Assembly (NCBI GenBank): GCA_030248195.1
Contig: JASAND010018446.1
Coordinates: 1 to 64,000 of the forward strand
DNA from: Trissonchulus latispiculum
Lineage: Eukaryota > Nematoda > Enoplea > Enoplida > Ironidae
Direction of reading: 5' to 3'
Length of the DNA stretch: 64,000 bases
In this document: in pieces, positions 1 through 64,000 of the stretch
Layout: each line of letters opens with the position of its first letter
Numbering within the stretch: position 1 is the stretch's first letter
The notes under the pieces: generated by a model
Told to the model about the DNA's origin: nothing
The model's input: the letters and a program-made list of their open reading frames with translations, nothing else
Databases searched by the model: none
Made by a program: the position numbers and the translations under genes

Positions 1-1030
1 TATCAAGTTTACGTTCAAGTACGAATATATCCCCATTTTTAAATTGCTTGTATTTGACCACCATTTGCTCGCAATCTTTCAATTCTAATCTTTATTCTTC
101 TTCGAGTAAGTCTTTCTTGGGCTTACAATCTGAAGTTACTTTTGCTATCATGGGTAGTAAATGCGCCAGGACTTCCTATGGTCGCTTACTGGTCTTGAAA
201 TTGCTTGAAGATCTTTTCTTGAAATTTTACCATCTAAACCTAATCTTCGAAGTATGGTAGCACTCTCTTCCATCTTGGAAATTTTAGCAGGCGCTAAAAT
301 ACTTTTGCCAGGGGATGATGTTAAAAACCAGCTATTGCGTTAGACAACTGTTAGTACGTTTATGCAAATGATTCGAATGTTGACGCTGTTTATGCAAATT
401 AGGTCTTGAAGTCAGTGTGTGTCTAGATAGCCATTATGCTTGTCATTACCGATATTGACATCAGTTGAGAGTACAGTCGGGCTTTTTTATTGCCCATTTA
501 TTATTTATTTGCTGTGCTTCTATATGGATCTTTATGGATATTTGCCATTATTAAATTAGTAAGTTTAAAGTAAATCTTTGCAGCTCCATTTATCTTTATT
601 AAGGACATTGAACAAAGATTTTTATTTAATTTATTCATGAGCGAGTTGCACCTTTAGGGCGACTAAAACCTGCAATCGATTCACCTGCCAAATATCGGCT
701 TAGTTACCGGGCGGGAAGCCGGTAGTTGATAAAAGCGGCTTCAATTGCAATAAGCAGTTTCAAAAATGTTGCAGTAAAAACACCTGGCGATCATCATTAA
801 GTTCACTGGACTCCTAAACTCTACGCTACCCTTTAGATTTACAGACTCTTCAGACCGACAAACATGAAAAGGTAGATGAACAGCTGCCTCACTGAGTCTG
901 CAACTCCCAAGAAAGCATACTTTCTTGAAACCTATGTTTTCGAAAGCATATGTGTTCTGTTCTACCAAAATAAATCAAGGTTCAGAACCTTATTCTCATA
1001 CCAAGAGTACAAAAACTAAAATTGTCCAAG
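1..1030. other. Spacer without recognised features
   Basis: The short open frames here have no recognisable domain and no paired splice context. I see no RNA gene and no clear repeat end. The composition is AT-rich like the rest of the spacers. Confidence 0.5.
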
Positions 1031-1032
1031 CT

Positions 1033-1550
1033 CTTACACTTGTACCATGTACTGAACTAGATCAGCATAATGGGCTCATTAACCCAGGCTCCCGAATACT
1101 TTCGGGGGTCCCACTATGAACTGAATACATGCTTTCATCTAAACGTAGGTCTACTCGCTGATTCGCTAATTAGCCTTAGGCTTATGGTAGGTATTTATTT
1201 TGGTAGTAATTTTTATTAATTAATTAGCAGACGTCATTAATACTTACTTAAAAATATAAGAACTTTTTAAATTCGAGATAGAAAAAATTTTCGTATCTTT
1301 GAGTTGAAGACTCCTTGATTACTAACTTTTCTGTAAACTAACTGTTTCCTCCAACAAACAGTCATTTGAAGAAGTAAAAAGTAAGTTTGCACTCTCATGT
1401 ACTGAACGAGCTAGGCATGCCGGGTTCGTTAACTCAAGATCCCCCCTCCCCGATACCTTCGGGGGGGGGGGTCTAACCTTGAACTAAATACATGCTTTCA
1501 TACAAGCTTGTGTCTGCAACGCTGATTCGCTGATTAGTTCAAGGATTACG
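1033..1550. repeat. Two diverged copies of a hairpin-bearing repeat
   Basis: The segments at about 1040-1180 and 1396-1545 align to each other. Both hold a 'catgtactgaac' motif, then a small C-rich/G-rich stem around 'cgaatactttcg' or 'cgataccttcg', then 'gaactraatacatgctttcat', then 'cgctgattcgctgattag'. The second copy has expanded C and G runs around the hairpin. They look like diverged units of one repeat, about 355 bp apart in the same orientation. I do not recognise the family. Confidence 0.6.
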
Positions 1551-1559
1551 GTGAAGTAA

Positions 1560-3660
1560 TTGTCACTTATTTTATATTTACATTATAACTTAAATTAGGT
1601 TAATCTAATTTAATACTAATTACATAACTTTGTAACATTTTTATGCTTATAAAAATTATTTGTATAAAACAAAAGAATTTCAATGAATGTAGTCCAATGG
1701 ATCCTTTTCAAAGGCTGTCGGACAACTCCTTACAATAAATTGATATAATGTTTTCAAACGCAAAACGCTATTTTTGCTTCTTCTAAGCAACAGCTTTTGG
1801 AAGATTACAAGTTAAACAGCCTTAATGACGGTTGCGTCGGGATCAATTCCATTAAAAATTGATACTATTTGTACGATGAGAAACCTATTGGGTAGAAAAA
1901 AATCATACGTATATCGTAAATTTCCTCTATATACATAACGTTTGGCAGTTCAAAATTGTTTTTTCCTCTTATCCGGAAAATTCTGTATTTTGTTGATAAC
2001 TGAAGTTGTTCCCCCGCCTTCAAATTTTTTGTGTCACTGCTTGAAAGATTAAACTTTTCCCTCGGAAATTTCATTTTCCCCTGCATTTTAGTCAAGCTTG
2101 CATCAAATCGCTCATTTGGGAATATTTGTTTCAGCTAGAATTTCTAATTAGCTTTATTCAACTTCTGAGACTAGAAATAGAAAACTCATGCAGCTCATAC
2201 ATACTTGTTACATTCATTAGCCTTTTTTTGGTTTGAGTACAGTTCTTACAGATGAGTCTAACATTTTACATTTTAGATTTTCGCCTTAATAAGTTTTATT
2301 TTTCTCAGCAGGTCAGTTGATCCGACATCCCAAGAAGACTGAGGTGTTGACAACATGGCTGAGCAGTCATCGCGAGATCATCAAAATACTGTCAGAATAC
2401 AGTCAAGCTTTTTTAATCAAAGGCAATGATGATGATGGATAAGTCTCTCTTAATGTCAGCAGCTCAGACGTTATGAATAAACTCAATATTCAAGATATCG
2501 TAGTGAAGTTTATTATTTCAAACTTCAACGATTATTCCAGTTCATTGCGGCTTTGACAAGATAAATCAAAACAAGAGGAAAAACGGGACGAACTTTTCGA
2601 ATTTTTTCTGTCGAACTATTATAATGTATTGATATTATGCTGTGTTTTTCAAGCCGAAAGCTGCTCTCTCTCAAGCACCTTAATCTGTTGGTACTTGGTT
2701 ACCTCTTGATAACTCAGTTTCAAGCGCTGTCTTTCACTTGACTGCTTTCGCCTTATGTTTCACGCAAAGTTGGCACGTTAACAGAGCATATTACACCTGT
2801 AACTGGAATAGACTGTTTTTATAGCGTCTGTTTTCCACTCGAGTTTGACTAATGAGGAACAAGGTTTTGTGTGTAATTGTGGAATTCCCAACCAAACGGG
2901 AATACCTAATTCAATTTCTTCAATTCAGCATGTTTCCGAAAATTCTATTTGCGTATCTTTGCAGGCTTTATTCTTTAGGGGCATTTGTAAGAAAAGTTAA
3001 GGAAACTAACAGTATGCTGTAATATAATGAATTGAACATAATCGGTTTCCTCCCTTTCTTATATGAGCTCTTCACAATCTTGTAAACAATTTCAGATTTC
3101 TTCTCTCTTATTTCCACTTCTATCAATTAACTCAGAAATTATCAGTTGTTTTGAGGTTTGGGGAGAAAAGGACAAATTCTCTGTAGCAAAAGCAACAAAT
3201 TCGGTTAGCAGGTACAGTATGGGATTTCACCACCTGAAATCAGGCCATGTAAGTTGAGTTCCCTTTAAAAACTGTCACCGAAGCAGCAACCCTAAGCTCC
3301 AACCAGTAAAAAAGCTTAATCTAATTCTGCCGTCCAAAATCCGAAAAGACGCACCCTAACTACATTTTGACTAATTTCCTTTTCGTTTTATTTTTGCATA
3401 CTAACATTTGTAAGATTAATTATACGTGTGTATTAAACATTCATTATGGAACCTGACTGCTACAATAAATCAATTTGAGGTTATAATATGAACTGAAACT
3501 CATCCCTAAATTGGAAGACTCCTTATATCTTACATTCAACGAAGACAGCGCTACAATGTTTCATTCTGCTACGTACTGACGATTATTGCATATGAAAGTA
3601 GTTGGATCAATTTCATTATTCCTCTGTATTCGTACCTACCATCACAAAGATTAGGCAAGA
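1560..3660. other. Spacer without recognised features
   Basis: AT-rich sequence with only short open frames that lack recognisable domains. No RNA gene or transposon end could be identified. Confidence 0.45.
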
Positions 3661-3762
3661 TTCTCCAAAAATGTTCAGTGTCTTTGACCCCGCGTACCGC
3701 CATTTCCCTTGCGTAAACTTTTCAACACCAAACGATATCGCCAAAACTTCTGACAGTTAGAC

Positions 3763-3876
<114 letters not shown>

Positions 3877-4608
3877 ATATATATAACGATCTTGTTGTGC
3901 TCTGCATTTTTGCTTTTTCGAAGTAAATATTCAGATTTTCACTGTCGTGAGATATTACCAACTTTCTTATTTTGGCGTCCAAAACTTCATTTTTCTACAA
4001 ATCAAATAATCAATTGTAGCACGAGCTATGCAAACCGTATAAGTATAAGGGCGCCAATTCGACGGTCTTACAAACTCCAGTTATCTGAGGCCTTATCTTC
4101 CAACTGCTATCCCCTAGGCTGCTATCATAAAAATGTCGTTTTTGCATAAACACGGCTAATTTTTTTCCAGCGAGGTTGCATTTAGTATGCATGCTAGTGG
4201 GTTACCAGTTAGCAGATGTGTTTTGCAGACAAATACCCCGGGACCATTTTTTAGTTACCACAATTGCTGCTTTCTAGCTGGAGTGGTTCCTTTCCAAAGT
4301 TGGGAAAATAAGACAAAACCCGATTGTGCATACACTTTTCTAATTTTCCATTACAAAGAGTGCTTTTATAACAACTAAAAAATGGTCCTCAGGTGCTTGG
4401 TAGAGGTGTCATATCATATAATCAATGTCTCTCGAAAAAAATTACTTTAGTCTGCAATAGTTCTGAAGAATTGCACTTTTTCAAAAATTCGTTATAATAT
4501 ATTCGAAACCAAAAATTAGTTTTATTGTACTCATTAAAAAGATAAAATGTTACGCGCCATTTTGCTATAAAGATGGCTTCTTACCACCAACTATTGAATG
4601 AGTAATAA

Positions 4609-5426
4609 GATTGTGTGTCGTTTCTCCCACAAAAGGGACACCGCTGACAATTTGAAGTACCATTAAGTGTCACTTGGTGAACGCGAGTTAAGTAAAAGAC
4701 TACCAAGGGTCAAATAAAAGACTGTCAGGATAACTGGCGACTCTACTCAAATAAGGTCAAAATGACAGTTTAAGTTTAAAATACCAACACTTTTGATCAA
4801 ATTAGTTTGTTTCATGTTTTCTATAAATTATGGCAGAACCTCGTTTTATTTTGTCTAAAGTTTTAAAAAGTGAAATTTTGGTGTGCAATTCTACAAACTT
4901 TCCTGGTCGCAGTTTTTTTATTTAATGAAAAGAAGCAGAGGTGACATTACTTATTTTGAATGCCGCCGCTGCAGAGAAATCGCCGACGGCCGTTTCTCTC
5001 GTGTTCGTGTCGTGAACGGACGAATCGACGGTGATCCGGACTATGGCCATCACATTAGTTTAGACCACCGCCAGTTTAGTCAAATGCATTACATTACATT
5101 TAGTCAATCGACATTAAGTTTAGTCTCTCGTTTTGAGATTTTTGTTATTTTCTGTGAAGTTATGAAGAATGAATTGTGCAGCGTGAATTCTGTAAGAATT
5201 TGTGATAATTACATTTGTAGAAAACAATGTTAACGTTAAAACTACAGTGTAACAGTTTTTGTCTTGTTATAAGGCCTTTAATTCTCATAACACGTAGAGA
5301 AGTGTACGGTAGAAGTGTTACAATAGGAGAGCAGAAGAAGATAGAAGTCCTGCTGTGTTAAGTGGCATGTGATTAATAGTTCTCCTAAATGCCAGCAATA
5401 AAATGTGGGAAAAACGACACACATCC
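4609..5426 (+). mobile_element. Mutator-like (MULE) non-autonomous element
   Basis: The element is 818 bp. Its imperfect 22-bp terminal inverted repeats share a GTGTGTCGTTT core followed by TCCCAC (4609-4630 and 5405-5426). It is flanked by an exact 9-bp duplication GAGTAATAA at 4600-4608 and 5427-5435. The undisturbed site is visible in the sister MITE at 61.28-61.30 kb (reverse strand). A 9-bp duplication is typical of Mutator-like transposons. It carries the zinc-finger-like open frame described separately, which supports a MULE origin. Confidence 0.75.
4883..5233 (+). pseudogene. Putative zinc-binding N-terminal fragment of a MULE-type protein
   Basis: This open frame of 116 codons lies inside the 818-bp Mutator-like insertion. 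From about residue 16 it reads MKRSRGDITYFECRRCREI, followed by an 'RVVNGRI..DPDYGHH' segment. That spacing (C-x2-C, then a hydrophobic 'V.NG.I' strand, then a His pair) resembles the small zinc-binding domain found near the N-terminus of MULE transposases and related FLYWCH-type proteins; this family assignment is from pattern memory. The C-terminal half is low in recognisable features. No transposase catalytic domain is present, so it is probably a captured or deleted remnant. Whether it is expressed cannot be judged from sequence. Confidence 0.45.
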
Positions 5427-5493
5427 GAGTAATAATTGTTCAAAGTTGATGTCTCCAAAAGGAATCACCACCTAAGGATACAATGAGTCTATG

Positions 5494-6449
5494 TGTCGTA
5501 GTAATTTCTGTATTCAGTAAATACTGTATTTACTGGCCGATTTCAGTAAATACGGTATTTACTAGTAAGAATGGTATTTTCTTTAAACTTCCTATCTTTA
5601 CACGTGAATACCATTTTTACTGAAACTCGTCCAGTAAATACTGTATTTTCTAGTAAATTTTGTATTTTGTCTTAAACGCCTTTGTCTTTGTGTGTGACTA
5701 GGGTTTCAAAGGGCATGCCGACGTCATATTTAAAGCCAAAAGATAGGTCATACATTATCACAATATGTGGAAAGAGGGTGCATGAAGATCCGACGTTAAA
5801 AATATAAGTTTACAAAACTAAGAAATTGTTCTAATTTTAACACCGTTTTTAAAATCAAGACAGATATGTATGAATTATATAATCACAATGAATTACGATT
5901 AATTAAAAATTAATACGTTACTTAATGGTTTTAATCCTACTTACTTTTCGTAATTCAAAAATACACGAACAGCGGTTTAAAACTTTAAGTAACCTTATAC
6001 TGTATCTTAAACTCTGTATAAAATACAAAATCTATTAGAAAATACAGAAATCGTAGGTGTATAAAACATGTATCTGTTTTGATTTTAAAGACTGTGTTAT
6101 AATTAAAGCAATTTCTTAATTTTGTAAACTAATATTTTTAACGTCTGTAGTTTATCTTCATGCACCCTCTTTGCACATATTGTGATAATGTATGACCTAT
6201 CTTTTGGCTTTAAATATGATGTCGGCATGCCCTTTGAACCCCTAGCCACACACAAAGACAATGGCGTTTAAGACAAAATACAGAATTTACTAGAAAATAC
6301 AGTATTTACTGGATGAGTTTCAGTAAAAATGGTATTTGCGTGTAAAGATAGGAAGTTTAAAGAAAATACCATTCTTACTAGTAAATACCGTATTTACTGA
6401 AATAGGCCAGTAAATACAGTATTTACTGAATACAGAAATTACTACGACA
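5494..6449. mobile_element. Fold-back element with ~380-bp inverted arms
   Basis: The arms run from 5494 to about 5870 and from about 6065 to 6449 and are inverted copies, for example 'tgtcgtagtaatttctg' at 5494 and its complement ending at 6449. The flanks share TATG (5490-5493 and 6450-6453), a possible 4-bp target duplication. Inside each arm are several degenerate 'cagtaaatac.gtatttactg' palindromes. The loop of about 190 bp has no coding capacity. It lies 20 bp from the end of the MITE to its left. Superfamily unknown. Confidence 0.8.
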
Positions 6450-6754
6450 TATGCATGAGTTTATACTGCACTCCAAGATTTTTCAAAGGTCTTTGCTTTC
6501 CTGTTAGTAGTTAGATTAAGAACAAAAACTGCGAGACTGTGCTTTAAGCTTCTTAAAATGAAGAATTTTAAAATTTTTGCTTTGTTTCTAAAAGGGACTG
6601 CTTTTAAAATTTTGCGCTAAAGCAAAGCTACAATGCTCAACGTGATAATTTGAAGACACCGGGGAAAACAGTTTAGCACAAAAATATCTGCAAAATTATA
6701 TTGCGACCACTGGATTATTTAGGCTATATTTTGTCATTCCTGTTAGCCAGTATT

Positions 6755-8058
6755 ATGTCCACAATCAATAGCAGCATTGTGTTGAATCATACTGCCAAAT
6801 CATCAGCTCCCATCGAAGCAGTTTTATGCTCGCTCACTTTGCTCTTTGCTGTCTGTGGTGCCATACTCAACATCTCATTTGCTGTTGCACTGATTAGAAC
6901 TGGTCTCAGGAACAGGCCCATCTATTTTTTTGCAGCTGCATCCTGGGATTCCGTGTTGTGCTTCAGCAGCCTTCCTGTGTGATTCTTGAAAGTAATTTGG
7001 GCGCTTGGGTTTACTGGAAGTTACTCTCCAGTTCAATGCACTCTCTTTAATATGCTGCCCATCACAGGTAAAAATGTTATTGTCTTTAAAACTTCTTTAG
7101 GTGGTTCTATATCCAGAAAAGCAAATATAGTTTTGTGTTTAGCTTGTAGTGTAGGCAAATATTTACACCGAAAGTGCTAACTATCCCATACTAAAAATGA
7201 TTTGATAACTAAAATGTTTCATTAAATGCAAAGACAAGTTATTCCATGAACTCTAATTGTAGTATTATGCTTCCAGCTGCATTAATAACTCTATGGATTG
7301 CCGTCATGATTGCATTTGATCGTGTCCTAGCGGTAACCTTTCCACTTTGGTACGGTACGTCTGCAACAACTAAAGGACGTATGGTATCAGCAGAACTAAT
7401 CATTTTATCGATTAATGCTGTCTATGTCGCTGGATTCCAATTTTATGGGTTACCAGCAAAGTTGACATTATCAGTCTGTTACACTGCAGCATTCACACAT
7501 CCAAAGGTTATCCAGTGCTATGGCTTTAATGTAATGCTTGCAAGTATACTGATACTGATTTTTTATTCGGCGCTAGCTACCATTATTCGATGTAAAACAA
7601 AGCAAGCTGTACGGAGGAGTTTGGCTGGAGGTCAGCAATCTCCTTCTATGAAAAGGCAAGAAGCTGTAACAAACGTTGCATCAAGTGTTGTTGCTGCTAC
7701 ATTGATATTATCAGTTATTCCCAATATATCTTTGCTATTTGCCAGTAGTATGAAAGTGCCAGCTACAAAAATGATTCTGCTCGCTCAAGTATTATCTCTA
7801 ACTACAGCCATTCGCACTTGTGTTTTTGTACTACTACAAATATACCGAGACCAGCAACTGTATAGAATGCTAATTGATTTTGTGATCAGGAAAGAAAGTA
7901 CATCTGCAGCTCACGTCACATTCGTTTTTGCTAACACAGCTGAAACTAGAAGAAACGCATCATCAGGAACAGTGCAAATACAGACTGTTCTGATCCACTG
8001 TTCTGTGGATATAAAACCACTGCTTTGTGAACCTCAAGACATCGTTACTGGCAGTTGA
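6755..8058 (+). pseudogene. Class A-like GPCR, copy 1 (in-frame TGA)
   Basis: The model has two coding exons, 6755-7067 and 7277-8058, with a GT..AG intron of 209 bp, giving 364 codons. Exon 1 holds TM1 and TM2. Exon 2 starts inside TM3, carries the FDRVLAV motif (the DRY-type signature after TM3), then TM4-TM7 and a tail about 50 residues longer than copy 2. A Cys before TM3 and one in the second extracellular loop (about 'VCYT') are present. The NPxxY motif of TM7 is not recognisable, so it is a divergent rhodopsin-like receptor; ligand unknown. Codon 76 (6980-6982) is TGA where copy 2 has Cys TGT. All else is open, so this is either a young pseudogene or a sequencing error. A splice acceptor CAG just upstream of the ATG suggests a 5' UTR exon further left. 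Confidence 0.75.
7068..7276 (+). other. Intron of GPCR copy 1
   Basis: The donor is ACAG|GTAAAA and the acceptor is TTCCAG|CTGC. The same phase-1 split codon (G|CT) and the same position in TM3 are used in copy 2, which supports both gene models. Confidence 0.85.
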
Positions 8059-10540
8059 TGTACCTGAACTTACACACACAACATTGTCTCTACTTCATTG
8101 CATGCCTGCTCAGTTAACTCAGTTAACTGTTCATCGGACATTTCGTGAAAGCCTATTTATAGACTCAGAACTGGATGCAAGCTGTAGCGGGGAGGTTCCC
8201 GACTGATACAGCCATGATTTATATTTAACAGGGAGAAATATCACTGCTCGTTAAATACTGGATTTTACCACATAGGAATTTGGAGCCATTGTATTGGATC
8301 TGGTAAATTATGATACCACACGGTGTACACAATTACATGTGAACAACAAAGTGATAAAATCTGAATTTCAGAACCTTTGAAAGCATACTTACGTGATGAC
8401 ATGATCAAGATGAGAGCTTATAAGCATAGTGAATGAAAACCAAACCGTGTTTGTCTTATTTGTCCAGCAATATATGGTTTTTGGCTCTTCCATAGATTAC
8501 AAGGGAACACTCGCTTGTAGGTGCGAATATCAATATCTTACGTTCAGCGTTTTAACTAGTTCTAGCATGCTAGTCTAACTAGCGCAACGAAGAGATGATT
8601 GTCGGAATCCTTGAGAGAAGTTCCTAGTATAGGAAAGTAGGAAAAATGCTATTTGTACGGGCACCTAAATACAAAGATCATAAGATGCTTACTCAAAAAC
8701 CTTGATCTTTGCCTGTTTGGAATGCTGCCTCCGCTTCCAAGCATCAGCAGACTGGCATCAAACTAAAGAGTCTTACTCAAGTTGGAATGCAGCAAAGCCT
8801 TTTTAGCCCCATGCCGTTTGCTGCGTTTCAGTGCATCTAGTGTCAAACTAGATTCTATTCTACGAGCTAGCCTTTCAATATCATCTAAGTTACCACCAAT
8901 AAGTAATTTCAGTTAGCTGGGTTTTGTTAGAGATGTCAACATGGGCTGTGCCCCCATGTAATGTCCTGACATTCGCACTTCATCTCCATTCCATCCAGTA
9001 GCTATGAGACTGGACCCCCATTGTGCTATCAACTTGAATTAAAACTTCAAAAAACAAACAAAAAGCAGCAGAACACAGACGTGGATGTGTTTAATCAGAT
9101 AAGTGTTTTTCGAAAATTTAAAAGAAAACTGATTGCACAACAATTAACAGTCCGTCCAATTATACATTTGGTTATTTTCTAAACCCTTCATAACTAACTA
9201 CTCACAATTTTGTTATTTCAATTGTTGCATGGTCTTAAATTTATTGTTTAATCTGCTTTCACGTTTCAAAATCATTTTACAATCTACACAAAAACATTTG
9301 GACTTATTTTAGTCCAAAAACGCAGCCGCTTCTTCGTGCAGTAGATCAGATCTCTCACATTAAGGCCGTGCTGTTGCTACAAAAGTTTTACGAAAATTTT
9401 TTTCTATGAAACACCCATCAACGGCAGAAAAATTTACTTTAACTTTCCTTCGAAGGACGGGGTACCTCGAACGCTAACAGTCCAGTGCTGTATAACGTTA
9501 ATAGGAATCTCCGCTTAAATATGCTGTGCTATTAAATTTACAGCTTGTGAAGCTGTTCTACTATTGCCTTATCTTATGCAGTAAGCTTTCTTAAAACAGA
9601 GTTCCTTCTTTCCCACCACATCTATTTCAGTCACACCAAACATCTCGCTCACAGCAGGTCTATTTGTTGCCAATAGGTGACAATTCCAGAGTCTGTGGAA
9701 TGCTTGAAAATCCAGATCAATTTTGAATACAGCTATTACTTGTTTTAAAGTTTCCTGAAGTTTAAGCTGCATTTGTGTTGTTTGAGAACAGTATGTATAT
9801 GCTCAAAAGGAATCACCTCCGTAAAAGGCAACTGAAGCAGAAACTGCACCCGTGATTCATGTATTCTTTGTTTTTGGTTTTATTTGAAAGGTCAAAATTT
9901 TCACTTAAAAAGAATGATTAATGCAAAGCTTTCGGATTGAGTCTTGACGTTACTTATTTACTCAACAAAATCACCCGTTCATAGGTAGCAGTCAGCATTC
10001 ATAGGCTAATATCCCGCAGTTAGACTAGAAACTGGCAGCAAAAGCGAATGAAGTTAAATTTTGAAAAGTCACGTTTCTCTGTGCTGGCTATTTCATCCCT
10101 TTCTTTTCTTTAAAATGTTGACTCAACTTTCACCTACATTACTTAATAAAACTAGCAGTTTTTTACCAGCTACTTAATCATAAAACACTACAAAATTTTA
10201 TATCATCAAACAATGTTCATAGTGATAAGAAATTTGTTCATTTTGGCATCACTTTTTACATTTAGTTATTTTCAAAGAGTTGAACATAAAAGTAACAAGC
10301 AATAGTTGTATGCAAAGGGTGTCTTGATTTGTGCAGATTGCAAGCAGAAGGTGAAAATTAGCACCTTACGGTCACTATTGTTCTGCTGCGAAGATACCCA
10401 AGATACTTACCCAGGATTGTGATTTCAGGTGTGAATGGTTTGTTAAAAACTTGCATGGCTTGGTACTGTGAAAATGTGTCTGGTGCAGGATGCTAACTGG
10501 TGAAATATGGGTGATAGCGTCCCCGCTATCACCCCCTTTC
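8059..10540. other. Spacer downstream of GPCR copy 1
   Basis: No gene recognised. A degenerate MITE family 1 end ('aaaaggaatcacct') lies near 9807. It is followed at about 9827 by 'ggcaactgaagcagaaactgcac', which recurs near 29471, so an unrecognised dispersed repeat is present. The rest shows nothing I can support. Confidence 0.4.
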
Positions 10541-11640
10541 CAAGTTCCTTTCATTTTTAACTTTCGTAGTTTTCCTCTAAAACTCCCTAAAAATCCCCCA
10601 AATTTCCCTTAAATATCACGTTATTATAATTGTTGGGAAGCCTGATGATTGTGTGTTATTTTGTATGTAGAAACCCCCTTAAATAATGTGCAGTGCTAAC
10701 TTTATGCTCATATTTCAAAAGTTGTGTAAAAACCTTTAGTTTTCCTATTTGCGAGCGTAAACTTAACATTGCATTTTATATGGCTTAGAAAAAATAGACC
10801 CTCCCGTTCCCAACGCAAAACAAAATTCTCCTTTGACGCTAACGTCACCTTTCCTTCAGTTGGGAGCTTCTCGAGCGATTCTACATTCGATCCTAAGAGT
10901 TGGTGTCCGTATCTCACATTTTCTACATCTAAAGTGTAAGTTTCGTTTGTTTTCCCTTTTACTTAAGAATTAATCCAAACTCAGTTTTGCTAATCTCCTT
11001 CTTTATCCCTAACCTTTCTCAGACTCATTTTCTTTTAACTCTTAATTCTCCCCTCCCTTTCCCCTTCCTGCTTTGCGGGATTGCCCCCGCCCCCGGGTCT
11101 ATTTTTACTAGCTAATTTCCCTCCCCGAATTTTGTTGGTCTTCCTCCCTCACCCCTATTGATTGCTGGATCCCTCCCCATTTATTTGTCACTCCTTCTGT
11201 AACTCTTGTTACTGTTTATTTTTGCGGGTAGCCCGCTGCATTTTCTTGTCCCCTCCGGGTAGCCCGGAAGCTGCCTTTTATTGTTGTAATTTCCCTGTGA
11301 GCGTACTAGTAAATTAGCCAGTTGTCTTTCTGCCTACTTAGATTAATCTTATTAACTAATTTTCAACTAGTTTCGATCTCGTTTTTCTAGCTAGGTAGTG
11401 CTCTGGGAGTAGCCCGGAGTGCGTCCCTTACTGAGCTAACTTCTGTGTCCCCCGTTTTGTTGGGCGCCCCGTTGGCGTCCCCCGAAATTACCTATTCCCC
11501 TTGGCGAGGCAAGTCGGTGGGGAAGAGCCGCCTGGACTAAAGATCTCCACCCGCAGTCGTCGGTCGGCGTTCGTTGCGCTCAGTTCCTCGTAAAATTTGG
11601 TGTGTGAGCTCTGTGGTTTAATTCCCTAGCTCCTCCCATA
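10540..11640 (+). repeat. C/T-rich and locally GC-rich block, possibly a retroelement LTR or 5' UTR
   Basis: The composition changes sharply from the AT-rich surroundings: long pyrimidine stretches from about 10540 to 11220, then GC-rich sequence to about 11620. Three short palindromes with a TAG loop occur, at about 11224-11237, 11255-11271 and 11403-11416, each a CCGGG-type stem around 'tag'. The block ends at a 'taaaatttggtgtgtgag' stretch that could be the junction between an LTR and a primer-binding site, but no second LTR or coding region is in view. Identity is therefore open. Confidence 0.35.
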
Positions 11641-13914
11641 TTTTACACTAGCATTTGCTTTCTCAGAGAGGTGGGTATTTATCAATTTAATCACGGCAAA
11701 TATTCTAGCAGGCTGCAAGTTCATGGACCTAACAATAGCAGAGAACTTCTTCGTCTTCTCACGCAAATAATAACAGTTTTTGATATTAATTTGAAACAAT
11801 TCAAACATGATAGTGAAATGCAAGCAATTAGGTTAGACTCCGTGGTAGCATCTTCTGCCTTGATAGCTAATGCATCCACAAAAATAGCTGCTACGATCAA
11901 TAACGGCATTCACGGACCTCACCAGACCAGACATTAAACTAACATGAGATTAATAATCAATGTTTTCTTTTCCCAAGGACAAAACTTTTCTTCTGGTGAA
12001 CTAATTTCTGCATAAAAGGTATCCTAGACGTTAGTGCACTCTCTCAGTGCATGCATGTTCATTTCATATAAGAGACTATAATTAATACTGCCTACGTGTT
12101 GACTGTCTTTTAAATCCGATTATAGTAGACCTGCTGCGCCAGGGCGCAGCAGGAACAAGTGCTAAAGATCCCAGCAAATCATCCTCCCGGGAAGATTTGC
12201 ACCGGTGCAATGCCCCCCTGTAAGTTTTTCCTACATCGGTGCAAATCGTTAGAGAATAGTTGCAAATCTTTAGGGAATACCTGCAAGTTCCACCAGTTAG
12301 CCGATCTATCAACAAATCTATTGGTTGCGCTGAGGTAGTACCGATTTACTAAGATAGCATAAAATTTTCCTTAAACCTTTGAAAACTAGTTTTTATACTC
12401 TGCATGTAAAAATAGTACATATCTAGTCCTCTGTTAAGTATAAGATTTTTTGTATGCAAAAAAGCTCTTACACGTTCAAGATGTTTAGAAACCAGCCTAA
12501 ATAAAATCCTGCCACTGGTTCCAATCATTGAATTGTAGGTGTTCGCCAGCTACAGCTTACAGTTTTAATTGGCCCTTCGGGAATGATGCTTTATTTTTGG
12601 GAAGTCTCATTACCTGAATGGGTGGTTAACTGTTTGCAACTTTAGAAGCAACTATCGCATGGCATGTCTAAGCAACTTCGAATTTCGCCACAAATTTGTT
12701 TATTCTATTCTGGTAGGCAGCATACTCTCATGATAAAGACGGACATTTAGACACATGTTAGACCTTTCTCTGCACCAAGTTCAGCATACGCTGTTTTACA
12801 TAACTTCGTGTCACACTTTTAGCTGGTTCAACCAGTTTAAATTTGAACCAATTCCTAGCCAGACTGCTAGAAATATGTAGCTTGAGTAATGAAATTTTAT
12901 CTTTCTGGGTGCTGATGTTTAGCAGCACTATGGTATAAATGTTGGGCACGTTTTTATAGGAACTACCAAGCTGAGAAGTGGACCTATAAAATGACACAAG
13001 GGCAAGCAATTGAAAGGGCGCTAGGAGTATAAAAAAGTTGGGTAATGGTAAGGGTAAGGTTGCCGAATAAATGGAGGAGTTTTTTTAAAAATTCTTAATT
13101 TGAGTGGCTGCGCTCAGAAAAACAAGCAGACTTTTTTAGGTTGTTAGGGCTTATTATGGGCTACCCACATTCGAAGGTTGCTGACTTTTGTTAGGCTTCA
13201 TTTTATAGAGTGTACAATTAATAATTCAGGTGCAAGAAAGGTAAGGAAATTTAGAACGAAAATAAATAGAATAAGACTAAAAGCATCAATATGTTTTCAT
13301 TATAGGAAACAGAAATAGATTTAAATCTAAAATATTTAAATCGTGTATAGAATAGTGCAAATTAGCAATTATATGAAAATTGGCATTCGGAATTTTATCT
13401 CTACATTTTTTAAACCTTTAAATTTTGACCTCGTTTCATTGTATCAACAAGAGGAACCACTAAATTCCAGCCCGGATAGGCTAATTTTTAATAGATAAAT
13501 GCGAGTAGCGCTGTGATGAAAGTTAATCTTTAGGTTGGTGGACTGGTTTTTGATTAGAAATTGTGTATAATTATCAAGATAGGACTTAGTTGGACCAGAA
13601 ACTCGAAATACTCGGGGTAGGGGTTGCTCAGTACAGACTTGTGGTGCAGGATGAGCTACTGACCGCTTCTAGGTCAACAAGTGCAACAACGTGCTAAAAT
13701 AATTGGCTGGATATCAGGTAAACTAGGTTGATGAAGAGCTTCTGAACATATAATAGAAAATCATTGCATAAGAAATATACAAACACTCTAGTGTAAATTA
13801 CGAGAATTTCTGGCTAGCTGAGCTTAGTCATTGGCATCAGGAAAAAACCTTTTCACAGTGATTATAACATTTTAAAAGCAATTAATCTGATGCATTTCAG
13901 TCAGTGCTATTAAA
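11641..13914. other. Spacer with one perfect 10-bp hairpin
   Basis: No gene recognised. A perfect inverted repeat CCTGCTGCGC / GCGCAGCAGG lies at 12130-12153 with a 4-nt loop. Downstream, 'gcaaatcgttagagaata' and 'gcaaatctttagggaata' (12241-12279) are near-identical neighbours. Nothing else is supported. Confidence 0.45.
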
Positions 13915-14171
13915 ATGTCTGGACTAAATGCCAGCAGTTCGTTTAATCAAACATATGGAGGATCACCAAACTACACTGGGGTGGTTTTATGTTTTGTGTT
14001 ATTTGTGGCTTCATACTGAACATCCTACTTTCCATTGTACTGGCTAAATTTGGGTTTAAGACTAGGCCGGTCTACTTTTTTACTGCCTCTGCGTAGGATA
14101 CTCTGATGTGCTTAGCAGTAATTCCTGCTTCGACCATTAAAGTACTTTGGGAGTTCGGTTCACAGGAAGCT
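13915..14171 (+). pseudogene. GPCR copy 3: broken first exon only
   Basis: The segment aligns over its length with exon 1 of the intact receptor at 34126. It keeps the ATG context (TTTCAG acceptor at 13900, then AAAATG) and the start MSGLNASSSFNQTYG. A short deletion after 'GVVLC' shifts the frame. In the restored alignment the TM1 and TM2 regions remain visible. The Trp codon of the 'AWDT' stretch is TAG at 14094-14096, and one further base is lost near 14157. After 14171 the match stops and unrelated sequence follows. No exon 2 is found downstream, so this is a dead partial duplicate. Confidence 0.85.
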
Positions 14172-14174
14172 TCT

Positions 14175-14366
14175 AGGTTCACAGGAATTGGCTGCCGATC
14201 CAGAACCTCATAACTACCCGCAGCCCGTTCCGGCTGAACGGCCTCAGCGTTGGCGGTTGCCACCGGTGCGACGAGGTGTTATGAACGCCGTGTCTTCCCG
14301 TGAGAACGCGCACGAGGGGGAAATGTTATATAATGAAGAAAAGGGACTTAAAAACATAAGATGCTA
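14175..14366 (+). mobile_element. Possible 3' end of an LTR retrotransposon polyprotein
   Basis: An open frame ends at TAG 14364-14366 and contains 'RPQRWRLPPVRRGV', a basic and proline-rich tail like those at the C-terminus of Ty3/gypsy-type polyproteins. A purine run GAGGGGGAAA (14314-14323) is followed directly by TGTTATATAATG, the arrangement of a polypurine tract and an LTR start. The GC content is much higher than the flanks. It begins exactly where the GPCR copy 3 match ends, where 'ggttcacaggaa' occurs twice. The 3' limit of the LTR was not found. Confidence 0.35.
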
Positions 14367-15435
14367 GAAGATGTCATCCTGTTATCTGAAGTATGTAATG
14401 ATGAAACTTAGTTGTCGGTTTCTAAGCCTTGGATTGTTCTTGAAATTTTACTCAATTCACTGAGTTTTCTTTACCGCTAAATATTTAGCTGACCCAAGTA
14501 TTTGCTACAGTGAAGGCAAGTGAAGTAAGGGAAATTTTCAGGTTTCATTCCGGCACGGATTGCTGTTTGTGTGTTGTTTTGTTTCGAGCTGGTGCTTATT
14601 GTAACGGGTGCTAGCACTAAATCTTTTCATAGAGTCGTTTAATAGCAGGAAAACTGAAGTCTATTTTCCGCCTATGTCACTGTTTCGCTGTAATTTGGTG
14701 TAATATCTATCTCAGCTCGAACTGGTTTGTACTCAAATGTCTTGCTCTAAAAAGTATTCGGCTGACTTTCATAGTTGACTTATTTTTATGATTTGTATTC
14801 AACATTTCATATTGTTTTAATCTTTACATTTTTTTGGAGATCCTCGGCAATTCTAGTTGTTGGAATCTGAATAGACTAAGCGCAATCTTATAGTAAATGT
14901 TACAGTGAAGAGAACCTGTTCTGAAGTCTTTAAGGTGCCAAAGTTCATTCATTCTCTGACCCAGAAACCTGTAGCCTGGCGATCTTTTATCTGGAGTATA
15001 TCCATTGCTGTGAAGATCTTAGAAACAGCGATTAAATTGGACTTTCTATTTATATTTCGTAGTAAGCTTAAATTGGCTTTTATTACGCCGCGTACGAATA
15101 AGTTATATAATCAAATCAAAACACTTACTTGCGATTTTCTGACTTAGAGAAAATTGTTCCCTGTACTCATAGCCTGCATCCGGCTTGATAAACGGAAACT
15201 GAATCTGGAACTAATATATGAAAGAATGGCAACAATGAAATGTTATTGCAGCATATGTGATCTTGCTTATGCTGTTGGGGATTTGAGTTACTTTAATTCC
15301 AGCACATGTGTTTATTAAAAATAACAAGAGTCACTCAGCCTCATTTCCACTTATATCTTCGCTTATCTGATGCAAATTAAGTCCAGAAGAACCTGAAAAT
15401 CTGGTTCACCCGATCTTTCCCTGCATGTGATCGAC
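14367..15435. other. Spacer, possibly LTR-derived at its left
   Basis: If the TGTTATAT at 14324 starts an LTR, the LTR lies within the first few hundred bases here, but I see no convincing CA end. No gene is supported. Confidence 0.35.
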
Positions 15436-15722
15436 CCCAATGCTCAGTTGGGAATGGTACTGTAAGGGAAGCAGGCACGGGAAAGATTGATAAGCCTGAT
15501 ATGGGAGTTCAGCTGACGGCCCTGTGATGTAGTAGGTTAGCATGTCAGTTGATATAAAACAGGGGTCCGGCGCCAATAATGGTGCCATCTCCAGTTCAAA
15601 TCTAGGGGGCACAACCCCAGGTTATTACAAATCGGCACCAATAATTTCAGGTTCCCAACCACCACTGAAAGTAAAGAATTGGTCCCTCCGGGGATAGAAC
15701 CACGGCCTTTCTTCTCCAGAGT
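15436..15722. mobile_element. Mosaic of SINE pieces in two orientations
   Basis: The plus-strand part from about 15460 to 15540 matches the start of the SINE at 19.2 kb ('gggaagcaggca', 'gttcagctga'). The part from about 15543 to 15660 is an inverted copy of 17548-17665. The end (15663-15722) is the reverse complement of a SINE box B region ('ggatagaaccacggc'). It reads as one SINE broken by or fused with another. Confidence 0.7.
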
Positions 15723-15727
15723 CATTT

Positions 15728-16092
15728 ATTTTTTCTTTTTCTTTTTTCTTTTTACTGTAACGGGAGTGTAATATTGTCCTGTATAATATAAAATGAAACA
15801 TGTTTTCATACTGAGAAAAATTCTTTCTTTCAAGTAAATCCTTGTTTTGTCGTGTCTTCCTTTGTTGCGGTATGTGCTGTCGCCCTTCTACCTGGGCTGG
15901 TGGACCAAGAAGAAACCGAGGACAAGCTCGAACGGGAGACTTCAGGGACTCTTGTACCCGCGAAACCGGGACCTAGAAGAGAGAAGCGAAGAGGGAGGTT
16001 CAGCTTTTCACTCGCCATTGAACGTAAAGAATGACCCAGCCGGGGTTCGAACCACGGCCCTTCTGATCCCGGGACAGACGTGCTAGTTGTGT
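15728..16092 (-). mobile_element. tRNA-derived SINE, minus strand
   Basis: On the minus strand the order is a box B-like GGTTCGAACCCC, the SINE body, 'gcaacaaaggaagacacgac', a conserved 'cattttatattatacagg' segment and an A/G-rich tail. The same order is found on the plus strand at 19.19-19.55 kb. The internal promoter layout (a 'gtgtagtggttagcacg' A box in better copies) resembles tRNA-Val. The pyrimidine run at 15728-15760 is the reverse complement of the A/G tail. Confidence 0.8.
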
Positions 16093-16109
16093 TAGTTGTG
16101 CTAGCCTGA

Positions 16110-16560
16110 AGCTCACACTGCATCAGAGTCCGAAAATAAAAGTGAACATAACACTGGCAGCAGCACTGACAGTTCCGAGACTGAAAAATTGGGAGACTTT
16201 TGGCAAGAGTTAAAAATGAAGCTATTTAAGATGAGTCAAGATTAAAACGACTTTCTAAAGAGAATGAAGAAGACGGATACTCTGCAAGACAAGCAAATCA
16301 AGAGGCTTATGCCGATTTCTTACCGCGCATCAGACGTACTATCAATAATTTGCTTCTAACCAGATTTGAACAACTCGTTGCCTTCGGAGACGACTAAATT
16401 ATAAAGGAGATTATGGAGAAGAAAGAATTAATAGTTGAAAGGAATAGATGCACTGGAGGCATATAAGATTGCTATTGAGAAAAATAGGAAGATAGATGAA
16501 CATATCCTCCCCGCCAATGGGGATCCTAAGGAAGAATCTGATAAAGAGGATTAGTGTTTA
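16110..16560 (+). pseudogene. Decayed coding segment upstream of ribozyme-like motif 1
   Basis: Pieces of open frame can be followed, for example one containing 'NTGSSTDSSETEKLGDFW' near 16150 and another containing 'YADFLPRIRRTINNLL' near 16310. Stops and frame changes break them. The composition (acidic, Ser-rich, then basic/helical) does not match a family I recognise. It is followed by a TAA-rich 3' region, AATAAA at 16612-16617, and the hammerhead-like motif. I infer the 3' end of a retroelement gene; other explanations remain possible. Confidence 0.35.
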
Positions 16561-16625
16561 TAATAATTTGTGTAGTGATAACTTTACTATGTTATATGAT
16601 GGTTATTTACAATAAATGAAAAAGA

Positions 16626-16687
16626 AAAATAGTAACGGTAGCCTTAAGCCGTCTGATGAAACCCTTTGGCAGGGGTAGAAACGGTTT
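16626..16687 (+). ncRNA. Hammerhead-like self-cleaving ribozyme motif, copy 1
   Basis: The full catalytic core is present in type III order. Cleavage triplet GTA is at 16632-16634. Stem I ACGG/CCGT is at 16635-16638 and 16649-16652 with a 10-nt loop. CTGATGA is at 16653-16659. Stem II ACCC/GGGT is at 16661-16664 and 16673-16676, with one A.A mismatch next to the core. GAAA is at 16678-16681. Stem III pairs 16627-16633 with 16681-16687, containing one A.G mismatch and a U.G wobble. In copy 2 the 5' arm would pair perfectly with this 3' arm, so the ancestor probably had a perfect stem III. Confidence 0.62.
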
Positions 16688-16959
16688 AAAGTAGTAGGAA
16701 TAGCAACAACTATAGCAAACACCTGACTGTAACAACAAATGGTGTCATCCTAACAACCACAGCAAACAGTGCCTCCGTTCTGGTAATGCAGGATAGTTTA
16801 TATTAACAGAAACTAGAGAAAACCTCATTTGTGTTATTTTTCTTGCTTGAACGCGGTGGGTTACAATGTTTTGGTGGTGTTGGTTTAGTGTGGATTGGCG
16901 TGAAGTTAGTGTAATTGCAATGAGCGAATCAGAATTTTCAACAAAAGATGCAGTGTAGA

Positions 16960-17304
16960 TGTTGCTATGGCTGACTTTTCTTATGCTGATTCCTTCGGGA
17001 CTCCAATGTTGTCTATTATGGAAGGAGACTATTTGATAAGTTTATGGAAAGTTGACTATCCCAGTTCTCCGACTTTGTGTGAAGATCGATGGACACGATA
17101 TTGTAATTGCAAAGTTTGTCGTTCGACAAGATGTTGTATGAACCAAAATTGATGTTAGGTCATTGTACTGGAAGTTATATATCTTCAATTGTTTTACAAA
17201 AGGAGGCTGGATATCTTTTATACACTCTTATTCGTACAAATTCTTCCTTCATCAAGCACGGAAATAGCGATTCCGATTGGGAAGTTGTTGACTTTACCTG
17301 ACAT
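16960..17304 (+). pseudogene. Open-frame segment upstream of ribozyme-like motif 2
   Basis: Two overlapping frames cover this stretch: 16967-17152, rich in Cys near its end ('YCNCKVCRSTRCC'), and 17107-17301, ending in an acidic 'SDSDWEVVDFT'. They may be one gene broken by a frameshift near 17110-17150. I do not recognise the protein. It differs from the segment before motif 1 but shares the layout: coding remnant, AT-rich 3' region, AATAAAA at 17439-17445, then the ribozyme-like motif. Confidence 0.35.
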
Positions 17305-17454
17305 TTGATTTGTAGTGTTTTGCTTTATAAAAACATTTGTACGTGTGGTATGATATTTATGGAGATGATATCAGCGTTGGACATTATAAAAAATAAAAAA
17401 TACGTGTGCTGCATGTATTGTATTTAAATGTATATATACAATAAAAGAAACAAA

Positions 17455-17508
17455 AAACCGTAACGGTAGCCGAAAGCCGTCTGATGAGACCCTTCGGCGC
17501 GGTCGCTC
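17455..17508 (+). ncRNA. Hammerhead-like ribozyme motif, copy 2 (core damaged)
   Basis: GTA at 17460-17462 is followed by stem I ACGG/CCGT (17463-17466 and 17477-17480), CTGATGA at 17481-17487, and stem II GACC/GGTC (17488-17491 and 17501-17504). The position expected to be GAAA reads GCTC (17505-17508), so the core is broken and cleavage is not expected. Stem I and the GTA..CTGATGA part are identical in layout to copy 1, which is 828 nt upstream. Confidence 0.5.
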
Positions 17509-17544
17509 GACTGAGATTCATTAGTCTTATTAACATTTTTCAGG

Positions 17545-17785
17545 TGCCGGCTGGGAACCTGAAATTAAGGTGCCGATTTGTAATAGGCTGGGTTTAGGTG
17601 CCCCCTAGATTTGAACTGGAGATGGCACCATCATTGGCGCCGGACCCCTGTTTTATATCTACTCATGTCTGTCCCGGGATCAGAAGGGCCGTGGTTGGAT
17701 CCCCGGCTGGGCCAATTCTTTACTTTCAATGGTGAATGAAAAGCTGAACCTTCTCTTCTGAAATAGTGCCGATCTCTAGAATTCG
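17545..17785 (+). mobile_element. SINE mosaic, plus strand
   Basis: The segment 17548-17665 is the inverted partner of 15543-15660. It continues 'gtctgtcccgggatcagaagggccgtgg' and a box B-like 'ggttggatcccc', then the SINE body 'ccaattctttactttcaatgg'. It is truncated at about 17770, just before the next SINE. Confidence 0.7.
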
Positions 17786-17787
17786 GC

Positions 17788-18015
17788 ACTGACATGGGAA
17801 TTCAACTGATGGCACTGTGGTGTAGTGGTTAGAACGTCTGACTCCGGAGAAGAAAGGCCGTGGTTCTACCCCCGGAGGAACCAATTCTTTACTTTCAATG
17901 ATGAGCGAACCCCTCCCTCTTCCCTTCTCTCTTCTAGGTCCTGGTTTCTTGAGTTCGAGGGTGCCTGACGCCGGTTTCTTCCTCTTGGTACTCCAGCCTG
18001 GTAGAAGCGATACAT
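17788..18015 (+). mobile_element. tRNA-derived SINE
   Basis: An A box 'tggtgtagtggttagaacg' is at 17819-17837 and a degenerate box B 'ggttctaccccc' follows. The body is 'ccaattctttactttcaatg', 'cctccctcttcccttctctcttctaggtcctgg', 'gagggtgcctgacgcc'. The same body is found at 49.3 kb. The A/G-rich tail is absent. Confidence 0.8.
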
Positions 18016-18195
18016 GATTCTACACTAAACGGATTTGACTCCTCTCTCCTGTCCCTCAGTTGTTGCTTCTGGTTGGTTGGATCTAAAGGGGTCTGGAACG
18101 TGGGTGGGTGACCACGGATTCCTTCGGCTCAGAATGCCCAGTGCTGGATGCGCTCTCGGTTCGACTCCGAGTTGAGTAAGCCGCATGAGGCGTCT

Positions 18196-19175
18196 TAGGA
18201 TGGTGGTTCCTTTTGGGCATATATTGTTTTTTGGCGGTTCAAATTAAGATGAAATTTAATGAAACTTTCCAAAATAAGTTCTTTTACACTCTAACACCCT
18301 CCGCGCAATCCCGCTTCAAAAATTCGAAGTCTCCGCTCAGGGTGGTTTTTGCCGAGTATCGACAGTTAGACAGTTGCTGCGCAACTATAATTATATTCAT
18401 TCCAAAGATCTTGTTGAGCTCTACATATTTGCTTTTTGAAGTACCTTTATAGCCTTTTGCTATCGTGCGATATAGCCGATTTTCTTATTGTGGTGTTGGA
18501 AACTTGTCATTTTTGCAGAAATAAAATAATCCGCCATTTCCTGGGCTACGCAAGCAGTAAAATAAACTACGGGTGTCAATTTGAAGGTCTCGTCGAGATC
18601 GATTATCCGTGACATTATAATCTTCTAACTACTATCCCGTACACTGCTATCATAAAAAAGATTGTTTTTGCAAAAACATGACCAAAATTTTTCCAGGCAT
18701 TGTGGAGCATTTACAATGCAAGCTAGAGGGTTGCCACTTACTAGACTTGTTTTACACAAAAATACCCAGGGACCCGTTTTTAGTTGCCTCGATTGCTGCT
18801 TTCCAGCTAAAGTGGTCGCTTCCCAAAGTTGGTAAAAGTAGGTAAAATCCAGGTTGCGCATTTTAGCCAATTTCTTTATAACGAAGAGTGGTTTCATAAT
18901 AATTAAAAAATTGTCCCCAGCTATTTGATAGTGGAATCGAATGATGTGGCCGATGCCTCACGAAGATTTACTTTAGTCTGCAAAAAACCTGGAAAATTAA
19001 ATTACTTTGAAAATGCACTAAAATAATTTCCAAGAACTAAATTTAATTTCGTTGTATTCATTAGAAAGAGCAAATGTTCAGCTGCATTTTGATATGAAAA
19101 TGCCTTCTTAATTTCAATGACTGAATGAGTAATATGGGTTCAAAGTTGTTGTCTCCAAAAGGAATCACCACCTTA
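18196..19175 (+). mobile_element. MITE family 1, longest copy
   Basis: The left terminus is 'ggatggtggttccttttggg' and the right terminus 'ccaaaaggaatcaccacctta', giving about 980 bp between them; TTAA follows the right end. The body aligns with 3.74-5.47 kb and, with a central 380-bp deletion, with 61.24-61.83 kb. No transposase is encoded. TTAA or TA target preference is inferred from several copies. Confidence 0.85.
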
Positions 19176-19193
19176 AAAGAAACCCCGGGGGAG

Positions 19194-19545
19194 ATGTAAG
19201 GGAAGCAGGCATAAAAAAGATTGATTAGCCTGATATGGGAGTTCAGCTGATGTCCCACTGGTGTAGTGGGTTAGCACGTCTGTCCCGGGCCGTGGTTCGA
19301 ACCCTGGCTGGGAAAATTCTTTACATTCTATGGTGAGTGAAAAGCTGAACCTCCCTCTTCCCTTCTCTCTTCTATGTCCCGGTTTCGCAACAAAGGAAGA
19401 CACGACAAAACAAGGATTTACTTGAAAAAAATTGAAAATTTTCTCAGTATGAAAACATGTTTCATTTTATATTATACAGGACAATATTATACTCCCGTTA
19501 CAGTAAAAAGAAAAAAGAAAAAGAAAAGAAAAAAGAAAGAAAATT
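19194..19545 (+). mobile_element. tRNA-derived SINE with A/G-rich tail
   Basis: An A box 'tggtgtagtgggttagcacg' is at 19259-19278 and box B 'ggttcgaaccc' at about 19294. The body is followed by 'gcaacaaaggaagacacgac', the conserved AT-rich segment and a tail of AAAAAG-type repeats at 19504-19545. It abuts the MITE on its left. It is the best guide to the family's full length, about 350 bp. Confidence 0.85.
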
Positions 19546-19859
19546 TATTCTGAAATATGCGATTAGCTGTACTATCTCGATTTTAGCGAAACTTCGCCTA
19601 ATAAAGTATCATTGCTTAAATCTACTCAAAATGGTTTACAACATCAGAAACCCAAAGCTATGCCGCTTAAGTTTTAACTTAGTTTCAACAGCAATAAGAA
19701 GTTGATTTTTTCAATTTCTGTTAGGCCATTTACTTAACGCGCCGTTTAATAGGTTAAAAGGTTAGGTTAGGTTAGGAAGCTAAACACGAATTCGTTATTT
19801 GTTTTCACTACAGCTTTTAAATACGTAAATTTTAAACTTATTACAAGTTTAGAAAATAT

Positions 19860-21653
19860 ACTAAAGTCTGACCAAAAATTCTTGGAATCGAAATGTGAGC
19901 GGCTGTCCAGAGTTATCGTTTGAAGGTAGCCTATATAATGTATATATTTTTCGAATCCTCTGGAACCCGAGATTTCGAAAATCCGAAAAAATCCTAAATT
20001 CCGGATTTCATTCACGGAAAATAAGTTTTAGTTTTTCGCCAAATTTTTATCGCAATCAAAATTTGGTTCTGACAGTTGAATAGAGCTTGTCACGCTACAC
20101 ATTTTTGCTCTGAGAAGCTTTTCACGAAAATGCACCCAATTTCCAGAATTCCGGGGTTTCAAAATTACCGGATATTAAAAATTTCCTCCAATACCCACAA
20201 GATGGGTATCATTCGAAAGCTCTTATCGAGCTGAACAACTTTTGTAATAGAACCAACTTGCAGAAATGAGCCCTGTTCTCAGAATTAACGAAAACTTCCA
20301 AGCTAGAGTGAAATCCTGAATTCGTGAATTCCTTGAATTAGGTGCATTTTCAGACATTGGTTCTATTACAAGATTTGTTCAGCTCATCAAGTGCTCTCGA
20401 ATGATACCCATATTGTGGGTATTGGAGAAAGTTTTTAAAATCCGGAAAATCTGGTTTTCGCGAATTCCGGGAATTGAGTGGATTTTCACGAGTTCGTTCT
20501 ATTACAAAAGTTGTTCAGCTCGATAAGAGCTTTCAAATTATAGCCATCTTGTGGGTATTGGAGGAAATTTTTAAAATCCGGTAATTTTGAAAACCCGGAA
20601 TCCCGGAAATTGGGTGCATTTTCGTGAAAAGCTTCTAAGAGCAAACATGTGTAACGGGACCTGCTCTATTCGACTGTCAGAACCAAATTTTGTTTCCGAT
20701 AAAAATTTGGCGAAAAATTAAAAATAAGGATTTTTCGGATTTTCGAAATCTCTGGTTCCTGAGGATTCGAAAAATATATACATTATATTGGCTACCTATA
20801 AATGATAACTCAGGACAGCCGCTCACATTTCGGTTCGACGAAAGACTGTCACGCTACACATTTTTGCTCTGAGAAGCTTTTCACGAAAATGCACCCAATT
20901 TCCGGAATTCCGGGGTTTCAAAATTACCGGATTTTAAAAATTTCCTCCAATACCCACAAGATGGGTATCATTCCAAAGCTCTTATCTAGCTGAACAACTT
21001 TTGTAATAGAACCAACTTGCAGAAATGAGCCCTGTTCTCAGAATTAACGAAAACTTCCAAGCTAGAGTGAAATCGTGAATTCGTGAATTCCTTGAATTAG
21101 GTGCATTTTCAGACATTGGTTCTATTACAAGATTTGTTCAGCTCATAAAGTGCTCTCGAATGATACCCATATTGTGGGTATTGGAGAAAGTTTTTAAAAT
21201 CCGGAAAATCTGGTTTTCGCGAATTCCGGGAATTGAGTGGATTTTCACGAGTTCGTTCTATTACAAAAGTTGTTCAGCTCGATAAGAGCTTTCGAATGAT
21301 AGCCATCTTGTGGGTATTGGAGGAAATTTTTAAAATCCGGTAATTTTGAAAACCCGGAATCCCGGAAATTGGGTGCATTTTCGTGAAAAGCTTCTAAGAG
21401 CAAACATGTGTAGCGGGACCAGCTCTATTCGACTGTCAGAACCAAATTTTGATTCCGATAAAAATTTGGCGAAAAATTAAAAATTTTAAATTTTCCGTGA
21501 ATGAAATTTGGAATTTCGGATTTTTTCGGATTTTCGAAATCTCTGGTTCCTGAGGATTCGAAAAATATATACATTATATTGGCTACCTATAAATGATAAC
21601 TCAGGACAGCCGCTCACATTTCGGTTCCAAGAATTTTTGGTCAGACCTTAGTG
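19860..21653. mobile_element. Palindromic element with internal tandem duplication
   Basis: The ends are inverted copies: 'actaaagtctgaccaaaaat' at 19860 and 'atttttggtcagaccttagt' at about 21652, continuing through 'gtgagcggctgtcc'. Left and right arms of about 370 bp contain the same degenerate inner palindromes ('ccggaattccgg', 'gggtattggagg'). A block of about 760 bp starting near 20087 is repeated almost exactly from 20849, so the unit reads arm, middle, arm, middle, arm. No protein is encoded. Confidence 0.8.
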
Positions 21654-22400
21654 TGCTAAATTTTGATCCATAATGCTTTCAAAATTAAAATTCTGAAAGC
21701 AGATGAAGATGATAACATTTCTGAAGTTTGTTAAAATTTTACACTCTTTAAGTCTCGTTACCTCTCCGTTACCTGCCTACCTGTCGGTTGCTGATCTGAA
21801 ATAAAACAGGAAGAAAGTGCTTAGAAAGAATTTGCTTTCATGTCTGAAATATCAAAAATTCAAAAATTGCATTAAATTTTCGAATGTTTCAAAATTTGCA
21901 GCAAAACCTTCAATTTTCAGGAAAAATGTCAAGATTTGGGCCAATTATCACGAAAACTTAAAAATTTTAACTAAAACATTCCGGCGAGGCCTTTCTCGTA
22001 GCAAGTTGATAGTGGCCAACGGGTAACTATTTCTAAAGTTCTGCTCTGCGGCATTATGTTCAAAGTTGGATAGATTTAGCACAAAACTATTGCCTGTGTC
22101 ATATTAGGAGATAATTTTATACTGGCACACCCTTGCGCTGCATATATTGCTTTTGAACTGTGCAGGTGTTTCTAATCAATTAGTTATTTATTAACGTTCG
22201 TTTACTCTTCAAAGCAGGATTTCCTAAAAATTGATTAGTGTTTCATAAGACAAGAAATATAGTATCTTCTAGAAAATTAGCAGAGTGCTTTCCAAAATAT
22301 TTGCTTGGTAGTGTATTGTGCCATGTTTCGATTCCTTCTAATAGAATTGATTTCACCTGCTTAATAAATTTAGTATGATTTCATATTCGTGCTACTTCTG
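21654..22400. other. Spacer without recognised features
   Basis: AT-rich sequence with one open frame (21817-22026) that has no recognisable domain and may be noise. Confidence 0.4.
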
Positions 22401-22528
22401 GGGCCGAAGTTATCAACGTCTAAACCCGGGTTAAGTCGATAACCCGGGTTAACTTTACGTGTTAATGATAGAAGAGTAAACCCAACTTTGCCACTTTATC
22501 CGGGTTTAAAAGTTGATAACATCGGCCT
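22401..22528. mobile_element. Small palindromic MITE
   Basis: Inverted ends GGGCCGAAGTTATCAAC (22401) and GTTGATAACATCGGCCTC (ending 22528) enclose two nested 'acccgggtt' palindromes. The element is about 128 bp with no coding sequence. Target duplication unclear. Confidence 0.6.
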
Positions 22529-22611
22529 CTGTTGGAAACTAGGTCTGTCTGGTAAAGATCAATTAATGTATTGTATTCCTAACTAAAATGAAGGAGTAGA
22601 TATAAAATGCA

Positions 22612-22755
22612 GGCACAAAATATGATCCATTTCTAGTTCAAAACTCGGTGGATCCTACTTGTTCCTAGTTCAAAAGTGGATTCTAGAAAATAGGATCTCC
22701 TGATGTATCCTTTAGCAAAATATGGTTAGTTCAGTGAAGCCTTAACGACAGCACC
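22612..22755 (+). repeat. Left terminal inverted repeat of the Polinton-type element
   Basis: The segment pairs with 26049-26192 in inverted orientation, with roughly 10% mismatches judged by eye. Confidence 0.9.
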
Positions 22756-22919
22756 TCGCAAAGGCGTGGTAAGCCACCAGTTGGAAGAACTTTAAGCAAG
22801 TTTGGTGAAGAACTGCAACAGGAAAGAGAAGGTGTCGGACAAAGACCAGCAAGAAAAGACATAAGAAGGTTAAGAAAACGACAAAAGATTACTAATTCCG
22901 ACGTGTTTAACCACGGCTA

Positions 22920-24287
22920 AGCAAGTTGATGCTAACTCTTTTCCTGGTTTTAAGAGCGAGCTGGATATATTTTCCCTTTCACCGACACAAGTTGCTGTGG
23001 AAAAGGGCTATTGGGCTGAATACTATCCGCAAAATCCTGTCACAGATAGTGGACCTTATCGAATCCATGTTCCCAAAGATTCCTTCATGCTGGATCTAAA
23101 CAAAGATTACTTATATGTAAAGATTAGGATTGTTGACGAAGACGGAAGCAAGCTATCACAGCCTAAGAAAACCGACGGAACTGTAGAAGATGACAAAGTT
23201 GAAGTAGCCCCTATCAATGTTATTGGTTCTACGTTTTTTGAAAGAGTGATTGTTAAGCTAAGTGATAAAGATATGGAAAATAGCAGGCCGTTGTATGCTT
23301 ATAAGTCATATCTGGAAGCACTACTAAACTATGGTTGGGATGCAAAAGCTACTCATCAACAAATGGTAATGTTTTATCAAGATGTAGCGGGTTCCTTTGA
23401 TAAGTTGGCAAGTAAATCAATGCTATGCAGAGGAAAACCTTTTCTTAAAAATAAAGATGTTGAACTACTGTCTCTTCTTCACTGTGACTTATTTAAACAA
23501 GATCGGTACATGTTGAGTGATACTGAAATGGCGACTGAATTGCATCGAAATGCTGACAAATTTGCACTAATGAGCAACGGCACCAAATACAAAGTGAAAG
23601 TGAAAGATTTAAAGTGGTACGTCTGGAAGGTGAAGCCACAGGAATCTCTGAGCTTAGCAATTGAAAATATTCTCCACAGCAATGTAGCTGCGAAATATCC
23701 AGTCAGACGAATTAAAATGGTTACTCAACACCTTGCACCTCAATCTCAAACTGTGGTTGAAAATTCCATCCTTTCCGGACAACTCCCAAGACGTGTTGTG
23801 ATGGTGATGCTGGATTCAGAAGCATTTAAGGGTGCATACAAAAAGAATCCATTCAAGTTGAATCATGTAAAATAACGGAATTATCATTGAAATGTGGTGA
23901 TGACTACATACGAAGGCATCCAGTGAAGATGTCATGGAATGATTTTAATTACTCCATTCCATACAGGTATTTGTATGAAGGGTGTAACATGGCTAATAGT
24001 GACAAAGGACTAGATATTTCTTACGAAGAGTACGGTAATGGATTCACGGTGTTCATTTAACCGTTGACAATGTAGATGGAAGTGCTATGGAATTGATTAG
24101 AGAAGGAGATTTATTTCTGTATATGCAATTAAAGGAACCACTTAGTCGCCGTTCTCAAGGTGTGGATGTTATAATTTATGGTGAATTTGATAACCTGATC
24201 ACAATCAATCACATCCGAACACCGTTTCTGATTATGCTGAGTGACTATTCATATGAACAATCAATAATGACTCATTTAATAAAATAA
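22920..24287 (+). pseudogene. Capsid-family protein of Polinton-type elements (F54H12.2-like), frameshifted
   Basis: The main open part (to the TAA at 23873-23875) begins without an ATG; coding-like sequence in the same frame extends upstream to about 22900. It includes 'KGYWAEYYPQNP', 'RPLYAYKSYLEALLNYG' and 'GQLPRRVVMVMLD' stretches that I associate with the protein annotated 'F54H12.2-like' in many animal genomes and carried by Polintons. After 23875 the match continues in other frames, ending with an open segment 24087-24287 that contains 'GVDVIIYGEFDNLI', the usual C-terminal part of this family. At least two frame changes and the missing start make it non-functional. Role in intact relatives: virion structural protein, inferred. 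Confidence 0.7.
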
Positions 24288-24289
24288 TG

Positions 24290-24830
24290 AATACGATTTT
24301 CTTGCTTGGATTAATATACCTTTGCCCTGGCTGCAAATGACATAACTTACGTTGCCGATGAATTTAACCTTGTTGTGGAGGTGGAGGCACTTTCACAGGC
24401 ATGAATTTGGAGCTTGGAAATAGAAGCATTGTCATAGAGGATGGTGATCGCTTGCAGGCAGACGCAGCACTGGGATGTTAAAACCGCCCGTGTCATAGAT
24501 TCTTTCGAATGATTTCTTTATCAACGGAGGTGATCGCTTTCGTTAATTAGCCAAATTAATCAATTAGTCTTTATGTATTGTTCTTACTACTTGAGTGGTC
24601 GACTGAGGGATTAGTCTTTGTATTACCATATAGTATTTGCTGTGTATTATTGGTACTTCCTTATCATCATAATAATAGTATGTCTTTATCAGTAACACAA
24701 TTACGCTTTTCCAGTTTTTTAGGGGGGGGTTTAGTTTTTTGGGTGGGGTTTTTTTTTCGGTGAGGTTGCCCGTTTGCAGTCGTTTAGCCATTTAATTACC
24801 GGTAGATACCGGACAGTTTGCCGGTAGTTA
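24290..24830. other. Intergenic part of the Polinton-type element
   Basis: No reading frame with a recognisable domain. A G/T-rich low-complexity stretch is at 24716-24764. A 'taccggtagataccgg' palindrome-like motif is at about 24798. Confidence 0.4.
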
Positions 24831-24833
24831 ATA

Positions 24834-25440
24834 GTGAGATTACCAATCATACTATGGAGAAGCCTTGGGTGTGCATACTTGGAATGGTATCAGTGCTGGG
24901 AATACTGCTACGATAAAAATAGAAAGATGATGTATTTGCATGATAAAATGAATGACCTTAAGATTATCAAGAATATTCATATGAATCTATTACGAGGAGC
25001 ACTAGAAGGATATTATGAATAGCTTGGAGATAGAGGAAACTGTCACCAAAAATTCCTGTGTAAGTAAAACTTGGTGTTTTCAAGTGCTACACTACGAGAT
25101 GTTAGAACACGAACTGCTTGCTTTGTTCTAAACACGGACCCTTCTGATGAGCCAGGACAGCATTGGATTGCGATGTATTTTGATAAGTATGCGGAATATT
25201 TTGACAGCTATGGACTGGATCCAATTGAACAATGTCTCCCATATAAACCTGTCATAAATTATTTTTGCCAACAAGACTTCGAGCAAATGTGTGTAGTGAA
25301 TATTGTATTTTCTTTTTAATTAAAAGGTATTGTGGTTGGAGTTGTGAAGAAATCATAAACTATTTAGAAAAAGACCGGACAATAACGATTCCATTGTTCG
25401 TCATTTTGTTGATGAGCTACGTGTGTTTAAACAATCATCT
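24834..25440 (+). pseudogene. Adenovirus-type (Ulp1-fold) cysteine protease of Polintons, broken
   Basis: The best part is 25071-25319. It contains FVLNTDPSDEPGQHWIAMYF-type sequence (the catalytic His lies in 'QHW') and 'EYFDSYG' (the acidic partner). A TYR-CYS-GLY triplet that would carry the nucleophile lies beyond the stop in another frame at 25328-25336. The N-terminal part from 24834 is in a different state, with stops at 25019-25021 and near 25063. In intact Polintons this enzyme matures capsid proteins. The order His, Asp, Cys and the 'NTD....HW' context are the evidence. It cannot make a complete enzyme as it stands. Confidence 0.65.
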
Positions 25441-25463
25441 GTAGCGCAATGTTGTAGATCACG

Positions 25464-25962
25464 ATGCAGATAGTTAACGTTGTGCTTCACGAAAGGTTTG
25501 GCTCCCAAATTAATCTGAATATAGTACCAAACGCCATTTATGAACCTCGCCGATTCAGCGGTACTGTTATTGCTCATCCACCATGCACATTTCTGGTGTT
25601 CTCGTCAGGAAGTTTTGTTTGTCTTGGAGCTAAAAGTATAGATGAAGGTACTAACTAACTGTGCGCGATAGATGGCTTTACGGTTACATTTGGAGATACA
25701 AAACATTTCAACAAAACATATAGTACTGTTTTATAATATGTGTGGTAAGGTCGACTTGTACTCACTCTACGAATACCTGAGAAAGAATCACACTACCGTC
25801 AGCTTGGAACCAGAACTTTTTAACGGAATGACATGGAAGCAACGGGGTGGAACTGTCAGTGTTTTCTATACAGAAAAATTTTTCGTCACAGAAGTCTCAG
25901 AAGAACACAAACTGTTTGATATTGCTGAAGACGTAATAAATGTTTGTAGTATGTTTATGTAA
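25464..25962 (+). pseudogene. TATA-binding-protein-like gene inside the Polinton-type element (one frameshift)
   Basis: Two open parts, 25464-25658 and 25672-25962, match the two pseudo-symmetric repeats of TBP. Repeat 1 has 'NAIYEPRRFSGTVI' and 'FLVFSSGSFVCLGAKS'. Repeat 2 has 'LEIQNIS', 'SLEPELFNGM' and 'VSVFYTEKFFVTE'. All four phenylalanines that kink TATA DNA in TBP have a counterpart: RRF and VFSSG in repeat 1, ELF and VFY in repeat 2. The linker between repeats is short and contains a frame change between 25655 and 25672. An AATAAATAAA polyadenylation signal follows at 25964-25973. It is clearly divergent from cellular TBP, so it is not a recent host copy. A transcription-initiation role for the element's own genes is an inference. 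Confidence 0.8.
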
Positions 25963-26048
25963 CAATAAATAAACAAGAAGTTTTTCTTATATTCGTTTAT
26001 TAAGTAGCATAGGTTGGGTATGAGAGCGGTAGCAGAGGACCTTCCTTC

Positions 26049-26192
26049 GGTGCTGTCGTTAAGGCTTGACCGAACTAACCATATTCTGCTATAGGATACA
26101 TCAGAAGCTCCAATTTTCTAGGATCTACTTTTGAACCAGGAGCAAGTAGTATCCACCGAGTTTTGAACTAGAATTGGATCCTATTTTGTGCC
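26049..26192 (-). repeat. Right terminal inverted repeat of the Polinton-type element
   Basis: Inverted partner of 22612-22755; it begins just downstream of the TBP-like gene. Confidence 0.9.
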
Positions 26193-26218
26193 AGAATCGC
26201 CATTTTATTTCTACTTGA

Positions 26219-26550
26219 AGGTGGTGATTCCTTTTAGGGTACTATTGTTGTTGTTAGTCCAAATCAAGTGCAAATTTGATGAATGTTTCAAAATTACTTC
26301 TTTTAGCGTTCTAGGATCTTGGAGCAATCCATCCCGCTTCGAAAGTCGGCAATTCCATTCGGGGTTAATTTAGCCTTTTTCTAACAGTTGGCTAGCTGCT
26401 ACATAGCTATAGCCAGCCATACTCATTCGAAAGATCTCGTTACGCTCTACATTTTGTAATGAATGAGTAACTCTCGTAATGAATGAGTAACTCTCATAAT
26501 GAATGAGTAATAACGGTTCAAATTTGATGATTCTAAGAGGAATCACCACC
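26219..26550 (+). mobile_element. MITE family 1, shortened copy
   Basis: The left end 'aaggtggtgattcctttt' and the right end 'aggaatcaccacc' followed by TTAA match the family. The body is internally deleted relative to 18.2 kb. A 21-bp unit 'gtaatgaatgagtaactctc' is repeated in tandem at about 26456-26508. It lies 27 bp from the Polinton-type element. Confidence 0.8.
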
Positions 26551-27015
26551 TTAAAGTGAAATTTCAGCAAAATTTTTGTGCTTGCTTAAAGCTTTGGAAG
26601 GAAACCTTTCATATTGAAGTATATATGAAGTTCAATTATGTTGCAAGATAGGAGCGTTAACCCAAACAGGGGAATTCCCCGAAACGCGTTCCTTAGCACC
26701 CGCCAAAAGCGGACATTTCAGCCAAAATGGAAAACGATGCTCTACCCCGTTTCTGCTTTCTCAATTGTTTAGATATTCTGCTGAAACAGTAGGGTAGTCT
26801 AAATTTGAGGAATACAGGCTAAGCAAAAACTTGCATAGCTGTCTGCGGATGGAATCAAGGCCAGCTAGGTTATTAGTGTTGTATCACTATTATGACATTG
26901 ACAATACAGAAACGAGTCGAGTTAAAGCAAGTCGTTTGTTCTTCTCGACATTTCCCGCAAGGTTTTTAATGGGACCCCAGGTTTTTTAGCAGCAAACCTG
27001 TACTGTCAATTTACA

Positions 27016-28351
27016 GTAGGTCCACCATGAAAAACTGTATGGTCATGTTTACCCAAAATTATGTCACGTTTGTACATATGTCCTGCACATGAAGCTTAAA
27101 TTTTCAGTAGTTTCGGCAGTACCTAACGATTAGCCAGCTACATTATTAGTATGCAATTAATACTATGGAGCTTCATTCGGTTGTACGTTTGATAACTGAT
27201 GTAAACAAAAAATTCCGAATTGTTACTAATCGGTAGGTTTACTTGAGCGATTTTTTCAATAATTTTTCAACACCGTTGCTGGGAAGAATTAACAACAGCA
27301 AACATTGAAGCTGACAACAACTTGAATTTAACGCATTAGTGAATGCAGTGACCCACTGGAAGTACTTCGCTGCAACAGTTGTACACATACATGGGGTCCA
27401 TGTCTGCAGGCCTACGCTGAACCTGGCTGAAGGTTTACCCCTGAAGAATTCCAAAAATTTAAAAGGGGCTCCATGAAAATTTGCAAAAATAGCGACGTTT
27501 AGAAGTTTTCGTCAAAAATGAGTAGAAAATGAAGGTTTTACCAAATTTTCGGAAATCACCTCCATTCATCCCACTTGTCCTATGGTTGTACCCAAAATTG
27601 ACCTCAACGTCATCAATAATAGTACGCAAATAGACATTTGAATTTTGTGTTCCTTGCCGCCACAGTTCAACATCGTTTGCATAAAAACACGAATTTACCA
27701 AATTTAGCAAAAATTCTAATTTCTGTGCCTTCTCGAAATTAGGTTGGCTGGATGACCATATCTGTGGCCCCCAGATTAAATCTATGTCAAAATGACTTTA
27801 TTCTGCACCTTGCTGTGTATGTTGTTTTTAATTTTGGTCACATATCGATTGGTATCGTCACCGTCATTAATTGATGTCGTTCGAAAGCACTTACCAATAA
27901 TGTTCTGTAAGAATTCGTATTTTCAATTAGGTTTTCCAGGTTTAAAACATTTCATAATAGTTGCTGAGCCCAGTTCCAGCGTTGCATTGCAAAACACTCA
28001 AATGTGTTTTGAACCTTCAACAATTATTTAAGAGACCTTTGAAGACCCAAATTAAAATTCCACTTCCTACAGATCAATTTTCGGTGTCCTCTTTAAATTA
28101 TAGAATGGACATTGAAGTGCTCCGTTTTGTCCTTGAAGAGATTTCTTTGGATCACGAATAAATCACCACTTCATCCGTTTCCTATGTTTAACACATGAAG
28201 ACCTCTATTGTTAGCTGAAATTACTCTAAAACCATAAGACATCCGACTAAAACTTTATAAACCCCTTGCTTAAAGTGTACCATTTAGACTACAAAATAAG
28301 TAAAATGAACGAAATCGGAGACGTCGAAAAATCGACAAGAATGGATCCCCC
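27016..28351. mobile_element. MITE family 5, diverged copy
   Basis: The left end 'taggtccaccatgaaaaactg' and the right end 'aatcgacaagaatggatccccc' followed by TTAA match the ends of the element at 30.08-31.32 kb, including 'cctatgtttaacacatg.a.acctct' near 28181. The middle differs, with several open frames that have no domain. Confidence 0.55.
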
Positions 28352-28499
28352 TTAAGTTTTCTTCTGCTATTATTTGGTATATATAGGTTAACACTACATA
28401 TCAGTTTGCTTTTATGGTTTATCTTTAAACAAAAACAGCCTTAGCCATAGGCAAGTGTACTAGGGTCAGGGTGAAAGGCTAGAATTTTTTGAGTCTTAA

Positions 28500-28775
28500 G
28501 GCCAGTTCACACTACGCAACTTTGGGGCAACTCAGATGAAGCAACTTGGTTGCTCCAACCAAGTTGTTGAAAGGTTGCCCAATGTGAATGTAGTGGCAAC
28601 TGAGAAAAGCTGCCGCAGCTACTGCGATTTCAGCGGTCGATTCAAATTATGAAAATATGCGCGCTAAAATTCCTGCATATGATAGGTTGTTGCTTCAGCC
28701 TGTTGAATCAACTGTTTGTGCAAGTTGCTGCAACTTTTTCGTGTGGCAACTGAAGTTTCCTAGTGTGAACTGGCC
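28500..28775. mobile_element. MITE with GGCCAGTTCACACTA ends
   Basis: Inverted ends GGCCAGTTCACACTA (28500) and TAGTGTGAACTGGCC (ending 28775) are preceded by TTAA and followed by TTAC. The interior is made of 'gcaact' / 'agttgc' palindromes. The same end type flanks the DIRS-like element at 51.9-56.8 kb. Confidence 0.8.
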
Positions 28776-28779
28776 TTAC

Positions 28780-30070
28780 GTCTGCATTGGAGTCTGGTAT
28801 TGGACATGCATAACATTCATCATCATCAAAGCATTGCTGCTGCATTTTGAATTTTGTGGCATTTATTTCTTACACTTTACGTGACTATTGACTTTGGTCC
28901 TTTAAGGGGGTCGACTTGACTGTTAGTGCGCTGTTATCGAAAGAACTCGAAATTGCAAAAATTGTGTTTTTGAGCAAACATTGCAGTTAATTAACCCAAC
29001 TGTTTTGACTTTATTATGGGGAGTTTAGAGACGAGAGTGGTACCAAAAGAATGCGTAAGATATGCAGGATACAGTCGTCTATTCGCCATTTCTTTTCGCA
29101 ATCGTTTAGAATCAGAGAAAGAGTACTCCTGGTCCTGCTTTCATGGTCCAAATTTCTGAGTTTGAAAATTCACCAAAAATACCGCGCTCAGTGGAGTTAT
29201 ACGAAAGTAATTGGCTACCACTCTACAATATGTCTCTAACATGTGTGTCAAGTTGTTGCGCTGTGCCTTTCCTACAGCGAAAAATATTTCTTTCACAATC
29301 CTTTTAACCTAGCTTGTCATTTCCCATGTTTTTATATCTGTAGAAGTAATATCAAAGCATCGATGCAAGCTTAAGGCAAACTTAACCTCGCTAGTAGGCA
29401 CGGAAGTAGATAATGTTGTCAAGCGACTCAAAAATTAGGTATGCTAAAACATAACAAGACGTGCTGAAAATCGGCAACTGAAGCAGAAACTGCACTCGTG
29501 ACTCATTTTTCTTTTATGTTCGGGCTTTCGTAAGACGCGTAACACACATGATGCGACAATTCAAATGATGTTAATTTAGTCATGCATAACTTAGTTTCCG
29601 TACCCAAATTATCCGTGCCTTAACTTTGCTACAATAATTCCTATGCTATTCCAGAAAAAATTCTAATACTAAGCCTCGCCCTGCAACCTTTTTCAAATAT
29701 CAACTGCGACTTTGTTATGTACAGTTTATAATTTTCTAATTTCTAGTTTCTAAGTTTCTAATTTTAATTCCAAGAAACATGTGAAAGTTAGAGCGAGTTA
29801 AAGTCCCGCTGCTTGGCATGACATTGTAATTCAATGCAGTGCTAAATACCTACAGGTAAAGTAATAAATTGATGTAAAGTAAAGTAATAAATTGATGTAT
29901 TTGGCATGCCGTAGTCTTTTATCATCCTATGTGTACGAGACGTCGTAGCCGTAGTTGTAGGTATTAAATTGTAAGGATTTGAACTGCAACATCTCTTAAC
30001 GTCTCTTGACTATACTTGAAAATGAACGATAATGGTGGCTATAAAACTTGGTACCTTTGCCTCCCCCCCT
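28780..30070. other. Spacer with a small tandem repeat
   Basis: A 'gtaaagtaataaattgatg' unit occurs twice in tandem at about 29856-29900. The dispersed 'ggcaactgaagcagaaactgcac' motif seen near 9827 recurs at about 29471. No gene recognised. Confidence 0.4.
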
Positions 30071-30075
30071 CTTAA

Positions 30076-31324
30076 GGGTGGGGTCCATCGTGAAAAATTT
30101 TTAGACCACGGATTTCGCTCATTTTCTCACATAATCTAGCCAGATATGTCGTACATTTAAAGTTTAAATTTTGAGTTGTTTCGTTCAGTTCTCCGTAAGT
30201 TATGAGCCATTCATTGAGTACAATTTGAATGTCAGCGAAAATTGGGGTGTTGCAGCCAACTGAAGCAAGTTTGCGCAAATCAACTTCGTATATTTAGCTT
30301 ATTTTGCTATGCACATTTAAAAACAATTAATAAAAACATTTTCGAACAGATTCAAGCCGGATACGCTTGACCCGAAGCTTCCTTAAAGGATTTTCCGAAG
30401 AAACAAGGCCCCTTTTCTCCCCGATGAATGAAATATTTAAGAGCGCTTAACTTAAAATACAAGCATTTCCGAGCCATAGTTCTATGAGAAGAATTCATCC
30501 CTGTACTGAGAGCTTTCGATTGATATATAATATGCCATATTTTGAAAATTTTGAAAAATCGCTGTTTTGTGAATTTCGGGGTCTGAGGTTCCCCATTGGC
30601 GCACTGAGAAATACTGGACACAGCTGTCGGCATAATTCATGCAACAAATTGATTCTAAGGCATGAATAAATATGTTGAAATGCAAAAAATGCAATTTCGC
30701 AATACAGCTTGGTCGTAAAATGCCTATCTTTCGGAAAAACAGCAATTTTCGCAATTTTGCAGAAAAAACTGATTTCTGCGCCAAAAAAATCTCGACACTG
30801 ACAAAAGATTCGAAGTAACATTGGGTATCGTTCGAAAGCTTTATACATATACTGTGTCACTGTGGAATTAGAATTTTTAGTTATGACTTCTATTTTTTAT
30901 AATATGCAGTCAAACTTAGTGACCCCCATTTTTGTTAACCAAAAACGACAGATTTTAGCGATTTTCGGAAGTTCGCTAATTTCAAAAATTCATTAAAATT
31001 TTTTGAAGGCCTAATTCAAAATTCTAATTCCACAGTGACACAGTATCTGTTTAGAGGTTTAAATCGATACCAAATGTTACCCGGTATCTTACGCCGGTTT
31101 TGAGATTTTTTTGGCGCAGAATTATAATCGACAATTTTTCGATTTCCTATGTTTAACACATGCATACCTCTACTTTGAGGTGAATTTTCTCAACAACCGT
31201 AGGAGATCCTACTTAAATTTTATAAACTCGTTAAAATATCCCACTTGGACAATAAAACATGTGAAAATGAGAAAAATCGGAGATGGTCGAAAAAATGACC
31301 CAAAAGTGGACTCCCCCCCCCCCC
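30076..31324. mobile_element. MITE family 5, TTAA-bounded
   Basis: TTAA at 30072-30075 and 31325-31328 bound the unit. The ends are inverted: 'gggtggggtccatcgtgaaaaa' on the left, and on the right the complement of a 'ggagtccacttttgggtca' type end. Inner inverted arms at 30780-30880 and 31005-31125 share 'actgtgtcactgtggaattagaattt' in opposite orientation. Overlapping open frames on both strands at 30.35-30.86 kb are by-products. Confidence 0.65.
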
Positions 31325-31328
31325 TTAA

Positions 31329-32332
31329 GGTGCTGGTATCGTTTTGTGCAGTGCTTTTGTGGGTATGTTTTGAAACGCCATAACTTTCGCACTTTTGTGA
31401 GTTGGAAAGAGCTTTATACATCATTTTAAAGCTTATAATCTGTAGATTCTCATGAGAATACGAACTAGTAAAAATCCGCTAAAATAGCGAAAATTTTCTG
31501 ACATACTGACATGTGACAGGCTGAATATAGACTAAAAATTTTTGAACATCGATTTCTCAAAACTTTGGAATCGGCCAAAAGTTTTTCTTGTGCTGTCCTA
31601 TAAAGAACATGTGGGCCGAGGGACATTTTTTTGGATTTGGCTCAGCAGGTCTTAACGGTCAAGAAAATCCATTGAATGTGCGGTGACACGAAATTTCGCA
31701 ACTTTGTATTCAGTTTTTTCGCAACTGCAGATGTTTTAGCTCAAACCAAGAAAAATGTCCCTCCGCAATAGTGCGAATTCTCATCCTGCCAAAAATCACG
31801 CGAATCCATTGGGTAGTTTTTGAGAAATCGATGTTCAAAACAAAATAATCGCAGTTTTGCCAAAATGGTTTTTCGGCCAAATTTAGCTTAGAGCAACAAA
31901 CTCCGGCTAATAGGCATTGATAAAATGTGCAATGAGACTATGTATCGATCGAGTATAAATAAACCAAAATTGTCCGCACGATTTGGTAGTAATTTTGAAA
32001 ACACTGATTTTCTCGAAAACGGCCATTTTTGGACCCTAAAAATAGTTTTTTGCTTATACTGACTTAACCACAAGAGATACCTCAAAAGTTGTAAAAGCAA
32101 AAATGTTCATTTTTGTGCCCTCTTTCCAGTCATACCAACCAATCTGGTGTCTCGACTATGTGCTGAGAGAATAATGGCAAAAACCAAAAATTTCTTATCT
32201 TTGCACCTAAAAATGCGGGACTGGTCCCAGAATGTTAAAGAGCACCGAAATAGTATATTTGGAAAGTTTCATCCACTTTCATAAAGAATTAAAGCCTTTT
32301 GGGTCAAATTTACACAAAACGATACCAGCACC
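31329..32332 (+). mobile_element. MITE family 2, copy A
   Basis: Inverted ends GGTGCTGGTATCGTTTTGTG and CACAAAACGATACCAGCACC are perfect 20-bp matches. TTAA lies at both borders (31325-31328 and 32333-32336). The length is about 1 kb, non-coding. Confidence 0.85.
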
Positions 32333-32336
32333 TTAA

Positions 32337-33345
32337 GGTGGTGGTATCCGTTTGTGCAGTGCTTTTGTGGTGATTTTTTTGAAACGCTATAACTTTCGCA
32401 ATTTTGGGAGTTGCGAAGTGCTGTATACATGGTTTTAAATCTTATTATCTGTACATTCATATGAGCTTACAGAACTGGCAAAGTTAGCAAAAAATAGCAG
32501 AAATTTTCTGACAAGCTGACATCTAACAGGATGAAGATAGACCAAAAGTTTTTGAACATCGATTTCTCAAAACTGAAGAATCGGCCAAAAGTTCTTTTTG
32601 TACCACGATATGAAGGACATATGGGCCGAGGGACGTTTTTTTGGATTTGGCTCAGCAGGTCTTAACGGTCGAGAAAATCGGCCAAATGCACAGTAACACG
32701 AAATTTTGTAACTTCGCATTGAGTTTTCTTACTACTCGATACGTTTTAGCCCAAACCAAGAAAAACGTCCCTCCGCAGAAATGCGAATTTTGATTCTGCC
32801 GAAAATCTCCGGAATCCGTCGAGTATGTTTTGAGGAATCGATGTTCGAAACAAAATAATCGCAGTTTTGCCGAAAATGGTTTTTCGGCCAAATCTCTAGC
32901 TGAAAGCAATAAAGTCCGGCTAATAGGCATTCATAAAATGCGCATTTGGACGATGTATCGATTGAGTATAACTAAGCCAATTTTGACCTTAACATGTGGC
33001 AGTAATTTTGAAAAAACTGATTTCCTCAAAAATGGCCATTTTTTGACCCTAAAAACAGTTTTTTGCTTATACTGACTTAACCACTGGAGATAGCTCAAAG
33101 GTTGTAAGAGCAAAAATGTTCATTTTCGAGTCCTCTTTCCAGCCATACCAACCAATCCCGTGTTTTGTCTACCTACTGGGAGCTTAAGGCCAAAAACCAA
33201 CACTTTCTTATCTTTTGGCCTAAGAATACGGGACTGGTCCTAAAATGTTAAAGAGCACGAAAATAGGTTATTTCGTAAGTTTTAGCCCTTTGCGTAAAGG
33301 ATTAAAGCCGTAGGAGTCAAAAATACCCGAAAGGAAACCAGCACC
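32337..33345 (+). mobile_element. MITE family 2, copy B
   Basis: It follows copy A directly, sharing its TTAA, in the same orientation, and aligns with it along its whole length. The right end 'ggaaaccagcacc' is followed by TTAA at 33346-33349. The ends match each other less well than in copy A. Confidence 0.85.
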
Positions 33346-33349
33346 TTAA

Positions 33350-34110
33350 GTGACTATAGGAAATTTAATCCTTTCTGACAACTTGATTATCTGTAAATTG
33401 TTAGTATGAAACAGAAGAACCCTTGGACAAGAAGATACGGTTCTTGATTCCTTTTTTACACACCTAGGAATCGTGACAAATGTGTGGATAAAATTTATCG
33501 TGTACTTGATATTTCAACATTCTGTTCGCATAAAAATCATGTAAGCTGTAAATCATGTAATCATGTAATCAATCATGTAAATCATGTTTTTGTCTTTTCA
33601 GTTTAAATTTTTTATACCCTGCTTTAACGGCAGCACAGAAAGCTCTATGCTTTAGTGTTACAATATGCAGTGTATGCTAATTAAGTCTATAGTCTTTTGT
33701 TCTTACAATTTTATCAATGCATACAGATTATTTTGAAACCGTGTAAGTTTCTCACAAAACGTGACAGAATCGTGTAAATCTAATCACTTGTCATCTAACA
33801 GGACTGGCGGCTGCCTATTACTGCCCGCTACATTATTGTTTCCAGATCAGTGCAACACGAAGCTATAAAATCCCTAACAGAAAAAGCTATCAAGGTAGAA
33901 TTAAAGACTGCCCTTAATAGACATTGATTATCATTGCCAGGTTTTCATCATGAATTCATTATTATGACAAAGTTTGAGCAGCATTAAAAAGACTGTCTGA
34001 AGTAAATTGGGAAGCTTTTTGAGACTACCTGAGATTGGAATAGCTATTCACAATCAGGCAAACCTTCTCATTTATTATGGACCTATATCAAAGAACGTTT
34101 TTTTATTTCA
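33350..34110 (+). other. Region upstream of GPCR copy 2
   Basis: 'atcatgtaa' is reiterated at about 33536-33590. A splice acceptor TTTTATTTCAG ends at 34111, 15 bases before the receptor ATG, so an untranslated first exon probably lies in this stretch or further left. It could not be located. Confidence 0.45.
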
Positions 34111-34125
34111 GTCAAGATAGATAAA

Positions 34126-35324
34126 ATGACTGGACTAAATGGCAGCAGTGTGTTTAATGAAACATACGGATCTCCAAACTACGCAGAAATAATTCTATGT
34201 TGCTGCACTCTATTTTGTGTTGTTTGCGGCTTCATTCTAAACGTCTTATTCGCCATTGTACTAGCTAAAACTGGCTTCAAGAACAGACCTGTCTACTTTT
34301 TCGCATCCTCTGCATGGGATACAGTGATGTGTTTCAGCAGCATTCCTGTGTGTTCCATCAAAGTAGTTTGGGCGCTTGGGTTCACAGGAAGCTATACCTC
34401 ATTTCAGTGCACTTTGTTAAACGTTGTTCCCATAACAGGTATGTAGTCGTAATTGTTTTATTATCAACTGTTTTGTATGCGTAGCTTAAACAAGCTAATC
34501 TTATTTCTATGTATGCAATCTCAAATAACTAACTTTTCTATGTTCTTTATAAGTGTTCTAAGTTTTAATATATGGAAACAAGTTAAGGCTTGCTTCGTCC
34601 CTGAGTGCTAAATACATTTCACACATTCGCACAAACTCCTTGGACATAGAAAGAAATTATGATATCAATACTCTATTCTGGAATTTTTGTAGCTGTAATT
34701 ACTACACTATGGATTGCGACCGCAATGGCATTTGATCGAGTCTTGGCTGTATTGTTTCCTTTCTGGTACAGTTCGTCAGCAGCAGCTAAGAGACGTATCG
34801 CCTTTGTAGCCTTAACTGCTGTAACGTGCAACGCAGTTGGATTAGGCGGTTTTCAATTTTATGGATTACCACCAAGAGTAATATTATTAGTCTGCTACAC
34901 GGTGGCTTTTACACATCCAAAGGTCGTACAGTGCTATGGTTTCAACGTGATGCTTGCCAGTATTTTCATCCTCATATTGTATATCGTGTTGGCTATATCA
35001 ATTCGATGTAAGACAAATAATGCTGTGTGCGGAAGTGTAGCAGGCAGCTACCTCAATGGTACTATGAAAAGACAAGAAATTGTGACCAAGAGTGCGACAC
35101 GCATTATTGCTGCGACACTGATACTATCTGTTTTTCCTAACATTCCTGTGCTGCTTGCCAAGCGCATGATGGTAGCGGAGACAAGCATGATCCTGCTCAC
35201 TCAAATATTATCTCTAACGACAGCTATACGTGCTTGTGTTTTTGTACTACTGCAAATCCATCGAGACCAGCAACTCTGTAGAATGATTGTTGGTTTGGTT
35301 CTATGGAAAAGCGCTTCTGCATGA
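34126..35324 (+). CDS. Class A-like G-protein-coupled receptor, copy 2 (intact)
   Basis: Two coding exons, 34126-34438 and 34693-35324, give 314 aa. The N-terminus MTGLNGSSVFNETYG has two N-glycosylation sites and no signal peptide. TM1 lies at about residues 22-45, TM2 about 53-78, TM3 about 92-116 ending AFDRVLAVLFPFWY, with TM4-TM7 in exon 2. A Cys before TM3 (FQC) and one in extracellular loop 2 (VCYT) can form the usual disulfide. TM7 lacks NPxxY and ends 'VFVLLQIHRDQQL'. It is therefore a divergent rhodopsin-class receptor whose ligand I cannot predict. AATAAA at about 35331 follows the stop. Copies at 6.75 kb (one stop) and 13.9 kb (fragment) share its layout, so it is one of a tandemly spread family. 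Confidence 0.88.
34439..34692 (+). other. Intron of GPCR copy 2
   Basis: Donor ACAG|GTATGT and acceptor TTGTAG|CTGT; phase 1, the same place as in copy 1. Confidence 0.88.
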
Positions 35325-35339
35325 TTAACTCAATAAAAT

Positions 35340-37430
35340 TAATACTGGCTCCATGTAAACCTTAGGGAAGGAAATTGCTTTCTGTATTGTTGGGAAGTTT
35401 ATTAATGCAATGGTTATTGCAAGAGTTTTATAAAAAACGGGATAACTTGCTCTTGAGTTTTGATCCATCTATTAAAGCAGTCAGTGGCGTGTCTTTTGAG
35501 GAGTATTAGGTACTGGCCGGCAGAAGAGTGTTAGTACCTGTTGGTGCGTTTGGACTGTATCGGTTCATCAAAGTGAAAGTATTGTTGCGCATCAAAGCAG
35601 CCCCTTCGAATTAAGCCAATACCGGAACACCTTTGTTTCTCGTTTTGTACGTAGCGGCTCGAGTAGTACTTAGATTGGGCTGGAGTGTTTGTGGTGTCAA
35701 AGACGTTGTGATCAAACCGTGACAATTGTTTAAGGAGATGTATTGTAAATATGTTTGTTAGTAGGATTGTTCTCTGACCGGAAAGTGAATAGTTACTACT
35801 CAATTTATTCAGTCCCCAGCGAGAAGGTAGTAGTCACGGAATGACTACAGTTCATGAAGGCATGAAATGGACGACAAATGGTTGCCTTCATTCTTGGATC
35901 GAGAAAAGAATAGACTAAACGTGTTTAGCAGCTAGGTCTGTTCAGTTTGACTAAAATTTAAGAAAACGTTTTAGAGCAATTTTTAAGAGACAGCATAAGA
36001 GATACGTTTACTATGGCAAGCAGGTACCTGGACCTTAGTAAAAAGAAGTAGAAAAGCGTATATTTCAGAGTAATACTAATATTAGTGTAGGGTTTTATTA
36101 GTAATATTATAGAAATATTATATCGAAAAACGGATTTCATATTCGGATTCAGCAGGTGAGATAACCCCTATATGCACCTTCTCGGCAAAATCGGAGACAA
36201 AAAAGTTTGCCCCCATTTTTATTGCGCTTTAGCTTTTCAGGCCTAAAAATAAGGATTAATTCTCAACAAAAAGTTTGCTAGCACATTAACCAGAAAACCG
36301 AAGCCCTCGAAACTTACAGACAGTTTGCCCCTATTAGAGCCTAATATTTCGCAAAAAGCTGGGGTAGGCTAAGGGCTGTCAATTTTGTTAGATCGAAAAC
36401 CGCGCATGGTCACATCTTAACTTTTCGCCTAATTTCAAACTTTGAGCTGCTATACCTGAAGAAGGAAGCAACGCTCGAAAGCCGGAATACTTTTAATATT
36501 TAGCGCTAGTAACAGTTAACATTTATGGCTGAAAGATTCAGAATTTGTCAAACCGTTAATCCACCAGAGCTGAAAGTACCTTTTTGTAAAAAACCCATTT
36601 TTCGCACCTAAAGTTGTACTTTGGCGTCCTGCCGAAAACGGTGTAATATGAGATATAGTGTTGCCCACCCTAAACTTTTTTACTTTGATATGTTTGCTAA
36701 CGTTGGGAGAAAAGTAGCTCTCTCCGACGATGTCGTGCCAACCCGTTCGTCGCCCCCCTCCCCTTAAGGGGGGGACTAAACTTTTGCCCCGACTTTGTCC
36801 GATTGGCCTTCTTTTTGGCGAAGTTATAGAGCATGGGTGTGGTCAAAAAATACTTGGTTGTTGGTTCTTAGCTGCATTCCAGCCATGTGCAGGGGTCGCG
36901 TTTATGTGCCCGACCCCCCCCCCTTTTCACAACTACCAACATAATTAATTAAAATTCTCTGCTGGCAGCAAGACCCTAGCTTTAAGCTTGCCATTGGCCA
37001 ATGTGATTTAGCACATGTGCCCCAATCTGCGGAAAAATACCAGACGTCTGTATCTTATCTGCATCTAAGGGAATTACTGTTCAAAGTTGAAGTTTCGTCA
37101 AAATTTTGAAAATTTTTGGCTAAAGAAAGGAATATTTTATTACTGGTGCGAGCTATAAGGCTGTAATTTGGCATAAAAGGAGGCCCTATAGGAGTACTCA
37201 TTTGTGCCGAATAGCAAAAAATTCTGCCGCGTAAAAAAATTGTTTTACACTTCAAACTGATAATCCAAACTCTGTTATAAAAATATGGTTGTTTTACCAC
37301 TTAGTTTATAATGGAGGTTTACCTCTATGAGGAGCGTTATCATCGTGACCTTTTACACAACAAAAAAGGTAAAATTAAAATCTAATAACAAGTACGCAAC
37401 CAAAACATTACTCAATTCTCAATGAAATAT
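35340..37430. other. Spacer with MITE-like debris
   Basis: From about 36120 to 37320 the style of the sequence ('gaaaaacggatttcatattcgg', 'tttcgcaaaaagc', C-runs with 'ccccttaagggg' at 36760) resembles the MITEs of families 3 and 5. I could not define two matching ends. No gene recognised. Confidence 0.4.
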
Positions 37431-37436
37431 GTCGTT

Positions 37437-37508
37437 TATAGTAATAGTAATTTATAGTAATAGTAATAGTAATAGTAGTAGTAATAGTAATTTAAAGTAT
37501 AGTAATTT
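37437..37508. repeat. TAG/TAA-rich microsatellite
   Basis: Imperfect 'agtaatagtaat' trinucleotide-based repeats. Confidence 0.8.
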
Positions 37509-37723
37509 ATGTCGTTTAACTCGGTCAGTATTTTATGTGCTGCCGCTAGATGTTGGTGAATTATAAGATTGTAAAATTATGAAAGAAGTATGCATGCGTT
37601 GAACTAAATTTATAACCAATAATAATGATATTAAAATAATAAAATTAAAAGACTGACTCCCTTTATAGTTTATTTATTTATTTATATACTGTCCGTAACT
37701 TAACCGGAAATTAGAGAAGCGAA

Positions 37724-38460
37724 TCTGTTGTGGGATGTTACCCATTAGACAACTAGTAGCTGGCTGCGCAGCAGCGCATCACTAAAAAGTACACGTGGTG
37801 TTATCTTCATATGTGTAGCGTAAAGTGTATTCTATTAAATGAAATTGTACAACTTTGAGCTATTTTGACATTTGTCCTATTCATGAATGATAAAGATGAT
37901 TTCTTTTTGGGCTAGCTACCCCACTGGCACAAAGTGTATAAAAGAGAGAGAAAGTGTAGGTTTAGCGCAGTTGGAGTTTGTCAGTGACGGGGTCGGGTGA
38001 TATTTGTTAGTTGGGTAGGAGATTTGGGGTCAGGTTTAGGTACTGCGGGAGTGGGTAACGCCCTCCCTTATACTCTTTGCTTTTCACTATCGTGTTTCTC
38101 TTTGTATTTTCTAGTGTTTTGTATTTTTATGCTAAAGTCTTAGTAAGTATTTGTGCTTATCATAGTAAAATCTAGCGGTTATTCTGTCTGTTAATCATAG
38201 GGAACGGTTGTCTAGGGCGCATATAAGTGTCACTATTCTAGTCTACTCGCCTGTTCTCGATTCTTCTTTTACCTTCTCTTATCTCGCTAGGACTGGATAT
38301 CACACACTGAATACCTATCTGCAATCATTTATTGAAGTCCGACACAGTAGTTTATTACAGAGGATACGCACAGTACCGCACACTGTTGCAGATTTTATAC
38401 TACTCAGTCGGGAGCAAGCCAAGATTAAATAGATAATATCTAATCCTACTCTTATAAAAC
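37724..38460 (+). other. Possible solo LTR or promoter region
   Basis: TGTTGTGGGATGTTACCC at 37727 resembles an LTR start. A TATA box GTATAAAAGAGAG is at about 37938, followed by a G/T-rich leader. No matching second LTR, primer site or coding region is seen, so this is a weak call; an ordinary promoter is the alternative. The open frame at 38208-38432 has no recognisable domain. Confidence 0.25.
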
Positions 38461-41400
38461 TACATTAAGACAAACCTTTTACGTGAATAATTAAGACTTG
38501 CGGTGAATTTGGGAGTAAAAAACACACAGCTGATGTCGTGAGAAAGAGGCACTACTAGCCGACTAAACTCAATAAAAGATACACAAATACGGATTAGTTT
38601 GGCTAACTAATCATTATGGATAGTTAATATGTTATTACTACTGTAACTTAGCTAATTAGCTGGATTAATGGGCGAAGCCAAGTTTCCTAATCAATAGGAC
38701 AGAATAAATTAAACCAATAGTTAAAAATACATTTCAAATGGAGCGTATTTAACAGATTAAAGTAAGAAATTGTTCTCTGGAGTTTTCAAGGCAGTTTCTA
38801 GGATCCGATCGCCTGCTTCCTGATAAGTAGCAGCATTTGAAGCTAAGCTTACATTTAATTTCTTAATTTCTAAATCTTAAATTTGTGGGTGTTGGGATTG
38901 GAACATACTTCAGTTTAAAATAAATGACTAAACAAAAGTTGTAGCGCACTGAAGAATAGAAGTCAGTCGAACTATATATTCTCAGTTTCATCTTGGTAGA
39001 TAGAGTGTCTATTTGAAATTATAATAAATTTCGAAATGTTAGTAGTAAGCATGTTATATCTGAAGCTCTACTTTGAGTATGCTCATGCATGAAACTTTGA
39101 TTTCTAGTTAAAGGCCTGCTCTCGAAGTGTCAAAGATTGCGAAGCTACACGCTTAAAAGCGACCCAACTAATTGCAAACCAGTTATCATGGGGATTTCAA
39201 ATTGCACAATGGGGAGAGTGTGGAGTATTCTCCTGTGCCTACCTTGGAAGAAGTCCAACTAAAGGAGGATCCATAATGGCCAATTCAGCTAGGTCAATCT
39301 TTTCACTTAAAATAAGTCTATAGTTAGATCTGTTTATAAAGTAAGGATTAATTACTTCTTACCGGTGCGATTACACAAACGCGTTCTAAAACACACAAGT
39401 GAACACTTGCGTTGACTGCGGAGGAATGCAGAGGTACTCCGCTTTCGCAACTCAAAACACGAAATCCCTTTGAATGGAGATGACGCGTGGTCAGGATCCA
39501 GCGAATGTATTGTGACCACTTCTGCCCCGGCAGTAGCCTTGCCTATGCCTCAGGTAATTGCATTTGCAATTATTCAACGCCAGACTATGGACCCTGAGCA
39601 AAATGAGTTTGACGTTACTCCTAATCGTGAAAGCAACTGGGGTGTGGCACTATGGGGAAAAATTGTTCTCTGTAAGCAGGCTGTTTAATGGAAATCACAG
39701 AAATTATCTGCATAATATCATTATCTGTTTAGTACAATGAAATGATTCAGTAATATGTCAAATTTTGAAAAAAAGAGCAGTCATATTTATCAGAACGGTC
39801 AGGATTCTCCACCTCTGTTATGTCAGTCTGCAGCCGGGAAAGCATTCGTCTCAGTTGGCTACTGAACTCAATGTTCTAGAATGTGTGGGGACCCCTTCAA
39901 AGTTGCACAGTACGTAATCTAACCTTGGTACGCTCTTTCAACTATTTACTGGTTCCATTTTGGTACAATGAATTGTTTGCTAGTTTCGTTAAGTCTAAAT
40001 TGTTTACCTCCAATGATCGGAAGTAAAGGAACCAGACCTAAAGTTCTACCCTTTCAGCTGGGCAAACTTTGCTGAGCTGAGCTAGAGCTCAAGACATTCT
40101 GCAGTTGTTATTTCTCCTGAAATATTCTGTGCACCAACTGATATTGTGTTTCTCATCAGTTCAAAACTACACACATTCCATATGAATAGGGTTGAATTAA
40201 GACACAAAAGCTTCGGCCTGGCTATTGTATAATTCCCTAGGTTTCTTGCGATAATTGGACTGGATAATTCTACCATCTGGTATCCTTTTTTGTATTTGAG
40301 CGATACGTCTAATAAGTATAGATCAGGGAAATATTAAGTTCAAAAAGTCAAACAACATCAAAAGTGCGGCTTTGTGTAAACTCACTGTTCACCTTTGCCA
40401 TTTGAATGACGTTCCATTGTTTTCCCAGCGAAAAATGCGCCAATGTTCCGTAGTCCAATGAATCGTTAAATTGGCTAAAGATATAGCTGCGGAATCAAGG
40501 TTTGGTTTGACCTACTAAACTGTGAACACAGCCGGCTCTCGATTTACAGATTTACTAAACTGACCAGGTTTTTCGCTGCACTACATTTTATACAAACTTG
40601 TAACATCACCGTAAACAGTCCAACGTAAAACGCCTCAACTAGAGGAACATATCACAAGATACTACCGTTTTGCATACTACATACTTGGTGTTGAGGCTTC
40701 AAGTGAGGACAATCGAGACCAAAACTTAAAATTTTTGGATTTTAAGTCTTAGATGATATTGCAAAATTTTGAAGCTTTAGTAATCACTCTAGAGTTTGTT
40801 AGGTTCTAGACAACTTTGAGCTAGAATATTGCAAAAAGTCCGATTTCGACAAACTTCTTTTAGATTTGGCTGGGAGTGACGGATCCAAAACATTGCGGAT
40901 TCCGTTTTCGCTGGGAAGGAAAATTGGTTTTTAGGTCATAGAACAAGAAGCTGATTATTTTCTTCTTATTGTTTTATTAGCTGTCTTATTCAGATTTTCG
41001 TTAGCTCAGTGTAGCCAAAGGTTAAGCTTAAAGATGTCAGATTATACTGAACTTAGTTAAAGCAAAATTTAGGTAGGGGGGAAATCCGCACGTCTGGGGT
41101 CTAAGATCATGATTCCGTCCTTAAATCTTCTAACTTTGCCAGTCGCTTTGATATCGAGACATTAGACATTATTTTTACTCTCAGGAAGACCTCTGTGGGA
41201 TCATTGGAATGTTGGACCATAGAAGAAGTTGATGTATTTGCTCCAATTTTGCTGAAAATGTGTAAACACCTAGAACCACTATATTTACTAGGTTGTAGCA
41301 GACAAATCTGAAACTTAGGTTATTTAGACAGCATTTCGTTGCTGTGTGTAAGTCAAATGACCTATTTCAACTTAGCCTCATCTTAAATGCACTCATTCTA

Positions 41401-41520
41401 ATTTTTAGCAAAGGTTTAGAAGAATGTTTGAGAAAAGCAAACACTGGTCAGGCTTAATTTTAACAAGACCGTAATTTTGTTTAACAAGATTTTATTTTCA
41501 TCATCACATAGCAAGGAAAT
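38461..41520. other. Spacer without recognised features
   Basis: Open frames such as 39470-39688 carry no known domain. At about 40690-40930 short 'aaaatttttgg' type sequence resembles MITE debris. Nothing else is supported. Confidence 0.4.
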
Positions 41521-41541
41521 TCTAAACTTTTTAGATCAGTT

Positions 41542-44500
41542 ATGGGAAACAAGCAAGTATTCGCAGAAACAACATTTCACGGAATCGGTGAAATTATGCT
41601 ATCAAAAGGGAAAATCCAATTATTTTGGATAGTAACTTTTATCGGAGTTTTGGGACTGTGTGGATATTATATGTTCTTTCTTAATAAGGAATATTTTGAA
41701 GGGGCCAAAGGAACCCTATCAAATGTTATACAAAGGGAACAAATGGCGCTGCCAGACTTTGTTGTATGCCCATTTATAAGGTGAGGTGTGTAAGAGCCTG
41801 CAGTTGGTATTTGACTGGGTCCGACCCACAGATTTTGGGATTTAGCTCCACAACGATCTTATTCAATTGAAATGGACAGGAAAACAGTATACTGTTTCAT
41901 TTGGCTTTGTTTGATAAAAGATATGATAAACAAGCAGATCTAGGTGATGTCTTTTTATAAGGCGGCTCAGCGTATGCATAATAATCAGAAACTGTTTATC
42001 ACTGTGTAGCCGTGGAGATAATCCAACACATGCCAAGTCATATAAGTATACTTTATAGCACACCTTAGCGTGCATTCACTGATTTATACGCACGAGGGCG
42101 GGTGGTAAGCCCAATTGCTCACAAAACAAGCCTCAATTGTACACTGACAGACAGTAAATTGTTTGTTGTTGACTAAATCCAGTTGAGGAAGGCTTGCTTG
42201 GCAAGCAAACCATAAATTTCGCCACTGATAATAAACATTAAATATATTTTGCAGTCGCAAAATTTCAATCGTGATTGACAATTAATAGATTTCTGAGTTA
42301 ATCACAGCAGAAAATTTTGTTGCATTTACAGAATCATTTTTAAAAGAGATACAGTTTTGCAAATGCTTAGATTTGACTTAAAATGTTTCATTTAGATTTC
42401 ATCCACACCGATTGGAGGCGTTGGCGGAGCGATCTGGCGTTAATCCGAAGGACCTAAGTCAGTATGTGGACGCCCTGTTCGGTGTAGCCTCAAATCTGAC
42501 CTACATGAATCTGATTGTGGAAGATGTCTTTCCACACTGGCTTCGACTCAGTCAACAGTTCACCGGAATATACCAGGAAATTCTGGAACGAAATAGATGG
42601 CAAACCACGGATCTGGTTATGAACATTTCCTATAACTGTGATGAGATTGTCAGCTCCTGTAATGCACTGTTTCGCAACGTTAACTGTTGTGTGGCAAAGA
42701 TCATTACACCCTACGGTGTTTGTCCCTATGTTGAACTGGGCTATCAGGATATACAGAGTACAAGTGGCGGTGAGACTTAGAACGTAGCTTATAGCAACAA
42801 TGAGTTTTAGCTAATGATGGAAAATATTTGTTTCATGCAGGGTAAAAGCTGCGCTCTACAAGCTTAGTGGAAAACTTCTGTTGCAGAAGTTTACTCAACT
42901 CCTTTTGCGGAAAACTTCTGTTTAGTCATATCCAGTAAATTGGTGATGCTCAGTGTTAAATTGATTCAGTTACTCCACAGAATGAAATTTGCTAATATTT
43001 CAAATTTGATGAGGATATTTAACATAGTTTTTGTTCCGACAAACTAAACCGAGCTAACGTAACATTATACGCTTTGATTAACATTAACAAAAGGATCAAC
43101 CACTTGAGCCGAAAACCGAATTCGTTAATTTCTCGAAATTCCAGAAGGTGGCTGCTTTCGTTTTTATTGGCCGCACTGGGTTCATATTGTCTAAGCTCAT
43201 CAGCCCACATAGGTTCGGTGGTTGCTCTGTTAATTTTATTTACATCTTTCAAGTCTGGTGCCAACTTTACATTTTTATTCCGCTGGATTTTATTCCGGAA
43301 TAATGCCCCCCTCTTAGGGGCATACTTGTTGAAATTCTGCTGCTTAAAACTACAAAACTGTTTTAAAGGATGTACTAGAAACCTGTTGCCTTTTAGGCCC
43401 GTGATAGGCGCGGGATCGGTGAATTTGTGAGATGAAGGAGATGATATGGAGGAAGGATAGGACGATGATATTGAAAACACTTATGATCACTGGAGCAGCC
43501 TGATTGTCAGCATTCTTTCGTCTAAGTATAACTTTTTTGCATTCTGATATATTTAGGCGTTTGGGTGGAGATCGATACCCCACAGGAGACTCCGGTTACT
43601 CCACACATCGGCATGGAAAACAATGATGGAGTGATCATGGCCCTACAGGCGGGCATTAATGAGTACTCTCTGGACTATGTCCACATTCCCGCAGGCTATC
43701 AGACTGTGATGCTGGTACGGGAGGTGAACTTTCAGAGAGTGCGAAACACAGGGTGTCGTGACTACATCAACGACACCCAACCGCTGTGTCATGTCCGCTG
43801 TTTGATGGGTGGTGATCCCAAAACGTGCCGGAAGCGCTGTGATTTGGTTTGGTTCCACAATTTCACGGATCCCGAGCTCAGTCATCCAACCTGCCTCCTG
43901 GGTGACCTGCTGAGCTGCGTGTGGCCGGCCCTGTTCAACATGCACTCGGCGCGAAGTATCAGTCATGACTGTCTCGATGAGTGCAAACCGCCCTGCTTTG
44001 AGCGCTCCTATGAGAGATCGCTGTCCTTTTCAAAGTACGCCCTACCTGCTGTCAAGTTTACATAATTGTTAACCTTCAGCTTGCTGTCCGGAACAAAACC
44101 GGGAATTAGCCAGGCGAATCGGTTGCAGGAAACTCGGGTGCAACCACTAAGAAAATAGATCCCTAACTAATAATCTAACCTGCCCCAATAATGAGTAGGT
44201 ATCATGAATTAAATTAAAGAACTTACAGAGAATATAATAAGGACAAGGATAAGCATACAGTTAAAGTATACACACCCGCAGGCCGACCGTGCACAATTAA
44301 AAACAGATTATGCTATTTGATTAGTTAACAGATTAGGCTATTTGATTAATTAACAGATTAGGCTATTTGATTAATTAACAGATTAGGCTATTTGTTCTAA
44401 TGACCGATGTCTAGATTTCTACACAGTAGGACAAAAGAAATTTAATCAAAATTTAAAATAATGGATAAGAGTTTTACAATAGCAGTAATTGACGTGAACT

Positions 44501-46524
44501 TGAAACAGTTGAAACTACAGCAATACCTTATGCGGCCATGTTAGTCGAGTGGCAGAGTTAATGTTTAGCCGAGTAGTGGTAGGCCTCTTGACGTAAGTTT
44601 AAATTTTTTCACAGAAATCGACTGCTCAGCTACATATTGCAGCACATAAGCTCAAATATCGACAATAAATGAGTTCATAAATGAGTTACAGATTAAACGG
44701 ATTAGATTAAAATTAAATAAATTGCACTTCGGATTAAAAGGATTAAAATTTAATCCTGCGAGTTAATTTAATTAAATTTAATCTTATTTCTTTAATGCAT
44801 CTAGGATTAAAGTTTTAATCTAATCCTGTTTCTTTATTCACACTTCGGATTCAGAAATCAACGAATTAATTTTAATCCGACCTGCTTAATCACTGTTTCA
44901 AAAACATTAACTTTAATCCTTTTAATCCGTCTTCTGTTTTTACAGGTTTTACTGGTTTTTAGTCCTCATGTAGCTACGCGGATTAAATGAACTAAAATTT
45001 GGCGAATTAAAGTTTTTAACCGCTGTTTCTTTAATGGCGGATTAATTGAATTAGAATTAACTCGATTAATCAGCGGATTAAAAATGGTCGGACTAAATGA
45101 ATTAATTTTAATCGGCTTAATCTGTTTTATCCAGCGTTAAGAAATAGCAATTAAAATTTTAATTCGGCAGATTTTTAACCCGTTTAATCCGATCATATTA
45201 ATCTTCAAAGAAATAGACCCTTTGGTGATGCAGAATAAAAGTTTATGCCCTATGGCGTTAACATTATTGCCGCAAACGGTCGGAATAGTCTAATTGCATC
45301 TTTCGTCTCGTGACTCTTGAGCTCACGAAGATTTGTTTCGATAGATTCGATTTGTTTGTAGATTAAATCCGTGGAAACTGAACAAGAACAGTTTGAAGAA
45401 AAAGTTTACAGACAAGTCTGCCGTGGTTGTGGTGGCTCATTCCGCCCTAAATGAGTATCATACAGACGAGTTCTATCGAATGTCTGTGGAAGTACTCATT
45501 GCCAACATTGGTGGGATTTTAGGTCTATGTGTAAGCAGATACTTTATGTTTTGTTCTGGGGGGCGTTTCAAAAGACGCTCCTCAGCTTAGGAACGTTCCT
45601 AAACTGGGATTAGGCAGTTAGTTAGGAGATTGCTGTTTCAAAACGTTCTCATAGGAGCGGGTACCACGACCACCGCTCCTAAATTTATCCTAATTTGGGC
45701 TAAGTTAGGAGAATGTCAGTGTATAAACTTAGGAGAATTCTTTTGAAACGCGCTTAGGAGCGTTCCAAACTAGGCGAGCTCCTAAGACGCTCCTAATTCT
45801 CCTAAGTCTGCTACTAAATGCGCATAGCAGAGGACTTAGGAGAATCTTTCGAAACGCCTCCCTGGTAGTTATTGTTACTACTTAGAAGTATGAAGTAGTG
45901 TCCGTACAAGGAGTGGTGTGATGGGGGGCGGAGATCTTTGAAATTGGTTGATGTCATACCCAAATCCCCATCGTTCTATCATACTGTTTCATGATGAAAT
46001 ACCAATTTCAAGAGTTTACAATAGGAAGAGCAAGACACTGCGCTACTTTAACGAAATAGGACAGCAATATGCGTGAAATAACAAGACTGGAGAGGTTGTT
46101 TGCGTGCAGAACCCTTTGCTTATAACTTCGATTCAAACAGCTTGCCGTAGTTGTAATTAAGCGTAAACACATTGATCGCAACAGCAAGTACTACGCAAGC
46201 TTCAACTTAACCTATACTAACGCTCATAAATTGCTAATTAACATTAACAAGATTAATTAATATACAATTAAGGTGTTACACTATTTCGTGTTTGTTTAGC
46301 TGGGCGCCTCATTGCTTAGCATCGTTCAGCTAGGAGTCCTATGCTATCGATTTTTTGTGGACGAAAATCCACCGAAGCATCCTTTGGGCGATCGGTCGAC
46401 TTCTTGGGTGACTACGGCATCGACTCAATCGATCTATAAACTACCTCGTCCTTCGATTTCTGAGAAACAACTAACTGGGCCCAAACGATCTCAATCAACT
46501 GACCGATACTATGGTGTTTATTGA
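41542..46524 (+). CDS. DEG/ENaC-family sodium channel subunit, five exons
   Basis: The exons are 41542-41780, 42396-42769, 43557-44034, 45392-45530 and 46300-46524. All introns are GT..AG and the joined frame gives 484 aa. The N-terminus has the gating motif TTFHGIGE (His-Gly) before TM1 (about residues 29-48). The extracellular domain is Cys-rich, with clusters in exon 2 (CDEIVSSCNALF) and exon 3 (CRDY..CHVRCLMGG..CRKRC, CLDECKPPC). TM2 spans exons 4-5; the GAS selectivity triplet in ILGLCLGASLLSIVQL is split from its left part by the last intron. A 60-residue cytoplasmic tail follows. Trimeric amiloride-type or acid/peptide-gated cation channels are made of such subunits. Gating stimulus unknown. 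The donor at the end of exon 3 is the least certain border. Confidence 0.85.
41781..42395 (+). other. DEG/ENaC intron 1
   Basis: Donor TAAG|GTGAGG, acceptor CATTTAG|ATTT; a phase-2 split Arg codon. No repeat recognised in it. Confidence 0.8.
42770..43556 (+). other. DEG/ENaC intron 2
   Basis: Donor GGCG|GTGAGA, acceptor ATTTAG|GCGT; phase 1. Open frames on both strands at 43.0-43.5 kb have no domain and are probably chance. Confidence 0.75.
44035..45391 (+). other. DEG/ENaC intron 3, with minisatellite and GGATTAA-rich repeat
   Basis: Donor CAAA|GTACGC, acceptor GAACAG|TTTG. A 25-bp unit 'acagattaggctatttgatt...' occurs almost four times at 44303-44397. From about 44690 to 45220 the sequence is built of degenerate 'ggattaaa' / 'tttaatcc' palindromes, related in style to the elements at 56.8-57.4 and 62.2-62.4 kb. 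Confidence 0.65.
44303..44397. repeat. 25-bp minisatellite, ~3.8 units
   Basis: Unit starts at 44303, 44328, 44353 and 44378; the last three units are almost identical. Confidence 0.9.
45531..46299 (+). other. DEG/ENaC intron 4
   Basis: Donor TATGT|GTAAGC, acceptor GTTTAG|CTGG; phase 0, splitting TM2. It holds a palindromic MITE at its start. Confidence 0.8.
45557..45862. mobile_element. Palindromic MITE with GGCGTTTC ends
   Basis: Inverted ends 'gggggcgtttcaaaaga' and 'tctttcgaaacgcctccc' flank repeated 'ttaggag' / 'ctcctaa' inner palindromes. About 306 bp, non-coding, 26 bp inside intron 4. Confidence 0.75.
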
Positions 46525-46992
46525 ATACTGCTGAATTAGGAAATACTATAAACGTGTCTGTCTGCAGTTTGCAGGAAATAAGCTGCTTTCATAGACGAAC
46601 CTTTCTTTTACTTAAGTTTTTCCATAAGATATTTCTAATAAATATTTCTATTGAACATACCCTTGAGTTGAAACTATTGGGGTCGGCCAAACATGAGCTG
46701 CTTGTCGTTTAGTCTAAAGTCTGAAGCCTATGATTTAGCATAAAACAGCTGATCATAATTCCTAAATATTTAATTGAAATATTGTGTAAAGGTTGTGAAA
46801 TAATTACTCCTGTCAACATTGGAATGCATTTGTGACGGTGAACTTCTAAACTAACTAATCTATGGAGGCAGATCGCATCAAGCTGGCATGCCCGAGTTTC
46901 CAGTGATCATTACTTTCGCAACTTGAACTCACACATGTAGCAAGAAACTACTGGACAAGTCTTAGAAAAACTCATGGTCAAAGTAGTTTTGG
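46525..46992. other. 3' flank of the DEG/ENaC gene
   Basis: An AATAAA signal at 46636-46641 is a plausible polyadenylation site about 110 bp after the stop. Nothing else recognised. Confidence 0.5.
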
Positions 46993-47000
46993 GCTCGGGG

Positions 47001-48436
47001 CAGAGTTGTATGCGGGCCGATTTTTCCGGCCCGCGCCCGGCGCGCAGCCCGCACCTCATGACCGCGGCCCGCAACACTCCGGCCCGCGGCCCGCACACGC
47101 GCAATCCGGCCCGCAGGTACCCGCACGTAAAAATTGCTACCTATGTAGTTCCTGAGCATGAAAACTGATGTATTTTGAAAGATACTTCCGGATCCCTCTA
47201 ATTTTTCTGTGCGTCTGATTTCAACTTAGTTGTCTATCAATTTACTGTTCTTAATGTGGGAACAAAAGCTTAGCTTCCCTTAACTAAAGGGTACACCATG
47301 AAACATTTTTTGGGCAGGGATTTTGCTCATTTCTTCAAATGTTTGTCGCATATATCCTTGACAGCGAGTATCAGCACTTAACGAGCTTAACTAACCACCT
47401 GTTAATTGTATGAAAAATGAAAATTGGTTTTGAAAGCGGCGGCGCCTTAGCAAACACAAACAGTTTTCTCCATAACACCCTGGGGTCTTATCTCGATTAC
47501 CCCCCGCCCCCACCACTCAAAATCCTTAAAACTTAACCAAATGAGCTAAAATGTGGTATGGGTATGTATTCGACTATGATGAGTTCAAATATTGCAAAAT
47601 TTTTCGATTTCGCGAAATTCAATTTTTTTTCGAAGGGGGACCAAGGAAACCCGAAAAATTTTTGTCTTTGATTTTGCTGAAAAGTCGTATATAGAGGTTT
47701 TCGGGGTCGTAGAACTCGAATCTGAAGTCTGTTTTTTCGATTCAACTTTTCGTTAGCTTAGCATAAGCTTGCAATTTAAGCTTAAAACTTTAGCTTTTAT
47801 TAAGCTATCGAAAAGCTGAATCGAAAAACGGACTTCAGATTCGTGTTCTACGACCCCGAAAACCCATATACAACTTTCGAAGACAAAAATTTTACGATTT
47901 ACCTTGGTCCCCCTTAGAAATCGAAAAAAATTCTAATTTCGCGAAATCGAAAAATTTTGCGCTATTTGAAGTCAGCGTAGTCGAAAACATATCCGTACCA
48001 AATCTTAGCTCATTTGGTCAACTTTAAGGATTTTGAGTGGTGGTGGAGGGTAATCGAGATATGTAAGACCTATTTTGCTGTGGAACTTCAGTAAGACGTT
48101 ATCATGGATTTATATTTATGTTCAAAAACTAATACTTAAGTCATACACATAAGGTTAATACTCGATCCGCTGATAATGCCAACTGAGTATGTTAGTGCAT
48201 ACAGAATGTATCGAATGGTATAACGAAGTCAAATGGTCTTTAAAAATCGGAAATATTGCCTCCTTTTGTATATGATTTGGAATGTATGAAATTTCTAGAA
48301 AGCAAAAATTAGCCCAGGAAAGTCGCCCAAAATCGGCCCGCATCGGCCCGCGCGGCCCGCGCGGGTAGTAAAATTCGGCCCGCCCCGCCCCGCCACGCGG
48401 GTACCCGCGGGTACCCGCGGCCCGCATACAACTCTG
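47001..48436. mobile_element. hAT-type non-autonomous element with GC-rich ends
   Basis: Terminal repeats CAGAGTTGTATGCGGGCC (47001) and its complement (ending 48436) are flanked by an exact 8-bp duplication GCTCGGGG at 46993-47000 and 48437-48444. An 8-bp duplication with CAG..CTG ends is the hAT signature. The outer 100-130 bp on each side are reiterated GGCCCG / GGGTACCCGC units, far richer in GC than the genome. Inside lie a fragment of MITE family 5 (47285-47450) and a complete palindromic element. No transposase. Confidence 0.85.
47484..48080. mobile_element. Palindromic element family 3, copy A
   Basis: An almost perfect inverted repeat centred near 47780. The left arm starts 'ggtcttatctcgattacccc' and the right arm ends 'taatcgagatatgtaagacc'. 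It is nested in the hAT-type element. The same palindrome recurs at 63.28-63.90 kb. Confidence 0.85.
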
Positions 48437-48558
48437 GCTCGGGGCTGTAATAGACAAACTAAAAATATTCACTTTTTGGGTTCCTCATTCCAGTGTGGTG
48501 GTAATCAATCAGCAGTTGTGCGAAATGCGTTTGTGACCTGCTCTTAGTGTAAAGACTT

Positions 48559-48629
48559 GGCTCCGCCGGGAATCGAACCACGGACCTCCCGAACTGCATT
48601 TAGGCGTGCAACCACTACACCACGGAGCC
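48559..48629 (-). tRNA. tRNA-Cys(GCA)-like sequence, possibly SINE-derived
   Basis: On the minus strand a perfect 7-bp acceptor stem GGCTCCG/CGGAGCC encloses a D arm with A box 'tggtgtagtggttgcac', an anticodon loop ATGCAGT (anticodon GCA), and box B 'ggttcgattcc'. The anticodon stem has one A.C mismatch and the T stem has two. The length of 71 nt fits a tRNA. The D-arm matches the SINE A box of this genome, so a SINE relic is the alternative. Confidence 0.45.
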
Positions 48630-48680
48630 AGGAGAGAAGAGCACATAACTTCTATATCATTGGTGCTCTCTGTACATTAG

Positions 48681-48835
48681 GGCCTTTTCACGAAAGGGTA
48701 GAGTAGAGCAGAGTCAAATCGAATGTTTTAACTCGTTTAAACTCCTCTCAAGCTTGAGTTTACCTCTTTTAACTCTTTCATGAAAAGGATCGAGTTAATT
48801 TTAACTCTACTCTACCCTTTCTTGAAAAGGCCCTT
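48681..48835. mobile_element. Palindromic MITE with AGGGCCTTTTCA ends
   Basis: Ends 'gggccttttcacgaaagggtagagtagag' and the complement at 48806-48835 are flanked by TTA on both sides, a 3-bp duplication as in PIF/Harbinger-type elements. It is about 150 bp. Confidence 0.7.
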
Positions 48836-49149
48836 AGTGTGCTGCAGGCTGCAGACGGACAACTAAACACAGGATACATTTTTGGTTCAGGCTCATTCAC
48901 CGTAGAGGTACCTAGGTATACTGAATGGACAAAGGTAGCTGGTTGCAAAACGTGAACAAGAGCCGGAGAAACGAAGAACACGGATAGAAAACGTGATGCC
49001 TAAAAGCCAAATTGAAACAGGATGTCCAAACCATGTCGGCGTCCGCTTATTGACCAAATTCGGATTTATTGAAGTAACAACAGTGAGGGTAAACCAGCTT
49101 TGCCTGTCTGGACAAATTTTGACGATACAGATGTCACCATATATAGCTA

Positions 49150-49456
49150 TGAGGGAAGCAGGCATAGGAAAGATTGATAAGCCTGATATGGGAGATATGG
49201 CCCCGCTGATGGTGTAGTGGTTCCATGTCTAACTAACGGTAGACGGTAGCCATGTCTGACTCCGGAGCAGAAGGGTCGTGGTTCGATCCCCGGCGGGACC
49301 AATTCTTTACTTTCAATGGTGAGCGAACAGCTGAACCTCCCTCTTCCCTACTCTCTTCTAGGTCCTGGTTGCGTGGGTACGAGGGTGCCTGACGCCTCCC
49401 GTCGGGCTTGTCCATGGTTTCTTCTGGGTCCACCAGCCCTGGTATGAAGAATCGTA
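49150..49456 (+). mobile_element. tRNA-derived SINE
   Basis: 'gaagcaggcataggaaagattgataagcctgatatggga' is followed by a rearranged A box, 'actccggagcagaagggtcgtgg', box B 'ggttcgatcccc' at 49280, the body and 'gtcgggcttgtccatggtttcttctgggtccaccag'. The A/G-rich tail is missing. Confidence 0.8.
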
Positions 49457-50200
49457 ACATAACGCCAGCATATTTCGAACCATATATCAGTCTTCCTTAT
49501 TTGTTTACTAGACAATTGTGCTGTCTCAGCCGCTAAGCAGTGATCGTTATTAGAAAACTAAAAAGTAAAAGGCAAATCAGTTCCGCTTTTTTTATTCACT
49601 TTTTGTCAGTCTGGAAAGGATTTCATTGGTGCGGAACCAAAATGATAATGATCTTACATACTGAAACTATCCAGTTTTATGAAACCTACTGATAATTGGT
49701 GGTAAGGTCCATTTTGAATAAAGCAAGAAATTGGAATAACCTGGAATCTGGATTATATATCCGTTGATTGATACCGAAAGTACTACTGCCGGTCTGATTT
49801 TCAATGGCAGCCCCGTCCGATCTGGATCTGATCTCTAGGGATCTCTAAAAACCCTTGAGCCCGAGTTAACCGGACTGACCATCTGGTGGAAGCATTCAAA
49901 AAAATATAGTTTTATTTCTTGGAAACATACAGCCATGCCGTTGGTTGAGGTGAAAGAAATTGGAAGAAGATGAGATTTTCTTTAAATAAAGGAAAAGAAC
50001 AAGAAAATATTCCTTGAATTTCGTAACTTGATTAATGGCATCATGCTGGGCTACGTATAAACAATTGGCAACACTTGCACTTGTCGCCTATGCTTAGTAT
50101 AGGTTGTAGCACGGGCCAGCGTGCACTCAGTAATTTAAGGCACGGATGCTTTTGAAACTCCGAGTGCCCTGCGCGAGGGTTTCACAAGTATTTGGGCGTA
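49457..50200. other. Spacer without recognised features
   Basis: No domain-bearing frame and no repeat end recognised. Confidence 0.45.
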
Positions 50201-50205
50201 ATTAA

Positions 50206-50785
50206 TGAGTACACAATGTTGCGTGCTACAACAAATTTGTGATATGGTTTAGTGTTAATTTGAGTGCTTTAAGTGAAGTGAAGGCCAAACATATGTCGTC
50301 AGTTTTCCCATTGAACAGTTACATTTCGGCATTGTAGGCAGCACACCACAGTATTCCTCGCCATGGGTCATGTGTATGTCCGCGTTGTAAAACACTTTAT
50401 TCATTTCTTGTCAATTCAGTTTGGATACAAACTCCTTCTAACTTTGAGTGTCTGTAGCCTCGATAGCTCAGTTGGGAGACTGCTAAACTGTTAAACTGAC
50501 AGCATCGGACTGTTAAACCGGAAGTCGTGGGTTCGAATCCCACTCGAGTACAAAATTTTTCGGGTGCTGAAGTGACAATTTCATTTCTTACATTCCAACT
50601 CGGAGTGCATCTCAGTAATTTGTGGGCACTCTACAGCGTGCATCTCAGTAATTTGTGTGCACGCAGTAGTTTGCGTCTTGACATCTTGCACCGTACACAT
50701 AAGGAAGTATTAGACAAAACTAGTTTGTGGCATCGGGATAAAGCACGGCAAATTAACACTAAGCCATATCACAAGTGTACATATT
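50206..50785 (+). mobile_element. Fold-back unit enclosing a tRNA-like sequence
   Basis: 'tttgtgatatggtttagtgttaatttg' (50217-50252) has its complement at about 50750-50776. Between these arms lies the tRNA-like sequence, followed by two 'gtgcatctcagtaatttgtg' copies (50596 and 50638). The outer limits are uncertain. Confidence 0.5.
50457..50550 (+). tRNA. tRNA-like sequence (anticodon loop CTGTTAA) with a 21-nt insertion
   Basis: 'GATAGCTCAGTTGGGAG' (A box), 'CATCGGACTGTTAAACCGG' (anticodon arm, GTT) and 'GTGGGTTCGAATCCCAC' (perfect T arm) are in tRNA order. About 21 extra nt sit between the D and anticodon arms and include 'taaactgttaaactg', a near copy of the anticodon loop. The acceptor stem pairs at only 5 of 7 positions. 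The body resembles eukaryotic tRNA-Tyr, while the anticodon would read Asn. It is probably a pseudogene or SINE head. Confidence 0.45.
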
Positions 50786-50799
50786 TTCGCCTTTATACA

Positions 50800-51900
50800 T
50801 ATTGTTTATATCATTGAGGCGGACAGCTGTCAAATCTTAGTTTGCGCTATTGAAATTTTCTTCTTTCCAAAGAAAAAGAAAGAAAATGAAAGAAAATTTA
50901 AAGAAAATTTTGTCCCCTCAAATATAATGGTATGGCTGTAAGCAGCAGGTAGAATGACAGCATATTGCTCCTTTAGAAATTAAACTTCCACTCTGTCTCA
51001 GGTGAAGATAAGAATGGAGACCCGAGCTGTGCCGCCCAAGGCCCTATGTAACCTAATAGAAAAACACGAAAAAAGGATTTTGAGACAGAAATAAATTTTG
51101 AGCAGACAGTAAGTTGATCGCAGGGCACTTGTCTTTAGATTCCGTCCTAGATTATGTATTATTCCTGCATTAAGGTCCACCATGGTAAATTCTCCACTCA
51201 TCTCAACTTGCAAATCATCAACCTTTTTCAATGATTCTTTTTTGCTCGGGGGGGGGGGGGGGGTGGTCTTGACATAAAGTCAGAGAGGCGAATAAAAGTC
51301 AGCTGGTGGCAGAACATTCTCAAAATTAAATTAAATAATGTTCACCTTGCGCACACATTTCAGCCTATACTTGGCCGAACTGATTGCCAGATTTTAGGTT
51401 AGAAAGTCAAATCGGCACCTCGGTGGGAAGGGGGGGCTAATTTCAGTGTTTTCCTGAAATTTAATTTTATCATTTCTTCTACTCCTATTCTAGGTGCCGA
51501 TGCTTTCAATTATTGTTGGAGATAAACCTAGGTCTGAGTCCTCTTGAAAAGCTTCTAACCAAATCTTGAAGTATTTATGAGGTACCTTTTCAAGACCCGT
51601 TTTCAAGTCATGGCATTTCTCTTCTTCCACTGCTTCTTCTGACTTGGTGCTGAAAAACAAGACTGTTTTGCCTTAGGTTTTAACTTCTACCAGGAATCAA
51701 CTAGTGTTTAAGAACTTATGTATTCACTTGTACTGCTTTTAGTTAAGGGGTGTGACAGGCTTACTGGGTCATGTTGTATTCGAGCCATAATTTAACATAG
51801 CTAAAAGTTAAATAAATGATCGTAACAAGCATAAAAGAGCGAACATGCTTAGTGTTATACTCTTATCATTATGCATGTACTCTCGATGAAATATTTGACG
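50800..51900. other. Spacer with a poly-G run
   Basis: A run of 16 G occupies 51248-51263. No gene recognised. The short minus-strand frame 50998-51231 has no domain. Confidence 0.5.
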
Positions 51901-52174
51901 ATTAAGGCCCGGTTCACACTAGTGCACAAGCATAACGCATAGGCACAAGTACAAGAACAAGCACAAGTACAAGCACAGGCACAAGACGGATACGTTCACA
52001 CTACTGCACAAGCATAGCCAATAGAATTTCTAATTTAGCGTTGCCACGCCTTCTGTTCACAGTGCAGAACTATTTTGATTGGCTGCTGACGTTGTGCTTG
52101 TGCAAAAGTTAAACTGAATTCAACTCTGCTTTGTGCTTGTACTTAAGCTTGTTCTTGTGCGTGTGTAAGTATTC

Positions 52175-52225
52175 ATTATCGCTACCTAAAGTCGCGATAA
52201 TAAGGCTTTCTGGGACTGATGCAAT
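52175..52225 (-). repeat. 51-bp terminal repeat block of the DIRS-like element
   Basis: It contains ATTATCGC-11 nt-GCGATAAT, an 8-bp inverted repeat around a spacer, the shape of a tyrosine-recombinase core site. Identical copy at 53496-53546. Confidence 0.9.
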
Positions 52226-52271
52226 CAAATGCTGTCTTTAATGCACACTAGTACGGTTAATCAAAATACAG

Positions 52272-53288
52272 TTACAAAACTTTAGAAACAGATAACCGAG
52301 TAGCCAGGCTATCTTCAATATATCGATTTCTGCTGGATTCAGAAGACCAGCGACCATGGAGAGAAATCAAACGATCGGACACTCCTTGCCTGGCCGCCTG
52401 AGTAGCTCCGCCCGCACGGAGACTATGAGTGCCGACGGAAGAGGGGGGAAGACCCATGGTAACGGAAGCAGACTTTACGAGCCGTCGGGCAGCAGAATAG
52501 CTGAGAGGGCGACTGCTAAGAACCCAACAGGAGCGTTCCCGAGCAAAGGAGAGAGTCTGAAATAGGAAGGCATCCGAAAGCAAGGAAAGATTACCTTGAA
52601 TGAGATAGCGCAGCAGAAAGGTAACAGGACAGACAAGAGAATCAGACTGGGCAATAACAACCTCAGAGCCCTGACGAAATTGATCAGTCTTAGATCGAGG
52701 AAGATGGATAGTCACATAAGAGCCGTTGTCAGCAAACCGAAGATGGTGACAGCAAATAGAAGACAGCTCGGAGAAACGCAAAAAGCCTGCGTAACCCAGC
52801 AAACAAAAAGTAGCGTCCCGGAGTTTCTTCAGAGAGGAGGGATCCTGGAGGGCAGATTGCACCAACAGTTGCAGATGGGTCCCAGTGATCGGAAGTTTGT
52901 GAGAAACAGGCTTGGCGAGACAGCGCCGCATCCCCGCCATAGTAAGAGACAGGAAGCGATCAGAACAAGGATCAGGTAAACCGCAAAAAGAATGGGCCCA
53001 TTTAATAGCAGACACAATAGGAACAATGGAAGATGAGGAGGAGGAAGTTTGAACACAAGAAAGGAGAAAAAGGGCTATCTCGAACGGGGTAGCAGGGAGA
53101 GGCTGCTGCCGGTTCCATGTATTCCGCTGGAAAGTAAAGAATCGGCGGAGGAGTCGAAAATAGCCGATTCGAGAGGTAGGCGCCAAGGAAGAAAGCGCAA
53201 AAAATACCAAAGAAGCGAGACAAGCAGGGTTGAAACCTTCGGGGGCATCGATCCAAGTGGAAGACGCCAATAAATCTAAAATACACAA
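52272..53288 (-). CDS. Tyrosine recombinase of the DIRS-like element
   Basis: 338 aa, intact. The catalytic domain shows the first Arg in 'GYAGFLRFSEL' (about residues 164-174), the HxxR box in 'THSLRAGGAT' (about 287-296), then 'HGRWSS' and the nucleophilic Tyr in 'SRNRYIEDS'. The N-terminal 100 residues form the helical SAM-like part. The enzyme would join the reverse-transcribed circle to the target by a DNA-phosphotyrosine intermediate. The gene lies beyond the internal repeat, separated from the RT gene by about 430 bp, and ends 47 bp from the 51-bp terminal repeat. Frames on the opposite strand (52356-52979 and others) are shadows. Confidence 0.9.
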   Translation of the reverse strand: MCILDLLASSTWIDAPEGFNPACLASLVFFALSSLAPTSRIGYFRLLRRFFTFQRNTWNRQQPLPATPFEIALFLLSCVQTSSSSSSIVPIVSAIKWAHSFCGLPDPCSDRFLSLTMAGMRRCLAKPVSHKLPITGTHLQLLVQSALQDPSSLKKLRDATFCLLGYAGFLRFSELSSICCHHLRFADNGSYVTIHLPRSKTDQFRQGSEVVIAQSDSLVCPVTFLLRYLIQGNLSLLSDAFLFQTLSFARERSCWVLSSRPLSYSAARRLVKSASVTMGLPPSSVGTHSLRAGGATQAARQGVSDRLISLHGRWSSESSRNRYIEDSLATRLSVSKVL

Positions 53289-53329
53289 GAGTATATATAT
53301 ACGGGTGGGACGGGCACAGGAAGGGAAAG

Positions 53330-53546
53330 ACCAGAGATAAGATAAGAAACGGAAAAAGTAACCGTACTAGAGATAGAGAAAGACGTGAAGTGCCAGACAG
53401 CACAGAAATGCCCAGAGAGAGATAGCTCATTTGCATATTACAACAGAATATGCAAATGAGATATCGGAATTCTGCATCCGCGCCAGAAAGCCAATATTAT
53501 CGCTACCTAAAGTCGCGATAATAAGGCTTTCTGGGACTGATGCAAT
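53330..53546 (-). repeat. Internal compound repeat of the DIRS-like element
   Basis: It joins the 166-bp block (53330-53495) and the 51-bp block (53496-53546). It contains a near-perfect hairpin CTCATTTGCATATT / AATATGCAAATGAG (53427-53461) that carries the ATGCAAAT octamer. Because it lies just before the recombinase ATG on the minus strand, it may also act as that gene's promoter; this is inference. Confidence 0.85.
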
Positions 53547-53714
53547 GAAGCAAAACAAAGTGGATTTATTGCAAAAGATACCCAACAAAACCAGTAGAGA
53601 GAAAAAAAAACAAACAAAAACGATATAAGTCTATGGCTTCAAAGGTTGCTGTAGAGCCAGGAGGCTGAAGAGAACTTCCGGATCGCAATGTGCAGAGAGG
53701 CAGCAAGCACCAAT

Positions 53715-56060
53715 TCATAAGTGGGAGCTAGGTGAACTCCTTCGATCAACGCGAAGAGCTAAAAGAGAAAAAGAATAGTTAGCCTTAGATAGCGCAAACA
53801 GTTTCTGAGACCCAGGTAAAATGAAACGATGGGCATCAGGAATAGTCCATGAGGCCCGGAGAAACGGAGCCAAAAGCGGCAAGAGAGGCCAGAACAAGGC
53901 AGAAGGCCACTGTGGCACAATAAGAACCATGCTATGGCCCTGGGCCACAAACTTTTTAATGCAACTGCCGATAAGAGGGATGGGAGGCACACACCAACCG
54001 GAGTCGATAGACCAGTCCTGCTGCAGGGCATCAATTCCACTGGTGCCGGGACACCAAAAACGGGAATAGAACTTGCGAAGCTTGGCGTTAGAAGCATTTG
54101 CAAAAAAATCACAAGTCAAAGGTCCCCAATAACGTTGGAGAACCCCAAAAAGTAAGGGTGAAAGTTCCCAGTCATCCCAATCAACTTGTTTGCTATAAAA
54201 GTCTGCGACAAAATTAAACTCTCTGGGAATCCAGTGAGCGGCAAAGCGGAAATTATAGAGAAGAGAGAGTTGCGAAATTTTGCGAGAAAGAGAATTTAGC
54301 TGAGGAACCATGGAACCACGATTGCAACAAATTGCAGCTGACTGACTGTCAGTAAAAATTTGCACGGAGGAGTGTGACAAGATGTGGGCAAATGCTTCCA
54401 ACCCAAACGAGATCGCGAACAGTTCGCGATAGCAAGAGCTACTCTTGCGCTGCAGGCGAGTTAAATTAACATGAGCAATATATGGAGGACGCCCCGATTG
54501 AGAAAGAATTGCAGCTGCGGCAACACTACTAGCGTCCACTGTCAGTGTGAGGTTCAAAAGCGGAACTTTCAGGAAACGGTGATTCAGAGACAGCAGGGCG
54601 GACTGCCAAAATTTAAGTTCGGACAAAACATGCCGGTCAGCACAGATAGGGCGATCGAGGTTGCAACCAGAAGAGAGAAAGGAATAAAAAATTTTAGTGT
54701 GAATCAGAGATAAGTGGAGAAACACCGGCTGCATGGATACTAAGTGCCCTGAAGCTTGAAGGAGTTGACGTGGAGTGGCAATAGGCCAACCCTCAATGAG
54801 GGAAGAAACTAATTCCCTAGCATGTAAAACACGACTGTCAGTTACAGAAATGGAGTAGTCATGAGAATCCAAGACAAACCCCAAAAAAGTAAGGCTCTGC
54901 GCGGGGGACAAAACAGATTTGGGGAAATTGATCACCCAACCCCCCGCATGCAAATCAGAGACCACCTGCAAAACAGCTTCGCGTAATTGAGTTGGGGATG
55001 CAGCCAAAATAATCCCGTCGTCCAAGTACAAAATAATGCGAATATTTAGAGAGCGCCAGCGCTTGACAAATGGTCGAAGCAATTTTGTGAAACAACGGGG
55101 GGCGCTAGAAACGCCAAAAGGTAAAGAATTATAAACAAAGAAACGCTTTTGTGACGGAGAACTAACAGAAAACCCCAGAAAAGTTTAGTGATTTCGGTCA
55201 ATTTCAACGTGGTAATAGCCACTCTTAAGATCAAATTTAGCCATGTAGTCGCCGGGCTCAAACACTTTGAGAAGCTGGGGTATGGACTCCATTTTGAAGT
55301 GCTCTGTGGCAAGAAATGTATTCAGAAAGGAGCAATCTAGAATCAGGCGAAGCTTATTCGAACTGAGCTTAACGCTGAGTGGATTGACACAATGAGGACG
55401 GGAAAAAACCTCGCGCACAACACCTTGAGCAATCAAGGCAGAAATTTCGGTTTCCAAAAAAGTAGAATGCGCAAGAGCGGATTTATTATTTTCGAAATAA
55501 AACTGTGGGGGCGATGAGATGAAAGGCAGAGAATGCCCAAATTTGACCGTTTTAAGAACAAAAGGTTGTGCTTCCAACGTAGCCCAAAAAGAAAAATGGC
55601 GGCGCAAGTTGCCACAAAAAACAGAGCCAGCTTCCCAAAGTGTGTTATGATACAAAATGTTAGACAACTGCTCTTCATTACCTGTCAGCACATCCTGGTC
55701 CGGGGGGCTATTTTGGCGGATGAGGGGAGTTGATGGTGCTGCCCCCAGCTGGACCGGTTCCGGAAGTGGAGGGCCCAGCAAAGGGACAAGAGGTTTGGAG
55801 ATGGCCGGGCTGACCACAGATGAAACAACGGGGGCGGTCACTGCCAGGGCCCCTTGGACGGCGAGTGGAGGAGAGCAAGGCAGGGGCTGACCGGGCTCCC
55901 CCAAATGAAAAGGGCTGCTTAGGTTTGGCCACAGAACCAGGAGGACGATTGACGGATTTGATGGCCTGTTGAAGGCTCTTCGCCATATCAGGTTCCAAGG
56001 ACCCCAGAACGCTGCTCTTATCCATGAGCTGGACCACATCCCAACCATAAGCATTCCCAA
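53715..56060 (-). pseudogene. Reverse transcriptase/RNase H polyprotein of the DIRS-like element, one nonsense codon
   Basis: About 780 codons. The RT domain is visible from 'HFSFWATLEAQPFV' through 'LRLILDCSFLN', 'AKFDLKSGYYHVEI' and the catalytic 'ILYLDDGII'. The RNase H domain starts near 'LTVDASSVAAAAIL' and includes 'RELFAISFGLEAFAHIL' and 'IFTDSQSAA'. The C-terminal part has 'CDFFANASNAKLRKFYSRFW', the segment after RNase H that is typical of DIRS/Ngaro elements. A single TAA at 55185-55187 interrupts the frame within the RT domain, a few residues after 'HVEIDRNH', where Gln would be usual; everything else is open. It overlaps the gag-like frame by about 350 bp in another frame. It may be entered by frameshift or by its own start. 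Confidence 0.88.
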
Positions 56061-56529
56061 TAAGGAGGGTCTTCAGCCGAGTTTCCAGTTTGCGGTGGGC
56101 TTTCTTGACATATCGCAAAATGCCAGACCGAGAATGAGAATGCTTGGCCTTGCGCAGCAAACGCAAGGCCTCTTCGTTGACCTCATATTGGATCTTCGAG
56201 CCTGGATGGGTGAACTTCGCATCCGCCGATTTGGAAAGTTTCTTCCGTTTAGAAGATTTCGAGTGTTTCTTCTTCCGTTTTTTGCTGCCGGACGTAGAGG
56301 AGGAGGCAGAAGAGTCCGCAACGGAAGCACTGGAGGCGGGGGTCGAAGAAGAAGAGCCGGAAGAGCCGGAAGCCTTCCGTTTACGAGATTTCTTTAAGAC
56401 AGGAGGCGCAGAATTAGAAGCAGATTCCCCTTGTGCAGCAGTAGCAGCAGGAAGCACAGACTGAGCATTCAGTTGACTAAGAATTGCGTCAAGACGAGCT
56501 TGACGGGAGGCGTGATCCGGCTCTGACAT
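55708..56529 (-). CDS. Gag-like protein of the DIRS-like element
   Basis: 273 aa, intact, beginning MSEPDHASRQARLDAILSQL. Residues about 45-105 are Ser-rich and Lys/Arg-rich (nuclear-localisation-like). A helical central part follows, then a CCHC zinc knuckle 'CFICGQPGHLQTSC' at about residues 240-253, which binds nucleic acid. The C-terminus is Pro/Gly-rich. It starts 7 bp downstream (in reading direction) of the 166-bp terminal repeat and is the first gene of the element. Confidence 0.85.
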   Translation of the reverse strand: MSEPDHASRQARLDAILSQLNAQSVLPAATAAQGESASNSAPPVLKKSRKRKASGSSGSSSSTPASSASVADSSASSSTSGSKKRKKKHSKSSKRKKLSKSADAKFTHPGSKIQYEVNEEALRLLRKAKHSHSRSGILRYVKKAHRKLETRLKTLLIGNAYGWDVVQLMDKSSVLGSLEPDMAKSLQQAIKSVNRPPGSVAKPKQPFSFGGARSAPALLSSTRRPRGPGSDRPRCFICGQPGHLQTSCPFAGPSTSGTGPAGGSTINSPHPPK

Positions 56530-56535
56530 AGTGAA

Positions 56536-56701
56536 ACCAGAGATAAGATAAGAAACGGAAAAAGTAACCGTACTAGAGATAGAGAAAGACGTGAAGTGCC
56601 AGACAGCACAGAAATACCCAGAGAGAGATAGCTCATTTGCATATTACAACAGAATATGCAAATGAGATATCGGAATTCTGCATCCGCGCCAGAAAGCCAA
56701 T
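56536..56701 (-). repeat. 166-bp terminal repeat block of the DIRS-like element
   Basis: The same sequence as 53330-53495 apart from one visible difference. It lies directly upstream of the gag-like gene and probably holds the promoter. Confidence 0.9.
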
Positions 56702-56817
56702 AATAGTGTAAACCGGTTCTGCTTGCGCTTGTGCTTGTGCCTGTGCTTATGCTTATGTTTGTGCGCTAATGTGAACCTGACCTAATGCTCTGCGATAATA
56801 GTCCTATTCTGCCTATA

Positions 56818-56930
56818 ACTTTGGTCCTTTTCATAAAATGATTAAACGGATTAACTTAAAACGTTAATCGTTTTATGAATACGCTCACGGATTAAACGGA
56901 TTAAAGTTTAATCCATTATATATAGTACTG
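56818..56930. mobile_element. Fragment of the GATTAAACGGATTAA palindromic family
   Basis: 'ggtccttttcataaaatgattaaacggattaac' matches the ends of the 57.18-62.43 kb element. It is followed by 'gttaatcgttttatgaat'. Only one end is seen. Confidence 0.55.
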
Positions 56931-58236
56931 ATTCAGTTTGAAGACATCAACTTAAACCTTCATTGCTCATTCATAATTTGAGTTAGGCAATAATTTTTAT
57001 ATCAAAATGTAGCACATATTTTGGTTTTTTAGAATTTTCTTGGCTAATTATAGAACGAGTATAAATTTTCAAATTTTTTGCCGACTAAAGTAAGTTTTTG
57101 GTGGGGCATCGATTTTATCACTCGACACTTCTATCAAATGCATGGCTGAAGATCGTTCTTAACAGCTCTTTCTTTTAGGGCCTTTTTATAAACTGATTAA
57201 ACGGATTAACTTAAGCGGATTAACTTACATGGATTAAATGCATTTAAAAGTCGCATTCATAAAATCACGGATTAAACTACTTAAACGGATTAAACTTTGC
57301 CACGACTTAAACGGATTAACTTAAATGGATTAAACTGAGTCATTTAAGTAGTTTAATCCGTATTTTATGAATACACTTTTAATCCGTTTAAGTTAATCCG
57401 TTTAAGTTAATCCATTTAACTTTAACTTTTATGAATACAAATTGTGCTCACATATTTCAAAAAGTATCTATTCCATTATATTAATTTCGCTGATTGATAC
57501 TACAATTGTAACTATAAGCATAGAACTTCAGTTAATGAATGACAAAGTCCTACTTCAAATTATAGCTAACATCTACAATAACATCATTATAAGTATCGTT
57601 TCATTAAAAATACCAAACTTTGTAACGTTTTTACAATGATGAGTTTTAGGTTTACTTTTCTGAAGAGCTTGCTTGAGAATTGACTACTCATTAGACTAGT
57701 AACAATAGATTGCTACTAATGGGATGACTAGCACAATGCTTACATAGATTAATTTTGCACCAGAACAACATTGAAATGTTGTAATCCCGTAAAAGCACTC
57801 TCAAGAATGGTGGGGTTGCTTTTTGGTTTGCTTTTGGCTTTAGCCATCGCCAACTTTGTTGAATTTCACATATTTTGTAGTCCTCATGGAAGTTCTCTAA
57901 ACTTACCCCATGGAATTTCGCAAAACTGCTGCTACATTCTGTTTAACCGTTCAAAGTGTGTTATTTTACCGTTTATACAACTCTTTTGCACTTTTACTGT
58001 GTAAAGACTGTGCATATAAATCAGATAATGCACAGTGCAGCGTGCGTATAATACTAAAATTATTGGAAAGCAAAAAGTTCGCTAAAAATATTGTGTTTAA
58101 AAGTTTAAGCTTTAAGTTTACAAGTTTAAGTTTAAGCATGTAAGATCTAAGCCCGGGAGGTTTCCACCCATGTTAGGTACATAAAGTAGAGAGAGCAGCT
58201 ATATGCCCATCTATTTTGATTAAATTATGTTAAGTA

Positions 58237-59438
58237 CAGTACCGCTCGAAATTAAATGCCCTTGAAGCCGGCATCAGATTCATTTGAAGCTATGTGAGCT
58301 TCATGAAGTTGAAGCTGACTCCGGCATCAACCATTATATGCAGTGCTTTACACTAACACTTACCCTTGCAAAATTTAATGCTGTACGTTTTGGCCAGAAT
58401 ATGTTCTTGAAACAAATTTTACAGACAGTGGTTTGTGAATAAGTTTTTGCTTGCTTCTTCTCAGCTGTTAACTAGACAGTGTCATAAAAAGCAATACACA
58501 TATGCATCCACGCAGCTTTCTTTAGTTCGTACTATTTGAGCGCTGTGCAAAAAATGGCTGGCTGGCAGTCTATGCGTAGCGAACTAAACTTTTTCATTCA
58601 CGTTACCAAATCCAGCCTTTTAAAGATGTAGCCCCGCTTTAAAAGAAGTAATATAAATGCAATAGAAAGACTATGAAAATTGTTAAAGAGTTTTAATTGT
58701 AAAACTAATTACATGGATCTGCTCTGTGATGTCAACTTTAGTATATATGTATATTCGGTGAGTTACTTCATTTAATGATTTAATTTAATTTAACTTATTT
58801 CATTTTAAAGCTGGCTGCAGAAAGTCCGCCTGAAAATGTTTAGGAAATGCAGATAAACAGTAAACTATTAACAAGTTCCCCTCACTAAACATTATGTGGT
58901 GTTTTGATCAATTGTTACTAGCAGAACTACAACTACATTTCATAGTTTACTTTTATGCTTAATGTTTCCGTTTAGCAGACTTTAACAATTCACATAGTCC
59001 TTCTATTTGCTTGTAGTTACTACTCTTCTTTTTAAGCAGTGATACAGCATCTTTTAAGGCTGGATTTGGTAACGTGAATGAAAAAGTTTAGTTTGCTACG
59101 CATAGACTGCCAGCCAGCCATTTTTTGCACAGCGCTCAAATAGTACGAACTAAAGAAAGCTGCGTGGATGCATATGTGTATTGCTTTTTATGACACTGTC
59201 TAGTTAACAGCTGAGAAGAAGCAAGCAAAAACTTATTCACAAACCACTGTCTGTAAAATTTGTTTCAAGAACATATTCTGGCCAAAACGTACAGCATTAA
59301 ATTTTGCAAGGGTAAGTGTTAGTGTAAAGCACTGCATATAATGGTTGATGCCGGAGTCAGCTTCAACTTCATGAAGCTCACATAGCTTCAAATGAATCTG
59401 ATGCCGGCTTCAAGGGCATTTAATTTCGAGCGGTACTG
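58237..59438. mobile_element. Tc1/mariner-type non-autonomous element with ~385-bp inverted arms
   Basis: Ends CAGTACCGCTCGAAATTAAA and the complement, each bordered by TA (58235-58236 and 59439-59440). The arms 58237-58622 and 59053-59438 appear identical along almost their whole length. The 430-bp middle has no coding capacity. CAGT ends at a TA target are usual for the Tc1/mariner superfamily. Confidence 0.85.
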
Positions 59439-59440
59439 TA

Positions 59441-60298
59441 GTGCATTTTGGCGAATACTGCCCAGCCCAGCCCACGGCGTGTAATTTTTTGCTAACTTTT
59501 TCACAAAAAAATCACCACAAGGTTCTGCAAAAAGGTGCGGGGCGGGCTGGCTGTTACAGTAAAACTAAGAGCAAATTCGAGCTCTCCGACCTCGAAAACC
59601 TAAATAGCACATGTTGTTACATAGGTACCTCAGCCAATTATGATCGACTGAGCGGCTGTTAGCCATAACCCCGACCCACCGGACCCAGGGGGTGGTTTGG
59701 TTAGGATCATATATGTGGACTAAAGCTCCATAAAAACTAGTTTTTAGTTTTTAGCAAGTTTTTAGGCAAGTTTTTTAAGCAAGCGTTTAGGCTTCCAGGG
59801 CCTTGAAATACATTTTTGACCAGTCAGGTGACCCTGACCAAGCTTTGCTTACCGTATTGTACCAAACAGTGGTCCATGGGCATTTATTCGGAATCGACAA
59901 TTTCGGATTTGATTTTTCTAATCCAAAAAAGCACCCACCCTCCAAAAAACGCCCATGGGCTAGTTTTCGGAAACGGTCTTATGATTACTGCTTTGCCAAT
60001 TTTCGGTAAATTCGATAAATTTCTGTGGCGACAAGCTGTTCGGCAAGTGTCAGTTCCTTACATACCTACTGCATACTTTTCTCAACTTTCTCACGCAACA
60101 ACATTAGCTAGAAAGCAGCAAAATAAAAGCTGCAGCTACTAAAAGGGACTCGTAGGTGGTTATTTCCTCGTGTTCTGTATTTCTAAATGTAGAAACTTGT
60201 CCAGCCCAATATTTGAAGTTGTAAAGAGATTAGTTTGAAGCTTATAATATATGTATACATTCTACTACTATTTAAAAACTGGTTTAGGATAGCCAGTT
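59441..60298. other. Insert between nested elements
   Basis: It contains 'cccagcccagccca' and, further on, its partner 'ggggcgggctggctg' (59460-59552), a small inverted pair, and frames without a recognisable domain (59803-60142). Origin unknown. Confidence 0.4.
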
Positions 60299-61061
60299 TG
60301 GTGGTGGTATAGTTTTGATTAGTGATTTTCGAAAAGCTAATAACTCGCAATTTTTGAGTTGGAAACAGCTTTATAAATAGTTTTAAAGCCTATAATCAGT
60401 ACATTCACATCGGTTACCGAAACTAAGAAATTACTAAAATTACCAAGAAATTTTCTGGCTAAATATTGAACATAGATTTCTCAAAACTGTAGAATCAGCC
60501 ACAATTTCTTTTTGTGCCTTGATATGAAGGACATGTGGGATATTTTTAGAATTTGGCTCAACACGTCTTAATGCTCCAAAAATTCCGGCAAATGTGCAGT
60601 GACACGAAATTTCGCAACTTTGGATTGAGTTTTTCTCGCATATGGAGAAGGTTTAGCTCAAACCAAGAAACAAGTCCCTCCGCAATAGTGTAAATTTTCG
60701 ACATGTCGAAAATCACCGGATTCACTGGGTAGTTTTTCAGAAATCGATGTTCAAAACAAAATAATCATCGCCAAAATGGTTTTTCGGTCATATCCCCAGC
60801 TTTAAGCAACGAGCTCCAGCTATAAAATGTGAAATTAGATTGTGTATCGATTGAGTATAAATAAACTAAAATTGTCCGTAAGATTTTGCAGTAATTTTGG
60901 AAAAACTAATTTTCTCGAACATGGCCATTTTTTGACCTCCAAAACGCGAGACTGGTCCCAGAATCTTAAAGGGCACCGAAATAATGTATTCAGAAAGTCC
61001 CATCCGCTTTCATAATGAATTGGAGCTTGTAAGATGTAATTTACACAAAGCGATCATCACT
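60299..61061 (+). mobile_element. MITE family 2, diverged copy C
   Basis: It aligns with 31.33-32.33 kb: 'aacatcgatttctcaaaact' type, 'ttggctcaacacgtcttaa', 'gtccctccgcaatagtg' and 'gggactggtcccagaat' type segments follow in the same order. The ends are degraded and about 240 bp are missing. Confidence 0.75.
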
Positions 61062-61236
61062 TCAAACACCTATTTCTCAAAACTGCAGAAACATCGTAAA
61101 TTTCTGTTTGTGTATAGATAGACGCATTAGCACAGAGAGACTATTTTGGATTTAACATTACTTTTAATGCTTCGGCTTATTACTTTAATGATTACAACAT
61201 TCCAATTTTGTACTGGTGAAAAACTAATCTATTTAA

Positions 61237-61832
61237 GGTGGTGATTCCCTTTGGTCACATAAAGTTTGCACCATTATTACTCATTCATTACTTGGAGTTA
61301 AGAAGCCATTTTTATATGTTTATATGGTAATCTTTGGAAAAAATTGGTCGTGTTTTTGCAAAAACTACATTTTTTATGATAGCAGCCTACAGGATAGCAG
61401 TCGGAAGACTATCATGCGTCAAATAATTTGTCCCTATGAGACCTTCAGATCGACACCCTTCGTTTGATTTTACAGCTTGCGTAGTTCAAGAAATGTTGGA
61501 TTATTTAATTTTTGCAAAAATGACAAGTTTTAGACTCCAAAACTAGAAAATCGGCTATATCTCACGCTGGAGAAAAGCTAGAAAGTTGCTTTAAGAAGCA
61601 AAAATGTGAAGCTCAATGAGATCTTTTGAATGAATATAGCAGTGGCTATATAGCTTCTGCTAAACTTTCAAAAATTGGGAAAAACTGCCCTGACCGGAAA
61701 TCTGGAATTTTTGAATCGGGATTGCGTAGAGGGTGTTAATACGCTAAAAGAACTTATTTCGGAAAGTTTCATCAAATTTCATCTTGATTTACGCCGCTAA
61801 ATAACAATATGCGCCCAAAAGGAATCACCACC
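61237..61832 (-). mobile_element. MITE family 1, reverse copy with central deletion
   Basis: Ends GGTGGTGATTCCCTTTGG (61237) and the complement of GGTGGTGATTCCTTTTGGG (ending 61832). TTAA precedes the left end and TTAT follows the right one. The unbroken 'gagtaataatgg' stretch (reverse strand, 61272-61283) documents the empty site of the insertion at 4609-5426. Confidence 0.85.
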
Positions 61833-62428
61833 TTATGCATTGTGCTAATAATTTCATTAGTAGCAATCTATTGTTAATAGTTAATAGTCTAGCAGTTAAT
61901 TCTCAAGCAAGCACTTCAAAAAAAGTAAACCTGAAAATCATCAGTGTAAAAACGATACAAAGTTTGATCTGTGCAATGAACGATTCTTATAACGATATCA
62001 TTGTAGAAGTTATGTAGCTATAGTTTAAGTTGGGCTTGTCACTCATCAACTGAAGTATACACTATGCTTTACATATTTACAATAGTGGCAGGTACCAATA
62101 AGCGAAGTTCATACTAACGGAATAGATACTTTTTCAAATGTGTGAGCTTCATTTGTATTCACAAAATCAGGATTAAACTGACGGGTTAAATGGATTAACT
62201 TAAACAGCTTAACTTAAACAGATTAAAAGCGTATTCAAAAAATACGGATTAAACCACTTAAACGACTTAATTTAATCCATTTAAGTTAATCCTTTTAAGT
62301 CGTGGCAAAGTTTAATCTGTTTAAGTAGTTTAATCCGTGATTTTATGAAAACGTATTTTAAATCCATTTAATCCATTTAAGTTAATCCGTTTAAGTTAAT
62401 CTGTTTAATCATTTTATGAAAAGGACCT

Positions 62429-63280
62429 TGTTTTATTTCACCCAAAACCAATTCTATAGATGGCTCCAGTTGTCAGGAGAAGAACTGGAGCTGCAGACCC
62501 AAGGATCGAATCCTGCCAGTTCCTTCTTTTTATTTTTATTTCTTCAAGTTGAACGCTATTGTTTATCCTGTGGACAGTAAATATCTACGTAGGTGGTCCT
62601 TTAGGGGTCGTTTATATCTGTCTAGCCTTATAAAGTATATAACAGAATAAGACTACGAAAGTCTTTGCTTGAGGTCTCTGAAAGGGACACGTTTAAGCTG
62701 GAACTCTGGAATGTCGGCTTTTAAAGTCTGCTAATTACAAGGTTCTATATAAATGGCTTTTTCTGAGACCGTTTCTAAGCCGTGGTGCTGAACGACCCAT
62801 AAAAATTTAGTTTATTTTTTTACCAAAAGAACCATTTTGAAGAAAAACTGCTGATCTGTCGGCTGGTATTAAAGTTTGCAGACAGAAAGAAACTGGAACT
62901 TGAGGAAAGTTATTAATTTGTGTGATAAGAAGCACTGTAACTTTCCTTGTTTCCTAAAAATGACATACGTAGAACCGTCTGGTTTTCAATTTTTGGTCTT
63001 ATTAAAGACGTTCCATAGATCCAGCAATGTTCAGTATGTTCTAATTTTATTGATTTCGCAATTACGATGGCTAATGGATAAAAAGCTCAAACTGAAATAC
63101 GGTGGTCCTATAAGTTAGAGGTTCGAATCCAATACATTGGAACTGTGCAAAATTTTAACTAGAACAAGACTACACTAGAGTCCAAGGGAATGTGATCACA
63201 ACCATGTGAGAATTGCAAAATTTTTAATTTAGTTCTTATGTTCAACAATTTTGCTCCAAAAACTGGAATAAACTGGTTTG
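62429..63280. other. Spacer with possible tRNA relics
   Basis: Box B-like 'ggatcgaatcctgcc' (62504) and 'aggttcgaatccaat' (63119) occur without full tRNA folds. No gene is recognised; the frame 62876-63118 has no domain. Confidence 0.4.
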
Positions 63281-63283
63281 GGG

Positions 63284-63899
63284 TCTTTTCCAGATTACCC
63301 CCCCACCACTCAAAGTTATTAAAACTCGACCAAATGAGCTGAAATTTAGTGTGGGTATGTTTTCGACCACGCTGAGTTCAAATATAGCTAAATTTTTCGA
63401 TTTCGCGAAATTCGATTTTTTGATTTTTTGCGATTTCTAAGGGGGGGGGGCAAGGGTAACCGAAAATTTTTTGTCTTCGATTTTGCTGAAAAGTTGTATA
63501 TACGGGTTTTCTGGGTCGCAGAACACGAATCTGAAGGCCTTTTTTTGATTGGGCTTTTCGTTAGCTCATCACACGCTTAAAACTAAAGCTTACAACTTTA
63601 GATTATCACCCCAACGAAAAGCTGAATCAAAAAACGGACTTCAGATTCGTGTTCTGCGATCCAGAAAACCCCTATTCAGCAAAATCGAAGGCAAAAAATT
63701 TTTCGGTTTCCCTTGGTCCCCCCTTAGAAACCGAAAAAAATCGAAAAAAATCGAAAAAAAATCGAATTTCGCGAAAGCAAAAAATTTTGCTATATTTGAA
63801 CTCAGCGTGGTCGAAAACATACGTACTCACACCAAATTTCAGCTCTTTTGGTCGAGTTTTAAGAACTTTGAGTGGTGGGGGGTTATCTGGAAAAGACCT
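63284..63899. mobile_element. Palindromic element family 3, copy B
   Basis: An inverted repeat centred near 63595 with ends 'ggtcttttccagattacccc' and 'ggttatctggaaaagacc'. It aligns with 47.48-48.08 kb. The long frames across it (63549-63954) are by-products of the palindrome. Confidence 0.85.
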
Positions 63900-64000
63900 C
63901 TGGTTTGAACCTGTTGCTAATCTTCTGCGAGGGAAAGCGAAACGTCATCGGTAAGATACAATCAGCAGCGACCTTTCTGTGCAATCTGTCAAAACCATTT
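63900..64000. other. Window end, no feature seen
   Basis: Short flank after the palindromic element; nothing recognised. Confidence 0.5.

Follow-up and report, generated by a model that had tools for sequence, protein, structure and literature searches.

A TATA-binding-protein gene in nematode Polintons and its probable role in initiating transcription of the elements' own late genes

Polinton (Maverick) elements in the genome of the nematode Trissonchulus latispiculum carry a gene for a TATA-binding protein (TBP) at the end of their capsid module. The gene is under purifying selection, and its product probably initiates transcription of the late genes of the element itself by way of a conserved box upstream of several of them. 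The starting point was a decayed copy in the window, i.e. the whole stretch of 64,000 nucleotides that was analysed (contig JASAND010018446.1, positions 1 to 64,000).

The segment 22595-26215 of the window is a dead, internally deleted Polinton with TBP as its last gene (Table 1). Both Polinton/Maverick hallmarks, terminal inverted repeats and a 6-bp target-site duplication (TGAAGG on both sides), are present, which bears out the type of element proposed in the initial annotation. The element, with the ends AGTAGA...TCTACT, is only 3,621 bp long because it has been internally deleted; compared with the intact relative L027, the lost stretch starts at the left terminal repeat and extends to where the core gene ends. 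The integrase has been lost, and remnants of the major capsid protein (MCP), a small ORF, an adenain-like protease and TBP are retained. The gene had been placed between inverted repeats of 144 bp; it does lie inside the repeats, but these are longer, with 149-nt arms which reach about 166 bp once aligned out to the element termini and are 89% complementary. Its location downstream of the capsid and protease remnants, on the same strand, and a AATAAATAAA of its own, read from the sequence directly after 25962, proved to be as described. A box comparable to the one before the MCP frame of the window element lies at -47 to -57 of MCP in 6/6 representative relatives. In some groups the small ORF between MCP and protease begins, as judged by eye, with a hydrophobic stretch resembling a signal, and a Pfam match was not found for the L027 copy.

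Table 1. Features of the decayed Polinton in the window
Feature	Position	Strand	Evidence or remark
Target-site duplication, left, TGAAGG	22589..22594	no strand	identical to 26216-26221
Left terminal inverted repeat, starts AGTAGA	22595..22760	+	arm alignment; inner end approximate
TATA-like box CATAAGAA	22860..22867	+	by eye; 53 nt 5' of the codon aligning with the MCP start of relatives
MCP frame, main part, broken	22874..23875	+	64% identity to P0001
MCP C-terminal pieces, other frames	23830..24287	+	by-eye match with P0001
Small-ORF remnant between MCP and protease	24828..25022	+	by eye; relatives L027:7297-7710, L047, L051
Adenain-like cysteine protease remnant, two frames	25068..25444	+	PF00770 0.022, below cut-off, first frame only
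TBP-like gene, repeat 1, stop at end	25464..25658	+	PF00352 2.3e-13
TBP-like gene, repeat 2, other frame	25672..25962	+	PF00352 7.3e-5; 82% identity to intact L027 relative
Right terminal inverted repeat, end TCTACT	26049..26215	-	arm alignment
Target-site duplication, right, TGAAGG	26216..26221	no strand	identical to left copy

The identification of the two open segments as the two TBP repeats is upheld by the Pfam profile search, in which both exceed the PF00352 cut-off of 22.9 bits, the first at 25464-25655 with 50.2 bits and the second at 25672-25959, which is the weaker half, just barely with 23.0 bits. A sequence search of solved TBPs in the PDB gave a best value of 1.3e-15 for the repeat-1 piece, while for the repeat-2 piece alone neither a TBP in the PDB by sequence nor a match in the protein database was found. 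As a stop and a change of frame separate the two pieces, the TBP copy in the window is broken. Searches of viral_contigs with MCP and TBP and of phages with MCP found nothing, and PHROGs gave weak rows only. Elsewhere in the window, a dense array of repeats, each about 100-300 bp long and in direct or inverted orientation, occupies 20023-21485, and the segment 52272-56643 (-) has tyrosine-recombinase, reverse transcriptase/RNase H and Dam-like matches, which we take to be a DIRS-like retroelement. A pair of chemoreceptor-like frames, alike by eye, is located at 7213-8058 and 34650-35324 (+); the first matches the nematode-type Srsx family weakly (23.4 bits, just under the cut-off of 24.1), a hint of a nematode host.

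The genome assembly (733.8 Mb, 21,732 contigs) contains many further copies. With the first TBP piece as query the best 150 of 669 candidate places were scored, with a divergent Polinton TBP the best 150 of 873, so that copy numbers are minimum values; most of the scored rows contain no internal stop. Among the MCP places, the best 96 of 1,675 candidates were scored. A same-strand TBP match within 2.5 kb downstream accompanies 37/96 of them when the list from the first piece is used alone; with both lists combined, 86/96 have such a match at a distance of 359-1,638 bases, where a match may also be a broken copy. The 10 MCP places without a TBP match nearby include L050, which is cut off right after the protease, and one on C20427 with only 187 bases left downstream. 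Six MCP loci sampled for having no listed TBP consist of five with a TBP frame after all and the truncated L050.

The composition of the module becomes apparent from 20 loci picked by their TBP match (L027-L046), 19 of which hold other Polinton genes, 17 an integrase match and 13 the run from ATPase to TBP, in L046 with the core gene unseen. The order is ATPase, u (a small ORF), PC1, integrase, penton (PX), core, MCP, protease and TBP, where u, PC1, PX and core are to be taken as working names, and L027 and L030 have an additional small ORF between MCP and protease. The frames mostly abut or overlap, and in 11 of the 12 loci of the main clade (clade 1) that were examined the TBP frame overlaps that of the protease by 10-50 nt; in the remaining one, L041, no protease frame of 90 aa is left. 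The TBP of the relatives, about 164-185 aa long, closes the capsid module. ATPase, protease, capsid and penton genes recur as syntenic families, with reference Pfam scores under the curated cut-offs (ATPase 16.9 against 22.8, protease 19.7 against 21.3, and capsid 24.4 bits against 27 for the double jelly roll PF21738). PX is probably the penton, given an AlphaFold model of modest confidence (pLDDT 67.6) that resembles the mavirus minor capsid protein and adomavirus LO5 at query TM-scores of 0.36-0.48. A DNA polymerase B (PolB) sequence was seen as a single fragment beside one module (L046:379-909) in the sequence covered, mostly the right halves of the elements.

Outside this genome, Polinton contigs were encountered within bacterial genome bins, some of them from tubeworm and mussel symbionts (L001-L006), which are probably eukaryotic contamination given the bins in which they reside. 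L001, filed under a Planctomycetota bin, combines Polinton genes with a TBP of 174 aa (PF00352, 1.9e-45) on the opposite strand beside the ATPase. In L002-L006, of which L002, L004, L005 and L006 are short contigs, TBP was not found. The integrase profile PF00665 is matched by the references L002 (3.5e-13) and L001 (3.7e-7, below cut-off). An unbroken TBP next to polymerase, integrase and ATPase genes had been proposed as a check: integrase and ATPase are indeed its neighbours, in the same genome and in L001 elsewhere, and PolB is represented by the one fragment in L046.

Several arrangements were noted on the way. Two Polinton modules run in opposite directions on one contig (L029:314-9194), and two TBP copies in opposite orientation share another (L042:4097-5440). 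Polintons also contain a NADAR-domain gene (PF08719, 2.9e-36 to 6e-41; L027:986-1795, L031:2138-2821 and L058:832-1350, all +), which in clade 1 is preceded by weak C2H2 zinc-finger matches. NADAR proteins are an ADP-ribose-removing family, and the gene may therefore be a counter-defence gene.

The TBP genes are under purifying selection. Four pairs with dS below 1 have dN/dS ratios of 0.12 (A-B), 0.11 (C-C), 0.17 (F-F) and 0.12 (J-J), pairs with a dS of 1.4-3.5 have ratios of 0.10-0.32, and synonymous sites are saturated in most of the pairs between groups. The clade-1 groups of this genome are 37-74% identical to each other at the protein level and 23-29% identical to yeast and human TBP, and four environmental proteins, P0010-P0013, are closely related to them, with 42-45% identity to the first query row. 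For P0010, which is a relative and not the window copy, the structure model (pLDDT 93.4) reaches TM-scores of up to 0.90 (1jfi, 1qn7), and its 44 PDB matches with E <= 0.001 are all TBPs or TBP-containing chains; the two-repeat TBP saddle is thus predicted to be kept in this relative.

In six representative elements the motif NATAARAN occurs in 30/52 upstream windows of 130 bases, compared with 14.7% of 8,811 background windows and 1/52 on the reverse strand. The stricter form [AC]ATAARAR, counted at -110 to -25, is present in 27/52, while synonymous-codon shuffles give a mean of 9.9 and a maximum of 15, and 0/400 reach 27. The genes which exceed the shuffles are u (6/6), integrase (INT, 4/6, shuffle mean 0.51), PX (5/6, 0.35) and MCP (6/6, 0.45). 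The ATPase windows (6/6, null mean 6.0) are no test of the box, because this stretch is non-coding and was not shuffled. At the same distance no [AC]ATAARAR was found for PC1 (0/5), core (0/6), protease (0/5) and TBP (0/6), and sites of the NATAARAN type lie further upstream of several of these four. As the motif had been chosen on the six elements, three held-out groups were tested for INT, PX and MCP: 9/9 windows contain the box, with a shuffle maximum of 7 and 0/2000 shuffles reaching 9, where the nine windows are not independent since groups J and K are related (TBPs 72% identical). The box is also strongly strand-biased in the six modules (50 forward, 2 reverse), and more weakly so in whole 10-kb loci (13/3 in L030, 11/3 in L031, 8/6 in L044 and 4/2 in L053).

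Instead of promoters, the sites might represent poly(A) signals or a product of codon choice, which we regard as unlikely. Some of them contain AATAAA, and sites of that type could be poly(A) signals; those before the ATPase are intergenic and no more frequent than their null, and the held-out shuffles still give 2.77 of 9 on average. Against this reading, the INT, PX and MCP sites fall where the preceding gene is still coding and remain above the synonymous shuffles there, and every held-out window has the box. Judged by these comparisons, the box is conserved and promoter-like, and synonymous-codon shuffles do not explain it. The proposal that this lineage encoded its own initiation factor for its late genes thereby gains support from sequence conservation. 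Among the contigs from bacterial bins, L001 has TATAAAAA before MCP and u, and in L002-L005, where TBP was not detected, the PX and MCP starts that were checked have no [AC]ATAARAR ahead of them. TATAAAAG or TATAAGAG sites do occur in the contigs L002-L005, and L003 has one CATAAAAA before u; given such sites in L003-L005, the box is not linked exclusively with TBP. A herpes-like TATT box was considered and rejected, as it is not enriched upstream of the genes (0.33 against a background of 0.48). TATA is as frequent before genes as in the background (0.40 each), and TATAAA is found at 0.18 against 0.08, so that a standard box before some genes is possible.

The residues at the DNA and TFIIB surfaces were compared, in yeast numbering, over clade 1, its environmental relatives and L001, with clades 2 and 3 (see below) left out. 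N69, N159, F99, F207 and E188 are conserved wherever a Polinton row includes the column, and F116 in all aligned Polinton rows except P0013, which has Tyr. F190 is Tyr in groups C-H. The earlier statement that all four DNA-kinking phenylalanines are kept is therefore true of the window copy (by eye) and of group A, but not in general, the third being replaced in groups C-H. V203 is replaced by Thr in all Polinton rows, as it is in P0014, a protein not known to come from a Polinton. L205 is replaced by Arg in every row of clade 1, though not in L001. Positions 194, 203 and 205 reportedly alter the TATA specificity of yeast TBP (Strubin and Struhl 1992). K133, K138 and K145, on the side of yeast TBP which we take to be the TFIIA contact, are not kept as a set. 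From plant TBP it is known that three changes in the second repeat allow the use of TGTAAA and other variants, and that E146 of Arabidopsis TBP2 is the main TFIIB contact, according to the portion of PMC10005294 available; by the Phe numbering given there, the invariant E188 in the C-terminal stirrup corresponds to E146.

An invariant TFIIB contact combined with an altered TFIIA side would permit the sequestration of factors, i.e. a decoy or hijacker that titrates TFIIB and other factors or occupies host promoters and thereby shuts down or redirects host transcription. This is quite unlikely, as most of the DNA-contact features tested are kept and a conserved box is found upstream of several genes of the element. 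For an initiation factor of the element's own genes, the binding, specificity, timing and host partners which we infer would be as follows. The Polinton TBP would bind and bend the [AC]ATAARAR box and, once bound, recruit TFIIB and RNA polymerase II of the host to the late genes of the element (integrase, penton, capsid), while being freed from some of the host regulators of TBP. The changes V203T and L205R in the second repeat of clade 1 would be compatible with a TATA box that is altered in its 5' half. Such a protein may be likened to the viral TBP-like factors of beta/gamma-herpesviruses, with their late TATT boxes, and of giant viruses.

Yeast TBP as query, with the best 150 of 648 candidate places scored, retrieved the host gene and two more TBP families, each read in one frame (clades 2 and 3); two loci were inspected in each clade, and the remaining rows were counted by frame length alone. 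The frames of clade 2 are about 175 aa long (173-176 aa in 45 of the first 60 rows listed), and in L058, which L061 resembles by eye, the gene is situated between the NADAR gene and a small PX-like gene, with MCP following at a distance. In clade 3, TBP and a penton-like part make up a single fused frame (L059:454-1686 and L060:166-1383, both -), with frames of 385-437 aa in 28 of the 150 rows scored out of 648. The L059 fusion follows the integrase gene; the C parts of L059 and L060 match the PX profile (3.4e-7 and 6e-5), that of L060 being 36% identical to that of L059. The TBP parts are matched by PF00352 at 5.4e-34 (L058) and 3.9e-29 (L059). The fusion raises, but does not show, the delivery of TBP in the particle. 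A wider model, in which TBP is a core and repeatedly relocated gene of a Polinton radiation, in this host and others, that reads a rewritten TATA code with its own initiation factor, and in which the penton fusion of one clade carries the factor in the particle to start transcription on entry, we hold to be possible at most and somewhat doubtful. A TBP in or on the particle would also suit a role outside transcription, in guiding integration or DNA packaging, for example by targeting promoters or by bending the DNA on which the integrase acts; this is very unlikely, leaving as it does the box upstream of several genes unexplained.

The host TBP is a separate, split gene distinct from the Polinton TBPs, lying over two places of C14517 that are 76% and 69% identical to yeast TBP. 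In the tree, clade 1 and its environmental relatives form one branch (support 100/99), and all Polinton TBPs including L001 are on one side, where the support of 93/84 is not firm and L059 has a long branch. In a previous tree, from which clades 2 and 3 were absent, L001 stood beside clade 1 (96/92). The initial annotation would have been overturned by relatives that lack the gene together with a TBP grouping within host TBPs; what was found is a gene that recurs, a host TBP that is separate and split, and a Polinton side in the tree. That the gene is a bystander, a host copy inserted into one Polinton by chance, is hardly credible and was rejected: TBP is ultimately a cellular family and trees do not reject a host TBP that groups with those of the Polintons (AU p 0.49), so that the gene may at some time have been captured from a host, but the copies are syntenic, at a fixed place by 86 of the 96 scored MCPs in groups that are mostly saturated at synonymous sites, and they are selected, read in one frame and far from yeast and human TBP, the host gene being a normal split TBP.

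Viral TBPs have so far come from large viruses (herpesviruses and giant viruses). If the Polinton TBP functions as suggested, a private TBP with a matching box would give an element of roughly 13-25 kb a self-contained switch for transcription that is very small, the element size being that given for vertebrate Mavericks in the part of PMC8097293 available. It could then help to explain how Polintons separate virus-like and silent phases in their host, and TBP would be a marker gene for a Polinton radiation. The evolution of TBP outside cells, including changes at the positions associated with TATA specificity, becomes directly testable. Viral TBPs as such are already known, and the Polinton TBP is newly seen within the open-licence literature covered: in what was available of it (PMC12220804 included, subscription papers being outside its scope), a Polinton TBP was not found reported, and the words 'tata' and 'tbp' occur 0 times each in the main text of PMC8097293 and PMC10120064. 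TATA-binding proteins are mentioned for elements without polymerase or double-jelly-roll genes, near a discussion of mirusviruses, in PMC10675990.

Among known systems, vertebrate Polintons/Mavericks share the ATPase, integrase, protease and major and minor capsid genes, 5' AGT-type ends and terminal inverted repeats, as far as the available text of PMC8097293 goes. With cellular TBP (PF00352; 1cdw, 1ytb, 1qn7) the Polinton proteins have in common the saddle, as modelled for P0010, the minor-groove Asn pair, the kinking aromatics and the TFIIB-contact Glu. They are unlike it in that helix H1, the linker and loops of clade 1 have undergone deletions and that clade 1 has the V203T and L205R changes and, in groups C-H, Tyr for the third kinking Phe. 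Giant viruses and ASFV (pB263R) likewise encode TBP homologues (PMC5825884, in part), CpV-BQ1 being one giant virus with a TBP (PMC12085832, in part), and the nearest viral folds to P0010 among the 50 BFVD matches listed are giant-virus and ASFV TBPs, with query TM-scores of at most 0.84 and identities of at most 20%. Giant viruses differ, however, by being large and in some cases having their own RNA polymerase (PMC11464507, in part). The closest functional parallel may be drawn with the TBP-like late-gene factors of herpesviruses, BcRF1 of EBV, ORF24 of KSHV and UL87 of CMV, which also use a non-standard TATA box, the TATT box; according to the accessible portion of PMC4893493, these have about 10% overall identity to TBP and act with five further viral proteins. 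The Polinton TBP, by contrast, has clear sequence homology to TBP and, in clades 1 and 2, a frame made up of TBP only.
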